Below, in pieces: positions 1 through 64,000 of a stretch of 64,000 nt of DNA. The stretch covers positions 3,534,001-3,598,000 of the forward strand of contig NZ_CP018620.1 in NCBI RefSeq assembly GCF_001908275.1, read 5' to 3'. The notes under the pieces were generated by a model, which made no database searches, was not told the origin of the DNA, and saw nothing but the letters and a program-made list of their open reading frames with translations. Source of the stretch: Paenibacillus xylanexedens. Its GTDB lineage: Bacteria; Bacillota; Bacilli; Paenibacillales; Paenibacillaceae. The translations under genes were made by a program, and so were the position numbers. Positions within the stretch are counted from its first letter, which is position 1; each line of letters opens with the position of its first letter.

Positions 1-1781
1 CTGCCTTCCATATACGTACTTTCCATTTCAACACCATAAGATGGTCCAAAATAGAGTCGAATCCGGTGATGTACATTGAGCAGACCGAATCCGCCTTCCT
101 GCTCGTCATCTTGGGGTGAACGGGAACCGGCCGGCTTCTCCAGCTCTTCACGTAATTGTGCCAATCGATCCGCAGACATGCCAATTCCGTTGTCCTGTAC
201 GGTGAGAATGATGCTATTGTCCTCTACATATCCGTGTATGGATATCAGCCCTTGACCGCGTTTGTTCTTGATCCCATGATAGAGCGCGTTTTCAATCAGG
301 GGCTGCAGCGTCATTTTCAAAATGGGATAATCCTGAAGCTCACGATCAACGCTGATCTCGTAGGTGAGAATATCGTGGTACCTCATCTGTTGAATAACCA
401 AGTAACTCCGCGCATGTTCAAGCTCGGTTTGAATGGATACCCAGTCGAATCCTTTATTCAGACTCAAACGAAAGAACTTCGAGAGGGCCTGCACAAGTTT
501 GATTACATTTTCTTTTTTCTCTGCTTCAGCCATCCATAGGATGGATTCCAACGTGTTATACAGGAAATGAGGGTTGATCTGAGCTTGCAGCGTACGTAGT
601 TCAGCTATTTTCACCTGTTCATTCTCTCGAATGCTCTTTTCGATTAGCATTTTGAGCTTATCCAGCATCACATTGAAACTTTTGCCCAGATCAGCAATTT
701 CGTCCGAGCCGTGTGGTGTGACTTTGGCTTCCAAGTAACCGTTTGCAGCTTTACGCATCTTGTTCATCAGGATCCGGATGGGAAGAATCAGTCGATTATT
801 CAGGAAAAAATATAACGATATCGCAAAGAAAGCACTTAACAAAACGGTAATGATGATCAATTGGCGAATGCTATTGGCCTCTGCAATGATTTCCTGATAA
901 GGAGCTACCCCGATCATTTTCCATCCGGTCTGTTTTGAGGTGCTGTATACAACAAACTGGGGCTTGGATCCTGCAGACAGGATAAAGCTGTCGTGCTGTA
1001 GATGTAAAGGGACCGATCGGATCTGATCCATCATGGTTATGGATGCCGGGGTGGCATCCGGCATGAAAAGTGTATTTCCGTATTGATCACTAATATAGAA
1101 AAAACCGGAATCCTTAATAGGGGTATTCGTCAAAAAATCATCAATGAACGAATCATTCAAATCAATTACTATGAACCCGATGACCTCATGTGTAATCCGC
1201 TCTTTGACCGTAGTTATAATTGAAAGCGCATTCTGTTTAGGGTAAGCAAACCCATCCAGCCTGTTATATTCGGCATAGGCTGCAGAATGAGGGATGCGCA
1301 GAATGGCATCCGGATACTGCATCAGATACTTGAAGTACGGGTTACGCAGCGGATTTCGTTCCAGCTTGAACACGCCTTTTCGTTCACTTATGCCTTTTCC
1401 ATAGAAATTCACGAACGAGATATTAAGTACCTTGTCATACTTGTAGGTTTCCCGATAAAGATTGTATGTCTGAAGGATGGCTTTGGCTTCCGGGTAGGAC
1501 TCCGATTGAGAATACAGGTATTGAAGCACTTGCGGGTTCTTGCCCAGTTCGAGCAGCCGTTCCGTATCCTCAAACAAGATGTCAATGTTCCTGGCAAGCT
1601 GGTCGGCAACCAGCTGTGTCGAGGCCTTGTTATGATTGGATACGACCGTATAGGATTTGTGGTAAGAAATCAATCCAACCACGATCAGTGGTACTGAACT
1701 GAGGATGATAAACATGCTGAGTAATTTAAGCCTGAGGCTTGAAGCAATCCATTGAATGAGTTTCAACGTATTCCACTCCAT
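1..1781 (-). CDS. YesM-type sensor histidine kinase, C-terminus cut by window edge
   Basis: Membrane sensor kinase of the YesM/LytS-like class, which phosphorylates a partner AraC-type response regulator (expected beyond the left edge). The reading frame is open from the window edge to an ATG at 1781. It shows an N-terminal membrane helix (about residues 17-37), an extracytoplasmic sensor region, a second helix, a HAMP-like linker, the His-kinase motif NPHFLYNTLES and the ATPase motifs LIENALYHG and DNGIGM. The ATG at 1781 has no Shine-Dalgarno sequence. A TTG at 1766 has GGAG nine bases upstream and is an attractive alternative start. It is divergent from the ytfQ-like transporter operon, so it very likely senses the same sugar and activates that operon. 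Confidence 0.93.
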   Translation of the reverse strand, partial: MEWNTLKLIQWIASSLRLKLLSMFIILSSVPLIVVGLISYHKSYTVVSNHNKASTQLVADQLARNIDILFEDTERLLELGKNPQVLQYLYSQSESYPEAKAILQTYNLYRETYKYDKVLNISFVNFYGKGISERKGVFKLERNPLRNPYFKYLMQYPDAILRIPHSAAYAEYNRLDGFAYPKQNALSIITTVKERITHEVIGFIVIDLNDSFIDDFLTNTPIKDSGFFYISDQYGNTLFMPDATPASITMMDQIRSVPLHLQHDSFILSAGSKPQFVVYSTSKQTGWKMIGVAPYQEIIAEANSIRQLIIITVLLSAFFAISLYFFLNNRLILPIRILMNKMRKAANGYLEAKVTPHGSDEIADLGKSFNVMLDKLKMLIEKSIRENEQVKIAELRTLQAQINPHFLYNTLESILWMAEAEKKENVIKLVQALSKFFRLSLNKGFDWVSIQTELEHARSYLVIQQMRYHDILTYEISVDRELQDYPILKMTLQPLIENALYHGIKNKRGQGLISIHGYVEDNSIILTVQDNGIGMSADRLAQLREELEKPAGSRSPQDDEQEGGFGLLNVHHRIRLYFGPSYGVEMESTYMEG

Positions 1782-1948
1782 CTGAAGGGATCAAAAATGT
1801 ATCATTAGTATAACATGATTTTCTAATATGTAAGAGAATCGCTAAATACTACACAATTAAACAAAGAAATTACACTTTCTAAACTCCATTTTTTGAAATT
1901 ACTAAATTATTACATAAATAAAGTATGAGACTCCATATAAGCTCGGAA

Positions 1949-1979
1949 TGAAAGCGTTCTATAATGTGGTCACACCACA
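1949..1979 (+). promoter_or_regulatory. cre-like box, -10 element and palindromic operator upstream of ytfQ
   Basis: TGAAAGCGTTCTAT at 1949-1962 matches 12 of 14 positions of the CcpA cre consensus. It overlaps a TATAAT at 1960-1965. An almost perfect palindrome, TGTGGT-CAC-ACCACA, covers 1965-1979. No good -35 box lies 17 bases upstream of the TATAAT, which fits an activator-dependent promoter (the partner of the divergent kinase) that CcpA can block. Assignment is by eye. Confidence 0.5.
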
Positions 1980-2009
1980 AGGTGAAACGAAAAAAGGGAG
2001 GATCACAAC

Positions 2010-3032
2010 ATGCGAACCAAAAAAAAGTGGGGACTTGCCATAACATTGGCTATGGTGATGCTGGTCAGCACGGCATGTAGCAGTACCAATGGAGGAGCAG
2101 GCTCCGATAATGAAACTTCAACGAGTGGGAATGGCAGTACACCTGCCAGCGCCAAAACAATTACGCTTGGTTTTTCGCAGGTTGGTGCGGAGAGTGGCTG
2201 GCGTTCGGCGAATACCAAGTCGATTCAGGATTCAGCCAAAGAAGCGGGTTATGATTTGAAATTCTCCGATGCGCAGCAGAAGCAGGAAAATCAAATTAAA
2301 GCTTTGCGATCCTTCATACAACAGAAGGTGACGGTGATTGCTTTTTCCCCTGTTGTAGAATCCGGTTGGGATACCGTATTGAAGGAAGCGAAGGATGCAG
2401 GCATTCCCGTGATTTTGACGGACCGTGCTGTGGATTCGCCGGATAAAACCCTCTACAAAACCTTTATTGGCTCCGACTTTGTAGAAGAAGGACGCAAAGC
2501 AGGTCAGTGGCTTAGTGACCAATACAAGGACACACAAGACGAGATCAACATTGTTGAGCTGCAGGGTACAACAGGCTCCGCACCAGCGAATGACCGTCAA
2601 GAGGGCTTTATGGAATTGATTGCTCCCAATTCGAAGCTTAAAGTGATTGCATCACAATCAGGTGACTTTACACGTGCCAAAGGCAAAGAAGTCATGCAAG
2701 CTTTCCTCAAAGCACATAAAAAAATAGATGTTCTCTATGCACATAATGACGATATGGCGCTTGGTGCAATTCAGGCCATTGAAGCGGCAGGATTGAAACC
2801 AGGCGTAGATATTACCATTATCTCTGTGGATGCCGTGAAGGATGGGATGCAGGCTGCTGCTGATGGCAAAATCAACTTTATCGTTGAATGTAATCCGTTG
2901 TTAGGACCTCAATTAATGGAAGCGGTTCAATCGGTAGTGGACGGGAAAGACATCGAACCCCGAATCGTTACGGATGAGACGACCTTCACATCGGAGCAAG
3001 CCAAAGAAGCATTGCCAACACGCGAATATTAA
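2010..3032 (+). CDS. ytfQ: Sugar ABC transporter substrate-binding lipoprotein, YtfQ-like
   Basis: Binding protein for a monosaccharide (galactofuranose in the E. coli YtfQ family), anchored outside the membrane. It has a lipoprotein signal (basic N-terminus, hydrophobic stretch, Cys near residue 23 in VSTAC), a low-complexity Ser/Gly/Thr linker, then a Peripla_BP_4 fold. Characteristic YtfQ strings are visible: FSQVGAESGWR, QQKQENQIKALRSF, PVVESGW and QSGDFTRAKGKEVM. The start ATG follows GGGAGG. It is the first gene of the transporter operon and is followed by an intergenic hairpin before the ATPase gene. Substrate is inferred from family likeness only. Confidence 0.93.
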   Translation: MRTKKKWGLAITLAMVMLVSTACSSTNGGAGSDNETSTSGNGSTPASAKTITLGFSQVGAESGWRSANTKSIQDSAKEAGYDLKFSDAQQKQENQIKALRSFIQQKVTVIAFSPVVESGWDTVLKEAKDAGIPVILTDRAVDSPDKTLYKTFIGSDFVEEGRKAGQWLSDQYKDTQDEINIVELQGTTGSAPANDRQEGFMELIAPNSKLKVIASQSGDFTRAKGKEVMQAFLKAHKKIDVLYAHNDDMALGAIQAIEAAGLKPGVDITIISVDAVKDGMQAAADGKINFIVECNPLLGPQLMEAVQSVVDGKDIEPRIVTDETTFTSEQAKEALPTREY

Positions 3033-3053
3033 AAGCAGATTCGTATAACACCG

Positions 3054-3095
3054 AAAAGTCATTTTTCGACCAGGCTGTCGCTAAATGACTTTTTT
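3054..3095 (+). terminator. Hairpin with T-run between ytfQ and ytfR
   Basis: AAAAGTCATTT at 3054-3064 pairs with AAATGACTTTTTT at 3083-3095. It lies inside an operon whose downstream genes lack an obvious promoter. It is therefore probably a partial terminator or an mRNA-stabilising stem that makes the binding protein more abundant than the membrane parts. Confidence 0.7.
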
Positions 3096-3117
3096 CCATA
3101 ACAAAGGAGAGGGTTAT

Positions 3118-4629
3118 ATGGCCGAGCAAGCACCCATTTTGCAAATGACAGGCATCACCAAACAATTTCCCGGGGTTAAAGCGCTATCCAGCGTCAGCTT
3201 TCGCTTGTTTCCGGGCGAAATTCATGCCTTGATGGGTGAGAACGGAGCGGGGAAGTCGACGCTTATTAAAGTTCTGACCGGCGTTTATTCCATTGACGAA
3301 GGAACGGTAACGATGGATAACCGTGAACTCTCGATCTCCGGTCCGCTTGAAGCGCAAAAGGCGGGAATCAGTACCGTTTATCAAGAGGTCAATCTTTGTC
3401 CGAACTTAACGGTTGCTGAGAATATTTTCATCGGTCGGGAGCCGATACGATTTGGCAAAATCAATTGGAAGCAAATGAACAAAGATGCGGAGAACCTTCT
3501 GCGAGACAGATTACATCTGTCCATCGACGTTAAGGCTCCTTTACAGACCTATTCGGTCGCGATGCAACAACTGATTGCAATTGCCAGAGCACTCAGCATC
3601 TCGGCAAAAGTGCTCATATTGGATGAACCCACATCCAGTCTGGACAAAAACGAGGTTCAGCAACTGTTTCGTATTATGCACAAATTAAAGAGTGAAGGTC
3701 TCGCAATTCTTTTTGTCACTCATTTTCTTGATCAGGTATACGAAATGTCGGATCGTCTAACGGTGCTCCGTAACGGGGAATTGGAAGGAGAGTACATAGC
3801 CGCAGAACTTCCACGCATGGAACTGGTGCTCAAGATGATCGGCAAGGAGCTTGAGGTGCTTGAGGAGCTTCCGAAGGAAGCGGATGCTGCCCAGGCGGAG
3901 TCGGGAGAACTGTTAATTACCGCTAAGGCACTTGGGCGCAAAGGAGCAATTGAGCCTTTTGATCTGGACATTCGCAAGGGAGAAGTCGTGGGCTTGGCTG
4001 GGTTATTGGGGTCTGGTCGTACCGAGATCGCTCGCCTTTTCTTTGGTGCAGATCGTTCAGATGTAGGCAAGCTGCTCGTTGTAGATACAGGAAGTACGGT
4101 CAAGTCGCCGCGTCATGCAATTGATCAGAATATTGCTTTTTGCTCTGAGAACCGTAAAACCGAAGGCATAATCGATGATTTGACCATTCGGGAGAACATT
4201 ATTCTGGCTTTACAAGCGACACGAGGTTGGTCCAAACCAATCTCACGCAAGAAACAGGATGAGATCGCCGAAAAGTACATCAACCTGTTAAATATCCATC
4301 CGAAAAACCCGGAGCATTTAATTAAAAATCTGAGCGGCGGTAATCAGCAAAAGGTGTTGCTTGCACGGTGGCTGCTGATGAACCCCGATCTGTTGATTCT
4401 CGATGAACCTACGCGTGGAATTGATATCGGTGCCAAGACTGAGATACAGAAGCTGGTGCTCTCTCTATCGAAGCAGGGCATGGCCGTGCTGTTCATTTCG
4501 TCCGAGCTGGAAGAAGTGATTCGTGTCAGCCACCGGATTGCCGTAATCCGGGACCGCAAAAAAGTGCAAGAACTTAGCGGGGATCAGATCCATCAACAGC
4601 AAATCATGAAAGCTATGGCAGGAGGTTAA
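3118..4629 (+). CDS. ytfR: Sugar ABC transporter ATP-binding protein, YtfR-like
   Basis: Energy-coupling subunit with two fused ATPase domains (503 residues, normal for the RbsA/YtfR class). Walker A GENGAGKST is at residues 40-48. The N-terminal Walker B reads LILDEPTSSLD. The second half has a degenerate P-loop (GLLGSGRTE) but an intact signature LSGGNQQK and Walker B LLILDEPTRGID. The frame is open further upstream, but the ATG at 3118 follows AAAGGAGAGG, and the upstream extension would run through the terminator-like hairpin, so I use 3118. It lies 4 bases before the permease gene. Confidence 0.95.
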   Translation: MAEQAPILQMTGITKQFPGVKALSSVSFRLFPGEIHALMGENGAGKSTLIKVLTGVYSIDEGTVTMDNRELSISGPLEAQKAGISTVYQEVNLCPNLTVAENIFIGREPIRFGKINWKQMNKDAENLLRDRLHLSIDVKAPLQTYSVAMQQLIAIARALSISAKVLILDEPTSSLDKNEVQQLFRIMHKLKSEGLAILFVTHFLDQVYEMSDRLTVLRNGELEGEYIAAELPRMELVLKMIGKELEVLEELPKEADAAQAESGELLITAKALGRKGAIEPFDLDIRKGEVVGLAGLLGSGRTEIARLFFGADRSDVGKLLVVDTGSTVKSPRHAIDQNIAFCSENRKTEGIIDDLTIRENIILALQATRGWSKPISRKKQDEIAEKYINLLNIHPKNPEHLIKNLSGGNQQKVLLARWLLMNPDLLILDEPTRGIDIGAKTEIQKLVLSLSKQGMAVLFISSELEEVIRVSHRIAVIRDRKKVQELSGDQIHQQQIMKAMAGG

Positions 4630-4633
4630 AGAG

Positions 4634-5677
4634 ATGGCGGGCAAGATGCGTAAACATCATTTGTTTTGGCCGTTATGTATGCTTGGTTTACTTTTAATCT
4701 TTAATTTGCTGTACTCTCCGGATTTCTTCTCCCTCGTCATGCGTGAAGGGAATCTGTATGGCAGCTTGATTGATATTCTCAATTTTGGAGCGCCCTTAAT
4801 TCTGGTATCGATCGGTATGACACTGGTGATTGCGACCGGAGGTATCGATTTGTCCGTGGGCTCCATTGTAGCGATCTCCGGTGCCGTGGCTTGTATGAGC
4901 ATCAGCAGAGGAGTGGATCAGAATTCGCTCGGGCTTATGTTGGGCGCACTTGGATTATCTATAGGTCTCTCACTGATCTTGGGCATATGGAATGGGGCAC
5001 TGGTTTCGGTTGCCCGAATCCAACCCATTATTGCAACGCTTATTCTGATGGTAGCTGGACGTGGGATTGCGCAATTGATTACGAGTGGACAGATTATTAC
5101 TGTATCCAACGCAAACTATGCCTATATCGGGGCAGGTTCGCTTGCAGCATTGCCTTTTTCCATCTTCATCGTATTAACTGTGCTGCTTGTTGCCTCACTG
5201 TTGACGAGAAAAACGGCACTGGGACTGTTTATTGAATCGGTCGGAAGTAACGCAAACGCGAGCCAACTGGCAGGTATTCGTTCAAAAACGGTTATTCTCA
5301 CGGTATATGTCTTCTGTGGTCTGTGTGCCGGCATTGCCGGGCTTATTCTCAGCTCGAATGTATCTAGTGCGGATGGAAACAACGCGGGTCTTTGGTATGA
5401 ACTTGATGCCATTCTTGCTGTAGTCATCGGGGGTACTTCGCTCAATGGTGGTCGTTTCTATCTAATGGGTACCGTCGTTGGAGCACTCATTATCCAAACC
5501 TTAACAACGACGATCTATATGATTGGAGTCCCGCCAGAAGTTACGTTGGTTGTCAAAGCCTTTGTTGTACTGGCCGTATGTTTGATTCAATCCGATTCAT
5601 TCCGCAATTCCATGGTGATCCGTTGGAAAAAACGGAAGTTTCCAGCCGAACAGGGGGTTAACCGCCATGTTTCTTAA
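4634..5677 (+). CDS. ytfT: Sugar ABC transporter permease, YtfT-like
   Basis: Membrane subunit of the BPD_transp_2 (RbsC-like) family, 347 residues with about nine or ten hydrophobic segments. The family loop motif GGIDLSVGS is present, as is the later VVIGGTSLNGG motif. The ribosome-binding site overlaps the stop codon of the ATPase gene, indicating translational coupling. It forms a heterodimeric channel with the next gene, matching the YtfT/YjfF pairing in the E. coli operon. Confidence 0.94.
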   Translation: MAGKMRKHHLFWPLCMLGLLLIFNLLYSPDFFSLVMREGNLYGSLIDILNFGAPLILVSIGMTLVIATGGIDLSVGSIVAISGAVACMSISRGVDQNSLGLMLGALGLSIGLSLILGIWNGALVSVARIQPIIATLILMVAGRGIAQLITSGQIITVSNANYAYIGAGSLAALPFSIFIVLTVLLVASLLTRKTALGLFIESVGSNANASQLAGIRSKTVILTVYVFCGLCAGIAGLILSSNVSSADGNNAGLWYELDAILAVVIGGTSLNGGRFYLMGTVVGALIIQTLTTTIYMIGVPPEVTLVVKAFVVLAVCLIQSDSFRNSMVIRWKKRKFPAEQGVNRHVS

Positions 5678-6641
5678 TCGTAAGTATCTCCCGGTCTTTG
5701 TCACCTTCGGCTTGCTGGCCGTGATGTTTGCCATAGGCTCTTTCCGGTATACGGGGTTCTTTTCCACACAGGTACTACTTAATCTTCTAATTGATAACGC
5801 ATTTCTGATTATCACGGCGATTGGCATGACTTTTGTGATTGTATCAGGAGGAATTGACCTTTCGGTTGGTTCTGTCATTGCGCTGACGACCATCATTAGC
5901 GCAAGTCTGGTCGAGAAGCAAGGGTGGTCGCCTGCCATCGTTATACCTATGGTGCTTGTCATGGGTGCGTTATTTGGCACAGTCATGGGGGCGATCATCC
6001 ACTATTTTAAAATTCAGCCCTTCATCGTAACACTGGCAGGCATGTTTTTGGCGCGGGGGTTGTGTTATGTCATCAGTCTCGACACCATTACCATTACGAA
6101 TCCATTTTACACACAGGTTGCGCAGGCGAAAATCTCCTTGCCAGGGGGCAGCTTTGTCTCCATTAATGTGATTATTGCACTGGTTATTGTACTGCTCGCG
6201 ATCTTCCTGGCACATTACACCCGGTTTGGGCGCAACGTTTACGCCATCGGCGGAAGCGAGCAATCCGCGCTGCTCATGGGACTGCCGGTTGCACGTACCA
6301 AAATCCTGGTGTACACGTTCAGCGGTTTGTGCTCCGCGCTTGCCGGTGTTGTCTTTACCTTCTATATGTTATCCGGTTATGGATTACACGCCATGGGTCT
6401 TGAACTCGATACCATCGCGGCTGTTGTGATAGGAGGCACCTTGTTAACAGGTGGTGTAGGGTATGTGGCGGGAACCTTTATTGGTGTATTGATCCAGGGG
6501 GCTATCCAAACTATAATTAGCTTCGAAGGTACGCTCAGCTCATGGTGGACCAAGATTGTGATTGGTCTGATGCTGTTTGTTTTTATTTTGTTCCAGCGAC
6601 TTCTTAGCGGGCGGCGAGTATCCTCGAAATCACTGCATTAA
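5667..6641 (+). CDS. yjfF: Sugar ABC transporter permease, YjfF-like
   Basis: Second membrane subunit of the same importer (324 residues, BPD_transp_2). It overlaps the end of the ytfT-like gene by 11 bases, so translation is coupled. Motifs close to E. coli YjfF are visible: DNAFLIITAIGMTFV, GGIDLSVGS, VVIGGTLLTGGVG and GTLSSWWTKI near the C-terminus. Two distinct permeases rather than one duplicated permease is a hallmark of the Ytf/Yjf subtype. Confidence 0.94.
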   Translation: MFLNRKYLPVFVTFGLLAVMFAIGSFRYTGFFSTQVLLNLLIDNAFLIITAIGMTFVIVSGGIDLSVGSVIALTTIISASLVEKQGWSPAIVIPMVLVMGALFGTVMGAIIHYFKIQPFIVTLAGMFLARGLCYVISLDTITITNPFYTQVAQAKISLPGGSFVSINVIIALVIVLLAIFLAHYTRFGRNVYAIGGSEQSALLMGLPVARTKILVYTFSGLCSALAGVVFTFYMLSGYGLHAMGLELDTIAAVVIGGTLLTGGVGYVAGTFIGVLIQGAIQTIISFEGTLSSWWTKIVIGLMLFVFILFQRLLSGRRVSSKSLH

Positions 6642-6749
6642 GTTGATCGAATGAAATGATATTGAACACGGATACCGAAACAATGATATAACAATATGCG
6701 CTCTGCATTGGTGAATGCTGAGCGTAACATGGAGATGGGGGATGCGTGA

Positions 6750-7802
6750 GTGAAAAGACATGTGAACTGGTTGTGTTTGTTCATTCTACTGCTGCTTGTC
6801 GGCTGCACAACCCCTGAGTCTGAATCTGTTCCTCCTCCCATCTCGTCTAACAACTTAGAAACTCTTCCCTCCGTTGAGGAATGGATGGAATCAGCGGTAG
6901 CAAGGGATACCTCAACGAAACCGATTGTCTTGGGTTTTTCACAACTGGGCAGAGAGAGTGCCTGGCGTCTGGCAAACTCCACGTCTATTCGGAATGCTGC
7001 GGCTGAATCGGGAATATCCCTTGTAATAAAAAATGCAGAACAGTCTCAGACGAAACAGTTCGAGGCTGTTCGGTCGTTCATCAGGCAAAAGGTGGATGTC
7101 ATTGCCATTGCACCGGTCGTGGAATCGGGCTGGGATGGTATTCTTCAGGAGGCCAGGGATGCAGGTATACCTGTTATCATCGTAGACCGGTCAGTTGATG
7201 TCAAAGACACTTCACTTTTTGTGACAACGATTGGATCGGACTTTTATGAGGAAGGTGTGAAGGCCGGGAAGTACATTCAGGATCGGATGCGTAATCAACC
7301 GGGTTTGATACGGATTGCCGAACTGCAAGGCACGAGTGGTTCTACACCCTCTATCCAGCGTGGTGAGGGCTTTAGAAGCATTTTCGACACCAGAGCAGAT
7401 ATCATCTTCTCACAAAGTGCTCCTGCCGATTTTACGGAGGACAATGGCAAACAAGTGATGAAAGAATTCCTTCAGGTCCCGGAAGACAAACGGCCGCAGG
7501 TTCTTTTTGCCCATAATGATGAAATGGCTTTTGGCGCCATACAAGCGATAGAAGAAGTTGGACTGAAGCCGGGAGAGGACATTATCATTGTCTCTGTGGA
7601 CGGTTCCCGCAAAGCACTTGAAATTCTGGCGAGTGGGAAAATCAACGCTGTGGTGGAATGTAACCCGTTGCTTGGTCCCCAGCTTATGCAGGCTACAAAA
7701 GAAATTATTGCAGGGCGTACACTCCCGAAGCGCATGGTGCCCCCGGAGGACATTTTTACACAGGAGAGTGCTGGACGGGAGATGTACAACAGGCGATTCT
7801 AG
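6750..7802 (+). CDS. Second YtfQ-like sugar-binding lipoprotein
   Basis: Paralogue of the binding protein at the head of this operon (350 residues). It begins with GTG at 6750 preceded by GGGGGAT. It has a clean lipobox (LLLLVGC) and the YtfQ-type strings FSQLGRESAWR, VVESGWDGIL, AELQGTSGS and AHNDEMAFGAIQAIEEVGLKPG. It is more diverged in the region after the lipobox. As a second binding lipoprotein on one importer it may widen substrate range, or serve as the ligand-binding partner of the divergent sensor kinase. The role is inferred. Confidence 0.92.
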   Translation: MKRHVNWLCLFILLLLVGCTTPESESVPPPISSNNLETLPSVEEWMESAVARDTSTKPIVLGFSQLGRESAWRLANSTSIRNAAAESGISLVIKNAEQSQTKQFEAVRSFIRQKVDVIAIAPVVESGWDGILQEARDAGIPVIIVDRSVDVKDTSLFVTTIGSDFYEEGVKAGKYIQDRMRNQPGLIRIAELQGTSGSTPSIQRGEGFRSIFDTRADIIFSQSAPADFTEDNGKQVMKEFLQVPEDKRPQVLFAHNDEMAFGAIQAIEEVGLKPGEDIIIVSVDGSRKALEILASGKINAVVECNPLLGPQLMQATKEIIAGRTLPKRMVPPEDIFTQESAGREMYNRRF

Positions 7803-7931
7803 AATTTGCGAAAAAATTAGAACATTTTGGATAAAATTCAATTTACTTTAAATAAACTTATCGTTTATACTGAACTCACCTTGAACTAAAGTTCTTTTCT
7901 ATGAGAAAGGACGTAGCGGTTTACATACTTT

Positions 7932-7945
7932 TGAAAGCGCTTTTT
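7932..7945 (+). promoter_or_regulatory. cre-like catabolite-repression box upstream of the CE4 esterase
   Basis: TGAAAGCGCTTTTT, with the palindromic core AAAGCGCTTT, matches 12 of 14 cre positions. It lies about 80 bases before the deacetylase start, where CcpA could block transcription. Confidence 0.6.
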
Positions 7946-8022
7946 TTCGAGGGGGAAAGTTAGATAAAGAGAGGGAGTGTAGAAGGTAGTATGCTGTGAA
8001 TATATTATGAGGAGGTAATTTT

Positions 8023-9087
8023 ATGTTCAAAGTTAAGCTAGCAAAGGCGGTAATATCTCTCGCGCTTTTCGGTACCTTATTTTCTATTCCGGCGGTACCC
8101 GATGCTCGTGCTGCAGATGCAAGTTGTCCGAATGGTTATGTAGGTTTGACGTTTGATGATGGCCCATCTGGAAATACAACAAACATGCTTAACGCGTTGA
8201 AGCAGGCTGGCTTACGGGCAACGATGTTCAATGTTGGACAAAATGCACAAAATAATCAATCTCTGGTTTCTGCACAAGTAGCAGCTGGTATGTGGATTGG
8301 CAATCATTCCTATACACATCCAAACATGACTACATTAAACAGTTCTCAGATGTCGTCAGAGATTACTCGGACACAGCAGACGATCCAGTCTATTACCGGA
8401 AGTTCACCTAAACTGTTCAGACCTCCTTATGGTGCGACAAATGCGACCTTGAAATCCGTTGTGAGCCAAAACGGCCTGAAGGAAATACTGTGGAACGTAG
8501 ATTCCCAAGACTGGAATGGTGCCAGCGCAGCCCAGATTGTAGCAGCAGTGAACACGATGAAAAGTGGTGACGTCATTCTAATGCATGATCAGTACCAGAC
8601 GACACTTCAAGCCATTCCGCAGATTGCACAAAATCTGAAGAATCGCGGCCTTTGCTCCGGTATGATCTCATCAACGACCGGTCGGGCAGTTGCACCCGAT
8701 AGTAGCACTACGAATCCGCCAAGTAACGGAACAAAAGTGGAAGCTGAGAACATGATCAAAGGTGGACAATACACCGGCAATATCAGTTCTCCTTTCAATG
8801 GCGTGGTCCTTTATGCTAACAATGATTTGGTTAAATATACTCAGAATTTTGCAACGAGCACACACAATTTTTCACTTCGTGGAGCTTCAAACAATGCCAA
8901 CATGGCGAGAGTTGATTTGAAGATTGGCGGACAGACGAAGGGAACCTTTTACTTTGGCGGGAGCTCTCCAGCGGTCTATACCCTGAATAATATCAGCCAC
9001 GGAACGGGAAATCAGGTCATTGAGTTGGTTGTAACAGCCGATGACGGTACATGGGATATCTATATTGATTACTTGGAAATACATTAA
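8023..9087 (+). CDS. Secreted CE4 polysaccharide deacetylase with CBM36-like module, probable acetylxylan esterase
   Basis: Secreted enzyme expected to remove acetyl groups from xylan. The Sec signal peptide ends near Ala30 (ARA/AD). The NodB domain shows TFDDGP with Asp45-Asp46, the metal His pair H95 and H99 in NHSYTH, and RPPYGA. A Thr/Ser-rich linker follows near residues 220-238. The C-terminal 115 residues (EAENMIKGGQYTG, THNFSLRGAS, DDGTWDIYIDYLE) resemble CBM36, the calcium-dependent xylan-binding module described in Paenibacillus polymyxa Xyn43A. That module argues for acetylxylan esterase over chitin or peptidoglycan deacetylase. The start ATG follows GAGGAGG. It stands alone between a cre-like box and a terminator. 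Confidence 0.9.
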   Translation: MFKVKLAKAVISLALFGTLFSIPAVPDARAADASCPNGYVGLTFDDGPSGNTTNMLNALKQAGLRATMFNVGQNAQNNQSLVSAQVAAGMWIGNHSYTHPNMTTLNSSQMSSEITRTQQTIQSITGSSPKLFRPPYGATNATLKSVVSQNGLKEILWNVDSQDWNGASAAQIVAAVNTMKSGDVILMHDQYQTTLQAIPQIAQNLKNRGLCSGMISSTTGRAVAPDSSTTNPPSNGTKVEAENMIKGGQYTGNISSPFNGVVLYANNDLVKYTQNFATSTHNFSLRGASNNANMARVDLKIGGQTKGTFYFGGSSPAVYTLNNISHGTGNQVIELVVTADDGTWDIYIDYLEIH

Positions 9088-9122
9088 CAAGCTCAAGGTT
9101 GATTGAAAAAAATACACTTATG

Positions 9123-9168
9123 ATGAAATCCCGTTGGGTTGACCAAATGGGATTTCATTATGTTTTTT
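9123..9168 (+). terminator. Rho-independent terminator after CE4 esterase
   Basis: ATGAAATCCC (9123-9132) pairs with GGGATTTCAT (9149-9158), followed by a T-rich tract to 9168. Confidence 0.85.
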
Positions 9169-9278
9169 GCCATTTTGTAACACAAAAGTGGAAGAAAAAC
9201 ATTTATAATGGATGAAATTGTATATGAGAAGAATTGTTTCTATTGAAAAATTTCATTGAATGGGAGCGAAAGGATCAA

Positions 9279-9809
9279 ATGATTATTATGATTAACGGAG
9301 CGTTTGGTTCGGGAAAAACTTCTGCAGCTGAAACACTTCAGCCCTTAATTGCAAACAGCATGATCTACGATCCTGAAGAAATAGGTTATATGCTCAGAAA
9401 ACTTCTTCCGGAGAATTGTAGAGAGGAAAGGGAACGTACGGATGATTTTCAAGATATCGATCTATGGAAAATTCTAACCGTAATGACGGCTAAAGAAGTA
9501 AAGCAGAAATACAACAGACACTTAATTGTCCCCATGACCATCTATAAAGAGGAAAACTTTAATTACATCTATAACGGGTTGAAAGAGATCGATCAGGACA
9601 TTCATCATTTTTGCCTAACGGCTACAGAAGAGACGATTTATCATCGTTTGGCTAAACGCGGAGATGAATATGGAGGTTGGCAGTATCAACAAGCACCAAA
9701 GTGTGTTGAAGCTTTCAAGGATGAACAATTTCAAACTCGCATTGTTACCGATCATCTGGAGACTAGTGAAATCATAGAACTCATATTGAAGAAGGTCCTA
9801 TCCAAATAA
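9279..9809 (+). CDS. TmrB-like P-loop ATPase, possible antibiotic tolerance protein
   Basis: Small cytoplasmic ATP-binding protein (176 residues). It resembles TmrB, which gives tunicamycin resistance in Bacillus subtilis: MIIMINGAFGSGKT, YDPEEIGYMLR, LIVPMTIY and the C-terminal VTDHL region align with that family. Walker A is at residues 7-14. The frame extends to a TTG at 9234, but ATG 9279 follows GAAAGGA and matches the family N-terminus. The substrate here is unknown, and tunicamycin resistance is not implied by likeness alone. First gene of the small-enzyme region. Confidence 0.82.
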   Translation: MIIMINGAFGSGKTSAAETLQPLIANSMIYDPEEIGYMLRKLLPENCREERERTDDFQDIDLWKILTVMTAKEVKQKYNRHLIVPMTIYKEENFNYIYNGLKEIDQDIHHFCLTATEETIYHRLAKRGDEYGGWQYQQAPKCVEAFKDEQFQTRIVTDHLETSEIIELILKKVLSK

Positions 9810-9836
9810 TTATCATTTTTTATTAAGGAGGATTTT

Positions 9837-10033
9837 ATGATGATGATTGTACATGTACTCTCAAGAAAAGAGTGGGAAGACGCGTTGATCAATGGGATTC
9901 TAAAATAAAGTCAGAAGTTATATGGGAAGATCTGTATAATGAAGGCAGGGAATATCCTCATATTTACGGTGAGTTAAATCTAGACGCGGTATTTCATACA
10001 TATGATGAAGAAAATGAACAGAAGAGGATGTAA
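9837..10033 (+). pseudogene. Remnant of a DUF952 family gene (internal deletion and frameshift)
   Basis: A strong ribosome-binding site (AAGGAGG at 9825-9831) precedes ATG 9837, which opens a 23-codon frame resembling the DUF952 N-terminus (IVHVLSRKEWEDAL). It stops at 9906-9908. The frame beginning at 9908 then encodes 41 residues, KSEVIWEDLYNEGREYPHIY..., matching the DUF952 C-terminus, and ends with TAA at 10031. About 40-50 central residues, including the usual FIHCS motif, are missing. I read this as a decayed gene with an out-of-frame deletion. The family match is by memory of its motifs. Confidence 0.72.
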
Positions 10034-10038
10034 CCTAA

Positions 10039-10533
10039 TTGACGACTGTGACTTTTGAAGAGGTAACCGAACAACACCTCCCTGAAATTAGAGAGATTTA
10101 TAACTATTATGTAATGAATACAACCATTTCGTTTCATACGGAGGAATTAGATCTTGATCAGATTAAATCCTCTGTGATGAACAAGGATACACGGTATAAA
10201 ACTTATGTAATTCTTGAAAACAATCAAATGATGGGCTATGTTCTGATCACCCAGTATAAGAGTAAACAGGCATATGACATTTGCGGTGAAGTCACCATAT
10301 ATTTGAAGCACGATATTTTGGGAAAAGGCTTGGGGAAACAAGCACTACATTTTATTGAGAAGATTGCAAAAGAACAAAGATTCCATACCTTAATTGCGAC
10401 GATTTGCATGGAGAATACAAGAAGTAAATCATTATTCGAGAGAAATGGTTATGAACAATGTGCTCTGTTTAAAGAGATTGGATATAAATTCGATAGAAAG
10501 CTGGATATTGGAAGTTTCCAAAAGATACTGTAA
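10039..10533 (+). CDS. GNAT N-acetyltransferase, phosphinothricin-acetyltransferase-like
   Basis: Acetyl-CoA-dependent acetyltransferase of 164 residues. The N-terminal TFEEVTEQHLPEIREIYNYYV with a Thr-Ile-Ser-Phe stretch is typical of the phosphinothricin/methionine-sulfoximine subgroup. The acetyl-CoA loop reads GKGLGKQ, and NTRSKSLFERNGY follows. It starts with TTG at 10039, five bases after the DUF952 remnant, with a modest AGAGGA site. The next kinase gene begins 12 bases after its stop. Substrate unknown. Confidence 0.82.
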   Translation: MTTVTFEEVTEQHLPEIREIYNYYVMNTTISFHTEELDLDQIKSSVMNKDTRYKTYVILENNQMMGYVLITQYKSKQAYDICGEVTIYLKHDILGKGLGKQALHFIEKIAKEQRFHTLIATICMENTRSKSLFERNGYEQCALFKEIGYKFDRKLDIGSFQKIL

Positions 10534-10545
10534 GGAGAATACAGA

Positions 10546-11076
10546 ATGAGTAAAAACCTATATATTATATCTGGACCCCCTGGAGTAGGGAAATCTACAA
10601 CTTCCAAGCTGCTGGTTCAGACTTTAGATAAAAGTGCCTACATTTCTGGAGATGCGGTTAGTCACTTTCCCGTCAAAGGGCGAGGTAAACCCTGGCTTGA
10701 TAAGGATACAAACGACTTAACTTGGAAAAATATATCTAGTCTGGTGAAAAACTTATTGGATTATAAATACGATGTAGTTCTGGACTATGTGGCCCTTCCG
10801 GAAGACATTGATGGATTAATGACAGAATTGGCAGACTATCATGTTCGCATAATCTATGTTGTATTAATGGTTGATCGTCAAACCATTATTCGTAGAGATC
10901 GTCTTAGAGCAGAAGAATATCAAATGAAAGAAAGAAGTATAATTCTGCTGGATGAGTTTGAAAATCATCCCGATCTGAGAGTAGATAACAAGCTGTATAC
11001 TAATCATTTTACAGAAGCACAATTACCTGAAATAGTAAGTGGAATTATAAATAATGAGAAGTATCGATTGAAATAA
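10546..11076 (+). CDS. P-loop nucleotide kinase-like protein
   Basis: Cytoplasmic ATP-binding protein of 176 residues with Walker A GPPGVGKST at 10-18 and a typical small-molecule kinase layout (AAA_33-like). A conserved acidic strand reads DVVLDYVALPED, and a lid-like stretch RQTIIRRDRLRAEE carries several Arg. It could phosphorylate a nucleoside, a sugar or an antibiotic; nothing in the sequence fixes the substrate. RBS AAGGAG, start ATG 10546. It follows the GNAT gene closely, so the two are probably co-transcribed. Confidence 0.8.
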   Translation: MSKNLYIISGPPGVGKSTTSKLLVQTLDKSAYISGDAVSHFPVKGRGKPWLDKDTNDLTWKNISSLVKNLLDYKYDVVLDYVALPEDIDGLMTELADYHVRIIYVVLMVDRQTIIRRDRLRAEEYQMKERSIILLDEFENHPDLRVDNKLYTNHFTEAQLPEIVSGIINNEKYRLK

Positions 11077-11202
11077 CTGTACTGTTATTATGCTTCGAAT
11101 TGTAAAAATGCCCGAGCATTGAATAACTAATACAAGGTAGAAATAAGCATTAGATTTTATTAAGTAGGTTGCAAAAGAAAAAAATCGTTGGGGGGATTAT
11201 CG

Positions 11203-11748
11203 ATGTCTCGTATTTATGGAGAAAGAATTGTGTTAAGAGAATACCAGGATTCTGATTTGGATTACATCAAACAATGGGTGAACGATCCGGAAATCACAGG
11301 GACATTATCAGATAATTTTCTGTATCCTCATTCGAGTTATGAGACGGAAGTCTTTTTCAGGACGATGGTTGAAGGCAAGTCTTCAAATAAAAGTTTTATT
11401 ATCGGGTTAAAGGATTCGCTAGATTATATAGGCCAGATCGATTTGTACAAAATTGATTATAAAAATCGCTTTGCATGTTTTGCAATTGTAATAGGGAGAA
11501 AAGAAATTTTAGGTAAAGGTTATGGAAGTGAAGCAATCCGTGTACTACAGAAGTTTGTCTTCGAAGAGCTGAATTTAAACAGATTAGAACTTGAAGTGTA
11601 CGAGTATAATGAGATTGCTTACAAATGTTATTTAAAATGTGGCTTTAAAGAAGAAGGAAGATACAGAAAGAAGATATATAAAAAGGGGAAATACTGGGAT
11701 AGTGTTTGCATGAATATCTTAAAAAGTGAATATGAGCAATTGGGTTGA
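11203..11748 (+). CDS. GNAT N-acetyltransferase, RimJ/RimL-type
   Basis: 181-residue acetyltransferase. The N-terminal ERIVLREYQDSDLDYIKQWVNDPEI is diagnostic of the RimJ/RimL subgroup, and the CoA loop is GKGYGSEA. LNRLELEVYEYNEIAYKCYLKCGFKEEG is the usual C-terminal half. ATG 11203 follows GGGGGGA. The frame is open to a TTG at 11188, but that start lies inside the ribosome-binding site. Substrate unknown. Confidence 0.85.
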   Translation: MSRIYGERIVLREYQDSDLDYIKQWVNDPEITGTLSDNFLYPHSSYETEVFFRTMVEGKSSNKSFIIGLKDSLDYIGQIDLYKIDYKNRFACFAIVIGRKEILGKGYGSEAIRVLQKFVFEELNLNRLELEVYEYNEIAYKCYLKCGFKEEGRYRKKIYKKGKYWDSVCMNILKSEYEQLG

Positions 11749-11910
11749 ATGATCTCTCAAATGTATAACGGATGAGAATGATACGAGGACAAAACTATCG
11801 GTCTGGTGATAAAGGAGCTTTGGATTAACTGCTAAGGTTTGATAGACCTTCCCATGCTTTCGTTGATATGCGTTAACATAGCGTTGAGTTTAGTGTTAGG
11901 TGTTAATGCC

Positions 11911-12102
11911 AACGAACCTGACACGTCTTATTCGGGGATTTGAAACGCCTTTCGAAATCTAAGGAATCTGAGACACGCTATATCAGAAAAATAGCCTTTT
12001 GTAGTGTTTTTATCAGATGATTTTGGGAAATAAGATGTCTCATGTTCCTTACAATTTTAAAAGAGGACGTGAAGGCCGAATAAGATGTCCTGTGTTCCTT
12101 AG
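11911..12102. repeat. 192-bp structured intergenic repeat, copy 1
   Basis: Aligns end to end without gaps to 52030-52221. It contains four related units of about 22 bases. Two read forward (AACGAACC..GTCTTATTC at 11911, CTAAGGAATCTGAGACAC at 11958) and two in reverse (ATGTCTCATGTTCCTTAC near 12034, GTCCTGTGTTCCTTAG near 12087). The inner pair and the outer pair can each form a stem, giving a nested hairpin of the whole element. No coding capacity is seen. The rest of the 11749-12199 gap shows nothing I recognise. Confidence 0.8.
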
Positions 12103-12199
12103 AAAATCGTTTGAGTTTGAAGACACACTCTAGTCCGCTTCCCCATGATATGTGAAGGTTTATGAATACAATTACATCTTATGAAGGAGGGATTTCATC

Positions 12200-13078
12200 T
12201 TGTCCGATTACTATTGGGATGACCAAATTGAATATCTGAGAAATACGCGTTGGCTTTACTATAACGATGATTATCTTGAGTTTTTGGTTCAACGTGTATG
12301 GAAGATTGAAAACTCAGTAGATATCATCGATTATGGATGTGGTTATGGCTATCTCGGATTGAAGCTGCTTCCTTTATTACCCGAAGGATCAACCTATACC
12401 GGATTAGACAAGGGTGAAGAATTGATTAAGCAGGCCAAAGAGAGTTTCTCAAAGACCTCTTATCAAACGATTTTTATAGTAGATGACATTGAAACAGTGC
12501 AAGTGAAACGTCAATACGATATTGCGATAAGTCATGCCTTCTTATTACATATGACAGAACCTATCACCGTTCTTCAGAAGATGATCGACAGTGTAGTAGA
12601 TGAGGGTAGAATCATATGTTTTGAACCTCATTGGATCGCTAATATGTCAAACTATGAATTACATGGACTTGAACAATCCAAGATTATTCAGCTAGGTATT
12701 CTCCAAAAATTGTTCGAGGAGGATGCCAAACGCAGTGGTAAAGACGGAAATATCGGTATGAAGATTCCAATTCTGCTTAGCCAACTTGGCTTGCGAAATG
12801 TAGAATGCCGGGTGAGTGACAAAGTTAACTTCTTAGATCAACACATGGCAGATTCGGATAAGGGAAAGCTTTTTCATGCATTAAAAGAAGAAGGACTGGG
12901 ACAAGAACCGAATGCAAGAAATGAAGTAGTTGCTCAACTGATGGTAAGAGGACTGAATTCAGAAGAAGCGAATAGACAATATGAAGCAGAAAGTGAATTT
13001 GCCAGGGAGTTTATTGAGAACTCATGGTTAACCTATGCTCCAAACATGAAAATTACATCGGGAATCGTGACGAGATAG
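12200..13078 (+). CDS. SAM-dependent class I methyltransferase
   Basis: 292-residue cytoplasmic methyltransferase. Motif I is clear (IIDYGCGYGYLGLKLL, about residues 40-55), followed by the acidic residue of motif II (YTGLDKGEEL), DDIETV for motif III and ISHAFLLHM for motif IV. The C-terminal 120 residues are specific and unassigned. It starts with TTG at 12200, nine bases after AAGGAGGG. Small-molecule methylation (metabolite or antibiotic) is the likely type of reaction; the substrate cannot be read from the sequence. Confidence 0.85.
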   Translation: MSDYYWDDQIEYLRNTRWLYYNDDYLEFLVQRVWKIENSVDIIDYGCGYGYLGLKLLPLLPEGSTYTGLDKGEELIKQAKESFSKTSYQTIFIVDDIETVQVKRQYDIAISHAFLLHMTEPITVLQKMIDSVVDEGRIICFEPHWIANMSNYELHGLEQSKIIQLGILQKLFEEDAKRSGKDGNIGMKIPILLSQLGLRNVECRVSDKVNFLDQHMADSDKGKLFHALKEEGLGQEPNARNEVVAQLMVRGLNSEEANRQYEAESEFAREFIENSWLTYAPNMKITSGIVTR

Positions 13079-13112
13079 GTGTATAGCTTCTATTACTCAT
13101 AAGGAGGTACAG

Positions 13113-13472
13113 ATGATGATATATAGGAGAAAAACCTATATTATTGCGACTTCTTTTGTAGAAGAGTTTAATGCTCTATTTAATGATATTTTGCTGCAAT
13201 CCCAGTTGAAATACGGATCAAGACTTATTGGGAGATGGCACACACCAATCGATGATGAAACCAGCGAAATTTTTGCGATGTGGGAATACGATACTTTTGA
13301 ACAATACGAAGAGATTGAGAAAAAGATAAAATCAGATACAGAACACGTAAAGCGAGTTCAAGCCCGTTTTGATCAGATTGGAAGACATCGGTATAAAGAA
13401 GTATTTCGAGAAGACATTAGGCAAGCATTTTTCACATTGACAGTGGATCGTGAACAAACGATTTTGAAGTGA
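13113..13472 (+). CDS. NIPSNAP family protein
   Basis: 119-residue cytoplasmic protein of the dimeric alpha/beta-barrel NIPSNAP type. It opens with MIYRRKTYIIATSFVEEFNALFN and carries the typical GRWHTPI...IFAMWEYDTFEQYEEIE block. Biochemical role unknown for the family. ATG 13113 follows AAGGAGG. It lies between the methyltransferase and a GNAT gene, with a one-base gap to the longest frame of the latter. Confidence 0.8.
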   Translation: MMIYRRKTYIIATSFVEEFNALFNDILLQSQLKYGSRLIGRWHTPIDDETSEIFAMWEYDTFEQYEEIEKKIKSDTEHVKRVQARFDQIGRHRYKEVFREDIRQAFFTLTVDREQTILK

Positions 13473-13500
13473 TATGAATGAAGAAGGAGCTGAGAGAAAG

Positions 13501-13998
13501 ATGGAGACAGAACGACTTATATTTCGGAAATATACCAAAAATGATTTTGATTTGCTTTTTGAGATGACTCGTGAGCCAAATATGATGAAATTTATAAGAC
13601 ATGGAGGACCCTGGACGAAGGAAGAAACCATGCAAAGCTTGGAAAAGTTCATCAACTGGAATAAAGACGATAAAGGGCTGTTCCTCGCATTTAATAAAGA
13701 GGATAACAAGTTAATTGGAACCTCTGGACTGATTCCTCAAATCATTGAAGGCACTGATGAGCTTGAAGTTGGTTACTGGGTTATCGAGCAATACTGGGGA
13801 ATGGGTTACGGATATGAACAAGCAAAAGCGTGGAAAGAATATGGCATCGATCACTTGAAGCAGAAAAGATTAATATCGTTAATTCAACATGGCAATGTGG
13901 GTTCTATGAAAGTCGCGCAAAAGAATGGCTTCAAACATGAGAAGGACGTAGACATAATAGGGAAAAATGTAGCAGTATACTCGATTGAGGTGAAGTGA
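13501..13998 (+). CDS. GNAT N-acetyltransferase
   Basis: 165-residue GNAT of the RimJ/RimL-like class (METERLIFRKYTKNDFDLLFEM at the N-terminus, CoA loop region GMGYGYEQAKAW, then IQHGNVGSMKVAQKNGFKHE). I chose ATG 13501 because the family begins at METERL and AAGGAG lies 11-12 bases upstream. An in-frame ATG at 13474 would add nine residues. Its stop overlaps the possible GTG start of the next GNAT gene. First of four genes that overlap or nearly touch. Confidence 0.85.
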   Translation: METERLIFRKYTKNDFDLLFEMTREPNMMKFIRHGGPWTKEETMQSLEKFINWNKDDKGLFLAFNKEDNKLIGTSGLIPQIIEGTDELEVGYWVIEQYWGMGYGYEQAKAWKEYGIDHLKQKRLISLIQHGNVGSMKVAQKNGFKHEKDVDIIGKNVAVYSIEVK

Positions 13999-14000
13999 AT

Positions 14001-14543
14001 ATGACTCCATTTCCTGAGCTAGAAACCAAAAGATTGCTGTTAAGAGAGATTAAACAGAGTGATTCCCAAGACATATTTCATATTTTTTCTTCAGATGAAG
14101 TTACAAGATTCTACGATGTAGAAAGTTTTAAGAATACAAAACAAGCAGAAGAACTCATACAAAGATGGACTGAACGATTCGAAAATGGTCAGGTCATCCG
14201 CTGGGGAATTGCTTTGAAATCGGATAACAGAATTATTGGAACATGCGGATTTCATGGTTGGATGAAACAACATCATAAAGCTGTGTTGGGATATGAGTTA
14301 GCACCAGAGTTCTGGCGGCAGGGTTACATGACCGAGGTAACTCAGAAAATCGTTGAATATGGATTCAAGAACCTTGAATTAAACAGAATTGAAGCATTTG
14401 TAGAGCCAGAGAACGAGGGATCAAGAAAGTTGCTTGAGAGAATTGGGTTCAGTGAAGAAGGCATATTGAAAGAACATTATTATTGGAAAAATCGATTTGT
14501 TGATAATGTCATCTATGCATTTTTGAAGAAAGAATATGTATGA
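14001..14543 (+). CDS. GNAT N-acetyltransferase, RimJ-like
   Basis: 180-residue acetyltransferase beginning MTPFPELETKRLLLREI. Other signals are the GTCGFHGW strand, GYELAPEFWRQGYMTEV (the CoA-binding turn is RQGYMTE) and LNRIEAFVEPENEGSRKLLERIGFSEEG. GAGGTG ends nine bases before ATG 14001. A GTG at 13995, overlapping the previous stop, is possible but too close to the ribosome-binding site. It overlaps the next gene by four bases (ATGA), so translation is coupled. Confidence 0.87.
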   Translation: MTPFPELETKRLLLREIKQSDSQDIFHIFSSDEVTRFYDVESFKNTKQAEELIQRWTERFENGQVIRWGIALKSDNRIIGTCGFHGWMKQHHKAVLGYELAPEFWRQGYMTEVTQKIVEYGFKNLELNRIEAFVEPENEGSRKLLERIGFSEEGILKEHYYWKNRFVDNVIYAFLKKEYV

Positions 14544-15109
14544 GAATACGAATTATTGGATCTTGTGGTAGTGGGAAATCAACATTAGCCCAAGAATTGT
14601 CGGATCAATACGGTATTCCTTCTTATGAATTAGACAATCTCATATGGGACAGAAGCGCCGAAAATCTGAGATATCCTGAAAGTGTTAGGGATGAATTGGT
14701 TCAATCTATTGTCAGTTCTGAGGCTTGGATTATAGAAGGAGTGCAGTGCAAAGATTGGACCATTAAGTCCATCCAGGAAGCGGATTTGATTTTTGTATTA
14801 GCTCCAAATGTTCTCATTAGAGATTATCGAATTATAAAGAGGTTTGTATTGTCCAGAATGGGACTGCAACCGTGGAATTACAAGCAGTCATTCACGGACT
14901 TATGCAAGATGATTGTAAAATGGAACCATCAATATAATATAGAAGAAGTTATATGTACAATTAACACAAACCGCAAAACTGCAACAATCACAAAGAATAA
15001 AAAACAAGTGATACAGTTGATTGAACATCATTTGGAAGTGGTTGTAAGTGAAAGTGAAAAGAACCTTAGAGGTAATCAAGGATTGTCCAAAGAGGAGATA
15101 CAGTGGTGA
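14540..15109 (+). CDS. P-loop NTPase, FlaR/adenylate-kinase-like
   Basis: 189-residue ATP-binding protein with Walker A GSCGSGKST at 7-15, followed by YELDNLIWD, as in proteins annotated FlaR or DNA topology modulation protein. The latter name rests on weak historical evidence, so I prefer a generic nucleotide or small-molecule kinase. It overlaps the upstream GNAT by ATGA and the downstream GNAT by seven bases, and so belongs to a tightly coupled four-gene unit. Confidence 0.83.
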   Translation: MRIRIIGSCGSGKSTLAQELSDQYGIPSYELDNLIWDRSAENLRYPESVRDELVQSIVSSEAWIIEGVQCKDWTIKSIQEADLIFVLAPNVLIRDYRIIKRFVLSRMGLQPWNYKQSFTDLCKMIVKWNHQYNIEEVICTINTNRKTATITKNKKQVIQLIEHHLEVVVSESEKNLRGNQGLSKEEIQW

Positions 15110-15564
15110 ATATAAAAATTCAACCAGTCACACGAGAGAATTGGGAAGAAGCGCTGAAGATCTCTTTGTATGAACACCAAGCGTCATTAGTTCCATCTGT
15201 TATTGAGGGACTCGCTTACGCCTATATAAAACCGTGGGATGAAGCATTTGATCCTTACGTACTTGAGATCGATGGGAAGGTATTTGGTTTCTTTTATCTA
15301 AGTTATACGCCAGATAGTACAGATAACTACTGGATTGGTGGTTTTCAAATCGATCAATCCTATCAAGGTAAAGGAATGGGAAAGCGTGCTTTAAGAGCCA
15401 TTCTAGATTACATTACGAAACAGCATCCGGTATGCAAGGTTATTTCATTAACGGTTGAACGGGATAACGAAATAGCACAGAATTTGTATAAGAGCATGTC
15501 CTTCTTTAGTGAGAACAGAACCAATTCAGATGATGAAGTGATCTACAGGTTGGAAATAAAATGA
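15103..15564 (+). CDS. GNAT N-acetyltransferase, BltD/spermidine-acetyltransferase-like
   Basis: 153-residue acetyltransferase. The N-terminal IKIQPVTRENWEEALKISLYEHQASLVPS is the pattern of BltD/PaiA-type polyamine acetyltransferases. The CoA loop is QGKGMGKRAL. It starts with GTG at 15103 (or GTG 15106) after AGAGGAG, overlapping the end of the kinase-like gene. A polyamine substrate is a guess from subgroup likeness. Confidence 0.83.
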   Translation: MVNIKIQPVTRENWEEALKISLYEHQASLVPSVIEGLAYAYIKPWDEAFDPYVLEIDGKVFGFFYLSYTPDSTDNYWIGGFQIDQSYQGKGMGKRALRAILDYITKQHPVCKVISLTVERDNEIAQNLYKSMSFFSENRTNSDDEVIYRLEIK

Positions 15565-15595
15565 TAGACTCAGCATTTCAGAGGGCAATATATCT

Positions 15596-15670
15596 TTGTT
15601 AACCAAAAGCTACCATTGGTTGCGGTAGTCACTACGATTATAGCTTGTTACCACTTCAATGGTTTAACAA
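15596..15670. repeat. Interrupted inverted repeat in intergenic DNA
   Basis: TTGTTAACCA...ACCATTG on the left faces CAATGGT...AACAA on the right, and a small GTAGT-C-ACTAC palindrome sits between them. It could fold as a long hairpin between the GNAT and NUDIX genes. There is no T-run, so it is not a standard terminator. Function unknown. Confidence 0.35.
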
Positions 15671-15709
15671 TGCTATTTTGAAAGTATAGTTGTTTATGGG
15701 AGAGATAAC

Positions 15710-16177
15710 ATGAGCCACTGGTTTGATCTAGATGAACTTGATCCAGAGTTAATCAAATTTGCAGTTATGATCGCGAAATACAATAATAAATTCATCATTA
15801 TAAAAAATAGGAAAAGAGGAGGTTGGGAGATCCCAGGAGGCAACAAAGAAATAGGGGAAACCATTTTACACACGGCAAGTCGAGAACTCTATGAAGAGAC
15901 AGGGGCAGTACGCTTCGAATTAACTCCTTATGGAGTATATGAATGGAATGGGAGCTTTGGTATGGTCTCTTATGCTGAGGTTAAATTGCTGGAGAGCTTA
16001 CCGGAGTCTGAAATCGATGAAATAAAGCTTGTGGATGTATTACCTGAAGGGATGAACTTCGGAGATATGTTTTATCGTTTCTCAGACAGATGGGATGGAC
16101 TTGAGAACCATAAGCTTAAGAAATACACTATCGAAATAAATCATTTGAATGAGTTACCTGAAATTAAAATAAGCTAG
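15710..16177 (+). CDS. NUDIX hydrolase
   Basis: 155-residue NUDIX enzyme that would cleave a nucleoside diphosphate linked to another group. The Nudix box is complete: GNKEIGE, then ASRELYEETGA, which fits Gx5Ex7REUxEExGU. ATG 15710 is preceded by GGGAGAG. Stand-alone in position, with no partner that fixes the substrate. Confidence 0.9.
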   Translation: MSHWFDLDELDPELIKFAVMIAKYNNKFIIIKNRKRGGWEIPGGNKEIGETILHTASRELYEETGAVRFELTPYGVYEWNGSFGMVSYAEVKLLESLPESEIDEIKLVDVLPEGMNFGDMFYRFSDRWDGLENHKLKKYTIEINHLNELPEIKIS

Positions 16178-16227
16178 TTTTAGTTGGAGGAACTCTGTTT
16201 TGAAACTAAAGGAGATGAAAAGAACTA

Positions 16228-16497
16228 GTGAATAAGAATAAGGGACTCATCATGTCACTATTACTTTTATTGCTTTTAATTTTGTTATGGGATTCCTTTC
16301 GAACTTCAATTTTTGAAGCAGTTACTGTTCAAAAGATTAGTGAAAATGAAATGACTGTAATTAATTTTAATAATCTTGAAAGAACAATAGCCGTTCCAAT
16401 GGATATGTCAAAACTAATTGAAGAGAACAAGGAATACACTATTTTGTACGATAAAAGAGTTTTTGATAAATACAGACTTCGATCTATAAAGCCATAG
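16228..16497 (+). CDS. Small single-pass membrane protein of unknown function
   Basis: 89 residues with one hydrophobic helix (LIMSLLLLLLLILLW, about residues 7-22) and a short beta-rich outer or inner domain (ITVINFNNLERTIAV...YTILYDKRVF). It is preceded by AAAGGAGA, but the GTG at 16228 is about 13 bases away. The intervening ATG 16216 opens a frame that stops after six codons, so GTG or a later ATG (16252) must be used. Family not recognised. Confidence 0.6.
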   Translation: MNKNKGLIMSLLLLLLLILLWDSFRTSIFEAVTVQKISENEMTVINFNNLERTIAVPMDMSKLIEENKEYTILYDKRVFDKYRLRSIKP

Positions 16498-16532
16498 GAT
16501 CTTAGAAATAACATGGGGAAGGAGAGATGGCA

Positions 16533-17072
16533 ATGACCATGATAACGTATAGAACGTTGACCCTTGATGATGTGAATCAGTTGCAGGAAATAGATCGTTC
16601 GGAACATATTGATCTCATTTATGAAATGAGGGAGAACCGATTGGTTGAACTTGAACAAAATCATGAATGCTCAAACTGGGATGAGATGCTTTTGAAAGAG
16701 ATTCAAAATCGATATGTGTACGAATTAGAACAAGGTGGCATGGCATATGGTGCGTTTGCTGACGATCAATTAATCGGATTTGGTGTGCTGGCACATCAAT
16801 ATAGAGGAAAAGAACGAAATCAATTACAAGTTGACTTGATGTATGTCTCACGCGGGTACAGAAGACAAGGCGTTGGTAAACGTATTCTAAACGAGTTAGG
16901 TGAAGAGGCTAAGAAACGTGGTGCACAGTATCTGTATATCTCCTCCACAGAGACGAAATCAGCGGTATCCTTTTATAAAAGTCAGGGCAGTCAGATTGCA
17001 AGCGAGATTGATCAAGAACTTTATGACAAAGAGCCGAACGATATACATATGATAAAGGAGCTGGGCACATGA
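16533..17072 (+). CDS. GNAT N-acetyltransferase
   Basis: 179-residue acetyltransferase with a typical DLMYVSRGYRRQGVGKRILNELGEEAKKRGAQYLYISSTE core and a C-terminal SFYKSQGSQ motif. AAGGAGAG gives the best spacing to ATG 16533 (eight bases); ATG 16527 is only two bases from it and ATG 16539 is also possible. Its stop codon overlaps the ATG of a gene remnant. Confidence 0.86.
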   Translation: MTMITYRTLTLDDVNQLQEIDRSEHIDLIYEMRENRLVELEQNHECSNWDEMLLKEIQNRYVYELEQGGMAYGAFADDQLIGFGVLAHQYRGKERNQLQVDLMYVSRGYRRQGVGKRILNELGEEAKKRGAQYLYISSTETKSAVSFYKSQGSQIASEIDQELYDKEPNDIHMIKELGT

Positions 17073-17164
17073 CAACGGTTGGGATACTCGGCACTATTCA
17101 TATGTATCGTTGGAGCCGATCACAATTACATCTTCCAAGAAGAGCTGATGATAGAACCCGTTGA
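17069..17164 (+). pseudogene. Probable 5' remnant of a gene fused to unrelated sequence
   Basis: ATG 17069 overlaps the GNAT stop and has an ideal AAAGGAG site eight bases upstream, yet the frame ends after 31 codons. Its first 11 residues (MTTVGILGTIH) look like the start of a conserved hypothetical protein, whereas the rest looks random. Another frame downstream reads YIFQEELMIEPVELLYPLR and stops, like the tail of a different gene. I infer a deletion that joined two gene ends. Confidence 0.4.
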
Positions 17165-17236
17165 ATTGTTGTATCCGTTACGATAAAGGAACCGTTGGTA
17201 GAATTACAAATGAAACTTATGATGTAAGGAGCTTAC

Positions 17237-18265
17237 ATGCGAAAAAAAATACGTAAAACACTCAAATACAGCATACTTAGTATTATTTTAATAGTTATAG
17301 TAGCTCTGATATTTCCCACATGGACACCCAAAATTAAAGGTGAAAACAGCATCAGCATGCTAGAGCAGGTCGAAATTAACGGTACAGGACATGAAGTCAT
17401 GATCAGGGGAGTTGACCGAAGTAATCCTATCCTGATTTTTGTACATGGCGGGCCGGGATGTTCGGAGATTCCGTACGTAAGGAAGTATCAGAAAGAGCTT
17501 GAGCAACACTTCACGGTGGTGCATTACGATCAACGGGGGAGTGGCAAGTCCTATCACTTTTTTGAGGATTACTCGAATCTGACAACAGATTTATTAGTAG
17601 ATGATTTGTTAGCGTTAAGGGATTATGTATCTACGGAGTTAGGTCAAGAGAAGGTTATATTAATTGGTCATTCATTTGATACATACATTGGGATGAAAGC
17701 TGCGGCTAAAGAACCCGCTCAGTTTCACGCTTATATAGGCATTGGACAGATGGCTAATACACTTCAGAGCGAACTGGAAAGTTTGGAGTACACATACGAG
17801 CAAGCGAAACAAGCCGGTAATGCAGAGGACGTTAAAAAACTGGAGCTAATTCGCAGCTCGATCGAGCAAGGAAAGGAACTTACGCCTAGAATTTTGTTGC
17901 AAAAGTACCGTGGTGCAGCCAGACTCATCAACGAGAATAGAGATTATATTTCAGGATTCCTTTTAAATCCCGAATATAATGGGCTGGATATGATTCGCTT
18001 TTATACAGGGATGTTCAGTTCACAAGACATCTTACTGAAGGAAGCATTTGATCAAAATTTACCTGATATTGTTGATCATCTGGAGATTCCTACCTATTTT
18101 GTAACGGGTAAATATGATTATATGACCACTGCGAATGCAGCACGTGATTATTTTGACGTATTGGATGCACCGATCAAAGACTTCATTGTATTCAACGAGT
18201 CGGCGCATTACCCACAGTTTGAGGAGAAAGAAAAATTCGTGAAGTGGTTAAATGAGCTATTTTAA
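17237..18265 (+). CDS. Membrane-anchored alpha/beta hydrolase, proline iminopeptidase-like
   Basis: 342-residue hydrolase with an N-terminal uncleaved membrane anchor (residues about 11-29, ILSIILIVIVALIF). The oxyanion motif HGGPG is near residue 70. The nucleophile is Ser145 in GHSFDT, where Asp replaces the Gly usual in GHSxG. The acid is in GKYDYMT and the His is in ESAHYPQFEE. This is the prolyl-aminopeptidase/alpha-beta hydrolase 1 pattern, and the active site faces outward if the anchor is a single pass. ATG 17237 follows AAGGAG. Substrate unknown. Confidence 0.85.
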   Translation: MRKKIRKTLKYSILSIILIVIVALIFPTWTPKIKGENSISMLEQVEINGTGHEVMIRGVDRSNPILIFVHGGPGCSEIPYVRKYQKELEQHFTVVHYDQRGSGKSYHFFEDYSNLTTDLLVDDLLALRDYVSTELGQEKVILIGHSFDTYIGMKAAAKEPAQFHAYIGIGQMANTLQSELESLEYTYEQAKQAGNAEDVKKLELIRSSIEQGKELTPRILLQKYRGAARLINENRDYISGFLLNPEYNGLDMIRFYTGMFSSQDILLKEAFDQNLPDIVDHLEIPTYFVTGKYDYMTTANAARDYFDVLDAPIKDFIVFNESAHYPQFEEKEKFVKWLNELF

Positions 18266-18270
18266 TATGC

Positions 18271-18708
18271 ATGGAGAGGAGCAAGATCATATTGTTAAGT
18301 GAATTCATTGAGCTTGAAGAAGAGAATGATGATAGTTATCGGTGTTACACTCTGCAAAATACAGTCCAAATATTCAAACATTCCATACAAGATGAGGATT
18401 TAAATGACGTTCGAATATATGTGTCCACAAATACACCGTTAGTTTCAATTGTTGATAAAATAGAAGACTACATTAAGTGGTTTTCAACTTGTGAGACTGT
18501 CTTTCGAGATTATTATGAGAATGAACTTCAAGAAAAAGTACATCAGAATTGGTTTAATGAGATTGAAGTCTATCGTGTGGATATCACATTTAACAGTATA
18601 ACCGACTACGGCGCAACAATATCTTGCGGAGATAACATTCTGCAAGATCACATCATGATGATTGATTTTGATAGAGAACAAATCCAAGAAATCCACTTAA
18701 ACGGATAG
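18271..18708 (+). CDS. Hypothetical protein, acidic, unrecognised
   Basis: Up to 145 residues, acidic and soluble, with alternating beta and alpha patterns (RCYTLQNTVQIFKH, RVDITFNSITDYGATISCGD). It begins five bases after the hydrolase stop, so it is probably co-transcribed. The ATG at 18271 lies just before GGAGAGGAG. A TTG at 18292, ten bases after that site, may be the true start and would shorten the protein by seven residues. It looks like DUF2262- or immunity-type proteins, but I cannot name a family. Confidence 0.6.
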   Translation: MERSKIILLSEFIELEEENDDSYRCYTLQNTVQIFKHSIQDEDLNDVRIYVSTNTPLVSIVDKIEDYIKWFSTCETVFRDYYENELQEKVHQNWFNEIEVYRVDITFNSITDYGATISCGDNILQDHIMMIDFDREQIQEIHLNG

Positions 18709-18915
18709 ATGGATTATTTTGTAGTAAATAGTCACAAAAAACAATAAAGATATCGCTTTATTTTCCATAAATGTGTTATTATGTTGGTGTCGGACGAAGA
18801 ATTCATTTGTTTGATCGATAGAGAGAGGAGGCACGTATTCTCGAATCATTCAATCTGTATGCATAGATTAACTGCACTGCTTGTTAAAAATAATAGAATA
18901 AGCGGAGGTATGGTT

Positions 18916-20103
18916 ATGTTCAAAAAATGGAAGAAATTTGGCATCAGCAGCTTGGCACTGGTATTAGTGGCTGCGGTGGCCTTTACCGGATGGAGTGCTA
19001 AGGCGTCTGCAGCAGATGCTTCGCAAATTGTAGCTGAGATGGGTGCGGGATGGAATCTGGGCAATCAGCTGGAAGCAGCGGTGAACGGTACACCGAATGA
19101 GACAGCTTGGGGCAATCCTACGGTAACTCCAGAGTTAATCAAAAAGGTAAAAGCGGCAGGCTTCAAATCCATTCGTATTCCCGTTTCCTATTTGAATAAC
19201 ATTGGAAGCGCTCCCAATTATACAATTAATGCGGCATGGCTGAATCGAATTCAGCAAGTCGTGGATTATGCGTACAATGAAGGTCTGTATGTGATCATCA
19301 ATATTCATGGTGATGGGTATAATTCCGTACAGGGTGGATGGCTGCTCGTGAATGGTGACAATCAGACTGCCATTAAGGAAAAATATAAGAAAGTGTGGCA
19401 GCAAATTGCTACTAAGTTTAGCAACTACAATGACCGTCTTATTTTCGAATCCATGAACGAAGTATTCGATGGTAACTATGGCAATCCAAACTCGGCCTAT
19501 TACGCCAATCTGAACGCATACAACCAAATCTTCGTGGATACGGTTCGTCAGACTGGAGGTAACAATAATGCCAGATGGTTGCTGATTCCAGGCTGGAATA
19601 CCAATATTGACTACACTGTTGGTAATTATGGCTTTGCTCTTCCAACAGATAATTACAGATCCTCAGTTATTCCTAGTTCGCAGAAGAGAATCATGATCTC
19701 AGCACACTATTACTCTCCGTGGGATTTTGCAGGTGAGGAAAACGGCAATATCACACAGTGGGGTGCAACTTCTACGAACCCTGCCAAAAAGTCTACATGG
19801 GGCCAAGAGGATTATCTTGAATCGCAGTTTAAGTCCATGTACGACAAATTTGTTACTCAGGGCTATCCTGTAGTGATTGGTGAGTTTGGCTCCATTGATA
19901 AAACGTCCTACGATTCCAGCAACAATGTCTATCGTGCTGCTTACGCCAAAGCAGTTACAGCAAAAGCTAAAAAATACAAAATGGTTCCTGTTTATTGGGA
20001 TAACGGGCATAACGGTCAACATGGATTCGCATTGTTTAACCGTTCAAACAAAACCGTGACGCAGCAAAATATCATTAATGCGATCATGCAAGGTATGCAA
20101 TAG
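18916..20103 (+). CDS. Secreted GH5 endo-beta-1,4-glucanase (cellulase)
   Basis: 395-residue secreted cellulase. The signal peptide (KKWKKFGISSLALVLVAAVAFT, cleavage near ASA/AD) is followed by a single GH5 domain with GAGWNLGNQLEA, the acid/base Glu in ESMNEVFD (about residue 181) and the nucleophile in VIGEFGS (about 321). It has no carbohydrate-binding module. The pattern is close to single-domain Paenibacillus polymyxa cellulases. The open frame starts further upstream, but ATG 18916 is correctly spaced from GCGGAGG and begins the signal peptide. Confidence 0.95.
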   Translation: MFKKWKKFGISSLALVLVAAVAFTGWSAKASAADASQIVAEMGAGWNLGNQLEAAVNGTPNETAWGNPTVTPELIKKVKAAGFKSIRIPVSYLNNIGSAPNYTINAAWLNRIQQVVDYAYNEGLYVIINIHGDGYNSVQGGWLLVNGDNQTAIKEKYKKVWQQIATKFSNYNDRLIFESMNEVFDGNYGNPNSAYYANLNAYNQIFVDTVRQTGGNNNARWLLIPGWNTNIDYTVGNYGFALPTDNYRSSVIPSSQKRIMISAHYYSPWDFAGEENGNITQWGATSTNPAKKSTWGQEDYLESQFKSMYDKFVTQGYPVVIGEFGSIDKTSYDSSNNVYRAAYAKAVTAKAKKYKMVPVYWDNGHNGQHGFALFNRSNKTVTQQNIINAIMQGMQ

Positions 20104-20128
20104 TTTATTGTCTATCTGTATCCGTGCA

Positions 20129-20166
20129 AACGGCGTGTTCCTTCAAAAGGGACATGCCGTTTTTTG
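20129..20166 (+). terminator. Rho-independent terminator after cellulase
   Basis: AACGGCGTGTTCC pairs with GGGACATGCCGTT, followed by a T-run. Confidence 0.88.
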
Positions 20167-20307
20167 TGTTATCCGGAGATGAAGATGAACAACATTTACC
20201 AATGCATTTTACATAAGCCACATACAGAATTCATTAAATCCCACAATAGCTTTTATATACTTAATTTGCTTGATATAGCGAACTAAAAGGACTAGGTGGT
20301 AGACAGA

Positions 20308-20847
20308 ATGTTAAAAAAGCGTGATTTGCAGGAATGCCTTTCACTGTACAGCTTAATGATGGACCCCGCAGTTTCTCCTTACGTTCGTTATCAATGCCAA
20401 TCGCATGAAGAATATCTATTCCTCACTAAACAATTAATGGCCGAAGAAGAACAAAAGACGGTGATTTCCCGAACGATTTTGAATGAAACAGGGCAGCCTA
20501 TTGGTACCATTGATCTCTATCATATCGAGCATCAAACAGGTTTCTTAGCCACATGGATTGGATCACCGTTTTTTGGAAATGGGTATAGCCAAAGAGCCAA
20601 ATCAGCCTTTTTTGTTGAATTGTTTCTGGAACATGGGATTGAAACGGTATTTATGAAGATACGCAAGCAGAACATAAGATCCAGAAAAGCGGTACAAAAA
20701 CTGCCTTATGTGAAATTAGCCAATGATGTGTATCCAGATGTATATCAACGGATTAATATGAATGAAAAGTTGTATGATCTGTATTATGTTGAACGGTCAG
20801 CCTTTTTCGAAAATAGTAGGGATCTGCACCAAGTGGTAGCTACGTAA
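20308..20847 (+). CDS. Diverged GNAT-like acetyltransferase
   Basis: 179 residues with a GNAT-like order of strands (GQPIGTIDLYHIEHQTGFLATWIGSPFFGNGYSQRAKSAF and a C-terminal KIRKQNIRSRKAVQKLPYVKL block). The acetyl-CoA turn, GNGYSQRA, is weaker than in the other GNATs of the window. ATG 20308 lies about nine bases after AGGTGG; an in-frame GTG at 20296 is less likely. Stand-alone gene after the cellulase terminator. Confidence 0.72.
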   Translation: MLKKRDLQECLSLYSLMMDPAVSPYVRYQCQSHEEYLFLTKQLMAEEEQKTVISRTILNETGQPIGTIDLYHIEHQTGFLATWIGSPFFGNGYSQRAKSAFFVELFLEHGIETVFMKIRKQNIRSRKAVQKLPYVKLANDVYPDVYQRINMNEKLYDLYYVERSAFFENSRDLHQVVAT

Positions 20848-20949
20848 CTTATACCGTGAATATAACATGCAGGAATATGGACTAGAGAATCGAAAGACAT
20901 TAAGTAGATAACCTCATAAAAAGTGGACGGTTAATCAAGGAGGCATGAA

Positions 20950-21225
20950 ATGAATAATATTAACAAGATTTTGGGTGTAGTCCTCATGCTTGGCAGTGTG
21001 TTTATCTCAACGATGGAGAGAATTTCAATACGAGTCTCTATCGCTATAGTAGAAGCAGGATATGTGTCAGGAGGGACTAACGTACCCCAACTCGCTCAGA
21101 TGAACGAGCATCCAACAGGTTTACTCGTATACTTCATGTTTTTTGTTGGATTCATACTATTGGTGGCGGGATTCCCGGGGAGTTATAAGAAAAATCGTAA
21201 TCATGGGCATAACAAGGAAGTTTAG
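20950..21225 (+). CDS. Small two-helix membrane protein
   Basis: 91 residues with two hydrophobic helices (about 7-24 and 58-77) and a charged His/Asn/Lys-rich tail. RBS AAGGAGG, ATG 20950. It is 11-17 bases upstream of the phosphotransferase gene and probably co-transcribed with it. No family recognised. Confidence 0.68.
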   Translation: MNNINKILGVVLMLGSVFISTMERISIRVSIAIVEAGYVSGGTNVPQLAQMNEHPTGLLVYFMFFVGFILLVAGFPGSYKKNRNHGHNKEV

Positions 21226-21242
21226 CTTGAGGAGGGATGAAA

Positions 21243-22037
21243 GTGGCCCAACAGGAGGAAGTGTTATCAGGAGGTAATGTGAATCAGGTCGTCAGAATAG
21301 GTGAGACGGTTCGCCGGCATGTGAAACCAAATCCATATGTGGTTGAACTGCTTTTACATCTCGAAAAAGTTGGTTATGATCATGCTCCTCGATTTCTGGG
21401 AATAGATGAACAGGGGAGAGAAACGCTCTCTTACCTCGAAGGCATCGTTCCAGGCGATGACTACCCTGATCTAGAAGAGTATATGTGGTCAGACGAATCT
21501 TTGATTGAAGTCGCAAAACTGTTGAGAAGTTACCATGATTCGACCGTTGGATTTACAACAACATCAGTATCAACGAACAGATGTCCAGGCATAACTGAAG
21601 ATGAAGTTGTATGTCATAACGATTTTGCGCCGTATAATGTGGTGTACAAGGATGGCCGTCCTCAAGGCATTATTGATTTTGATATGGCGGGTCCGGGTCC
21701 GCGAATGTGGGATATCGCCTATGTCTTGTATACATCCGTTCCATTCGCAGATTTCTCACCAGAGATGGACGGAAAGGGTGTAATGCCATACGCCAGCCAG
21801 GCGCACGGAACTGTTCGAAAAGAACGGATTGCCTTATTCATGGCTACATACGGGCTGAGTGTTCCAGCAGATTTGAAGGATTGGGTCATATCCCGTATCC
21901 GTTTCATGTGTAAAACACTGACTGATCGTGCGGCTGATGGAGATGTCGCTTTTATGAAGATGGTCGAAGAGGGTCATCTGGCCCACTATGAGAAAGAAGT
22001 CATTTTTCTTGAAAACCATTGGGATGAATGGGTTTGA
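21243..22037 (+). CDS. Aminoglycoside phosphotransferase (APH) family kinase
   Basis: 264-residue small-molecule kinase of the APH/choline-kinase fold. The catalytic loop HNDFAPYNVV fits HxDxxxxN, and the metal-binding IIDFDMAGPG follows. ATG 21237 directly abuts GAGGAGGG with no spacer. GTG 21243 is seven bases from the site and gives MAQQEEVLSGG, so I use it. Families like this act on aminoglycosides, macrolides, choline, homoserine or fructosamine; the substrate cannot be decided here. Confidence 0.85.
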   Translation: MAQQEEVLSGGNVNQVVRIGETVRRHVKPNPYVVELLLHLEKVGYDHAPRFLGIDEQGRETLSYLEGIVPGDDYPDLEEYMWSDESLIEVAKLLRSYHDSTVGFTTTSVSTNRCPGITEDEVVCHNDFAPYNVVYKDGRPQGIIDFDMAGPGPRMWDIAYVLYTSVPFADFSPEMDGKGVMPYASQAHGTVRKERIALFMATYGLSVPADLKDWVISRIRFMCKTLTDRAADGDVAFMKMVEEGHLAHYEKEVIFLENHWDEWV

Positions 22038-22049
22038 AAGGTAATGCTA

Positions 22050-22092
22050 ATAGACCGCGTGATAGCCTAAGGGCTGGACAGCGGTTTTTTTG
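22050..22092 (+). terminator. Imperfect rho-independent terminator
   Basis: ACCGC...AGCC pairs with GGCT...GCGGT around an internal mismatch, followed by seven T. Confidence 0.6.
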
Positions 22093-22148
22093 TTTCGATC
22101 TTCGAATCCTTATGAATTCCTTTCTAATCATTTTCAACAATTGTGATC

Positions 22149-22217
22149 AACAATACAGCAATATTGTTTGGATTAGATCGAAATAACTGTGATACAATTC
22201 ATTGTAAAGCGCTATCA
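22149..22217 (+). promoter_or_regulatory. Operator-like inverted repeat, -10 element and cre-like box
   Basis: AACAATA-CAGCAA-TATTGTT (22149-22168) is a perfect 7-base inverted repeat. TACAAT at 22193-22198 could be a -10 element, and GTAAAGCGCTATCA at 22204-22217 matches 12 of 14 cre positions. The arrangement precedes the AraC-led carbohydrate operon and suggests autoregulation plus catabolite repression. No convincing -35 at 17 bases. Confidence 0.45.
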
Positions 22218-22273
22218 TTGTAAATTATTAAACTATATTGCTTTTTATATTCTGGGAAGGGAGATCTTTACTG

Positions 22274-23155
22274 ATGCTAACCATACACACCCCGACGAAT
22301 ATTGCTTTGCAGGAAAATGAAGTTTATGTGCGATCAGAAGCAGATAATTTTCAGGATGAATGGCCTGTTCATACGCATAATGGGTATGAGATACATTATT
22401 TTATTCAAGGAGATGCAACCTTTTTAATCGGTGACCGAATATACAAGCCGCTGCCTGGAGATATGTTTATATTCAGAGGCGGTGTGCCCCACCGAATCAA
22501 TCCTTCAAGAGAAATCGTGTACAAGCGAAGTTTTGTCAATTTCACGGAATTATTGCTTTTGGACATGCTTGCTGTCAGTCAGTTGGAGAATCTGATGTCC
22601 ATATTCCGTCATCCCAATGGGTTATTGGTGCATTGGCCCCCGGAGGAGCGTGAGCATATCACAGCTATATTTAAGGGGATCAAGGAGGAGATGGGGGCAG
22701 GAAATACAGGGTACAAAACAATGGTCAAATTAAGTCTTACCCAATTGCTACTGCGGATTTATAGGAAAACGACTAGTGAGCAATCTGCCAATCCTATTTT
22801 ATGTTCTTCTCAAAAGCAAACAAGCGTAAGCCGGGTTCTTCATTATTTAAACCAGAACTACACGGAGAATGTTTCTTTGGATGAGTTGTCTAAAACACTC
22901 CATTTGAATAAATACTACATTTGTCATTCTTTTAAAGAAACGACGGGATATACCATAAGCAATTATGTAATACGGAAAAGAGTTGCAGAGGCCAAAAAAT
23001 TATTGCTGTCTACGGATGCACCGATTTTGTTGATATCAGAGACACTAGGCTTTAACACACCTGTATATTTTAGCAGGGCCTTTAAACAATATGTGGGTGT
23101 ATCACCACAGTTATTCCGTAAAAGTGAATTGCTCAACGAAGCCAAAATTCATTAG
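22274..23155 (+). CDS. AraC family transcriptional regulator with cupin sensor domain
   Basis: 293-residue regulator. The N-terminal cupin has VHTHNGYEIHYFIQGDATFLIGDRIY and PGDMFIFRGGVPHRI. The C-terminal double helix-turn-helix reads NVSLDELSKTLHLNKYYICHSFKETTG and IGFNTPVYFSRAFKQYVGVSP (with L before GFN). ATG 22274 follows GAAGGGAGA; the frame is open to 22238. It heads the operon and lies 22 bases before the binding-protein gene, so it most likely controls its own operon on sensing the imported sugar. Confidence 0.92.
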   Translation: MLTIHTPTNIALQENEVYVRSEADNFQDEWPVHTHNGYEIHYFIQGDATFLIGDRIYKPLPGDMFIFRGGVPHRINPSREIVYKRSFVNFTELLLLDMLAVSQLENLMSIFRHPNGLLVHWPPEEREHITAIFKGIKEEMGAGNTGYKTMVKLSLTQLLLRIYRKTTSEQSANPILCSSQKQTSVSRVLHYLNQNYTENVSLDELSKTLHLNKYYICHSFKETTGYTISNYVIRKRVAEAKKLLLSTDAPILLISETLGFNTPVYFSRAFKQYVGVSPQLFRKSELLNEAKIH

Positions 23156-23177
23156 AACCTTCCAAGGAGATGTTGAT

Positions 23178-24449
23178 ATGACAAAAAGAACAACGTTTAA
23201 GCTCATCACTAGCATGGTATTGGTCATGTTACTCATCGTATTGACTGCTTGCGGAAATTCAGGTACCAATGCTAATCCAAAACAAACAACCCTGGATTTC
23301 CTGTGGTTCTCTGACGGAAAAGAAGGAGAAGTCATCAAGGAAATCATTAAAGAGTATGAGCAGACCAATACCAAGGTTAAAATCAACCTGATTGAAGTTG
23401 GCTTCAAGGATATCCAAACCAAATTAAAAACAATGTTATCCGGTGGAAAGCCACCTGCACTGAGCCGGGTCACGGATACTGGATCATTTGCTAATCAGGC
23501 GGTTGATCTGACACCTTACGTGGACAATGCGGACCAATTCGAGGATCAATTTATTGACTCACTTAAACCTTATTATGTTATTAATGACAAGCTGGTAGCG
23601 GCGCCTATGGATGTTACAGCGAATGGGCTTATTTATAACAAAACCTTATTTGATAAAGCGGGCGTCAAAGTACCGACCTCTCCTGACCAGGTATGGACGT
23701 GGGATGAATACACAGCTGCGTTAAAAGAGGTTATGGATAAAGGCGGAGCACGTTATGGCATGGTATGGGATGTCACACCGCATAGATGGTCCACTCTTTT
23801 GTATCAGAATGGCGGAAGCATCTTAACAGAGGATGGCACCGCAGCAGCGATTAACAGTGAAGCCGGAATTCGTAGCATGGAGCAGTTCAAGCAGCTTCAT
23901 CAAGAAGGGATCATGCCCGAATCCGTATGGCTCGGAGGGGAAAATCCGAACAACCTGTTCCGTTCCGGGACGGTGGCTACCCACTGGGCTGGCAACTGGA
24001 TGATCAGCAATTACAAGGATATCACTGATTTTGAATGGGGAGTCACCTATATGCCAAAAGGAACACAACGTTCTTCAGTACCAGGCGGGAAGTTTCTGAT
24101 GGCATTCAAAGGCAGCGGATATGAGCAGGAGGCGGCCGAATTTATTGAATACTTAACGTCCAAAGAAGTGAATTCAAAATATAACCAAGAATCATTGTTT
24201 ATGAGTCCACGGAAGGACAGCTCTGTATTGAATTATGAATTCGGCAAGGAGATGTTTGAAATTTTCGCGGATGAACTGAAGAACAGTTCGCCTCTTGCAG
24301 CTAATGACTGGTCCAGACAGACCATTATATCCAAAATTTCAACGGACCTGAAAAATAATATTGTTGAGGTTCTATCCGATAAGGCAACTCCGCAGGAGGC
24401 ATTGGATCGAACTGCCAAACTGATTAACGAGGCTATTGGCAGTCAATAA
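23178..24449 (+). CDS. Carbohydrate ABC transporter substrate-binding lipoprotein (UgpB-type)
   Basis: 423-residue extracellular lipoprotein of the SBP_bac_1 (oligosaccharide) class. The signal ends in the lipobox VLTAC. Domain strings include TLDFLWFSDGKEGEVIKEIIKEYEQ, the ligand-region GLIYNKTLFDKAGVKVP, VWTWDEYTAAL, and WAGNWMISNY. ATG 23178 follows AAGGAGATG. The context (GH105 and the 851-residue protein downstream) suggests uronic-acid-containing oligosaccharides as ligand. That is inference. Confidence 0.93.
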   Translation: MTKRTTFKLITSMVLVMLLIVLTACGNSGTNANPKQTTLDFLWFSDGKEGEVIKEIIKEYEQTNTKVKINLIEVGFKDIQTKLKTMLSGGKPPALSRVTDTGSFANQAVDLTPYVDNADQFEDQFIDSLKPYYVINDKLVAAPMDVTANGLIYNKTLFDKAGVKVPTSPDQVWTWDEYTAALKEVMDKGGARYGMVWDVTPHRWSTLLYQNGGSILTEDGTAAAINSEAGIRSMEQFKQLHQEGIMPESVWLGGENPNNLFRSGTVATHWAGNWMISNYKDITDFEWGVTYMPKGTQRSSVPGGKFLMAFKGSGYEQEAAEFIEYLTSKEVNSKYNQESLFMSPRKDSSVLNYEFGKEMFEIFADELKNSSPLAANDWSRQTIISKISTDLKNNIVEVLSDKATPQEALDRTAKLINEAIGSQ

Positions 24450-24451
24450 AC

Positions 24452-24508
24452 GTAAAGCGCTTTGGTTAATTCGTATACGGGGGCTTACCGATTCCTGTGA
24501 AGCCTCCC
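24452..24508 (+). promoter_or_regulatory. cre-like box and hairpin between binding protein and permease genes
   Basis: GTAAAGCGCTTTGG (24452-24465) is cre-like. GGGGGCTT (24479-24486) pairs with AAGCCTCC (24500-24507) with no T-run after it. The hairpin probably lowers permease expression relative to the binding protein or protects the upstream mRNA. Confidence 0.45.
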
Positions 24509-24540
24509 TTTCGAATAACGCATAAGGAAGGGGCAAGCAG

Positions 24541-25446
24541 ATGAGTGAAGGACAACGATTAAACAAAAATACGCTAGCAAAACAGAACAGGAAGCTCGTT
24601 ATTGCTCCTTATCTGTTTATACTACCCAACCTCCTGATCTTTGGAACTTTTATCGTATTTCCCTCTTTATTGGGCCTCTATTATTCCTTCCATGTCTATG
24701 ATGGATTGAACCCAATGAAGTTCAACGGGCTGGATAATTATATCAAAATTATAGGGGATCGGGAATTTTGGTCGACCATCGGACGAACGGGGATTTATGC
24801 AGCGATTGTTGTCCCGCTAATATATGCAGCAGCGTTAGGCATTGCTTTGCTGCTTGCGCGCGAGATTAGAATGCGCGGGTTCTTCAGGGCCGTATTTTAC
24901 TGGCCTACCATGATTTCTTACATTATCGTAGGATTGACCTGGAAGTGGATTTTCGGAGATTCATTTGGCATTTTGAATCATCTGTTAACCGTGGTTGGTG
25001 TGGAACCTGTTGGTTTTTTAACCTCTTCCTTTTGGGCAAATACGGCTGTAATCATCGCGACAGTATGGTCACGTGCAGGCTTTTTCATGGTCATTTTTAT
25101 CGCGGGTTTGCAGGCTATACCTACGGATTATTATGAGGCTGCCCGCTTGGACGGGGCAACGGGAATAAAGGTGTTTCGATATATTACGCTCCCGTTGTTG
25201 AAGCCCACAAGCTTGCTTGTTGTTATGCTGACTCTGATTGACGCGTTCAAAGCATTTCCACTTATGTTTGCGCTTACAGGTGGTGGTCCGGGCAAAGATA
25301 CTACCTATATTGTTCAATATATTTATGAGATTGGCTTTAACAGACAGGAGCTCGGTCTGGCCAGTGCGATGTCGGTGATACTGTTTATCCTTATTGGTGG
25401 ATTCTCGGCTCTGCAATTCCGTCTATCGAAAGGAGGGGCTACGTAA
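24541..25446 (+). CDS. Carbohydrate ABC transporter permease (MalF/UgpA-type)
   Basis: 301 residues, six hydrophobic segments, BPD_transp_1 fold. The EAA loop that docks on the ATPase reads YYEAARLDGATGIKVFRYITLPLL. ATG 24541 is preceded by AAGGAAGGGG. It overlaps the next permease by one base. No ATPase gene is in the operon; a shared MsmX-type ATPase encoded elsewhere is the usual solution for these transporters. Confidence 0.94.
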   Translation: MSEGQRLNKNTLAKQNRKLVIAPYLFILPNLLIFGTFIVFPSLLGLYYSFHVYDGLNPMKFNGLDNYIKIIGDREFWSTIGRTGIYAAIVVPLIYAAALGIALLLAREIRMRGFFRAVFYWPTMISYIIVGLTWKWIFGDSFGILNHLLTVVGVEPVGFLTSSFWANTAVIIATVWSRAGFFMVIFIAGLQAIPTDYYEAARLDGATGIKVFRYITLPLLKPTSLLVVMLTLIDAFKAFPLMFALTGGGPGKDTTYIVQYIYEIGFNRQELGLASAMSVILFILIGGFSALQFRLSKGGAT

Positions 25447-26270
25447 TGGTAATGAAGCCTATGGTCAAAATCTTCATCTACAGTCTGTTAAGTGTTGCCG
25501 CAGTGGTGTGGCTCCTGCCTGTCCTGTGGGTCGTGATTTCTTCTCTAAAAACGAATAGCGATCTGTACAGCTTTCCTCCCAAGTTATGGCCGCAGCCAAT
25601 CACCTTCGAGCATTTCAAGGAGGCATTCAGTAAAGGCGATTTTGGCTTGTATTTTATGAATAGTACGATCGTAACTGTAAGCTCAACGCTGCTACTGTTA
25701 TTGATTAACTCCATGGCAGGTTTTGCACTCGCGAAATATCGCTTCCGCGGAAGCGCGATCATATTAATTGCTTTTGTCTCAACACTCATGATTCCGATTG
25801 AGGTAATTATGATCCCTATATTCAAAGTGCTGAGTGCACTGGGGTTGTATAATAGCCTACTCGCGATTATTATCCCGCCAGCAGCAACCCCAACAGGTGT
25901 GTTCCTTATGCGGCAGTATTTGTTGTCCGTACCGGACGAGTTGTTGGAAGCTGCCCGGATGGATGGAGCGGGCGAATGGAAAATTTACTGGAGCATTATT
26001 CTTCCGATAGCGAAGCCGATTCTTGCGGTGCTCGCAATCTTCTCCTTCATGTGGAGATGGGATGATTTTGTATGGCCGTTAATTGCGATTAGTGATCCAT
26101 CGAAATATACGATTCAGCTTGCGCTCTCTAATTTTATTGGTGAATACAACGTGGATTGGGGAAGTTTGCTTGCGATGTCCGTCATCACGATGCTTCCGGT
26201 ACTGATTGTTTTTATGGTTTTCCAGCGGTATTTTGTCAGCGGTATGATTACTTCAGGAATGAAAGGATGA
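25446..26270 (+). CDS. Carbohydrate ABC transporter permease (MalG/UgpE-type)
   Basis: 274-residue partner permease, six membrane segments. The EAA motif is LEAARMDGAGEWKIYWSIILPIAKP. The start overlaps the upstream stop codon (TAATG), and AGGAGGGG lies within the end of the upstream gene. It pairs with the MalF-type subunit to form the channel. Confidence 0.94.
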   Translation: MVMKPMVKIFIYSLLSVAAVVWLLPVLWVVISSLKTNSDLYSFPPKLWPQPITFEHFKEAFSKGDFGLYFMNSTIVTVSSTLLLLLINSMAGFALAKYRFRGSAIILIAFVSTLMIPIEVIMIPIFKVLSALGLYNSLLAIIIPPAATPTGVFLMRQYLLSVPDELLEAARMDGAGEWKIYWSIILPIAKPILAVLAIFSFMWRWDDFVWPLIAISDPSKYTIQLALSNFIGEYNVDWGSLLAMSVITMLPVLIVFMVFQRYFVSGMITSGMKG

Positions 26271-26275
26271 GTTGA

Positions 26276-28831
26276 ATGTCAGATACCACCCGGAGTGGGA
26301 TGGATACCTTGAATTATAAACCTATGAAATTAGGTCACAATCAGGTCATTAATCATTGGATGATCAGCGGCATATATACAAAGCCTGTTGCCTTTGTTCC
26401 AACAACGATGGAGGGAGATATTAATGATTGGCTTATCGATGGTTTTGCCATTCATGAGAATCCATGCAGAAAGGAATTTGTAGAACATAGGAGAACGCAG
26501 CCTGTGAACCGTTTTTTTGATCAATGGAGCGAGTTTCCTAGCCCGGGAGACGATTTCGTTGGAGAAGAGAACGGAATGCCTTGGGCACTGTATTCTCCTT
26601 GGAATAATCCACGGGTGGAGCAATCAGGATTTTGGTTTGTACCGACACATCTGCGCAGTTACGCGGCGACAAGACTCATTTCTCCGACTGCTCATACTGC
26701 TTCTTTGCGGATTAAGACCTATGGCAGTCTGACGTTGTGGGTGAATGGGGAAATGGTAACGGATTTTGCGCCACTCATGCGTAACAAGGAGCAGGAAATC
26801 GTAATTAAAGCTGAACTTGTAGCTGGAATCAATGAGATCTATGCCTGCTGGGAGGATTTGGCTGAGCGGGATACGATGTATGCTTTTGCGGTGGAATATC
26901 TGGGAGACGAGGAATTGGTGATTTCCCTGCCTATTGCTCCTCATTTGGCGGAGTCTGTAAAATCCGCAGAGGAAGCCCTCGAACAGGCTTATTTTCCTTC
27001 GGATCTCTTCAGAGGTGAGCAGATTAAGCTCAAGCTGCCGCTTCCCTTACCGGACATCGTTAGAGAGGTTGATATTCAGTATGGCAATTTTTTTGACGGT
27101 ACCGAAAATAAGACGATACACATCGCCGAAAAGGAAACGGACTTGGTCCTGGCACATACGAATCAACTCGGTCATCATTACGTATATTTCACGCTGGCCA
27201 TTTCAGTTTCAAATGTTGTACTAACCAAGAAGTTTGGCTGCCAATCCTATGATACGAGCTATGATGAGGCAGCTCAGCAAGCTGCGGATATTGAAGCCCG
27301 CAAATCCCTAGCTCTGCAATGCATTGCCGAGAAGGGCAGCCCTAATATCCATAAGGCCATCGCCATGCTCAAAACAGGAGGCAATCTGCAAGAAGCGGAG
27401 AACATTTTGCTTGAGGGTGTGGAAGGGATTGAGCAACGGAAGGATTGCAGTGACTTCTATCTGGTGGGGCTGTTCCGTCTTTGGAGAGATGAGCGAAATA
27501 GCGGTCTGTTCAGTGAATCGTTCTGGGATCGGGTGAAAGCAAGCATTCTGGGCTATCGGTATTGGATAGATGAACCTGGCGATGATGTAATGTGGTTCTT
27601 CAGTGAGAATCATGCCTTGTTGTTCCATACCAATGAACTGTTAGCCGGACAGCTGTTTGGGGATGAAATGTTCAGCAACAGTGGTGAATCCGGTGAAGTA
27701 CACCGTCAAAAAGCAGAGCAGAGGCTTGCATTATGGTTTGAGCGCTTTTTGGATGAAGGATTGGCAGAATGGAATTCAAGTGCATACATTCCGATTGATG
27801 CGGTTGGGTTGTTGCATATCTATGAATTTGCCCATAATGAACAGCTCAGACAGCAAGCCAAAAAGGCAATGGACCTGTTATTCTATTATATTACCGTTCA
27901 GATGCATCAAGGCGTCTTGTCCACAACGTTTGGGCGCAGTTATGAGAAGGAACTGCTGGGTGGTTATGCAGCGGGAACCACTTCAATGTGCTGGATCGCT
28001 TATGGCGTTGGCAATGTAAACAATTATTCAATAAGCAATGTTGCCTTGAGTTTATCGGATTACAGTCCTCCAGCAGCATATCAGGAGCATCTGTTGCTCG
28101 GGGACAATCAGCAATTGGTGTTCGCCAATCAGCAGGGCAAGGGAGGTTACGCCAAGCTCTATCATTGTCGGACCAGGGAATACTCCTTATCCTCAATCAT
28201 TCGCTTCCGCCCAGGCAAGCCAGGTTATCAGGAGCATGTCCAGCATTTATCTCTGTCACCTGAGGCGCTGATCTGGGTGAATCATCCGGCAGAAATATAC
28301 AAGCACGGGGATGGTCGACCTTGCTTCTGGGCTGGGAATGGGATATTGCCCGATGTTGTTCAGCATGAGGGGATCGCTTTGATGATGTTTGATATTCCTG
28401 CGGATAACAACTCGGACTGGACACATGCTTATTTTCCTACCCACTCCTTCACGGAATGGGTAAGGCATGAGAACTGGAATTTTGCTCGTTTGGATAAGGG
28501 TTATGCAGCTATATATGCGGCCAACGGGACGAGTATGGAGAGCAACGGGGTGACAAGAGAACGTGAGCTTATTTCACCTGGCTTGCGTAACGCCTGGATT
28601 ATAAGAGCAGGAAGCGAACAGCAATTCGGGTCATTTGAAGCTTTTATCAAGCAAGTTCGTTCTGCAAACCCGCAATTCGATAATCAAGCTTTAACTCTCA
28701 CTCTAACAGACCCGGTATATGGTCCAATTCAATGGGGAATGAACAAGCCTTTTCTTATTAAAGAAGAGGAAATTATACACGAAGGTTATGGAGTGAAGGG
28801 ACAACTTAAGTTAATGGACATCGAGCGCTGA
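26276..28831 (+). CDS. Large cytoplasmic protein of unknown family, possible carbohydrate-active enzyme
   Basis: 851 residues, no signal peptide and no membrane helix, so it is cytoplasmic. Three regions can be made out: a beta-rich N-terminal part (to about 230) with a jelly-roll-like SLRIKTYGSLTLWVNGEMV stretch; a helical middle (about 320-620) with conserved-looking motifs WFFSENHALLFHT (about 441), EWNSSAYIPID and TFGRSYEKELLGG (about 551); and a beta-rich C-terminal part. An alpha/alpha-toroid followed by a beta-sandwich is the layout of several polysaccharide lyase families, and Asn-His, Tyr and Arg are typical lyase residues. I do not recognise the family. The adjacent GH105 gene supports action on uronic-acid glycans. 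It starts five bases after the permease stop. Confidence 0.8.
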   Translation: MSDTTRSGMDTLNYKPMKLGHNQVINHWMISGIYTKPVAFVPTTMEGDINDWLIDGFAIHENPCRKEFVEHRRTQPVNRFFDQWSEFPSPGDDFVGEENGMPWALYSPWNNPRVEQSGFWFVPTHLRSYAATRLISPTAHTASLRIKTYGSLTLWVNGEMVTDFAPLMRNKEQEIVIKAELVAGINEIYACWEDLAERDTMYAFAVEYLGDEELVISLPIAPHLAESVKSAEEALEQAYFPSDLFRGEQIKLKLPLPLPDIVREVDIQYGNFFDGTENKTIHIAEKETDLVLAHTNQLGHHYVYFTLAISVSNVVLTKKFGCQSYDTSYDEAAQQAADIEARKSLALQCIAEKGSPNIHKAIAMLKTGGNLQEAENILLEGVEGIEQRKDCSDFYLVGLFRLWRDERNSGLFSESFWDRVKASILGYRYWIDEPGDDVMWFFSENHALLFHTNELLAGQLFGDEMFSNSGESGEVHRQKAEQRLALWFERFLDEGLAEWNSSAYIPIDAVGLLHIYEFAHNEQLRQQAKKAMDLLFYYITVQMHQGVLSTTFGRSYEKELLGGYAAGTTSMCWIAYGVGNVNNYSISNVALSLSDYSPPAAYQEHLLLGDNQQLVFANQQGKGGYAKLYHCRTREYSLSSIIRFRPGKPGYQEHVQHLSLSPEALIWVNHPAEIYKHGDGRPCFWAGNGILPDVVQHEGIALMMFDIPADNNSDWTHAYFPTHSFTEWVRHENWNFARLDKGYAAIYAANGTSMESNGVTRERELISPGLRNAWIIRAGSEQQFGSFEAFIKQVRSANPQFDNQALTLTLTDPVYGPIQWGMNKPFLIKEEEIIHEGYGVKGQLKLMDIER

Positions 28832-28866
28832 ATCGTATGCAAGAAACCAAGGGAGTGATAACCAAC

Positions 28867-29937
28867 ATGCCGAATCAAATGGTGTTGCAGGAGAGAATAA
28901 GCAAGGTATCCCAAGCGATGGAGTCTATGAAAAACACAAGCATCAATGAACAGTTTCCCATCGGACTAATCGACATACATCTATGGGAATGGCCGCAAGG
29001 TGTTGGTCTGTATGGCTTGCTTCAGCTCCATGAGGCAACGAAAGATCCTAAAGTGCTGGAATTTCTGGAATCATGGTACAATGCAAGGCTGATGGAAGGA
29101 TTACCAGAAAAAAATGTGAACACCTGCGCTCCTCTCCTTACTTTGATCTCATTATGCGAGCTGACCGGAAACAAGGAGTACGAACAGGTCTGTGAGGAGT
29201 GGAGCAGTTGGATCATGGATGGACTGCTGCGAACCGGAGATGGTGCGTTTCAGCATATGATCACGGGAGACGCCAATGATGGTCAAATTCTGATTGATAC
29301 CCTGTTTATGACGGTGCTATTTTTGGCCAAGGCAGGGGTATACTTCAAGAAACCCGACATGGTGGAAGAAGCCAAACGACAGTTCCTTGTGCATATCAAA
29401 TATCTATATAACAAGAAAACCGGATTGTTCTATCATGGTTGGGATTTCAATGAAAATCATAACTATGGTGCTGTTCATTGGGGAAGAGGCAATGCATGGT
29501 ATACGGCGGGAGTTATGGATTTCCTGAATATCATTCCGATCGAAGACGGGCTAAAGGCCTATCTGTTGGATACAGTAACCGCTCAAGTCAGAGCACTGAG
29601 CAAGCTTCAAGGTGAGGATGGCATGTGGCACACTGTGCTGGATGATCCAACCTCTTACAAAGAAACCTCGGCAACGGCAGCGATTGGATACGGCATTCTT
29701 AAGGGAATCCGGTATGGATACCTGGATGAATCCTATCGACAGAATGGCTTGAGTGCGCTTGAAGCGGTGTTGAAACATATTGATGATCACGGAGTTGTAC
29801 AGCAGGTGTCCTATGGTACACCTGTGGGGCAGGATGCTCAGTTTTATAAAGATATAGCGATCAGTCCGATGGGTTATGGACAAGCACTTACGTTGTTTAT
29901 CCTGATTGAGGGCTTGCGGGTTCCAACCGCCGAATAG
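28867..29937 (+). CDS. GH105 unsaturated rhamnogalacturonyl/glucuronyl hydrolase
   Basis: 356-residue cytoplasmic (alpha/alpha)6-barrel enzyme that removes 4,5-unsaturated uronic acid from the non-reducing end of lyase products. It is YteR-like: the catalytic Asp in ILIDTLFM, and the substrate-site motifs FYHGWDF and HWGRGNAWYTAG. ETSATAAIGYGILKG and SPMGYGQA are also family-typical. ATG 28867 has GGGAG about 11 bases upstream; the frame is open to ATG 28837. Last gene of the operon. Its product chemistry implies that a lyase supplies the substrate. Confidence 0.92.
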   Translation: MPNQMVLQERISKVSQAMESMKNTSINEQFPIGLIDIHLWEWPQGVGLYGLLQLHEATKDPKVLEFLESWYNARLMEGLPEKNVNTCAPLLTLISLCELTGNKEYEQVCEEWSSWIMDGLLRTGDGAFQHMITGDANDGQILIDTLFMTVLFLAKAGVYFKKPDMVEEAKRQFLVHIKYLYNKKTGLFYHGWDFNENHNYGAVHWGRGNAWYTAGVMDFLNIIPIEDGLKAYLLDTVTAQVRALSKLQGEDGMWHTVLDDPTSYKETSATAAIGYGILKGIRYGYLDESYRQNGLSALEAVLKHIDDHGVVQQVSYGTPVGQDAQFYKDIAISPMGYGQALTLFILIEGLRVPTAE

Positions 29938-29962
29938 AATAAGGCAGACTTGTACGGAGGAT

Positions 29963-29995
29963 GGGGGATACAGTTTCCTGTATCCTCCTTTTTGT
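29963..29995 (+). terminator. Rho-independent terminator of the AraC-GH105 operon
   Basis: GGATACAG pairs with CTGTATCC around TTTC, extended by GGAGG/CCTCC and followed by TTTTTG. Confidence 0.85.
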
Positions 29996-30074
29996 TTGAA
30001 AGGGCACCTATTTTGTTCTATACTCCTTTGAAGGGTCTCTACTAAATAGATTATTGAAGGAGTAATGAACAAAA

Positions 30075-30575
30075 TTGGAACTCAAAGAACGTCCAAAGAT
30101 AGCAATCAAGAAAACGAGAGTAGAAATAGTGTTAGACATCACGACATTTATGTTGTTTATTATCTTTACGTTATACTTCACCCAGCAATGGCTGACATTA
30201 CCGAATGAGTTGCCGATACATTTTAATATGAAAGGAGAACCAGATGGTTGGGGAGGGAAGTGGGTCGTTTGGATACCATTAATAATCGGACTTATATTAT
30301 GGATTGGTCTATCGACTCTTGAAAAATACCCACATACATATAATTATCAAAATTTAAATGCAGAGAATGCTGAGCGACAATATAAAAATGCTCGTATCAT
30401 GGTTAATATCATGAAAGCTGAAATAACCCTATTTTTTATGTATATCAGTTGGATGATCCTTGGTTTTTCCAGTGAAGGAGTGGCTAACAACGGTTGGTTG
30501 CCCATTGTTATATTCATTATCGTTTTATTTGGTTCAATTGCATTTTTTATATACAGATCATTTAAGTTGAGATAG
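30075..30575 (+). CDS. DUF1648 membrane protein
   Basis: 166 residues with about four hydrophobic segments. The loop LTLPNELPIHFNMKGEPDGWGGKWVVW is the DUF1648 signature found in SdpI-like proteins. The only start in this frame is TTG at 30075, about 12 bases after AAGGAG. A nearby ATG at 30065 opens a different frame without family likeness. Role unknown; some relatives are immunity or signal-transduction proteins. Confidence 0.78.
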   Translation: MELKERPKIAIKKTRVEIVLDITTFMLFIIFTLYFTQQWLTLPNELPIHFNMKGEPDGWGGKWVVWIPLIIGLILWIGLSTLEKYPHTYNYQNLNAENAERQYKNARIMVNIMKAEITLFFMYISWMILGFSSEGVANNGWLPIVIFIIVLFGSIAFFIYRSFKLR

Positions 30576-30591
30576 ACCTCTTTAAAGGGAT

Positions 30592-30642
30592 TGGAGTACC
30601 CCTTAGAATTCATGAGAAATCCCAAGGGGGTATTCCGATGTG
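30592..30642. terminator. Inverted repeat between convergent genes
   Basis: GGAGTACCCCTT faces AAGGGGGTATTCC. It lies between two convergent genes and may stop transcription from both sides, but T-runs are poor. Confidence 0.4.
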
Positions 30643-30650
30643 TTTTGCGT

Positions 30651-32927
30651 TTAAGTTTTGCCTGTCAACCTCGGCTCCCCATAGGCCCTAATCTCGATTA
30701 ACTCCGCGTACTTGCTTCCATTGGTGGCATCCATGTTAACTCTAAGTGCCTGTGAATACACAGGTGTAGCCAGGGTATGAATGACTTTTCTTTTGCGGTT
30801 TTCCGTTACATTTACAATCTCGATCCATTCCCCAGACCGACTCAATACCTCCACCCGATAATCACGCACCAGCTCAGGCATCACACAGAATGTTGTGTGA
30901 TGGTGATGTAAATTTACCAGATCCTCGTTCACATCATCATTAAACGTCAAGTGCAACTCAGCCAAGGTTTGTGGCTCTTCCCATGTCAGTTGCACCCATT
31001 CAGGATTGCCAGACTGCATCGGCTGCGACATCCACTGTTGCGGCCCACCGTATGGGCGATGATAACCGTTGATCGTGTTGTCCGATGAATAGGCCGAAGT
31101 CTCAGAGAGGGTACGACAGCAGAATGGCTGACGCGCTAACCCCTGCATGGACCATAATACGACAGGCTGATCCGTTGCATGATCCTCCAGATTTTTGGAC
31201 ACGTGGTTTTCTTCTGTTTTGAAGAAGATTAGCACCCCGCTGTGTGCTTCTGTCGAATGGTAGAGTGAGACTGCTTTATTGGAGCGGATGATTATAAAAG
31301 CATTCTGCAGTTCTTCCGGTCGCCATTCGAGCGGAAGCTTCACCCACTGCGCAGTTCCTGTTGTAACGTTAACAGTCGCCGTAACTTGTAACGAATGCGG
31401 GACGTAGTTCTCCTTACGCCCCGTATCCCACAGCTCTACCGTCAGCGCGGTATCGCTGGATGCATCCAGCAGTAGCTCCAGGCCGCTGAGCACTGGATGC
31501 ACAGGCAGCAGCAGGGCGACATCTGTACCCAGCGGGTACGTCTCGCCAGGCTGCTCAAGGGCGATGCCCGTCAGCGTGCTGGAGGCTGTAACCTGGGCAC
31601 GCCGGGCCAGATCCAGCTCATCGTGGCTGCGCACCCCGATGATGGAAGCGTCCTGCCGCAGCAACGTCTGCTGCAGGACCGCCAGATGCCTCGCGTGCAG
31701 TTCGCGCGGCGATACCCCCATGGACGCGCAGAGCGCCGCGCCCGTACCCGCGGCTTCGCCGATGACCGCGCATGTTGCCATGACGCGCGTTGTGCCGAAG
31801 GCGACATGTGATGCACTGATGTCGCGCCCGGCCATGAGCATATTCCGCACATTTGCGGAATACAGCGAGCGGAACGGCACGTGATATACGCCATCGGCAT
31901 GCATATGCTTCGAGCCACTCGCTTCGGCGTACATGCCCTGCGGGGGATGCAGGTCAATGGACCAGCCGCCAAAAGCAACGGCATCCGGGAACTCCCGCTG
32001 GCTGATAATATCATTCTGGGTGAGCACATAGTCACCCGTGAAGCGACGGTACTCCCTTTTGCCAGGCAGAGAACCAATCCACTCCAGCGTCATATGATCT
32101 GCATCAAACTTGCCGGAGTTCTTGATATAGTCCCAGATCCCGTAGATCACGGACCACAGTTCATCACGGATCAGCTCATTGTCATGAACGGTGTCATGTT
32201 CACCGCCCCATTCAATCCACCAATAATGACAACCGGAATCCCCGCTGCGAATGACCCGGCGAATCGGAATGCTGGTCTGTGTAATATCCTTGGCAAAAGA
32301 AGGCGGGATATAACGGACAGGCGCACCAGCATCCTTGGTATAAAAGAGAAGTGTACTGCCCAGCGTGATCTGATCAGCCACCTCTGGTGCCCACTCTTCG
32401 CCATATTCGCTGCGGGCTTCCCGACCGAGTGCAAACTGGGCTCCAGCCAGAAAGCCGACCAATCCATCGCCCGTACAGTCCAGATAGATCTGACTTTCGA
32501 ATCGGATTTTGCGCTCAGAACCCATCATCCATCCGGTAACGGAGGTGATCATGCGTTCATCTCCATCCCCAGTGGCCTCGACTTCATGTACATCCGTGTT
32601 CAGGTACAGGCTAATGTTGGATTCAGCTCGAACGGCTTCCAGGATGATCAAGTCCCAGAGATAAGGATTGCCTTCCGGGTTGCGGTACTGGTTCTCTATA
32701 AACAATTCCCCCATAATACCCGTTTCCCGGGCATAACGGTTAATCCCGTGGGCGGTGGCACCGCACACCCAGACCCGAACCTCGCTGCTGGAATTGCCGC
32801 CAAGCACGGGGCGGTTCTGCACGAGCGCCACCTGCTGCCCCATGCGGGCAGCGGCTATCGCGGCGCATACACCAGCAAGTCCTCCGCCGATGACGGTGAT
32901 GTCGTATTGTACATGCTCTTGTTTCAT
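30651..32927 (-). CDS. FAD-dependent oxidoreductase (FAD_oxidored family) with C-terminal beta domain
   Basis: 758-residue cytoplasmic flavoprotein. The FAD-binding fold is at the N-terminus (ITVIGGGLAGVCAAIAAARMG), followed by LGGNSSSEVRVWVCGATAHG, LDCTGDGLVG, and near the end of the core AGRDISASHVAFGTTRVMATCAVIGEAAGTGAA. These match the PF12831 family found in many carbohydrate loci. The last 250 residues look like one or two discoidin-type beta-sandwiches (ending RVNMDATNGSKYAELIEIRAYGEP). ATG 32927 follows AAGGAGG; a GTG at 32960 is also in frame. Divergent from an AraC gene that probably controls it. Substrate unknown. Confidence 0.88.
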   Translation of the reverse strand: MKQEHVQYDITVIGGGLAGVCAAIAAARMGQQVALVQNRPVLGGNSSSEVRVWVCGATAHGINRYARETGIMGELFIENQYRNPEGNPYLWDLIILEAVRAESNISLYLNTDVHEVEATGDGDERMITSVTGWMMGSERKIRFESQIYLDCTGDGLVGFLAGAQFALGREARSEYGEEWAPEVADQITLGSTLLFYTKDAGAPVRYIPPSFAKDITQTSIPIRRVIRSGDSGCHYWWIEWGGEHDTVHDNELIRDELWSVIYGIWDYIKNSGKFDADHMTLEWIGSLPGKREYRRFTGDYVLTQNDIISQREFPDAVAFGGWSIDLHPPQGMYAEASGSKHMHADGVYHVPFRSLYSANVRNMLMAGRDISASHVAFGTTRVMATCAVIGEAAGTGAALCASMGVSPRELHARHLAVLQQTLLRQDASIIGVRSHDELDLARRAQVTASSTLTGIALEQPGETYPLGTDVALLLPVHPVLSGLELLLDASSDTALTVELWDTGRKENYVPHSLQVTATVNVTTGTAQWVKLPLEWRPEELQNAFIIIRSNKAVSLYHSTEAHSGVLIFFKTEENHVSKNLEDHATDQPVVLWSMQGLARQPFCCRTLSETSAYSSDNTINGYHRPYGGPQQWMSQPMQSGNPEWVQLTWEEPQTLAELHLTFNDDVNEDLVNLHHHHTTFCVMPELVRDYRVEVLSRSGEWIEIVNVTENRKRKVIHTLATPVYSQALRVNMDATNGSKYAELIEIRAYGEPRLTGKT

Positions 32928-33073
32928 ATCTGTGACCTCCTTAACTGAAGTTAGATCCACCTTGACTCCAACTGCATATCTATAATTTCATCTTAGATTT
33001 ATATATTCACTTTTTAAATGCACTATACTATCATCAAACATATACTTTATTTCACAGAAAGGGTGGTCAAGTC

Positions 33074-33838
33074 ATGGAGCTGCTTAACCACATCTACTGG
33101 AAGCAAAAAGGGGAATTTGCTCTTACGGAAGATATCTATACGACTTGGGTGGCTTTTGCCGTCGAAGAGGGAATATTCCATTATGAGATTGGGGGTCAGA
33201 TCGGAGAAGCGAGTTTTGGCGATCTGGTGCTGTGCCCCCCGGCGGTTCCTTTTCGGCGGACAGTCATTACCCCGCTGACATTTCACTATTTACAGTTTAG
33301 CAGTAGCCTGGAGGAGGAGGAGTTTCTGCCACCAGCCGGAAAATCGCTGATTAATGACACGAAGCGGTTAGCCTCGACGTACGCTTATTTACGCCAGGAC
33401 AGTGAGGAGAATAAGGGGGAAGTTGCCCGTTGGAAGACACATTTTATGATGGATTTGTGGCAGTTGTATCAGGTGGAACGCAGACAGAATCGCTTAAAGG
33501 AGCGGAGATTTACCGAAGACGCACGAATGGCTGAAGCGGCAGCGCTGCTGGAGGAGCGGGCGGAAGAGGACATCAGCCTTCAGGAATTGGCACAGCGACT
33601 GGCCTTGAGTCCGGTGCAGTTGACAAGGCGTTTCCGGGAAGCTTTTCAGGAGACGCCATCAGGCTATCTCAAACGGGTCCGTCTGAAAAAAGCGCAGAAC
33701 CTCTTGGCTGACAGCAGCCTGACCCTTAACCAAATTGCCGAGCGATGCGGATATGAGAACGGTTTTTATCTGAGTAGAGTGTTCTCCAAAACGTTGGGCA
33801 TAAGTCCATCTGAGTATCGCAGGAGACACAGGGTGTAA
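33074..33838 (+). CDS. AraC family transcriptional regulator
   Basis: 254 residues. An N-terminal cupin-like sensor (HYEIGGQIGEASFGDLVLCPPAVPFRR) precedes the AraC double HTH (DISLQELAQRLALSPVQLTRRFREAFQETPSGYL and IAERCGYENGFYLSRVFSKTLGISPSEYRR). ATG 33074 follows AAAGGGTGG. It is divergent from the FAD oxidoreductase gene across about 145 bases, so it probably regulates that gene and itself. Confidence 0.92.
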   Translation: MELLNHIYWKQKGEFALTEDIYTTWVAFAVEEGIFHYEIGGQIGEASFGDLVLCPPAVPFRRTVITPLTFHYLQFSSSLEEEEFLPPAGKSLINDTKRLASTYAYLRQDSEENKGEVARWKTHFMMDLWQLYQVERRQNRLKERRFTEDARMAEAAALLEERAEEDISLQELAQRLALSPVQLTRRFREAFQETPSGYLKRVRLKKAQNLLADSSLTLNQIAERCGYENGFYLSRVFSKTLGISPSEYRRRHRV

Positions 33839-34201
33839 GCTGAAAGAAGTGAGCAGAAAGCTTTGAAGACTACTTTAAAGACAACTTTTGAAGCCAGCGG
33901 AGCACCAGGTATACACCTTCGTTACGGGTTGTCCAGATTATGGAGGAGCTGGTGTGAATGAGTGCAGAAGCAACGGATACTACATTTCTAACCGAAATTA
34001 GAGGGGGAAGTACATTTCAGTTGTAGATCATAGACAATTTATACTATAATTTACCATATGGAGTCCTTATCCGAACGTATGCCCCCCCGTATCCGTTTGA
34101 ATGAGGACTCTGATTTTATAACTAAAACCAAGGAGGGGGATATAGCCTTAGCCTTTAAAATAAGGAATTCATCCTAATATTCGATAAAGGAGATGGAAGC
34201 G
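33839..34201 (+). promoter_or_regulatory. Leader region of GH10 xylanase with a candidate promoter
   Basis: 363 bases without a gene. TTGTAG at 34021-34026 and TATAAT at 34045-34050 are 18 bases apart and make a plausible sigma-A promoter. The first 180 bases after the AraC gene show nothing I recognise. A purine-rich AAGGAGGGGG near 34130 does not precede an open frame of any length. Confidence 0.5.
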
Positions 34202-36535
34202 ATGAGAAAAATGATATTTTTGAAAGCGCTTAAATTTGTTTTGATGATAACTTTGTTAGTTCCTTTGTATTGGGCGGCTCCATCTGTCCATGCGGCAGAA
34301 GGGGAGAATACCTTGATTCTGAGTCATGATTTTGAAGATGGCACGGTCCAGAGCTGGAGCGGACGCGGTGAAGTAGAAACGCTTCATGCAAGCGCCGTTG
34401 CAGCTCGTACCGGAGATTATGGACTGGAAGTGAGCGGGCGGGCTATGACATGGCATGGGCCAGCGCTGGATGTGACAGAACTTTTGGAGGTGGGACAGAC
34501 GTATGTGTTTACTGGCTGGGTGAAGCTTCCGGCGGGAGCGTCCAGCACAAACCTCAATATGTCTTTACAGCGTACCCTGCCAGATACAACACATTATGAA
34601 AATTTAACATTCGGTACCGCATCCGCAGGCGGATGGACCAAGCTTACTGCACAGTTTAAAATGCTGGAACCAGCGAATCAGTTATCGGTTTATTTTGAAG
34701 TGCCAGACCGTGCCACAGCTTCTTTTTATGTGGATGATTTCCGATTGGAGAAGCTGCCAGATCTCGGACCCATTGTGATCGAAGAAGACATTCCTTCCCT
34801 ACAGGATGCTTTTGCGGGCAAGTTTCGAATTGGGACGGCCTTCACGAACAATGAACTGCTGACCGAACCGGACAAGCAACTGCTTACGAAGCATTTTGAT
34901 AGTCTGACACCAGGCAATGTTCTGAAATGGGACAGTACCGAGCCGCAAGAGGGTATGTATAATTTCAGCGGGTCGGATGCCGCAGTCGCTTTTGCAGCAG
35001 CGAACGGACAAGAGATACGCGGGCATACCCTCGTTTGGCATACACAAACTCCGGATTGGGTATTTCACGATGCCAACGGCAATCTGGTGAGCAAAACGGT
35101 GCTGTATGAACGGATGCAGCAGCATATTGAGACGGTAATGGAGCGTTATCAAGGCCAGATCTACGCTTGGGACGTTGTGAATGAAGTCATTGATGCCTCC
35201 GAGCCGGATGGCCTGCGGCGCAGTCTGTGGTACCAGATTGCCGGGGAAGAATATATTGAGAAAGCATTTGAATTCGCCCATGCAGCCGACCCGGATGCCA
35301 AGTTGTTTATTAATGACTACAATACCCATGAGCCGGCCAAAAGCCAGGCCCTCTACAATCTGATCACTCGCCTTCAAGCCAAGGGTGTGCCTATTGACGG
35401 AGTCGGCCATCAAACACACATCAGCCTCTTTTATCCAACCCTTTCGGAAATTGAGAGTTCCATTGTCAAATTTAAGGCGCTGGGCCTCGAAACACATATT
35501 ACTGAGCTTGATGTAAGTGTATATTCCAATGATTCGCAATCTTATGATATCTTCCCGGAAGAACTGAAGACACAGCAGGCAGCGCTGTACAAGTCCCTGT
35601 TCCAGATCTTCCTGAGGCATACGGACACAGTCAAAAATGTTACCTTGTGGGGCAAGGATGATGCCAATACCTGGCTACGAACCTTCCCAGTCGCCCGCAA
35701 CAACTGGCCGCTGCTTTTCGACGAGCGACTCCAGTCCAAGCCAGCCTATTGGTCCGTATTAGAGACGGTCCAGGTCGAGGCAGTACCAGCCGCTCCGCAG
35801 AATCTGACCGCCACTGCGGTTAGCGACAACAGCATCAATCTAAGCTGGAGTGCATCTGCAAGTGCGACCTCCTATACGGTAAACAGGTCGCTGACAGCAG
35901 CCGGACCGTATACATCTGTGGCCGCTGTATCGGGAACAAGCTATAAGGATATGGCGGTATCTGCTGGAACCACCTACTACTATGTGGTGAATGCGGTTAA
36001 CAGCGTTGGGAAGAGTGTGAACTCCGTTCAAGCTTCCGCAAAGGTCCAGGGTGGAGGGCCGCCAGAGCCTGCTGGCAATCTGACTCTAGCCTATCGTGCA
36101 GGGGATACAAATCTGCTCGATAACCAAATGAAGCCGCAGTTTGTCATTCACAACAACGGTACCTCCGCAGTTAGCCTGAATGAACTGACAATTCGTTACT
36201 GGTATACAGTGGACGGGGAGAAACAACAATCCTTTTTCTGTGATTATGCACAGCTTGGAGGCAGTCAGATCAGCGGCAGCATAGTGAAACTGCCTGCACC
36301 TGTTCCTGGAGCGGACCATTATCTGGAACTGAAGTTCGGTACCGGAGCAGGCGTGATCCCGGTCGGAGGAACTTCTGGGGAGATACATACCCGGTTGCAC
36401 AAAGCAGACTGGTCCAATTACAGCGAAGGGGATGATTATTCCTTTAACCCGCTGCAGACCTCTTTTGCCGATTGGACCAAGGTAACTCTTTACCGGAACG
36501 GCGAGCTTGTCTGGGGAGTGGAGCCTATATCCTAA
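34202..36535 (+). CDS. Secreted modular xylanase, CBM22-GH10-FnIII-CBM3
   Basis: 777-residue secreted endo-1,4-beta-xylanase. The signal peptide ends near Ala31 (VHA/AEG). Residues about 36-185 form a CBM22-like xylan-binding module (DFEDGTVQSW...FYVDDFRLEKL). GH10 spans about 195-530, with the acid/base Glu in WDVVNEVID (about 328) and the nucleophile in HITELDVS (about 435). An FnIII domain (APQNLTATAVSDNSINLSW) follows, then a C-terminal CBM3 (GNLTLAYRAGDTNLLDNQMKPQF) for crystalline cellulose. ATG 34202 is nine bases from AAAGGAG; ATG 34193 abuts it. A cre-like box lies inside codons 7-11. Confidence 0.96.
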   Translation: MRKMIFLKALKFVLMITLLVPLYWAAPSVHAAEGENTLILSHDFEDGTVQSWSGRGEVETLHASAVAARTGDYGLEVSGRAMTWHGPALDVTELLEVGQTYVFTGWVKLPAGASSTNLNMSLQRTLPDTTHYENLTFGTASAGGWTKLTAQFKMLEPANQLSVYFEVPDRATASFYVDDFRLEKLPDLGPIVIEEDIPSLQDAFAGKFRIGTAFTNNELLTEPDKQLLTKHFDSLTPGNVLKWDSTEPQEGMYNFSGSDAAVAFAAANGQEIRGHTLVWHTQTPDWVFHDANGNLVSKTVLYERMQQHIETVMERYQGQIYAWDVVNEVIDASEPDGLRRSLWYQIAGEEYIEKAFEFAHAADPDAKLFINDYNTHEPAKSQALYNLITRLQAKGVPIDGVGHQTHISLFYPTLSEIESSIVKFKALGLETHITELDVSVYSNDSQSYDIFPEELKTQQAALYKSLFQIFLRHTDTVKNVTLWGKDDANTWLRTFPVARNNWPLLFDERLQSKPAYWSVLETVQVEAVPAAPQNLTATAVSDNSINLSWSASASATSYTVNRSLTAAGPYTSVAAVSGTSYKDMAVSAGTTYYYVVNAVNSVGKSVNSVQASAKVQGGGPPEPAGNLTLAYRAGDTNLLDNQMKPQFVIHNNGTSAVSLNELTIRYWYTVDGEKQQSFFCDYAQLGGSQISGSIVKLPAPVPGADHYLELKFGTGAGVIPVGGTSGEIHTRLHKADWSNYSEGDDYSFNPLQTSFADWTKVTLYRNGELVWGVEPIS
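34221..34234 (+). promoter_or_regulatory. cre-like box inside the xylanase signal-peptide codons
   Basis: TGAAAGCGCTTAAA matches 13 of 14 cre positions. It lies downstream of the start codon, where bound CcpA would act as a roadblock to elongation. Confidence 0.6.
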
Positions 36536-36562
36536 TTTGCTAAGTCGTTATATCTAGCCTAG

Positions 36563-36590
36563 CCGGAGATCCCAGATCTCCGGTTTTTTT
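36563..36590 (+). terminator. Rho-independent terminator after xylanase
   Basis: CCGGAGATC pairs with GATCTCCGG around CCA, followed by seven T. Confidence 0.92.
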
Positions 36591-36733
36591 AATGCAATAG
36601 AACAAATCTGTGTATCCCTATCCCGTCCCTGGCAACTGGTATCACATATCCATGCGAATGAGCCCGGCCCCGGCCGAAGCGGGGGAACTGATGGTATAAT
36701 GATCTCAATAATTGCAGGGGGAGCGCTGAGGGG

Positions 36734-38554
36734 ATGACAAAGCCCGACTGGAAGACCTTTTTGCCGCATAAGCTCAGGTATCGGCTGTTTGGTGCGTTTG
36801 TGGTGTTGATTCTGCTGCCATTCAGCGTACTTAATGTCTACAACTATGGACAGATCGAATCTCTGGTTGAGCAAAAAATCAGCGAACAGAGCCACGAGCA
36901 ACTGGTGCAGATGTATGGTTCTCTGGAGGACCAGATGAGTATTGCATTCAAAACCCTGATTTTTCTGGAACAGGATTCATCCGTAAGAAACGTCCTGACT
37001 TCTCCAGACAATCGTTCTCCGCTTGAGAATAAGTCGTTGGTGGAAGAGAAGTTCAAGATGATCAACAACAGCTTTTTTCTATATAATCCTTCCGTGTACT
37101 TCACACTGTTAGATTTTCATGATAACGTTTACACTTCGTATTTGCCCAAAAAAGCTCTGGCCTATGGCCCTTATCGGGAACAATTTCGCAAGCATCTTGG
37201 AGAAATGACCTTCATCAAGGGCAACAATGATTCAAACTCGTTTCCATCAGAAGAGTTGCTCTACCGCTGGGATGCCCGGGATACCAACCATGTCCTGCGG
37301 GAGCTATCCTCCAGCCCGTATCTCTTGTCCCTCTATGCGTATATGAAGGACAGTGGCGGCAAAAGGTACGGAATGGCACGGATCAGTATCGATTATTCGT
37401 ACTGGTTTCAGTCTATGCTGAAGGATTCGCAGAGCAATCAGGAGTATTTCCTGATTACTGGCAATGGGGAAACGATTGCCCGCTCGTCCGAAAAAGCGGT
37501 ACTTTCCCCAGACTTGACCCGGGAAATTGCACTTCATCCGGCAGAGGCCTATCTGACGGATAATGATTCAGATACGCTGATTAACTACGTATACATCGAG
37601 TCACTGGACTGGTACATGGTAAATCGTATTCCACTAGCTGTGTTGTTTACGGAGATATCGGGGCTTAAGCAGCGCTATTTTTTAACGTTTTTTGGCTTCA
37701 CAGCAGCATTTGTGCTCATGGCCTTTATGATCTCGGCGACATTCACTCGGCCTTTATCACATCTGCAGAACCAGATGAAGGAGGTTGTACGCAAAAACCT
37801 CAAGGTCCGTATCCCTGAAGGCCGCAGCCGCGGAGAAGTGCTGGAACTGACCCGTACGTTCAATACGATGCTGGATGATGCCAATCAGATGATCAACAGA
37901 CTCAAGGCGGAGGAACGCCAGAAGGAAGCGGTACATTTTCATATGCTCCTGGCCCAGATGAATCCGCACTTTCTCCTGAATACATTGAATACAATGAAAT
38001 GGAGTGCGATCCGCAGCGGGAATGAAGAGATCTCCGAGATGTGTGTTTCCTTGGGCAAATTGCTGGAGGTCAGCCTGAATTCACAGGTCGAATTGGTATA
38101 CCTGAAGGACGAGATTGAGTTGGTTCAAGCCTACCTTCATATCCAGCGGATTCGTTACCGTGATAGCTTTGAGGTGACTTGTGAATTTGACGAAAAACTT
38201 GAGTATGCGCTCGTGCCCAAACTGAGCTTGCAGCCACTGGTGGAGAATGCCATTCATCACGGTGTCGGGCCATTGGAACAGCTTGGTCAGATCCGCATCG
38301 GCATTTACAGGCAAGACACAGGAAAGCTGATGCTGGAGGTGGCCGACAACGGAATTGGCATGGAGGAATCCCGGCGTCAGCAGATGAGCCGCACACGTCC
38401 GGGGATCGGCCTGTCTAACCTTAAGGAACGATTGCGATTATTGTTCAAAGGCCAAAGTGAACTTGAAGTGATTGATACCAAGCCGGGGACATTAGTAAGG
38501 TTCAGTATTCCTTTTTTATTGTCGACGCCTTACTTACAGAAGCGGTTAGACTAG
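36734..38554 (+). CDS. YesM-type sensor histidine kinase
   Basis: 606-residue membrane kinase. Helix 1 (about residues 17-37) and helix 2 (about 312-334) flank an extracytoplasmic sensor, followed by HAMP, the phosphorylation motif NPHFLLNTLNTMKW, then LVENAIHHGVG and DNGIGM of the ATPase domain. ATG 36734 is preceded by GGGGGAG. The stop codon TAG is also the first three bases of a dispersed repeat. With the response regulator after the repeat it should sense extracellular xylan breakdown products and control the transporter at 39.7-43 kb. Confidence 0.94.
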   Translation: MTKPDWKTFLPHKLRYRLFGAFVVLILLPFSVLNVYNYGQIESLVEQKISEQSHEQLVQMYGSLEDQMSIAFKTLIFLEQDSSVRNVLTSPDNRSPLENKSLVEEKFKMINNSFFLYNPSVYFTLLDFHDNVYTSYLPKKALAYGPYREQFRKHLGEMTFIKGNNDSNSFPSEELLYRWDARDTNHVLRELSSSPYLLSLYAYMKDSGGKRYGMARISIDYSYWFQSMLKDSQSNQEYFLITGNGETIARSSEKAVLSPDLTREIALHPAEAYLTDNDSDTLINYVYIESLDWYMVNRIPLAVLFTEISGLKQRYFLTFFGFTAAFVLMAFMISATFTRPLSHLQNQMKEVVRKNLKVRIPEGRSRGEVLELTRTFNTMLDDANQMINRLKAEERQKEAVHFHMLLAQMNPHFLLNTLNTMKWSAIRSGNEEISEMCVSLGKLLEVSLNSQVELVYLKDEIELVQAYLHIQRIRYRDSFEVTCEFDEKLEYALVPKLSLQPLVENAIHHGVGPLEQLGQIRIGIYRQDTGKLMLEVADNGIGMEESRRQQMSRTRPGIGLSNLKERLRLLFKGQSELEVIDTKPGTLVRFSIPFLLSTPYLQKRLD

Positions 38555-38714
38555 GGCGTGTCTGAAAACTCCGAAGGAAGCAGATTTTGCTGAATTTTCG
38601 TTCCGAGCAAGGAAGTTTTCCGCAGGCGTGCCGAGGCACGTCAAGGGAAAGTGACGAAGCATGGGGCGAAAAGGCGGTAAAAGATGCACTTCGCGAGTTT
38701 TGAGAAACGCCCTA
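38552..38714. repeat. 163-bp palindromic-ended repeat between kinase and response regulator genes
   Basis: The left end TAGGGCGTGTCTGAAAACTC and the right end (inverted) TAGGGCGTTTCTCAAAACTC match at 18 of 20 positions. The interior has several shorter stems. It looks like a non-autonomous mobile or palindromic repeat. It supplies the kinase stop codon and adds 182 bases between two genes that normally abut. Confidence 0.75.
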
Positions 38715-38736
38715 CGACTGGAGAGGGGAATCTGGA

Positions 38737-39588
38737 ATGTGGAAGGTATTGCTTGTAGAAGATGAAGTATTTGTACGTGAGTCGGTGCGAGAGATTATTT
38801 CCTGGGAAGAGCTGGGTTTCACGGTCATCGGGGAATCCGGTAATGGGACCGAAGCGCTGGCGATGATTATACAGGATACACCGGATCTGGTACTGACCGA
38901 TATTGTCATGCCGGGTATGGATGGTCTGGAATTACTCAAACAGACCCGTCAGGCCGGGTTAAAAACCAAGTTTGTCATGCTCACCTGTATGGGGGAGTTC
39001 GAATATGTACGCCGTGCAATGGAATACGGGGCTTCCAATTATATTCTGAAGCTATCGATGAGTGTGAATTCACTGCGTGATACACTCCGTAAAGTAAGTG
39101 CAGAACTGGGAGCTTCGACTGAAGCCCGGACAGAGACAGATCATCATCAAGGGCCACCTTCCACACCGGTTCTCACATCAACGCCTGTTTCGCCTGATTC
39201 TCTTACGGTCTCTTCTGCGCCCCCGTCTGATACGGATCTTCCATTTACACCTGTTCGTGAGCCGATTGTTAAACATCCGGAGATTAGCAAAATAATTCAG
39301 TATATCGGACAGCATTACGACCAGGACATTACCGTCAAATCCATGTCACGATATGTGATGATGGGCGAGAATTATGTGAGTGCTTTGTTTAAAAAGAAAA
39401 CCGGCCATACCCTGATTCATTACTTGCATGGGGTACGGATGGAGAAAGCGGCTGAATACTTGCGCGAGACGGACCTTCCTGTACAGGAGATTGGTTACCG
39501 GGTAGGGTTCGGAAGTGATAATTATTTCATTAAAATATTCAAGCGTTGGACCGGTTGCACGCCCAGCCAGTATCGCCATCGTTCGTGA
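38737..39588 (+). CDS. YesN-type response regulator (REC + AraC HTH)
   Basis: 283 residues. The receiver domain holds the phospho-acceptor Asp55 (LVLTDIVMPGMDG) with acidic residues at 8-9. A Pro/Thr/Ser-rich linker (about 130-175) joins it to the AraC double HTH (DITVKSMSRYVMMGENYVSALFKKKTG, IGYRVGFGSDNYFIKIFKRWTG). It is shorter than many YesN proteins because the middle region is only a flexible linker. ATG 38737 follows GGAGAGGGG. Confidence 0.94.
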   Translation: MWKVLLVEDEVFVRESVREIISWEELGFTVIGESGNGTEALAMIIQDTPDLVLTDIVMPGMDGLELLKQTRQAGLKTKFVMLTCMGEFEYVRRAMEYGASNYILKLSMSVNSLRDTLRKVSAELGASTEARTETDHHQGPPSTPVLTSTPVSPDSLTVSSAPPSDTDLPFTPVREPIVKHPEISKIIQYIGQHYDQDITVKSMSRYVMMGENYVSALFKKKTGHTLIHYLHGVRMEKAAEYLRETDLPVQEIGYRVGFGSDNYFIKIFKRWTGCTPSQYRHRS

Positions 39589-39756
39589 CTCACAGGATGA
39601 GTAGAAGGAATATGTGTACCGAGTGCTCAGGCAAGCACAAGTAAATCCGTATTTTTGTTCAATCCGAATCATGGATATGTATCTTATGAACCCAGCAAGG
39701 TCCCTGCTACGATGTAACGGAAGGTACACTTCAATTCAGGGAGGTCATGTGACCAG

Positions 39757-41073
39757 ATGAGAATCAAAAAAGGATTAACGGGATTAATCGTAGGTGCGCT
39801 GATGCTGGGCTTGCTTGCCGGCTGTGTAGGTAAAAATGAGACGAACGGTGGAGATAACGGAGGTGGAGCGGCAGGGGGAAAAGTGAAGCTCACCATGTGG
39901 GGCGCGGTGCCGCCCGAGAATGGGCCACAGGAAGTGGTGGATACCTGGAATGCCGAGCATCCTGATATTCAGGTGGAATATGTGCGGTTTGTGAATGATG
40001 ATGATGGCAACCTGAAGCTGGATACAGCACTGTCCACCGGCCAGAACGTTGACCTGTACGTCAACTATACCCTTACAAATCTGGATAAACGCATCAAGGG
40101 TGGTACAGCACTGGATCTGGGCGAGTTCACCGACTACAACATTGATGAGAAAATGGGTGAAGATGCGGCTTCCTGGAAAGTGGACGGCAAATATTACGGG
40201 ATGCCAACCAAGAAAAACGCTGCCTTCTTCGCTTTAAATATGAAAGCGCTTGATCAGGCCGGACTGAGCGTTCCAACAGCCTGGACTTGGGATGAGGCCC
40301 GTGAATATGCACTCAAACTGAAGACGGCTGGCTTCAAGTACGGATTGGTGCAGCATACCGCTTCCTATGTAGATCCGCTCGATTCCGTTCTGGTGAAGAA
40401 CGGTTATGTTAAGGCAGACGGCACTTCCAACCTTGATGATCCACTCGTTACCAAATGGCTGGAGACGTTGAACGGAATGATGAAAGAGGATGCAACTACG
40501 CCTCCACTCGGGGAGCAGCTGACTTCCAAAATGCCTGTGGAAAACATGTTCCTTGGCGGTGAGTCTGCCATGATCAATATTGGCGAATGGCTGATCCGCA
40601 CATCAAACAACATGACCGAGTTCCCGCGGGATTGGAAAATCGCCTTTGCCCCTGTACCGAGACTGGCTGCACAAGAAGCAGATATGGTGAAGAGTGGAGG
40701 ACTTGGTGACTTTATTGCGATCAATTCCAAGTCAAAAAATAAAGAAGCCGCATGGGAGTTCCTGAAATGGTACGCCGATGGGGGAATGATGCCGATGGCT
40801 GCGGGTGGACGTCTACCTTCATCGAATGCCGTTGATCAGCAGACTGCCATTGATCATTTGCTTGGCGATTATGCCGACTCTTATGACAAGGAGTCACTGG
40901 AATTTGTGTTGTACGGTGACGAGACACCTACGTTTGTCCGCAGCATTGCGCAGGAAGTGGTCGATCTGCGTGCACAGGAGTATGAAAAGTTCTTCCTCGG
41001 TAACCAGACTGCCGAAGTTACGGTACAGAACATGGTCAAACGCCATAATGACTGGCTGAAGCAGAATCAATAG
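39757..41073 (+). CDS. Carbohydrate ABC transporter substrate-binding lipoprotein
   Basis: 438-residue lipoprotein of the SBP_bac_1 class. The lipobox LLAGC is followed by an Asn/Gly-rich linker. Typical parts are KLTMWGAVPPENGPQEVVDTWNAEHPDIQVEYV, FALNMKALDQAGLSVPTAWTWDEARE and the C-terminal VQNMVKRHNDWLKQ. ATG 39757 follows GGGAGGT. It comes right after the YesM/YesN pair and near GH10, so xylo-oligosaccharides or aldouronates are the likely ligands (inference). Confidence 0.93.
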   Translation: MRIKKGLTGLIVGALMLGLLAGCVGKNETNGGDNGGGAAGGKVKLTMWGAVPPENGPQEVVDTWNAEHPDIQVEYVRFVNDDDGNLKLDTALSTGQNVDLYVNYTLTNLDKRIKGGTALDLGEFTDYNIDEKMGEDAASWKVDGKYYGMPTKKNAAFFALNMKALDQAGLSVPTAWTWDEAREYALKLKTAGFKYGLVQHTASYVDPLDSVLVKNGYVKADGTSNLDDPLVTKWLETLNGMMKEDATTPPLGEQLTSKMPVENMFLGGESAMINIGEWLIRTSNNMTEFPRDWKIAFAPVPRLAAQEADMVKSGGLGDFIAINSKSKNKEAAWEFLKWYADGGMMPMAAGGRLPSSNAVDQQTAIDHLLGDYADSYDKESLEFVLYGDETPTFVRSIAQEVVDLRAQEYEKFFLGNQTAEVTVQNMVKRHNDWLKQNQ

Positions 41074-41094
41074 ATTGCAAAAGCAATGAGTCCA

Positions 41095-41122
41095 AAAGCC
41101 GTCCCAAAGGGGCGGTTTTTTC
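41095..41122 (+). terminator. Terminator-like hairpin between binding protein and permeases
   Basis: AAGCCGTCCC pairs with GGGGCGGTTT (two G-T pairs), followed by a T-run. As the permeases follow in the same direction, read-through is likely and would set a high binding-protein to permease ratio. Confidence 0.8.
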
Positions 41123-41281
41123 TATATAAACAATAGAACAATTCCATGCTATTTCTCTCCCGAAAGTCACTGCCGAAATACATATATCTGTGATATCAGG
41201 TACAGGGTTATGTTCCTTAAATGTTAGAGGACATCTTGTTATGCTTAATTCCAGAACAGATGTTAAGGAGTGGGGGAGCAT

Positions 41282-42163
41282 ATGCATAAATCCTGGATGA
41301 AACGGCAGAGCAGGCTCGGGTATCTTTTTATTGGGCCCAATATGATTGGCGTGCTGTTGTTTTTTATTATACCGGCTGTCTATTCGTTCTATCTCATGTT
41401 CACTGATTACAAATTCATGAGCCCGGAGACGAATTTCGTAGGGCTGGACAATATCCGCCGGATGTTGAATGATGATCTGTTTGGCGTGGCGCTGCGAAAT
41501 ACATTTGTATTTCTGTTAGCGGTTCCGGTATCGATGGGGTTGGCATTTATCGTGGCGGTGGCGCTGAACAAGTCGGTGTATTGGCAAAAAACGCTGCGTG
41601 CTCTCTATTTTATGCCCTATATCACCAGCGGCGTTGCCATCGCCTTTGTCTGGATGCTTCTGTTCCAGCCAACGTCGGGACCGATTAATGGCTTCTTGCG
41701 CGGAATCGGTATTACGAACCCTCCCGGCTGGTTATCAACAACCGAATGGTCCATGTATGCGATTGATATCATCTGGATCTGGTTCATGTTGGGTTACAAC
41801 ATGATTATTTATCTGGCCGCTTTGCAGGAAATTCCGGAGGAATTGGTTGAGGCTGCACGGATAGATGGAGCCCGTCCTTGGCAGACGATACGCCAAGTGA
41901 TCTGGCCGCTTGTGAGTCCAACGACCTTTTTGCTGCTGATCACTGGGCTGATTATGACGATCAAAAACTTTGGTATCATTCAAGCGATTACCCAGGGTGG
42001 GCCGGGGAACAGTACAACCGTGCTGTCGCTCTTTATTTATCAAAATGCCTTCCGCTACTACGAGATGGGCTATGCTGCTGCTATTAGCTGGGCGCTCTTT
42101 GCCATCATTATGGTCTTCACTGTATTGCAGTGGCTTGGTCAGAAACGTTGGGTTCACTACTAG
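41282..42163 (+). CDS. Carbohydrate ABC transporter permease (MalF-type)
   Basis: 293 residues, six membrane segments. The EAA loop is LVEAARIDGARPWQTIRQVIWPLV. ATG 41282 is preceded by AAGGAGTGGGGGAG; an in-frame GTG at 41270 lies inside that site. It ends 16 bases before the second permease. No ATPase gene nearby; a shared MsmX-type ATPase is expected. Confidence 0.94.
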   Translation: MHKSWMKRQSRLGYLFIGPNMIGVLLFFIIPAVYSFYLMFTDYKFMSPETNFVGLDNIRRMLNDDLFGVALRNTFVFLLAVPVSMGLAFIVAVALNKSVYWQKTLRALYFMPYITSGVAIAFVWMLLFQPTSGPINGFLRGIGITNPPGWLSTTEWSMYAIDIIWIWFMLGYNMIIYLAALQEIPEELVEAARIDGARPWQTIRQVIWPLVSPTTFLLLITGLIMTIKNFGIIQAITQGGPGNSTTVLSLFIYQNAFRYYEMGYAAAISWALFAIIMVFTVLQWLGQKRWVHY

Positions 42164-42179
42164 GAGAGGAGGGATCATT

Positions 42180-43076
42180 ATGGAGAAACAAATTGCCGCG
42201 AATGCGAAGCCCACAGCTCCACATTCACCTAAAGTTAAAGTCCGCATGGAGTCCTTGAGCCAGATTCGAAAAATCATACTGACACTTCTGATGTCCGGGT
42301 TTGCCCTGCTGATGGTTATGCCGTTCATCTGGATGATCAGCACGTCGTTCAAATCTCCTGCGGACGTATTCACCTATCCCATCCAGTGGATACCCTCCAG
42401 CCTGAACTGGGAGCATCATATTAAGGTTTGGAGTGGAGCGGATACCTTTGCCACATATTATCTGAACTCGTTGAAAATATCGCTAATTAGCACGATCGGA
42501 GCTGTATTTCTCTCGGCTTTTGCAGCCTATGGCTTCGCACGGATTCAATTCAAAGGCCGGGAGACACTGTTCCTGATCTATCTCTCGATGATGATGGTGC
42601 CACCGCAGGTGCTCTTTGTACCAAAGTTTCTGATGTTTGAGTGGGTTGGCATATATAATACGCATTGGGCCTTGATCCTGCCTGGAATGTTCACGATTTT
42701 TGGGGTGTTTATGTTGCGGCAATTCTTCCTATCAGTGCCTTCAGAGATCTCGGAAGCCGCGTTCATCGATGGTGCCGGTCATCTGCGCATATTCTTCAGA
42801 CTGATTCTGCCCTTGGCGAAGCCAGCGCTGGCTACCCTGGCGATCATCGATTTCTCATGGCATTGGAATGACTATGAAAATGCGCTCGTGTTCCTGATCG
42901 ACAAAGACCTGTACACCGTGCCACTCGGACTGCAGAACTTTATTCTGGAGAACAATGTGGATTACAACGGCATGATGGCCGCTGCCACGGCAGGTATTAT
43001 TCCGATGATCATCGTGTTCCTGGTGGGACAGCATTATATTATCCAGGGCGTGGCCGGAAGTGCCGTGAAGGGCTGA
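42180..43076 (+). CDS. Carbohydrate ABC transporter permease (MalG-type)
   Basis: 298 residues with a hydrophilic N-terminal tail of about 35 residues, then six membrane segments. The EAA loop is ISEAAFIDGAGHLRIFFRLILPLAKP. The same frame is open for 70 more codons upstream, but those overlap the previous permease. ATG 42180 has AGGAGG at a normal distance. Pairs with the MalF-type subunit. Confidence 0.94.
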   Translation: MEKQIAANAKPTAPHSPKVKVRMESLSQIRKIILTLLMSGFALLMVMPFIWMISTSFKSPADVFTYPIQWIPSSLNWEHHIKVWSGADTFATYYLNSLKISLISTIGAVFLSAFAAYGFARIQFKGRETLFLIYLSMMMVPPQVLFVPKFLMFEWVGIYNTHWALILPGMFTIFGVFMLRQFFLSVPSEISEAAFIDGAGHLRIFFRLILPLAKPALATLAIIDFSWHWNDYENALVFLIDKDLYTVPLGLQNFILENNVDYNGMMAAATAGIIPMIIVFLVGQHYIIQGVAGSAVKG

Positions 43077-43102
43077 GTCTGCTGTCACTGTGATCCCATA
43101 TA

Positions 43103-43150
43103 ATAACCCTTTTGCTGAACGAAGAGATTTTCGCGGCAGAAGGGTTATCT
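43103..43150 (+). terminator. Hairpin at the end of the transporter operon
   Basis: ATAACCCTT...TGC pairs with GCA...AAGGGTTAT. Strong stem but weak T-run. Confidence 0.6.
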
Positions 43151-43204
43151 GTTGAAAGGGAGAATTAATCCAAGATCTGAGTTTATCAATTGGAGGAGAT
43201 TCTT

Positions 43205-43684
43205 ATGGAAATGAAAGTCATCACTTTGCCTGCTTTTCACATTGTAGGATACTCAATCGAAGCGACTATAGAAGAGTTTGAATCGGGTCTGGGCAAGAGC
43301 GACTATCATAAGCTTGTTGAGAGAAAAAATGAAATTCAACATCGAAAAAATGACAATGTCATGTTGATGCAGATGTATCCGATGAAAGAGGATTTCAACG
43401 CAAAGGTTGATAAGTTCACACATTTAATAGGATATGAAGTAACCAGTTTGGAAAATGTCCCATTAGAGATGATAAGTCATGACGTCCCTGACAGCCAATA
43501 TGTGACGTCCACGCATCGAGGGATTGAGTCAGAGATTGGTGATACATACGATTATGTCTATGGACAGTGGATCTGTGAGAACGGACATGAACCCAAAGAT
43601 TATGATTTTGAAATTTGGGATGAGCGTTATCAACCGGAAAGTACCAGCATTGAGATTGATATATATGTAGCTTTGCAATCGTAA
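43205..43684 (+). CDS. GyrI-like effector-binding domain protein
   Basis: 159-residue cytoplasmic protein of the AraC effector-binding/GyrI-like fold: MEMKVITLPAFHIVGYS at the start, GYEVTSLENVPLEMISHDVPDSQYVTSTHRG in the middle, and the C-terminal YDFEIWDERYQP...IEIDIYVAL. No DNA-binding domain is attached. Stand-alone proteins like this bind small hydrophobic molecules or drugs; ligand unknown. ATG 43205 follows GGAGGAG. Confidence 0.85.
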   Translation: MEMKVITLPAFHIVGYSIEATIEEFESGLGKSDYHKLVERKNEIQHRKNDNVMLMQMYPMKEDFNAKVDKFTHLIGYEVTSLENVPLEMISHDVPDSQYVTSTHRGIESEIGDTYDYVYGQWICENGHEPKDYDFEIWDERYQPESTSIEIDIYVALQS

Positions 43685-43789
43685 ATCTCGGCAATCTTTC
43701 CGCAATACAATAGTTCAAACTTCGTATATAATTAACAATGACATATGATGCTGTATGACTACATAACTATCGCGAGGTGCACTAGACTT

Positions 43790-44338
43790 ATGCCAACCAT
43801 CTACGACTTTACCGTAACCAGAACCAGTGGAGAGCGTTTCCCGCTCTATCAATATGAAGGAAAACCTGTGCTCATCGTAAACACCGCAAGTAAATGTAAA
43901 TATACGCACCAGTTTGATGACATGCAGAAGCTGTATGACCAGTACAAGGATCAAGGACTTCAGATTATTGGTTTCCCGTGTAACCAGTTTGCAGAGCAAG
44001 AGCCTGGAAGCAGTTCGGAAGCGGAATCCTTTTGTCAGATTAACTATGGTGTGAAATTTCCGATGTTCTCCAAACTGGATGTGAATGGAGAAGCGGCGCA
44101 CCCGCTCTACGAATTTTTGAAAAGATCAGGGCCTTTTACTGGCTTTGATGAAACAGATATACAGGCCAAATTATTGAAATTAATGGTGGCTGAGAAGGCA
44201 CCAGAATGGTTACACGGCGATGCAATCAAATGGAATTTCACGAAATTCCTGATTGATGCAGAGGGGCGTGTGGTCAGACGCTTCGAACCTATCGACTCCA
44301 TCGACGAGATTCAAGAGAGTATTAAACAGCTTCTATAA
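43790..44338 (+). CDS. Glutathione peroxidase family thiol peroxidase
   Basis: 182-residue peroxidase of the GPx family that reduces peroxides, in bacteria usually with thioredoxin as donor. The peroxidatic Cys is in NTASKCKYT (Cys, not Sec). GFPCNQFAEQEPG supplies the Gln and a second Cys, and KWNFTKFLID the Trp and Asn. The usual Gly after the active Cys is Lys here. The frame is open to 43745, but ATG 43790 starts the conserved MPTIYDFTV and is preceded by GAGGTG. A TATAAT-like -10 is at 43727. Confidence 0.93.
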   Translation: MPTIYDFTVTRTSGERFPLYQYEGKPVLIVNTASKCKYTHQFDDMQKLYDQYKDQGLQIIGFPCNQFAEQEPGSSSEAESFCQINYGVKFPMFSKLDVNGEAAHPLYEFLKRSGPFTGFDETDIQAKLLKLMVAEKAPEWLHGDAIKWNFTKFLIDAEGRVVRRFEPIDSIDEIQESIKQLL

Positions 44339-44403
44339 TTTCACTTTCATATATCCTACAGGGGCATGACACAAATCGTTTCCCTCTTCCGAACAGGAGG
44401 TGC

Positions 44404-45267
44404 ATGAATGTGCCGAGCATGATGCAATTTAGTGCTTCACTGGAGTATAGTTACCGATCCACCAGCATATTTAACCCAGGCAAGTCAGATGGATTCCACT
44501 CACATCCACATTATGAGATTTATTATTTTCATGATGGAGAATGTACCTACATCATAGGAGACCGGGTATATAACCTGGAGCCGGGTGATCTGGTGTTAAT
44601 GCATGGCTTGACTCTTCATCGACCACATCCGAAGCCAGGTAGTGCTTATGAGCGAAGCACACTGCATTTTGATCCGTCTGCAATCCGCAGCAGCCTGCAT
44701 CCGGACCGTATGGCTGAGGTCCTGAGACCATTTGAAGAACTCAGAAATTGCCGGGTCAATCTGAAGGGAGATAACCGCTCTGAATTCGAAGCTCTATTGC
44801 ATGATCTTCATCGTCTGTCTCAAAGTCAGAGCATTTTCAGGCAAGAGCGAATGAATGTCAGACTGTGTGATCTGTTGTATTTTGTAGCAGAGATCTGCCA
44901 GGGTGATGTCCAGGAACAACTTCCCTCATCGGAGAGGGAGCGGCATGTCCAACACATCATTCGTTATGTGGATACCCATTATATGAAGGACATTGGTCTG
45001 GATGATCTGGCACTGGAATTACATCTGTCCAAGCCATATCTGGCAGGCATGTTTAAGGAAATGACAGGTTTGACGATATTCAAATACCTGTATGACCGTC
45101 GTATCAATCAGGCGAAGCTTTTGTTTCAGTTTCAGCCTGAGATCACCGTGACAGAAGCAAGTCGATTGTCCGGTTTCAAACGCCTTTCGCATTTTAGTCG
45201 CATGTTCAAACAAAGTGTGGGATGTTCGCCTGATCTGTACCGTACCCAATTGCATCGCCAATCATAG
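44404..45267 (+). CDS. AraC family transcriptional regulator with cupin domain
   Basis: About 287 residues. The cupin part reads FHSHPHYEIYYFHDGECTYIIGDRVYNLEPGD, and the C-terminal double HTH reads IGLDDLALELHLSKPYLAGMFKEMTG and LSGFKRLSHFSRMFKQSVGCSP. ATG 44404 is only three bases from AGGAGG; GTG 44410 is nine bases away and may be the real start. Target genes are not evident; it ends in its own terminator. Confidence 0.9.
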   Translation: MNVPSMMQFSASLEYSYRSTSIFNPGKSDGFHSHPHYEIYYFHDGECTYIIGDRVYNLEPGDLVLMHGLTLHRPHPKPGSAYERSTLHFDPSAIRSSLHPDRMAEVLRPFEELRNCRVNLKGDNRSEFEALLHDLHRLSQSQSIFRQERMNVRLCDLLYFVAEICQGDVQEQLPSSERERHVQHIIRYVDTHYMKDIGLDDLALELHLSKPYLAGMFKEMTGLTIFKYLYDRRINQAKLLFQFQPEITVTEASRLSGFKRLSHFSRMFKQSVGCSPDLYRTQLHRQS

Positions 45268-45279
45268 AAGTCGTCTTTG

Positions 45280-45310
45280 AGCTGACCAGCTTCTCTGGTT
45301 GGCTTTTTTT
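45280..45310 (+). terminator. Rho-independent terminator
   Basis: AGCTGACCAG pairs with CTGGTTGGCT (G-T pairs included), followed by seven T. Confidence 0.85.
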
Positions 45311-45402
45311 GTTGATTTTCGTTTGAGAATGCATCCCACTGTGTTTAGAGGACACGCAGAACAGGTAAAGAAAGGTAATGAACCCAGAGGAGGCGAATAT
45401 GA

Positions 45403-45657
45403 ATGAAACAGCGCACACCGGATCAGAATAACAACGATACCCAACAGGAACAATCCCGTGACAATCCTGAACAATATAAGACAGAGCACGAAAGTCTGCT
45501 TGACCGACATGAAGAAGAACAGACTGTAGATCCAATTCCGATGGAAGATCTGAATATGGAAGCTCAGGAAGAGAAGAATAAAGATCAGACAAAAAGTAAC
45601 TCGTCTACGGAAGAGAAATACCGGGCGGATTATCGTAAAAAGACGGGCGAAGGATAA
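45403..45657 (+). CDS. Small, highly charged, disordered protein
   Basis: 84 residues, very rich in Gln, Asn, Glu, Asp and Lys and almost free of hydrophobic residues, so probably intrinsically disordered (EQTVDPIPMEDLNMEAQEEKNKD). GGAGGCGA precedes two overlapping ATGs; the one at 45403 opens this frame. Similar small acidic proteins in Bacillales are often spore- or stress-related, which is only a guess. Confidence 0.65.
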   Translation: MKQRTPDQNNNDTQQEQSRDNPEQYKTEHESLLDRHEEEQTVDPIPMEDLNMEAQEEKNKDQTKSNSSTEEKYRADYRKKTGEG

Positions 45658-45724
45658 TTTCAATTGCTGTGTTGGGCAAACTTGTGGAAATGTTTTCGGT
45701 GAATGTATATTTAGTGAAAATAAA

Positions 45725-45758
45725 TTAGTTTGTTGACTAATGTATGTTACTATATTAT
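45725..45758 (+). promoter_or_regulatory. Promoter and overlapping operator of nitroreductase
   Basis: TTGTTG (45730-45735) and TATTAT (45753-45758) are 17 bases apart. An inverted repeat TTAGT-TTGTTG-ACTAA (45725-45740) covers the -35 box. This is the placement expected for a MarR- or HxlR-type repressor sensing electrophiles or oxidants. The repressor is not encoded nearby. Confidence 0.6.
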
Positions 45759-45805
45759 AGTTACTATGTTGGCAATTGAAAAAAAATTTTGGGAGGCGAA
45801 TAAGA

Positions 45806-46405
45806 ATGACAACTTTTTTTGATGCGTTGAAAAACAGAAGATCTTATTATGGAATCAGCAAGGAATCTACAATTTCGGATGCTAAAATCCAGGAAATCGT
45901 AGAAGAAGCGGTGAAATATACACCAACTTCCTTTAACTCACAAACATCCCGTGCCGTTGTATTGCTCGGTGAACAACATGATAAATTGTGGAATCACACA
46001 GAAGAAATTTTGCGTGAAGTGGTAGGTAATGAAGAAGCCTTCAAATCCACAGCAGAGAAAATGACTGGATTCCGCAGTGGATATGGTACGGTTCTCTTCT
46101 TCGAAGATAACAATGCGATCGCACAGCTTCAACAAAATTTTGCAGCTTATGCAGATAACTTCCCAATCTGGGCTAACCAATCCAACGGTATGTTGCAACT
46201 GGTAATCTGGACTGCTCTGGAACAAGAAGGTCTGGGTGCATCTTTGCAGCACTACAACCCGTTGATTGACGAGAAAGTGAAGCAAGAATGGAGCATTCCT
46301 GAGAACTGGAGATTGATCGCTCAGATGCCATTTGGTAAACCAACGGCAGCACCGGGTGAGAAAGAATTCCAACCAATTGAAGAGCGCGTAAAAGTACACA
46401 AGTAA
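45806..46405 (+). CDS. Nitroreductase family protein (Frm2-like)
   Basis: 199-residue FMN-dependent oxidoreductase. TTFFDALKNRRSYYGISKES is the FMN-phosphate-binding start of the Frm2/fatty-acid-repression-mutant-2-like subgroup, and TPTSFNSQTSRAVVL, WANQSNGMLQLVIWTALEQEGLGASLQHYNPL and PFGKP follow. It would reduce quinones or nitro-aromatics with NAD(P)H. The frame is open from 45776; ATG 45806 follows GGGAGGCGA. Confidence 0.92.
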   Translation: MTTFFDALKNRRSYYGISKESTISDAKIQEIVEEAVKYTPTSFNSQTSRAVVLLGEQHDKLWNHTEEILREVVGNEEAFKSTAEKMTGFRSGYGTVLFFEDNNAIAQLQQNFAAYADNFPIWANQSNGMLQLVIWTALEQEGLGASLQHYNPLIDEKVKQEWSIPENWRLIAQMPFGKPTAAPGEKEFQPIEERVKVHK

Positions 46406-46437
46406 GCTTCGCATTTCCCAACATTTAACCACATACG

Positions 46438-46496
46438 GCCTCGCTTCAATTTGATACGATGATAGTTGATCGTAATCCAATGAAGCGAGGCTTTTT
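46438..46496 (+). terminator. Terminator of nitroreductase that overlaps the next gene's ribosome-binding site
   Basis: GCCTCGCTTCA (46438-46448) pairs with TGAAGCGAGGC (46481-46491), followed by five T. The GTG start of the next gene is at 46500. Confidence 0.88.
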
Positions 46497-46499
46497 GAT

Positions 46500-48131
46500 G
46501 TGAATAATAGATTAAAAGACATAACGAACCAACGGATATGGAAAATGGTTTTATGCTGGTTATTAACACTTGGATCGGTGGCTGGATACAGCTCTACTGT
46601 TCAGGCTGCAACCGTGCAGCAACAGTTTCAGGATACGCACACCAGTTACGCCAAGGATGCCATTACACATCTGGTGGCAAAAGGCATTGCTGCCGGTACG
46701 TCAGAGACTACGTTTGAACCGAAGAAAGCCGTTACTCGTGCAGAATTTGCGACGTTTGCTGTGAGATTACTAGGTTTGAAGTCCGTTAAAAATAATATAA
46801 ATCCCTATCAGGATATAAGCATGAATGCTTGGTATTACGGCAACGTTGCTGCCATGACGAATCTTTTTATTCTGGAGGGCAAGGGTCAGGGAACGTTCCA
46901 GCCTAATGCTTCCATTACGCGCGAAGAAGCGGCTGCCCTCCTTGTGCGAATGTTAAAACAACAACCCGTAGAGACCTCGCTCTTATCTTCAACGTATTTC
47001 GACGCAGCAGATATCTCGGACTGGGCACGTCCTTATGTTCAGACGGTATATCAACTTGGACTAATGCGGGGAAGTGGAGGTGTGTTCCGACCACATGACC
47101 AGGTAACGCGAGAAGAAGCAGCCGTAATGCTCGATGCCATTTTACAAAAGAAAACATGGTCTGAGCAGTTACAACGTGGGGATGAACTTGGCGTTCAGCT
47201 GGGCTGGCAATATAACTCCACTACAGCTGAATTCAAGAAACAAGTGGAACAATCTGAGGTCAATACGCTCGTCCCACGCTGGTTTTTCCTGAATAGCAGT
47301 ATGAATGTAACAGATCACGCGGACCCTGCATTGATCTCTTGGGCATCCGCCACCGACAGGCAGCTATGGCCATTGCTCGGTAATCGTTCGGATTCGGCAC
47401 TTACCCATCAGATGTTATCCAGTTCGGCCAACCGAGCTGCAGTGATCTCACAGGTAGCCGCTTATGTCAAAACCTATAAACTGGACGGTATTAATGTGGA
47501 CTTCGAGAATGTTGATCCTGCGGATCGTGAAGGTCTGACGGCATTTGTGACCTCTTTGACGGCTACGTTGCACGCACTCGGTGCTGTAGTGTCCGTGGAC
47601 GTTTCGCCCGACCTGGGTACTGATTGGACGGATGCATTTGATTATGCCAAACTGGGCGCTGTATCCGATTATATGGTGCTGATGGGATACGAGGAACACT
47701 GGAACGGTGATCCGAAAGCAGGATCAGTGGCGTCTCTTCCATGGGTGGAAAAGGCTTTGGATACCATGCTCTCCGAGGTGGTACGTGCCAAAACAATTTT
47801 GGCCCTTCCGTTATATACACGAGACTGGTCTTCCGTGAATCCGGCAACCAGTTCTTGGGACATTACACTGGCAGACCAGGGAATGCGTGCGCATGCTACG
47901 GGATCTGTAAGACGATGGGATGCAAGTCTGGTTCAATATATTATCGGGTACAACAGTAATGGTAAGCCAAGATATATATGGGCAGAGGACAGTCGTTCGT
48001 TATCAGCCAAAGTGTTAATGAGTGAGCAACGGCAAATTGCTGGACTGGCTTACTGGTATATGGGCGGCGAAACAGCGGATGTATGGAACGCCATTTCGAA
48101 TGCATCGCGATTTGAATCATATAACTTCTAA
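46500..48131 (+). CDS. S-layer-homology (SLH) protein with GH18-like catalytic domain
   Basis: 543-residue surface protein. The signal peptide (MVLCWLLTLGSVAGYS, cleavage near VQA/AT) is followed by three SLH repeats (about 40-215; FEPKKAVTRAEFATFAVRLLG, FQPNASITREEAAALLVRML, FRPHDQVTREEAAVMLDAIL) that bind pyruvylated cell-wall polymer. The GH18 domain has LDGINVDFENVD with the catalytic Glu, and YMVLMGYEEHW. It resembles spore cortex/YaaH-like glucosaminidases or chitinases. The only upstream start is GTG 46500, whose GCGAGG site lies in the preceding terminator stem; ATG 46545 is an alternative lacking a clear site. Confidence 0.88.
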   Translation: MNNRLKDITNQRIWKMVLCWLLTLGSVAGYSSTVQAATVQQQFQDTHTSYAKDAITHLVAKGIAAGTSETTFEPKKAVTRAEFATFAVRLLGLKSVKNNINPYQDISMNAWYYGNVAAMTNLFILEGKGQGTFQPNASITREEAAALLVRMLKQQPVETSLLSSTYFDAADISDWARPYVQTVYQLGLMRGSGGVFRPHDQVTREEAAVMLDAILQKKTWSEQLQRGDELGVQLGWQYNSTTAEFKKQVEQSEVNTLVPRWFFLNSSMNVTDHADPALISWASATDRQLWPLLGNRSDSALTHQMLSSSANRAAVISQVAAYVKTYKLDGINVDFENVDPADREGLTAFVTSLTATLHALGAVVSVDVSPDLGTDWTDAFDYAKLGAVSDYMVLMGYEEHWNGDPKAGSVASLPWVEKALDTMLSEVVRAKTILALPLYTRDWSSVNPATSSWDITLADQGMRAHATGSVRRWDASLVQYIIGYNSNGKPRYIWAEDSRSLSAKVLMSEQRQIAGLAYWYMGGETADVWNAISNASRFESYNF

Positions 48132-48149
48132 GCAATCATGAATCTTTAT

Positions 48150-48199
48150 AGACCCAAACTCACCGTGATTCTGGCGGATGGTTTGGGTCTGTTTATTTT
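48150..48199 (+). terminator. Rho-independent terminator after SLH-GH18 gene
   Basis: AGACCCAAAC pairs with GTTTGGGTCT across a 21-base loop, followed by a T-rich tract. Confidence 0.85.
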
Positions 48200-48302
48200 G
48201 GTATAAGATAAGCAATATGAGGAATCGTTTAAGCTTGGCTGAACGGTTTAATGTATATAAGGACAAAATATATATATATTGAGCTAAACATTTACACAAT
48301 AA

Positions 48303-48487
48303 CGGAGAGGACAGAAAAAGCCTGAAGAAGCGAAGCGTGCGCCTAAAAGCTTTCTGAAAGAAAGCTGCATCGAAAGCATACGCTTATCCCCGGATTTACC
48401 CTTTGTAAAAGGTATTAAAAAAATCTGGGGATAACAGCGATCGGAAGGTTGTTCTGTCATCGGAGTGACCAGTGTAAATATTCTTTA
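48303..48487. repeat. Structured non-coding leader, likely dispersed repeat
   Basis: Most of the 48132-48519 gap. TTATCCCCGGATTT (48384-48397) pairs with AAATCTGGGGATAA (48421-48434), and an inner ACC/GGT pair extends the stem. The flanking GATCGGAAGGTTG and CATCGGAGTGACCAG strings resemble an intergenic repeat I associate with Paenibacillus genomes; that is memory, not a search. No reading frame and no T-box signature. Confidence 0.45.
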
Positions 48488-48519
48488 GTTCAATGTATTA
48501 GTTCAGGAGGAGAAGGAGC

Positions 48520-49437
48520 ATGCGAGAGGTTGATTGCATAATTGTAGGTGGAGGGCTCGCAGGGCTTCAGGCAGCCATTCAGCTTGGACGTTATTCAGCT
48601 CATCAGGTGTTGGTGATCGACGCGGGAGAAGGCAGATCGACGTTGTGCCGGACTTATCATAATATCCTCGGTTTCCCCGATGGGGTATCCGGTGAAGAGC
48701 TTAGAGAACGAGGCAGGATGCAGGCAGAGCGAACCGGTGTATCTTTTGAGAAAGACCGTATTGTTAAAGCAGGACGTCATGGAGAACATATTCAATTATT
48801 CGGTACTTCAGGAACTGAATATAGGAGCAAAACCGTGTTATTGGCAACGGGGCTCACGGATAGAGTTCCGGACATTCCGGGACTAACCCCTACGCTGGGC
48901 CGAACAGTGTATGTCTGCCCTGATTGCGATGGTTATGAGATTCAGGATCAACGTACGGTACTATTGGGATCTGGCGAACCAGGTGCCAATATGGCGATGA
49001 TTTTAATTCAGCGTACGAATGATCTGTTATATATCAATCATGAGCAGGCTCCCATATCTGCAGAGCTGCATCGGAGCATGAAAGAGGCGGGCGTTCGTTA
49101 TCTGGAAGCGGCTGTTCAGGAAGTACAACAGATTGAGGATGGCCATATCACCGGTGTTCTGACCGAAGATGGACAGATTTTTGAGTCGGAGCGTGGATTT
49201 ATCGCATTTGGAGGCAACCGGGTACACTATGAACTGGCGGAGCAGCTTGGAGCTGTAATCGCAGATAATAAACATGTGGAAGCCGATCCGCGCAGCTTGC
49301 AGGCAGCGACTAATGTGTGGATTGCCGGGGATCTGGGCCTGCACGCAGAACAAGCAACCGTTGCGATGGGTGAAGGTTCCATTGCCGCGATCTGGATTCA
49401 TAAGGCGTTACAGCAGATGACCAAGGATTCACGATGA
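48520..49437 (+). CDS. Thioredoxin-reductase-like NAD(P)/FAD oxidoreductase
   Basis: 305-residue flavoprotein. The FAD site is DCIIVGGGLAGLQAAIQLGR, the redox pair is in CPDCDGYE (CxxC) and the NAD(P)-binding part is LLGSGEPGANMA (the first Gly string is altered from GxGxxA). GDLGLHAEQATVAMGEGSIAA is the FAD-closing motif. Proteins of this size with CPDCDGYE are ferredoxin/thioredoxin-reductase-like and often reduce a small disulfide protein. The redox partner is not evident. ATG 48520 follows AGGAGGAGAAGG. Confidence 0.88.
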   Translation: MREVDCIIVGGGLAGLQAAIQLGRYSAHQVLVIDAGEGRSTLCRTYHNILGFPDGVSGEELRERGRMQAERTGVSFEKDRIVKAGRHGEHIQLFGTSGTEYRSKTVLLATGLTDRVPDIPGLTPTLGRTVYVCPDCDGYEIQDQRTVLLGSGEPGANMAMILIQRTNDLLYINHEQAPISAELHRSMKEAGVRYLEAAVQEVQQIEDGHITGVLTEDGQIFESERGFIAFGGNRVHYELAEQLGAVIADNKHVEADPRSLQAATNVWIAGDLGLHAEQATVAMGEGSIAAIWIHKALQQMTKDSR

Positions 49438-49482
49438 ATTTCACCTCCAGATATGAGGTTGATTATTCAATTGTTCATTACC

Positions 49483-49524
49483 AAAAAGTCCTCCCAAGCC
49501 ATGCATGTGGCAGGAGGACTTTTT
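49483..49524. terminator. Bidirectional terminator
   Basis: AAAAAGTCCTCC faces GGAGGACTTTTT between convergent genes and serves both strands. Confidence 0.9.
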
Positions 49525-49558
49525 GAGTTATCTTTTGCTAGGGAGAAAAGGATTACAC

Positions 49559-49768
49559 TTATTTGTCTGATGAATCCGTTGATTTGGAAGAAGACTTCTC
49601 GTCCTTCGAGTCATGGGAGAAATCTTTGCGAATGTTGTCCACGATATCACCAACCACGCCTTCGATCATATCGGTTGGTCCGGGATTATTTTTGTCTGGA
49701 TGGATAACGGTATTCACTCCTGGTTCAAGTTCATCGTTTGTCTTCTCATGTTTGGTTTTATCACGCAT
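49559..49768 (-). CDS. Small hydrophilic protein
   Basis: 69 residues, highly charged, with a central TVIHPDKNNPGPTDMIEGVVGDIVDNI and a Ser/Asp/Lys-rich tail. On the minus strand AGGAGGG lies six bases before the ATG, and a bidirectional terminator follows, so it is a real gene rather than a shadow. Likely disordered or stress-related; family not recognised. Confidence 0.7.
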   Translation of the reverse strand: MRDKTKHEKTNDELEPGVNTVIHPDKNNPGPTDMIEGVVGDIVDNIRKDFSHDSKDEKSSSKSTDSSDK

Positions 49769-50014
49769 GGGGAATCCCTCCTGGTTCGATATTGTATAAG
49801 GTGTTCATTAACATATCCAAACACCGTTACGTATATGTAAACGATTAACCGCTGTAGTTCTTTTGAAACGTGTACTTGCTCATATATAGAAGATATATAC
49901 AGAATTGAACGTACTGATTAAACTTCTGCAATACGTTTATATTATAGATAACCATTGAGTATTAAGTTTAAAGCTTGAAACCAATAAACCACTATTATGC
50001 AGGAGGTTATTCAA

Positions 50015-50368
50015 ATGAATGAAGAAAATCATGTAATCCATAAAGATGGCCAAGTTTCAACTGACAAGGTGGACAATGCAATTGAGAAGATTGCGCCGGA
50101 AGAAAGAGAACAGATTCTACAGAACTTTGATGCGTTCAAAGAATACCTGGGTAAGCGAATTGACATGGGAGAATCGATTGGACTAAGTGAGGAGCAGATG
50201 GCCAAAATTGCCGAGAAAGTAGCAGATTATCTGGCAGCTCGGGAGGAACCTCGTAATCGTGAAGAAAAACTACTTCAGGAGCTGTGGAATGTCGGCAAGG
50301 AAGATGAACGTCACATGTTGGCTCATATGCTCGTTCGTTTGGCACAAAGCTCCACACCCAATCATTAA
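50015..50368 (+). CDS. DUF3243 family protein (YmfJ-like)
   Basis: 117-residue cytoplasmic helical protein. The string YLGKRIDMGESIGLSEEQMAKIAEKVADYLAAREEPRNREEKLLQELWNVGKEDERHMLAHMLVRL is typical of DUF3243, named YmfJ in Bacillus subtilis; its function is unknown. ATG 50015 follows CAGGAGG; the frame is open from 49997. The IS110 element lies immediately downstream. Confidence 0.9.
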   Translation: MNEENHVIHKDGQVSTDKVDNAIEKIAPEEREQILQNFDAFKEYLGKRIDMGESIGLSEEQMAKIAEKVADYLAAREEPRNREEKLLQELWNVGKEDERHMLAHMLVRLAQSSTPNH

Positions 50369-50609
50369 GATTAGCATCTATGCCTAAGCATAAGAAATAC
50401 TTTGAGCTGGTCTTCAAACCTGCCAAATACCTGCCAAAAGCTGGAGCGTAACTCTTGAACATATCTGGATCAGGGCAGATAGAGGGAGCGCTAGCTATGA
50501 TGAACGTAACCGCAAAAAATAGCCCTCCATATTGCTGCACATCGTAGGTTAAAATGGACAGTAAGAAGACCACCATTTCAGAGCTACACAGCAAAGGAGA
50601 GCTATCCCT

Positions 50610-51728
50610 ATGAAGTCTACCACAAAATTCATTGGTTTAGATGTATCCAAAGAAAAAATTTCTGTCGCTATTGCTGACGAGGGTCAAGACAAGCCGCGGT
50701 ATTACGGCACCATTGCTCATGCGCCTGCTGCCTTACGCAAACTCATCAAAGAATTGGGTCCGGCAAGCTCCCTCTCGTTTTGTTATGAGGCCGGTCCTAC
50801 AGGATACGAAACCTACCGCTGGATCGAATCCATGGGGGCCCATTGTGTCGTCATTGCCCCTTCACTCATCCCCAAACGCTCCGGCGATCACGTGAAAACC
50901 GATCGACGGGATGCCGAGCAACTGGCACGTCTGTTCCGTGCAGGCGAGCTTACGCCGATTTACGTTCCAGCACGTGAAGATGAGGCGCTTCGTGAATTGG
51001 TTCGGGCACGCGAATCGGCAAAAGAAGATGCTCACCGGGCTCGTCAACGCGTGCTCAAATTTTTATTGCGTCACCAGATCCATCCGCCTGAACAAATCAA
51101 ACGTCGCTGGACGAAAAAATATCGCGTATGGCTTGGACAACTGACCTTCCCGAATGCGCCTATGCAGATTGCGTTTACGGAGTACCTTCATGCCATGGAC
51201 GAGATCGAGCAACGCATCGGTCGACTGGAAAAAGCCTTGATTGAAGAGGCGGCGACCAGCTCTAAAGCCGATTTGATTCAAATTTTACAGTCTCTGCGTG
51301 GCATTGGATTTCTCACGGCCGTCACGCTTGCTGCGGAGATTGGTTCCTTTGCCCGTTTCCGTTCCCCTGCTCAGCTCATGGCTTACTTGGGCCTGGTTCC
51401 GCGTGAGCATTCGTCTGGAGTCCGTACCCAACGAGGCTCGCTCACCAAAGCGGGAAATGGACGATTGCGTCGCACCTTGATTGAATCGGCATGGAGTTAC
51501 CGCCATCGGCCTGCGATTAAAGGGGACTTGGCCCGCCGTTTGGAAGGTCTGCCTGCGGACATACAGCTCATTTCCTGGAAAGCTCAGGAACGGCTGCACC
51601 GAAAATTCCGCCGTTTAGTTTATGGATTAAACAAACACAAAAATGTCGCGGTCACCGCGGTGGCCAGGGAACTGACCGGGTTCATTTGGGCGGTCGCCCG
51701 AACGTTGGAGCTACCGAACGCTCAGTAA
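50610..51728 (+). CDS. IS110-family DEDD recombinase
   Basis: 372-residue transposase. The N-terminal RuvC-like DEDD domain shows Asp11 (GLDVSKEK), Glu60 (CYEAGPTGYE), Asp98 and Asp101 (KTDRRDAEQLARL). A coiled-coil region spans about 120-215. The C-terminal Tnp20 domain carries LRGIGFLTAVTLAAEIG and the Ser-containing GLVPREHSSGVRTQRGSLTKAGNGRLRR. All catalytic residues and the full length are intact, so it may be active. ATG 50610 follows AAAGGAGAG at ten bases. Members of this family are guided by an RNA encoded in a non-coding end. Confidence 0.96.
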   Translation: MKSTTKFIGLDVSKEKISVAIADEGQDKPRYYGTIAHAPAALRKLIKELGPASSLSFCYEAGPTGYETYRWIESMGAHCVVIAPSLIPKRSGDHVKTDRRDAEQLARLFRAGELTPIYVPAREDEALRELVRARESAKEDAHRARQRVLKFLLRHQIHPPEQIKRRWTKKYRVWLGQLTFPNAPMQIAFTEYLHAMDEIEQRIGRLEKALIEEAATSSKADLIQILQSLRGIGFLTAVTLAAEIGSFARFRSPAQLMAYLGLVPREHSSGVRTQRGSLTKAGNGRLRRTLIESAWSYRHRPAIKGDLARRLEGLPADIQLISWKAQERLHRKFRRLVYGLNKHKNVAVTAVARELTGFIWAVARTLELPNAQ

Positions 51729-52020
51729 TCTGTTATTCATCTTGAAGAGACGGATGGTTTAAAAGGAAAAAGGGGAAAACTCCGGAGCCTTAGGCCCGGG
51801 AGTTCATGGAAGGTTCAGGAGAGAATGTACGAGGTTCGTTTGCACTAGGCTTTTAATGGGCTGAACGTGCGTGGCTAGCTTGTAAAAGCTCTCCTTGACG
51901 AAGGCATACCATGTGGTAACCAACCCACGGATAGCAGCGTGCCAACCGTCGCTCGCATATGGACTCCCGCGCTTAGGGCTTCGGGGAAAAGCAGCTTTTT
52001 GTGATGGGCTTGACAAAAAC
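51729..52020 (+). ncRNA. Candidate bridge-RNA region of the IS110 element
   Basis: About 290 non-coding bases after the recombinase. They are highly structured: AACTCCGG...CCGGGAGTT around GCC-TTA-GGC at about 51777-51804, and ACCATGTGGT near 51909. In IS1111-type elements the guide RNA lies 3' of the recombinase; in IS110-type elements it lies 5', so the upstream flank is an alternative. Tentative. Confidence 0.3.
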
Positions 52021-52029
52021 GTTCATAGC

Positions 52030-52221
52030 AACGAACCTGTGACGTCTTATTCAAGGGTTTGAAAGTCCCGCAGCAATCTAAGGAATCTGATACACGCTAT
52101 ATTGGTATAAACAGCCGTTAATAGCTTGTATTCAGGGAATTCTGGCAAATAACGTGTCTCATGTTCCTTACAAAATAAAAGGAGCGCCAGAAGGCCAAAT
52201 AAGACGTCCTCGATTCCTTAG
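52030..52221. repeat. 192-bp structured intergenic repeat, copy 2
   Basis: Gap-free match to 11911-12102, with identical blocks such as AATCTAAGGAATCTGA, TGTCTCATGTTCCTTAC and ACGTCTTATTC. The two inner and two outer units again form nested inverted repeats. It lies just past the IS110 right flank. Confidence 0.8.
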
Positions 52222-52564
52222 TTATCTGGACCATTCGTCAGGACTAGGCAGCTTGGACTTCAGATGTTTGGGACACAGACATCCTTCAACGTATCACTTG
52301 CCTGCCTGAGTTTAAAAAACGCACCCTAGTAAATAACCTCTGAATGGCGATGCCTTCAGGGGTTATTGCCGTTTACGGAGACTACAGACAGGAGTGATGA
52401 CGCACATTGTAACTATTTTTAATCTGGCTGATACTTTTATAATCCCTGTTCGAAGTATGATAGGAAAAGAAAGAACGTTGGAATCGATAGTTCACATGAG
52501 CGTTTGAGAAGCAAGACTTCCGGTTAAGGAATAGTAACGTTCATATTAAGGAGAGATGTTACCT
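52222..52564. other. Intergenic stretch with a strong hairpin
   Basis: The only structure seen is AATAACCTCTGAA (52332-52344) pairing with TTCAGGGGTTATT (52355-52367); it lacks a T-run but may terminate transcription from the IS side. TATAAT at 52438-52443 could be the -10 of the following gene; no good -35. Confidence 0.4.
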
Positions 52565-53131
52565 ATGAAGAACGCGACAAAACAATGGAAACTAGGAATG
52601 ATCGGTGCAGTTGTTGCTTTACTTGGCATGATTGTGCTGACTACATATTTACTTACCCCTGCGAATGCTCAAGGTAGTACGGACGCTCAACAACCTTCTG
52701 CGAAAGAAGCTCAAGTTGCAAACTCCGAGATGTTTACAGCCTATGTTGAAGGTATGCATATAGAAGACGGCAAATTGTTTATGACAGTGGACAAGATTGG
52801 CTGGTATCAGGGTGAAGAGGCCGATGCGATTTTTGCACAGCGCAATCCTGAAGCAGGTATAGACGGTGCTCCAGATGGTTACTATATTGTCAACGATAGC
52901 AAAGAGCAGGAACAAGTTGAGGTTAGTGCCAATGCTGAAGTATTGATGCAGTTGTATGATCGGGATGGTACGATGCAGGGCGCAGACATTCAGTGGAATG
53001 AACCTGTGGCATTATCCAAGTTCGAATCGTTGTATGAGAATACCCGTATTCTTGATCTCTCCGTATTCCCTTATCACCTGACGGTGCAGGACGGAAAAGT
53101 GACTAAAATTGTGCAACAATACATTCCATAA
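52565..53131 (+). CDS. Exported or membrane-anchored protein of unknown function
   Basis: 188 residues with an N-terminal hydrophobic helix (LGMIGAVVALLGMIVLTTYLL, about 10-30) that could be a signal peptide (NAQ/GS) or an anchor, then a Gln/Ala-rich linker and a compact beta-rich domain ending in FPYHLTVQDGKVTKIVQQYIP. ATG 52565 is 11 bases from AAGGAG; ATG 52556 is only two bases from it. It has its own terminator and stands before the heme o synthase gene. Family not recognised. Confidence 0.75.
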   Translation: MKNATKQWKLGMIGAVVALLGMIVLTTYLLTPANAQGSTDAQQPSAKEAQVANSEMFTAYVEGMHIEDGKLFMTVDKIGWYQGEEADAIFAQRNPEAGIDGAPDGYYIVNDSKEQEQVEVSANAEVLMQLYDRDGTMQGADIQWNEPVALSKFESLYENTRILDLSVFPYHLTVQDGKVTKIVQQYIP

Positions 53132-53153
53132 AATAAGATGAAATTCATCATCC

Positions 53154-53195
53154 AGCATTCCTCCTGTTCATTGGAACGGTGAGGGATGCTTTTTG
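53154..53195 (+). terminator. Rho-independent terminator
   Basis: AGCATTCCTC pairs with GAGGGATGCT, followed by a T-run. Confidence 0.85.
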
Positions 53196-53211
53196 GTTAT
53201 GACAAATTCAT

Positions 53212-53225
53212 GAAAGCGATTGTAA
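53212..53225 (+). promoter_or_regulatory. cre-like box upstream of heme o synthase
   Basis: TGAAAGCGATTGTA matches 12 of 14 cre positions about 65 bases before the ctaB start. CcpA control of cytochrome assembly genes is known in Bacillus. Confidence 0.4.
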
Positions 53226-53287
53226 TTAATGGTAGGTACATGTATCATTATTGGAATGGCGTTTTTACATAGTTCAGGAGGAGCCTC

Positions 53288-54145
53288 ATGCTTAAAGACA
53301 TGATTGCATTAACTAAGCCCGGACTTCTAAGGTTAAATGTGTTTGCGGTGGCGGTAGGATTCTGGGTAGCTTCAAAATGGGATATCAACTGGTTATCTCT
53401 TCTCATGGTCGTGATTGGATCAACTTTGGTTATTGCTTCAGCTTGTGTTATCAACAATTATTGGGATCGTGAATTGGACCAAAAGATGGAGCGCACCAAA
53501 AAAAGGATGGATTACATTAACCATCTGAAGCCAGGGTTTGTACTTGGCTATGGCATTATCCTTGGTGTTGTGGGACTAGCAGTACTATTTTTCCTGGTGA
53601 ATCCGTTATCAGGGTGGATGGCACTGCTTGGGTGGTTCGCTTACATCGTGATTTACACGATGTGGTTGAAACGCAGTTCAACGTGGAGCACGTCGCTGGG
53701 TGGAATTGCGGGAGCGATGCCGCCTGTCATCGGTTATACGTCTGTAACCAATGAGATTGATGCAGGTGCCTGGTTGCTTTTTGCACTATTATTCTTGTGG
53801 CAACCACCACACTTCTGGTCATTGGGTATTCGCCGGGTAGAGGAGTATCGTGCTGCGGGCTTCCCGTTGTTGCCAGTGGTTAAAGGGGTGAAACGCACCA
53901 AGTTTCAGATGATTCCTTATGTTTTTCTGCTGCTTCCTGCCGTATTCCTGTTGTATTATTACAACTACGTAGGTCTGGTATTTCTGATTGTATCTTTGGT
54001 CGGTGGACTGATCTGGTTTGTGCATACACTTAGCGGACTGAAGACACAAGATGATGAGAAGTGGGCAAAAGTGAACTTTCTGATCTCGGTGAACTATTTG
54101 ATGCTCGTATTTATTGTCATGGTAGCGAATACGGTATGGTCTTAA
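53288..54145 (+). CDS. ctaB: Protoheme IX farnesyltransferase (heme o synthase)
   Basis: 285-residue polytopic membrane enzyme of the UbiA superfamily that attaches a farnesyl group to protoheme to make heme o for terminal oxidases. The prenyl-binding motif is NNYWDRELDQKMERT (NxxxDxxxD), the second is GIRRVEEYRAAGFPLLPVVKG, and QPPHFWSL is typical of CyoE/CtaB. About eight or nine membrane segments. ATG 53288 follows CAGGAGGAG. It is not next to ctaA or oxidase genes here, so it may be an extra copy. Confidence 0.95.
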   Translation: MLKDMIALTKPGLLRLNVFAVAVGFWVASKWDINWLSLLMVVIGSTLVIASACVINNYWDRELDQKMERTKKRMDYINHLKPGFVLGYGIILGVVGLAVLFFLVNPLSGWMALLGWFAYIVIYTMWLKRSSTWSTSLGGIAGAMPPVIGYTSVTNEIDAGAWLLFALLFLWQPPHFWSLGIRRVEEYRAAGFPLLPVVKGVKRTKFQMIPYVFLLLPAVFLLYYYNYVGLVFLIVSLVGGLIWFVHTLSGLKTQDDEKWAKVNFLISVNYLMLVFIVMVANTVWS

Positions 54146-54208
54146 TTAGGTGATGAACAGATCATTTTCAGAGAGATTTTAGCTTAAGCTAGCTGGCTGC
54201 ATCGAATG

Positions 54209-54280
54209 AAAAAGCACACGATGGAATAGCGTTTGGACAACCTTGAGTTGTTACAACATATTCTCTAGGGTGCTTTTTTG
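54209..54280. terminator. Long hairpin after ctaB
   Basis: AAAAAGCAC faces GTGCTTTTTT across a 50-base loop that holds a nested ACAAC/GTTGT stem. Confidence 0.75.
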
Positions 54281-54341
54281 GTATAATAAAACAATTGAAT
54301 CATATAAGTGGAATTTATAATGCAAGATGGGAAGTGACAGC

Positions 54342-54824
54342 ATGAGTAATTTGGAACAGGCCGTGCGATGGAGACAAGAAGGCAAGGTGCAGGAAGCGAT
54401 TGAACTACTGCAAGAGATTACAGTCCAGGAACCCGAGAATGCGAATGTCTGGTATCAGCTGGCTTGGGCACATGATTCGCTTGGATTGGAGCGGGAAGCT
54501 GTCCCGCATTATGAGAAGGCACTAAGTCTTGGTCTTTCTGGTGAGGACAGAGCAGGGGCGATACTCGGGCTGGGCAGCACATATCGAACGCTTGGGCAGT
54601 ATGAGCAGGCGAAGGTTTGGTTTGAAAAGGGGATGAAAGAATTCTCGGCGTACCGGGAATTTGAAGTTTTCTATGCCATGGTGCTCTACAATCTGGGTGA
54701 ACATGCAGAAGCGATGCAAAGACTACTCGTGCAACTCGCGGACACATCAAGTGACAAGAGAATCAATGACTATAACAGAGCCATCCGTTACTACGCAGAT
54801 CAGCTCGACCGGGTGTGGGAATAG
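54342..54824 (+). CDS. TPR-repeat protein
   Basis: 160-residue cytoplasmic protein with about three tetratricopeptide repeats (QEAIELLQEITVQEPENANVWYQLAWAHDSLG, EAVPHYEKALSLG, GLGSTYRTLGQYEQAKVWFEKGM). TPR proteins are protein-protein adaptors; the partner is unknown. The open frame starts at 54327; ATG 54342 has GGGAAGTGA upstream. It ends 29 bases before a small membrane protein gene. Confidence 0.85.
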   Translation: MSNLEQAVRWRQEGKVQEAIELLQEITVQEPENANVWYQLAWAHDSLGLEREAVPHYEKALSLGLSGEDRAGAILGLGSTYRTLGQYEQAKVWFEKGMKEFSAYREFEVFYAMVLYNLGEHAEAMQRLLVQLADTSSDKRINDYNRAIRYYADQLDRVWE

Positions 54825-54853
54825 ATCGAATACACAGAAAAGGGGATGGATGA

Positions 54854-55051
54854 ATGAACTCCAATCAAGATCTGAAACAGGTAAATGAAAGGTTGGATCA
54901 AATTGAGAAAAAGCTGGATAACCTGGGAGATAGCCAGCAGGGCAAACGCTCACCTGGCGTGCGCTTCCTGATTGGTTTTGGCATCACGATTGCGATTATA
55001 TCTGTACTGCTGCTAACTTTTGGTGTTATCCAATTTGTGAGTAATGGATAG
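54854..55051 (+). CDS. Small coiled-coil membrane protein
   Basis: 65 residues: an N-terminal coiled coil (LKQVNERLDQIEKKLDNLG) and one C-terminal membrane helix (FLIGFGITIAIISVLLLTFGVI). ATG 54854 follows AAAGGGGATGG. Probably co-transcribed with the TPR gene. No family known to me. Confidence 0.68.
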   Translation: MNSNQDLKQVNERLDQIEKKLDNLGDSQQGKRSPGVRFLIGFGITIAIISVLLLTFGVIQFVSNG

Positions 55052-55091
55052 AAAAAGTCGATCATGACGACAGGTAGTGAGTTCTCCAAAT

Positions 55092-55967
55092 TTACATTAC
55101 CTGGCCGAGCCACTGTTGCACCTCTTCTATAAAACGTCGCGTAGCTGGCGATAGATTGCCCAAAGATGGGCAGGCCATGCCAATCGTACGATAAGGATCT
55201 CCAGAGAGTGGAACGAGCGCGAGTGCATGGGTATGATTTTGAAGAACCATTTCCGGAAGCAAGCTGATACCGAGGCCATTACGGACCATCGCCATAATGG
55301 CTTGATCCTCGGCTACTTCATAGACGACATTGAGCTTGGCCGCATGCTGCCGGATCAGTCGTTCAATCTCGTTATCTCCACCCCACTTGGGCAGAATAAA
55401 GGGTTGTTCCAGTAAAACATCAAACGAAACAGACTCCTCTGAGGCGAGAGGATGATCCAGAGGCAGGATGCACATCATCCTGTCTTTTTGTAATGGGATC
55501 GTCTCAAAAGGTGATGAATCGCCGAGGGATAGAAATCCGAGATCGATGGCACCTCCAGCTAGCCAGCCCTCAATCTCAGCATAATCGCCTTCCCACAGCT
55601 TAATCTCAATTCCGGGATGACGCAGGCGAAATTGTTTCAGGATGCCCGGCAACCATTGTGTGGAGACACTTGCGAAGGTACCAATACGCACCGTACCAAT
55701 CTCAGCGCCGCGAATGAGGGAGATTTCCTGGTTCATGAGTTCCGTCCAGCGCAGAATCTCACGTGTGTATCCCAGAATGCGTTCCCCTTCAGCGGTAACC
55801 CGTACACCGGAGCGGCTGCGATGGAGCAGGGAAAAACCACATTCTGTCTCCAGACTGGCGATGGCATGGCTGACTGCGGATTGGGTGATGTTCAACGCTT
55901 CTGCCGCTTTGGTGAGACTGCCATATTCCACAACGGTATTCAATATTTCGTATTTGATCAGTGACAT
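55092..55967 (-). CDS. LysR family transcriptional regulator
   Basis: 291 residues. The N-terminal winged HTH reads IKYEILNTVVEYGSLTKAAEALNITQSAVSHAIASLE, and the C-terminal part is the LysR substrate domain. ATG 55967 has AAAGGAA about 11 bases upstream and begins MSLIKYE; a longer frame to 56000 is open. Divergent from an EamA transporter gene, its probable target. Confidence 0.93.
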   Translation of the reverse strand: MSLIKYEILNTVVEYGSLTKAAEALNITQSAVSHAIASLETECGFSLLHRSRSGVRVTAEGERILGYTREILRWTELMNQEISLIRGAEIGTVRIGTFASVSTQWLPGILKQFRLRHPGIEIKLWEGDYAEIEGWLAGGAIDLGFLSLGDSSPFETIPLQKDRMMCILPLDHPLASEESVSFDVLLEQPFILPKWGGDNEIERLIRQHAAKLNVVYEVAEDQAIMAMVRNGLGISLLPEMVLQNHTHALALVPLSGDPYRTIGMACPSLGNLSPATRRFIEEVQQWLGQVM

Positions 55968-56019
55968 GAATGGTTCCGTTCCTTTCCATTTTTGATGCAT
56001 GAATTTATTTCATATAATC

Positions 56020-56045
56020 CATTATAAATATTCATTTTTATAATG
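56020..56045. promoter_or_regulatory. Inverted repeat in the LysR-EamA intergenic region
   Basis: CATTATAAAT faces TTTTATAATG (nine of ten positions). A/T-rich dyads of this size between a LysR gene and its target are typical operators. Confidence 0.5.
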
Positions 56046-56132
56046 CAAAGAGATCGTTTATACTTGCCAAGGCGAGTTAGTTTGACGCACGATCACACAG
56101 CTCAGAATACATAGAATGAAGGTTGAAGCAAG

Positions 56133-57080
56133 ATGAATGGTGTACAGGTTAATCAAGGTCAGACAACAAGAAGAGCGGACATACAGATGCTGCTCGCAAC
56201 GGTTATATGGGGATCTTCCTATCTGTTTATGAAATCGGGCCTGGAGTCCATGCAAGAATTGAATCTGGTCGCATTTCGTTTTGGAATTGCCTTTATTGCG
56301 GCAGGGCTTCTTTTTCATCGGCGGTTGTTTAACATGGATCGCAGAACACTTGTGGCAGGCGCTATTATGGGGACAGCTTTATTCGCTGCATTTGTATTCA
56401 TCACCTATGGTGTGCAACGAACAACGACATCCCAAGCGGGATTCTTGATAAGTTTGGCTGTTATTTTTGTACCGATCCTGACGACGATCCAGCATCATCG
56501 TATGCCGGACAAACGATTGACGCTCAGTATCCTGGTTGCCGTTACCGGGCTTGGCTTGTTGACGCTTCAACATGAGCTTAGTCTGCACACGGGAGATATT
56601 CTCTGCATACTAGCAGCACTTGTGTATGCCATCTATATAATGATTGCTGGCAAGTTCACACCGAAGCATGATCCACTAACTTTGGGGACAGTTCAATTAG
56701 GTGTTGCAGCGATGTGGGGAATTGCAGCTACATTTATGCTGGAAACGCCACGTATGCCCGATACGGCTGAATCCTGGGCAGCCATTCTCGGGTTAGGTGT
56801 TTTGTGTAGCGGCTTGGGGTATATTCTGCAGACACTCGCGCAGCGTCATGCCTCTCCCACAAGAACAAGTCTGATTTTTTCACTCGAACCACTGTTTGCA
56901 GCAGCCTTTGCATTTACCTTTCAAGGGGAATCGCTAACGTTGCAAGGGTATGCGGGAGCAGCTTTGATGTTGGTTGGTGTTCTGATCACAGAGATCAAAC
57001 TTCCACAGCCTATCTTCTGGCGCAGAAAACGCTCGGTTTTACAGTCGGAACTCGGCGATCAGGGAGCACCAGGCGTATAA
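56133..57080 (+). CDS. EamA/DMT family transporter
   Basis: 315-residue inner-membrane exporter with ten membrane segments in two EamA halves (LLATVIWGSSYLFMKSGLESM and GDILCILAALVYAIYIMIAGKFTP; RHASPTRTSLIFSLEPLFAAAFAF is the second-half signature). Probable metabolite or amino-acid exporter; substrate unknown. ATG 56133 has GAAGGTTGAAG upstream. Regulated, most likely, by the divergent LysR protein. Confidence 0.92.
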   Translation: MNGVQVNQGQTTRRADIQMLLATVIWGSSYLFMKSGLESMQELNLVAFRFGIAFIAAGLLFHRRLFNMDRRTLVAGAIMGTALFAAFVFITYGVQRTTTSQAGFLISLAVIFVPILTTIQHHRMPDKRLTLSILVAVTGLGLLTLQHELSLHTGDILCILAALVYAIYIMIAGKFTPKHDPLTLGTVQLGVAAMWGIAATFMLETPRMPDTAESWAAILGLGVLCSGLGYILQTLAQRHASPTRTSLIFSLEPLFAAAFAFTFQGESLTLQGYAGAALMLVGVLITEIKLPQPIFWRRKRSVLQSELGDQGAPGV

Positions 57081-57089
57081 TTGGCGGAC

Positions 57090-57138
57090 AAAGGGTCCTT
57101 TCGTCATCTTCTATGAAGGTGGGGAGAGGGCCTTTTTT
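57090..57138 (+). terminator. Probable terminator after EamA gene
   Basis: AAGGGTCC faces GGGCCTTTTTT with a looped-out middle; imperfect stem, good T-run. Confidence 0.6.
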
Positions 57139-57207
57139 GGTTATGTCCTACACCTTGTGAAACAGATAAACAACTACCTAACAAAAATAGAATAACATAA
57201 CCTTGTT

Positions 57208-57236
57208 TTGTTGATTTTTGTTTTTTATGCTACACT
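57208..57236 (+). promoter_or_regulatory. Promoter of the LacI regulator gene
   Basis: TTGTTG (57208-57213) and TACACT (57231-57236) with 17 bases between. The flanking AACAAAA...TTTTGTT half-sites (57179-57212) resemble those before the mannosidase gene, suggesting autoregulation. Confidence 0.5.
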
Positions 57237-57268
57237 GAATGGAAAATTAGGAAAAACGGGTGAGTAGG

Positions 57269-58300
57269 ATGGCCAAAAGAGTAACGATGCAGCAAATTGC
57301 GGATGCTGCGGGGGTGTCCAAATTCGCAGTCTCCCGTGCGCTGACGGGCAAGCCTGGTGTGAGTGAGCATACACGCGAGATGATTGTCAGAACAGCGGGG
57401 CAGCTTGGGTATTTCAGAACTGAGCCTAAGCGTTATCCGGGCGAGACACAGATATCAACGGAGATGAAGCCAGAAGCGGAGCGACAAGGTACCATATTGA
57501 TTTTGTTTCCCAACATTCGTTCTCAGAATCGAGCTTCCTTATACTGGGGGCCTGTGTTTGATGGCATTTCTGAGAGATTGAATGAGAAGGGGATGGATAT
57601 TTTAACGCTGACAGAACCCTCTTCAGATCGGATGTTCTCGGTCCTTAATCCCGAAGCAATCAGCGGAGTCATTACCGTGGGCACCATCTCGACATCGGTA
57701 TTGCTGGAGATTTACAGACTGCGTATTCCGCTTGTCATGGTGGATCATGAAGACCCTGCCATATACGCAGACTCGGTTTTTACGGACAATATGAAATGTA
57801 TGAAAGAACTGGTTCTCATGCTCGTTGGAAAAGGGTATAGAAGATTCCAGTTTGCCGGGCAACTGCCCGATGCGGCAAGTTTTAGAGAACGCTGGCTTGG
57901 ATATCGTACGGTGCTGGAAGAGAAACAGTTGGAGGGGAAACAGCAAGAAGGCTTGCTGGGACCAGAGTATGATCAGATCCGGAAATCCATTGCTGAAATG
58001 GAGCTGGAGGATATCCCTGAAGTTATTGTGTGCGCAAATGATCATACAGCTGTCATTGTCATTCAGGCACTCCAAAGTCGAGGCATTCAGGTGCCCGAAC
58101 GCTGTGCCGTAACCGGATTTGACAATACGCAGACGGATGAACCCATTCTTGCTTCGGTACATATTAACAAAGAGAATCTGGGAACAAGAGCAGTAGATCA
58201 GCTATTGTGGCGGATCAAACACCTGGATGAACCTTATGAACGCAAGCTGATCTATTCGGAATTAATTATTCGTGATGAATATAACGCGAGTATACTGTAA
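57269..58300 (+). CDS. LacI family transcriptional regulator
   Basis: 343 residues. The N-terminal HTH (VTMQQIADAAGVSKFAVSRALTGKPGVSEHTREMI) is followed by a periplasmic-binding-like ligand domain (GVITVGTISTSVLLEIYRLRIPLVMVDHE, AVTGFDNTQTDEPILASVHI). ATG 57269 is used over GTG 57260 because it starts the conserved MAKRVTM. It is upstream of and co-directional with the beta-mannosidase gene, which it presumably represses until manno-oligosaccharides or mannose appear. Confidence 0.93.
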   Translation: MAKRVTMQQIADAAGVSKFAVSRALTGKPGVSEHTREMIVRTAGQLGYFRTEPKRYPGETQISTEMKPEAERQGTILILFPNIRSQNRASLYWGPVFDGISERLNEKGMDILTLTEPSSDRMFSVLNPEAISGVITVGTISTSVLLEIYRLRIPLVMVDHEDPAIYADSVFTDNMKCMKELVLMLVGKGYRRFQFAGQLPDAASFRERWLGYRTVLEEKQLEGKQQEGLLGPEYDQIRKSIAEMELEDIPEVIVCANDHTAVIVIQALQSRGIQVPERCAVTGFDNTQTDEPILASVHINKENLGTRAVDQLLWRIKHLDEPYERKLIYSELIIRDEYNASIL

Positions 58301-58359
58301 TGGGATATGAATTTACGGGCTCATTTTAACAATGTCATACGGGTAAATGAAATGAGGTG

Positions 58360-58394
58360 AAAGACATGGAGAGGTTAGAGCTTCATGTCTTTTT
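58360..58394 (+). terminator. Rho-independent terminator after lacI-type gene
   Basis: AAAGACATG pairs with CATGTCTTTTT. Confidence 0.85.
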
Positions 58395-58464
58395 GATATG
58401 CAGAAACCATTTAACAAATTAAATTACAAAACAGATTGACTACATGAAGCATATCGTGTTAATT

Positions 58465-58513
58465 TTGTTTTGTAAGTTATTTGTTTTTATAATAACAAAA
58501 CCTAACAAAATAA
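58465..58513 (+). promoter_or_regulatory. Mannosidase promoter with overlapping LacI-type operator
   Basis: TTGTTT (58465-58470) and TATAAT (58488-58493) are 17 bases apart. The inverted repeat TTTGTT-TTTATAAT-AACAAA (58480-58499) covers the -10, and another AACAAAA follows at about 58504. Similar half-sites precede the LacI gene. Confidence 0.6.
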
Positions 58514-58546
58514 TATTTACCAACTCTAACAACAATGGAGGCTGTC

Positions 58547-61096
58547 ATGAGCACAATACAATCACATGTTTTTCAGAATTGGACGTTCAAGGCTTGCGAA
58601 GATCAAGAGTGGATGCCGGCTCAGGTGCCCGGCTGTGTGCATACAGATTTGCTGAAGCTGGGCAAGATTCCAGATCCTTTTTATGGAACAAACGAGAAGG
58701 AAGTACAATGGATTGATAAGATAGATTGGGAATATCAGACGGAATTTGACGTTGCCGAAACGTTGTTCTCTCAGGAACATCTGGAACTGGTATTTGATGG
58801 TCTGGATACATATGCGGATGTGTATGTGAATGAGGTGCATGTGTTATCAGCAGATAATATGTTCCGAGTATGGAAGGCAGATGTAAAGGCTGTATTGAAG
58901 GGGAACGGGAACATTCTCCGAATACGTTTTCGGTCTCCAATTCAGGAAGATCTGCCTAAGCTGGAGAAGCTCGGATATGCATTACCGGCATCCAATGATC
59001 AGTCCGATGTTGGCGGACTTGGCGACAAAAGAGTAAGTATTTTTGCACGTAAAGCCCCGTATCACTATGGTTGGGACTGGGGTCCACGTTTTGTAACCAG
59101 TGGGATCTGGCGTGAAGCACGTCTTGAAGGCTGGACACAGGTACGAATCAATGATGTGTATATCCAGCAAAATGAAGTAAGCGCTACCTCAGCTTCATTA
59201 ACGGCTGTTGTGGAAGTCGAGACATCCCAAGCGGTAGATACGATTATTCGTATCGGCGCAGATGGACAGAGATGGGAAAGATCCGTATCGCTACAACCTG
59301 GAACTCAGACTGTGGAGATTCCAATCTCCATTGATGAACCAAAACTGTGGTGGAGCCGTGGGCTTGGTGATCCGCATATGTACACCTTCCTTACCGAAGT
59401 GCTTCAAGGTGAGCGAGCTGTGGCTGAATCTACAGTGAAGACTGGGCTTCGTTCCATTCGGCTGGTACGTGACAAAGATGAGGCAGGAGCATCCTTTTAT
59501 TTTGAACTAAACGGTGTTGCGGTCTTTGCCAAAGGGGCCAACCACATTCCGAATGATAGCTTCATCACCGAAATTACCCATGAACGTTATCGTCATGAGA
59601 TCGTATCCGCAGCCGAGTCCAATATGAATATGCTGCGCGTGTGGGGTGGCGGAATCTATGAGCAGGATGTGTTCTACGAACTATGTGATGAATACGGAAT
59701 CCTGGTATGGCAAGACTTCATGTTTGCATGCAGCATGTATCCAGGAGATGAAGCGTTCCTGAACAGTGTGAGACATGAGGCGATTGATAATGTGAAACGT
59801 CTGCGCAACCATCCAAGTATTGCACTCTGGTGTGGGAACAACGAGATTGATTCGGCTTGGGCTCACTATGTTGAGAATGGTGGCTGGGGTTGGAAAAAGG
59901 AATTTACTGCCGAGCAGCGTGAAAGCATCTGGGCCGATTACGAAGCCATCTTCCATGATTTGCTGCCAGAAGTCGTTGAAGCGTATGCGCCAGGTGTGGA
60001 TTACTGGCCTTCCTCACCACTGGTATCCCTGACAGGGGATGAGACGCAGCATGCGCACCCATCCACAGCTGAAGGGGATATCCACTACTGGGGCGTGTGG
60101 CACAATGTAGAACCATTCGAGAACTACAACGTACATGTGGGTCGTTTCATGAGTGAATACGGATTCCAGTCTTTCCCGGAGTACAAGTCAGTACGCACTT
60201 ACGCAGAAGAAGAGGATCTGGCTCTGGAGTCGGAAGTCATGCTGGCTCATCAAAAGAATGGGGCAGGTAATCGTCTGATCAAACAGTACATGGATATGTA
60301 CATGCATGAATCGAAGGACTTCCCATCGTTCCTGTATATGAGCCAGGTGCTTCAGGCGGAAGCAATGAAGACAGCCATTGAAGCGCACCGTCGCCGCAAA
60401 CCATTCTGTATGGGCACACTTTACTGGCAAATGAATGACTGCTGGCCGGTGGCTTCATGGGCAGGTATGGACTACCTTGGTCGTTGGAAAGCATTGCAAT
60501 ATTATGCGAAACGCAGCTTCAGCGATGTGTTGGTATCGGTAGATGGAACAAAAGAAGATACAACAGATATATATATCATCTCGGATCAATTACAACCTGT
60601 AAAAGGGCAGTTACAGATTCGTTTGCTCGGGTTCGATGGAACGGTGCATCGTGATGAAACACATGACGTGACCTTGGCATCTAATACAGGTGATCGAGTG
60701 CTGTCATTACGTAACGTGGAATGGCTTGAAGGTCATGATACAGCTAACACGCTGCTGCGCCTGGATCTGAAACAGGAAGGTGCGGCGAATATCGTACAGG
60801 AACACTATTTTGTACCGTCCAAAGACCTTGCTCTGCAGCCTGCAAACATCAATGTAAGCGGAGGAGCGGATGAGAACGGCGTTCATCTGGTACTGGAAAG
60901 TGACGTGCTTGCTAAACAGGTATGGCTATCTTCGGATGTGGAGGGTGTCTTCTCGGATAACTTCTTCGACTTGATTCCTGGCATTCCGGTGAAGGTGCAG
61001 TTCACTTCCAGAGAGGGATTGCAGTCTAATGATGTGATATCAAATCCGGGGCCGATCGAGGTTCGATCCATGATTGATTTTATTCGTTTGACCTAG
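58547..61096 (+). CDS. GH2 beta-mannosidase
   Basis: 849-residue cytoplasmic enzyme that removes terminal beta-mannose from manno-oligosaccharides. The N-terminal sandwich begins FQNWTFKACEDQEWMPAQVPGCVHTDLL, and HYGWDWGPRFVTSGIWR is typical of GH2 mannosidases. The acid/base Glu is in LWCGNNEIDSAW (about 432) and the nucleophile in FMSEYGFQSFP (about 536). No signal peptide. ATG 58547 follows TGGAGG at six bases. Monocistronic, with its own operator and terminator. Confidence 0.95.
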   Translation: MSTIQSHVFQNWTFKACEDQEWMPAQVPGCVHTDLLKLGKIPDPFYGTNEKEVQWIDKIDWEYQTEFDVAETLFSQEHLELVFDGLDTYADVYVNEVHVLSADNMFRVWKADVKAVLKGNGNILRIRFRSPIQEDLPKLEKLGYALPASNDQSDVGGLGDKRVSIFARKAPYHYGWDWGPRFVTSGIWREARLEGWTQVRINDVYIQQNEVSATSASLTAVVEVETSQAVDTIIRIGADGQRWERSVSLQPGTQTVEIPISIDEPKLWWSRGLGDPHMYTFLTEVLQGERAVAESTVKTGLRSIRLVRDKDEAGASFYFELNGVAVFAKGANHIPNDSFITEITHERYRHEIVSAAESNMNMLRVWGGGIYEQDVFYELCDEYGILVWQDFMFACSMYPGDEAFLNSVRHEAIDNVKRLRNHPSIALWCGNNEIDSAWAHYVENGGWGWKKEFTAEQRESIWADYEAIFHDLLPEVVEAYAPGVDYWPSSPLVSLTGDETQHAHPSTAEGDIHYWGVWHNVEPFENYNVHVGRFMSEYGFQSFPEYKSVRTYAEEEDLALESEVMLAHQKNGAGNRLIKQYMDMYMHESKDFPSFLYMSQVLQAEAMKTAIEAHRRRKPFCMGTLYWQMNDCWPVASWAGMDYLGRWKALQYYAKRSFSDVLVSVDGTKEDTTDIYIISDQLQPVKGQLQIRLLGFDGTVHRDETHDVTLASNTGDRVLSLRNVEWLEGHDTANTLLRLDLKQEGAANIVQEHYFVPSKDLALQPANINVSGGADENGVHLVLESDVLAKQVWLSSDVEGVFSDNFFDLIPGIPVKVQFTSREGLQSNDVISNPGPIEVRSMIDFIRLT

Positions 61097-61100
61097 AAGA

Positions 61101-61143
61101 AACGGTTGGAGTCTCTCGTAAGAGAGATTTCAACCGTTTTTTT
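61101..61143 (+). terminator. Rho-independent terminator after mannosidase
   Basis: AACGGTTG pairs with CAACCGTT, and an inner TCTCTC-GTAA-GAGAGA stem is nested; T-run follows. Confidence 0.9.
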
Positions 61144-61262
61144 ATTGAAACCTGACTCCATTTATATATCGTAATGGTTTCGTAATACTTCGCTTAGAGA
61201 ATCGTAAGCTGTCTTGCTTATTGTAATCCATGTAAGTAATAAACGAATGGAGAGTGATAAGA

Positions 61263-61796
61263 ATGATGAAAACAAATAAGAGCAAAAAAGTGATGGTAGC
61301 AGCGGTATTGATGATGTCTATTGCCTTTTCTGGATTGGCAAGTGCTGCAGATATGAAAACGATTAAAAAGGATGGCATGGAGCTTGTTCAATTGAGACAG
61401 GCGGCGAAAATGTATGATTACAGCATTATGTGGGACAGCAAGGATAGATCTGTAACTCTGATGTATATGGGCAAAATGGACGACAAGATGATGAAAGACG
61501 ACAACATGATGGAAGACGACATGAAGATGAAAGATGACAAAATGATGGAAGACGACATGAAGATGAAAGACGACACCATGGTGGAAGACGACATGAAGAT
61601 GAAAGACGACACCATGATGGAAGAAACGATGATGCCTGCGGGGAAAACGATTAAATTGTGGATTGGATCGAAAAAAATCATGGTAGACGGTATGCAAGTT
61701 AACTTGAAATCGATGCCTGTCATCCATGAAGGGAATTCGTATGCGGCTGAGTCTGTAATTAAACAATACATGATGCCCGCCATGGGAATGAAGTAA
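61263..61796 (+). CDS. Secreted stalk-domain protein with Met/Asp-rich tandem repeats
   Basis: 177 residues. The signal peptide ends ASA/AD. The flanks look like the two halves of a copper-amine-oxidase N-terminal (stalk) domain: MELVQLRQAAKMYDYSIMWDSKDRSVTLMY, and AGKTIKLWIGSKKIMVDGMQV...GNSYAAESVIKQY. Between them (about residues 76-125) is a 12-residue repeat of the type EDDMKMKDDTMM, repeated about three and a half times, also as a 36-base DNA repeat. Dense Met and Asp suggest extracellular binding of soft or divalent metals. ATG 61263 is eight bases from GGAGAG. Confidence 0.82.
   Translation: MMKTNKSKKVMVAAVLMMSIAFSGLASAADMKTIKKDGMELVQLRQAAKMYDYSIMWDSKDRSVTLMYMGKMDDKMMKDDNMMEDDMKMKDDKMMEDDMKMKDDTMVEDDMKMKDDTMMEETMMPAGKTIKLWIGSKKIMVDGMQVNLKSMPVIHEGNSYAAESVIKQYMMPAMGMK
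61490..61628 (+). repeat. 36-bp tandem repeat inside the stalk-protein gene
   Basis: Units encoding EDDMKMKDDxMx recur with near-identical bases (GAAGACGACATGAAGATGAA...). The first unit is degenerate. Such arrays change copy number easily by slippage. Confidence 0.8.
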
Positions 61797-61873
61797 TTTA
61801 AGGGCTAAGCATTGCCATCACCATATGATATGATTGGCTCAAATGTATTTTCTGGAATATGGGGTGGGTTCGT

Positions 61874-62578
61874 TTGAATGAATGTGTACTGGTTGCCGAT
61901 GATGATACAAATATTACGGACGTTTGTCGCAGGTATCTGGAACGGGAAGGTTATCTTGTCGTGACGGCTAAGGACGGTTTGGAGGCTATTGAGCTGTGGC
62001 ACAGCCAAACGCCAAGCTTGATTGTGCTCGACCTGATGATGCCACATAAGAATGGTTGGGAAGTTTGCAACGAGATTCGGCAAACTGAGGATGTGCCCAT
62101 TGTAATGCTGACGGCCCGGGGGGAGGAGCAGGACCGTCTGATGGGACTGACGATGGGGGCGGATGATTATCTGACCAAACCATTCAGTCCGAGAGAACTT
62201 GTTTTGCGTGTGAAGGCAATCCTGCGGAGAATGCGAACTGCGCAGGCATCACCTGTTACAACATCTGAATATACGATCAATTATGAAGGGCTTACCATTG
62301 ATTTTACCAAGCGTGAAGTGCACATTAGCGGGCAGGCCATTGAATTGACCGTTACAGAGTTTGAGATGTTGTATTTGCTGGCAAGTCACCCGGGTCAGGT
62401 GTTCTCCCGTAATCAGATGTTAAGCAAGATTTGGGATTTTAGCTATGAGGGAGATACAACAACGGTGACTGTACATGTTCGGAGACTACGAGAGAAGATC
62501 GAACAGAATCCTTCTGATCCAAAATATATTAAAACAGTTTGGGGTATAGGCTACAAGTTTGCGGGTGGTAGTTCATGA
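61874..62578 (+). CDS. OmpR family response regulator
   Basis: 234 residues: a receiver domain with the acidic pocket VADDD and phospho-acceptor Asp in LIVLDLMMPHKNGWEV, followed by a winged HTH (FTKREVHISGQAIELTVTEFEMLYLLASHPGQVFSR, VTVHVRRLREKIEQ). TTG 61874 lies six bases after GGGGTGGG and is preferred over ATG 61859, which has no site. The stop overlaps the kinase start (ATGA). Confidence 0.93.
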   Translation: MNECVLVADDDTNITDVCRRYLEREGYLVVTAKDGLEAIELWHSQTPSLIVLDLMMPHKNGWEVCNEIRQTEDVPIVMLTARGEEQDRLMGLTMGADDYLTKPFSPRELVLRVKAILRRMRTAQASPVTTSEYTINYEGLTIDFTKREVHISGQAIELTVTEFEMLYLLASHPGQVFSRNQMLSKIWDFSYEGDTTTVTVHVRRLREKIEQNPSDPKYIKTVWGIGYKFAGGSS

Positions 62579-63615
62579 AACTTCGCACATACTTGGTGTT
62601 GTCCAGTCTCACAGGCATTGGCGTATTATTAATTTGTTTGTTCATCAGTTATTCCAAAATGCTGCTTACGATTGAACAATTGTATTGGTTATCGGCTATA
62701 ACGGCAGGGGTAGGCTTACTTTCGTTTATTCTTCAATATTTGCTGACTAAGCCATTAGAGAAATCAATTGCGCGTATTACACAGCAGACTATACGAATTG
62801 CCGAAGGGGATTTCCATACGGAAGTCCCTCTCATCGGTACGCAGGAATTTAAGCTTCTGGCACAGCAATTTAATGAAATGAGTTCCAAGCTGAAGGAAAG
62901 CTTTGATCATCTGCATCACTCAGAAACCGCGAGACGAGAGTTGATCGCCAATGTATCCCATGATTTACGGACTCCCTTGGCATCTATTCAGTCATTCGTC
63001 GAAGCGTTGGAGGATGATGTCATTAAGGATAAAGAAACCTTTCAACGTTACCTGAACACGATACGACTTGAGACGAAGCGTTTGGGAGGGCTTATTCAAG
63101 ACTTGTTTGAATTATCCAGCCTGGAAGCGCAAGGGGAGGTATTTGACCCTCAGCCTTGTCACGTCGATGAGTTGCTGCTCAGTACATTGGAGAGTTTTTC
63201 GTTTCACCTCGCCGAGAAAACGCTGAACGTTGAAATCGATTTGCCCGATAAATTACCAGCCGCGGTCATGATGCCTGCACAAATGAAGCGGGTCCTTTCC
63301 AATTTGCTGCAAAATGCCATTCAATACTCTCCTGTTGAAGGAAAAATCATTCTGGCTGCCGACGAAAAGGGGCCGTTTATACGAATTTCAGTTACGGATG
63401 AAGGGGAAGGCATTGAAGCGGAGGAGACTTCGCGTATATTTGAACGTTTTTATCGAATTGACAAATCACGCAGCAAGAGTAATGGGGGGGCCGGGCTTGG
63501 CCTTGCCATCGCTCAATCAATTGTGGAACTCCATGGTGGCGAGATCGGGGTTCAGAGTACAAAAGGAGAAGGAAGCTGCTTCTGGTTCACGCTTCCGATC
63601 TACGTCAGTCGTTAA
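62575..63615 (+). CDS. Sensor histidine kinase with minimal extracellular loop
   Basis: 346 residues. Two membrane helices (about 6-26 and 38-57) are separated by only about 11 residues, so signal detection is probably in or at the membrane. HAMP follows. The H-box is ANVSHDLRTPLASIQSF, the N-box NLLQNAIQYSP, G1 DEGEGIE and G2 GGAGLGLAIAQS. It overlaps the response regulator gene by four bases. The downstream CcdA gene and upstream Met-rich protein suggest envelope redox or metal stress as the signal. Confidence 0.94.
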   Translation: MKLRTYLVLSSLTGIGVLLICLFISYSKMLLTIEQLYWLSAITAGVGLLSFILQYLLTKPLEKSIARITQQTIRIAEGDFHTEVPLIGTQEFKLLAQQFNEMSSKLKESFDHLHHSETARRELIANVSHDLRTPLASIQSFVEALEDDVIKDKETFQRYLNTIRLETKRLGGLIQDLFELSSLEAQGEVFDPQPCHVDELLLSTLESFSFHLAEKTLNVEIDLPDKLPAAVMMPAQMKRVLSNLLQNAIQYSPVEGKIILAADEKGPFIRISVTDEGEGIEAEETSRIFERFYRIDKSRSKSNGGAGLGLAIAQSIVELHGGEIGVQSTKGEGSCFWFTLPIYVSR

Positions 63616-63658
63616 CCTTGGTTAATCAAACGTAGTATTTATTCAGGTGGTGAATGAC

Positions 63659-64000
63659 TTGACCAGTGATTTGGTTTTTCTTTTCGGGGTTTTTGGTGCA
63701 GGATTGTTATCGTTTTTTGCGCCATGTATTCTGCCACTGATCCCGGTATACGTGTCTTATCTATCCGGAAGCATGGTCAACGGTACGAATCAGCAGCAGC
63801 CTGACACCCATTCGGTTCGGTTGCGGTCCACACTTGTTTTGCGGACATTTTTATTTGTTCTTGGGCTGTCCCTGGTATTTGTTTTACTCGGTTTTGGTTC
63901 CAGCATGGTTGGTAATTTGATCTCAAGTCCTGTGTTTATTGCGATCTGCGGAGCCATCGTGGTGCTTTTTGGGATTTATCAAACTGGTTTGATCCGACTA
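63659..64000 (+). CDS. CcdA-like cytochrome c biogenesis/thiol-transport protein, 3' part missing
   Basis: Membrane protein that carries reducing equivalents from cytoplasmic thioredoxin to the outside. 114 residues are visible: first helix with FAPCILPLIPVYVSYLSGS (the CcdA/DsbD Cys-Pro motif), a loop, then two more helices. TTG 63659 lies six bases after AGGTGGTG; GTG 63650 is also in frame. The window ends inside the gene. About 43 bases after the kinase, so probably one operon with it. Confidence 0.88.
   Translation, partial: MTSDLVFLFGVFGAGLLSFFAPCILPLIPVYVSYLSGSMVNGTNQQQPDTHSVRLRSTLVLRTFLFVLGLSLVFVLLGFGSSMVGNLISSPVFIAICGAIVVLFGIYQTGLIRL

What the first reader, a model, noticed from the sequence alone, without database searches (positions are those of the whole stretch)
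22149..29995. Carbohydrate locus centred on an 851-residue cytoplasmic protein of no recognised family
The operon (AraC, binding lipoprotein, two permeases, large protein, GH105) ends with an enzyme that acts only on unsaturated uronic acids made by a polysaccharide lyase, yet no known lyase is encoded. The 851-residue protein has a helical middle followed by a beta-rich C-terminus and motifs WFFSENH, SSAYIPID and TFGRSYEK. That layout resembles alpha/alpha-toroid lyases. It may be a new intracellular oligosaccharide lyase or glycosidase family. Motifs and operon are seen; the GH105 chemistry is established; the lyase role is inference.
Basis: partly seen in the sequence, partly recalled or inferred. 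Interest (0 to 1): 0.85.

Follow-up and report, generated by a model that had tools for sequence, protein, structure and literature searches.

The report
Likely new intracellular uronate-lyase family
An unnamed 851-residue bacterial protein is predicted to fold like enzymes that cut acidic sugar chains, and its gene sits directly before the gene of the enzyme that would finish the job, so it likely founds a new family of sugar-cutting enzymes that work inside the cell.

Summary
Window 22238-29937 is a tight operon (AraC, binding lipoprotein, two permeases, an 851-aa protein "P851", GH105) ending at a terminator-like hairpin. P851 matches no Pfam or NCBIfam family and no PDB sequence, but has hundreds of relatives; the names shown for listed ones are hypothetical, uncharacterized or PA14-domain.

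A confident AlphaFold2 model (pLDDT 92.6; catalytic part 93.3) is an alpha/alpha toroid plus beta-sandwich behind a GH2-like jelly roll. For the catalytic part, structural matches 1-40 (many repeat entries) are toroid uronate lyases or dermatan sulfate epimerase. Invariant Asn-His and Tyr and a near-invariant His have lyase-like order and spacing, but spacing alone is weak.

GH105 lies within 300 bp in 57 of 79 loci from several phyla, is fused to P851 in one protein, and occurs as a close copy in exactly the 21 of 75 genus genomes that carry P851. KduI, which consumes unsaturated uronate, is near it in 4 of 79.

Verdict: P851 is probably the missing intracellular lyase and founder of a new family. 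Substrate, activity and 3D clustering of the residues were not tested; GH105 is absent from 17 of 79 loci.

The parts
22238..23155 (+). AraC-type regulator (start codon uncertain)
   Evidence: PF12833 2.5e-18, PF02311 6.7e-11
23178..24449 (+). binding lipoprotein of a sugar ABC importer (ORF from 23091; LTAC lipobox)
   Evidence: PF01547 3.5e-37; N-terminus; nearest solved relative 5f7v Lmo0181, E 5e-35
24541..25446 (+). ABC permease 1
   Evidence: PF00528 1e-16
25446..26270 (+). ABC permease 2
   Evidence: PF00528 7.2e-24
26276..28831 (+). P851, predicted intracellular uronate lyase of an unnamed family
26333..26911 (+). P851 residues 20-212: jelly roll like the N-terminal domain of GH2 enzymes
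27251..28828 (+). P851 residues 326-851: alpha/alpha toroid plus beta-sandwich, predicted catalytic part
   Evidence: AF2 pLDDT 93.3
27593..27613 (+). WFFSENH, residues 440-446; N445-H446 proposed as carboxylate neutraliser
   Evidence: 314 of 314 identical at 445 and 446
27758..27787 (+). residues 495-504, G-L-A-E-W-N-S-S-A-Y; Y504 proposed catalytic Tyr
   Evidence: Y504 and E498 in 314 of 314, S501 in 307, G495 in 248; compare the Tyr motif of a PL12-like protein
27926..27949 (+). TFGRSYEK, residues 551-558 (R554 invariant)
   Evidence: R554 in 314 of 314
28235..28285 (+). residues 654-670: H654 and H670, the two candidates for the beta-sandwich catalytic His
   Evidence: H654 302 of 314, H670 280 of 314
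28837..29937 (+). GH88/GH105-family hydrolase, the predicted next step
   Evidence: PF07470 1.2e-88; D154 aligns with YteR D143, present in 60 of 60
29963..29988 (+). terminator-like hairpin ending the operon
   Evidence: 11-pair stem followed by TTTTTG

Best explanation
P851 is likely an intracellular uronate lyase of a new family: with a predicted alpha/alpha-toroid plus beta-sandwich fold, it would cut an imported oligosaccharide by beta-elimination on the non-reducing side of a 4-linked uronic acid and hand the unsaturated product to the GH105 enzyme encoded right behind it. Shown: the operon, the absence of a named family in the libraries searched, invariant Asn445-His446 and Tyr504 with a near-invariant His654 or His670, and a partner gene that is adjacent in 57 of 79 loci and fused in one protein. 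Predicted: the fold and its resemblance to PL8/12/15/17/21/35/39 lyases. Inferred: import by the ABC transporter; neutralisation of the carboxylate by Asn445/His446; general acid/base roles of Tyr504 and of His654 or His670; hydrolysis of the unsaturated uronyl residue by GH105; opening to DHU; and entry into the KduI/KduD pathway, whose genes the genome carries elsewhere. The substrate is unknown.
Confidence: 0.75

Rival explanations
1. P851 is a glycoside hydrolase with a toroid fold that removes a capping sugar, while GH105 works on unsaturated oligosaccharides made outside the cell by other lyases.
For: Toroid-only matches to GH116 and an alpha-1,6-mannanase appear lower in the list; full-length Foldseek rows are mostly GH2-type glycosidases; the genome has other lyase-like proteins; some loci hold GH31, GH38, GH95, GH3 or GH2 enzymes, so mixed oligosaccharides are plausible.
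Against: For the catalytic part, the lyase matches in ranks 1-40 cover toroid plus beta-sandwich (385-439 residues) and outrank the hydrolases shown, which cover 212-236. An invariant Asn-His plus Tyr resembles lyases rather than a pair of carboxylates, although invariant acids (D390, D393, E498, E764) do exist.
Confidence: 0.13
2. P851 is a C5-epimerase of uronic acids, like dermatan sulfate epimerase 1, which shares the fold and active-site residues with the lyases.
Against: Frequent pairing and one fusion with GH105, and KduI/KduD nearby in some loci, fit production of unsaturated uronate. An epimerase acting on imported oligosaccharides would have no obvious role. The second Tyr of the epimerase has no conserved counterpart at its spacing.
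Confidence: 0.07
3. The module has nothing to do with unsaturated uronates: the GH105 subgroup is a beta-galactosidase and P851 a helper or binding protein for it.
For: NCBIfam equivalog BglB fits above its cut-off; YteR D88 is replaced by Asn in 60 of 60; P851 has a GH2-like N-terminal domain and some relatives carry PA14.
Against: KduI in 4 of 79 loci; residue of the YteR catalytic Asp kept in 60 of 60; many invariant polar residues in the P851 toroid and sandwich suggest an active site. No paper behind the BglB label turned up in two listings.
Confidence: 0.05

Closest known systems
Toroid plus beta-sandwich uronate lyases of PL12, PL15, PL17, PL21, PL33, PL35, PL39 (heparinase II/III-like)
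   Same: predicted two-domain fold; Asn/His then Tyr at similar spacing; G and S of the Tyr motif
   Different: no sequence or Pfam similarity; extra N-terminal GH2-like domain; no apparent export signal; often encoded with GH105; no second Tyr at the PL33 spacing
PL8 hyaluronate/chondroitin/xanthan lyases
   Same: fold, 4.9-6.1 A over about 408-439 residues
   Different: in PL8 1RWA the catalytic His lies 9 residues before the Tyr (His233/Tyr242); here Asn-His lies 58-59 before it; no profile match
Intracellular PL8a + GH88 + GH38 xanthan system of Paenibacillus taichungensis (PMC12827396, passages seen)
   Same: works alike as its authors assume: a lyase without signal peptide acting on imported oligosaccharides, then GH88 removing glucuronic acid
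   Different: different lyase family; GH38 seen beside P851 only in L074 and L076; substrate of P851 not shown
PL27 rhamnose-glucuronate lyase (PMC8377490, passages seen)
   Same: removes a capping sugar from glucuronate by beta-elimination
   Different: [quoted passage not shown] no PDB chain matched P851 by sequence beyond noise
Human dermatan sulfate epimerase 1
   Different: epimerase of a human biosynthetic pathway; no GH105 partner (recalled)

Membership tests
PL12/15/17/21/35/39 (heparinase II/III-like) lyases | alpha/alpha toroid followed by antiparallel beta-sandwich | tested here: met
   models; matches (predicted structure)
PL12/15/17/21/35/39 (heparinase II/III-like) lyases | sequence match to PF07940, PF16889 or PF16332 | tested here: not met
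   P851 gave only PMI_typeI_C at E 0.15 with a limit of 10; the same library finds one or more of these families in each of L086, L108, L116
PL12/15/17/21/35/39 (heparinase II/III-like) lyases | Asn/His - Tyr - His catalytic set in one cleft | tested here: inconclusive
   order, spacing and conservation fit, chance 11-22%; no coordinates to measure clustering
PL12/15/17/21/35/39 (heparinase II/III-like) lyases | beta-elimination activity | not testable with these tools
   needs enzyme assay
PL8 | Lyase_8 sequence family (PF02278) | tested here: not met
   no Pfam match; no hhalign match to 7 fetched PL8 proteins
PL8 | toroid plus sandwich fold | tested here: met
   [not shown]
GH105 (partner gene, not P851) | Glyco_hydro_88 domain | tested here: met
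   PF07470 297.9 bits, cut-off 26.6
GH105 (partner gene, not P851) | catalytic Asp (D143 of YteR; role recalled) | tested here: met
   aligned with D154; 60 of 60
GH105 (partner gene, not P851) | hydrolysis of unsaturated uronides | not testable with these tools
   NCBIfam names the subgroup beta-galactosidase
Dermatan sulfate epimerase-like | toroid plus sandwich fold | tested here: met
   [not shown]
Dermatan sulfate epimerase-like | C5 epimerisation without cleavage | not testable with these tools
   needs assay

The most novel reading that the evidence does not exclude
P851 founds a new polysaccharide/oligosaccharide lyase family that carries out uronate elimination entirely in the cytoplasm on imported, still saturated oligosaccharides. 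With its GH105 partner, sometimes as one polypeptide, it forms a portable two-step 'eliminate then hydrolyse' module found in Bacillota, Spirochaetota and Alphaproteobacteria.
Probability: 0.6. Interest if true: 0.72.

Novelty: new variant of a known kind. Interest (0 to 1): 0.62.

Why it matters
GH88/GH105 genes with no lyase beside them leave a gap in glycan-utilisation loci such as this one. A cytoplasmic lyase family invisible to Pfam, NCBIfam and PDB sequence search would fill some of these gaps, add a family to the toroid-lyase superfamily, and give two directly testable enzymes per locus, one pair already fused in nature. It would also indicate that some soil and gut Bacillota import uronate oligosaccharides uncut and desaturate them inside.

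Tried and rejected
Profile-profile comparison (hhalign) of P851 with fetched heparinase II/III-like and PL8 families and with GH105, GH31, GH95 and binding-protein controls gave nothing convincing. The best lyase stretch was 27 columns around the Asn-His motif of L123 (1.3-2.6% probability). GH105 itself scored highest (10-16%, 45 columns, E 0.0016-0.003 for one comparison), which I read as noise.

The spacing argument was tested by shuffling and is weak (11% with random placement, 22% with labels shuffled among conserved positions); it is kept only as consistent. Because H670 and H654 both fit the Tyr-to-His distance, I did not choose between them.

The fold search against viral models gave 10 hits at E<=0.001, none named as a lyase. 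VIA-align only re-ranks Foldseek's list and shows 50 rows, so families missing from it, PL27 for one, are not excluded.

Substrate guesses were not adopted. Xanthan-like: GH38 in only 2 loci. Alpha-glucosyl-containing: GH31 in 16 of 79 loci, binding protein nearest to Lmo0181, GH31 models far below their cut-offs. Rhamnogalacturonan: one RGL11-like neighbour in L058. The TRAP binding protein in L075 matched many structures without a telling ligand.

Searches for earlier descriptions of this family (listings only) and on GH105 and its BglB label (listings only) found none in the held open-access library; CAZy/dbCAN and most subscription papers could not be searched.

Full report
What is there. 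The window lies in a 7.1-Mb genome; the closest P851 copies in the species collection, 94-98% identical, are from Paenibacillus. Between 22238 and 29937 on the + strand lie AraC, a binding lipoprotein, two permeases, the 851-residue protein (P851, 26276-28831) and a GH88/GH105-family protein (28837-29937). The permeases overlap by 1 bp, P851 starts 5 bp after permease 2, and GH105 starts 5 bp after P851. A terminator-like hairpin follows at 29963.

P851 belongs to no family in the libraries searched. Pfam (limit E 10) and NCBIfam (limit E 1) give one noise match each. phmmer against all PDB chains gives nothing, and a profile of 89 relatives gives one noise hit. Relatives are plentiful: 582 proteins at E<=0.001 among 7,998 scored candidates (120 listed), and 305 among 7,994 with a profile of nine distant members (120 listed). 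The names shown in these lists are hypothetical, uncharacterized or PA14-domain protein. In one-genome-per-species contigs 163 stretches encode a relative, of which the best 80, 79 loci, were kept: Paenibacillaceae, Bacillaceae, Lachnospiraceae and other Clostridia, Halanaerobium, spirochaetes, Vagococcus and some Alphaproteobacteria. The contexts of the other stretches were not seen.

Active site. In 314 aligned sequences (proteins and locus translations of 750-900 aa, overlapping sets; others left out) N445, H446, E498, Y504, R554, R681 and H717 are invariant; H654 is present in 302 and H670 in 280. Table 4 of PMC12088678 (passage seen) lists catalytic and neutralising residues for PL8/12/15/17/21/23/35/39; the Asn/His-to-Tyr distance is 52-58 in PL12/15/17/21/35/39, here 58-59. 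Tyr504 to H654 is 150 residues and to H670 is 166, within the 130-166 of those families. A shuffling control shows that such a triple arises by chance in 11-22% of trials (limits 52-59 and 130-189), so this is consistent rather than probative. The Tyr motif (G at Tyr-9, kept in 248 of 314; S at Tyr-3, kept in 307) is shared with L109, a clear PL12 relative (E 2.6e-33 to heparinase III). The second Tyr reported for PL33 and DS-epi1 (passages of PMC11848413 and PMC8006597) has no conserved counterpart at that spacing.

Partner. By translated search GH105 lies within 300 bp of P851 in 57 of 79 loci, downstream on the same strand in 55 and upstream in 2, and somewhere in the locus in 62 of 79; among the 58 loci with at least 5 kb on both sides the figures are 46 and 48. 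In the 75 held genomes of the genus, full-length P851 occurs in 21 (6 more have only a weak partial match), and a GH105 of at least 72% identity occurs in exactly the same 21, matched ends at most 42 bp apart. GH105s of 45-48% identity occur in 6 genomes without P851 and as second copies in two with it (limit E 1e-60). P0070 (1161 aa) is a natural P851-GH105 fusion. The loci are related to one another, so these counts are not independent events; but the reversed order in alphaproteobacterial loci and the fusion are separate arrangements.

Pathway and place. GH105 keeps the residue aligned with the YteR catalytic Asp143 in 60 of 60 sequences; the residue aligned with YteR D88 is Asn in 60 of 60 (YteR roles recalled). 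KduI, which isomerises DHU (abstract of PMC12838403), is near P851 in 4 of 79 loci, typed by NCBIfam in L024, L075 and L076; KduD is typed in L075, while the neighbouring dehydrogenase of L076 types as gluconate 5-dehydrogenase. The window's genome has KduI and KduD about 0.9 kb apart at 6.72 Mb and seven PF07470 matches, one of them under the cut-off. By a crude hydropathy cut 0 of 81 P851 proteins have an export-like N-terminus, against 58 of 66 binding proteins, so import before cleavage is likely.

Reading. The simplest account is an oligosaccharide-specific lyase inside the cell: import, beta-elimination by P851, hydrolysis by GH105, then KduI/KduD. A precedent with a different lyase is the PL8a of Paenibacillus taichungensis, which its authors assume to act inside the cell with GH88 on xanthan oligosaccharides (PMC12827396, passages seen). 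P851 is not filed under PL8 or under any heparinase-like family, because the sequence tests were not met; it works like them in predicted fold and residue order. GH31 in 16 of 79 loci and occasional GH38, GH95, GH3 and GH2 neighbours suggest varied mixed oligosaccharides, so the substrate stays open. What would change my mind is listed under the refuting results.

Noticed in passing
L131 6126-7931 (also L132, L133): A protein of about 600 aa in 6 of 75 genus genomes matches P851 weakly (E 4e-8 to 2e-7); the L131 copy has altered motifs (TENQ, DSPTY, QARTY) and no Pfam family above its cut-off. Possibly a second unnamed toroid family.
   Followed up: partly
L058 649-12496: Eisenbergiella tayi carries three P851 paralogues in 12 kb with PHP-domain proteins, a binding protein and an RGL11_C-like protein, but no GH105 in the locus.
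   Followed up: partly
L027, L069, L073: Gracilibacillus/Salibacterium loci lack GH105; P851 is followed by a glucosamine-6-phosphate isomerase-like gene, with the importer and a ROK-family gene upstream.
   Followed up: no
window 30651-32960 (-): 769-aa FAD_oxidored (PF12831) protein, with sub-threshold F5/8-type C-terminal matches, opposite the operon; found near P851 only in four close Paenibacillus loci (L002, L003, L004, L007).
   Followed up: no
window 28837-29937: NCBIfam equivalog 'beta-galactosidase BglB' fits this GH105 above its cut-off; the basis of that label could not be found.
   Followed up: partly
window 18781-20103 and 34193-36535: A GH5 cellulase-family protein and a GH10 xylanase with CBM4_9 and CBM3 flank the region, separate from the operon.
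   Followed up: no
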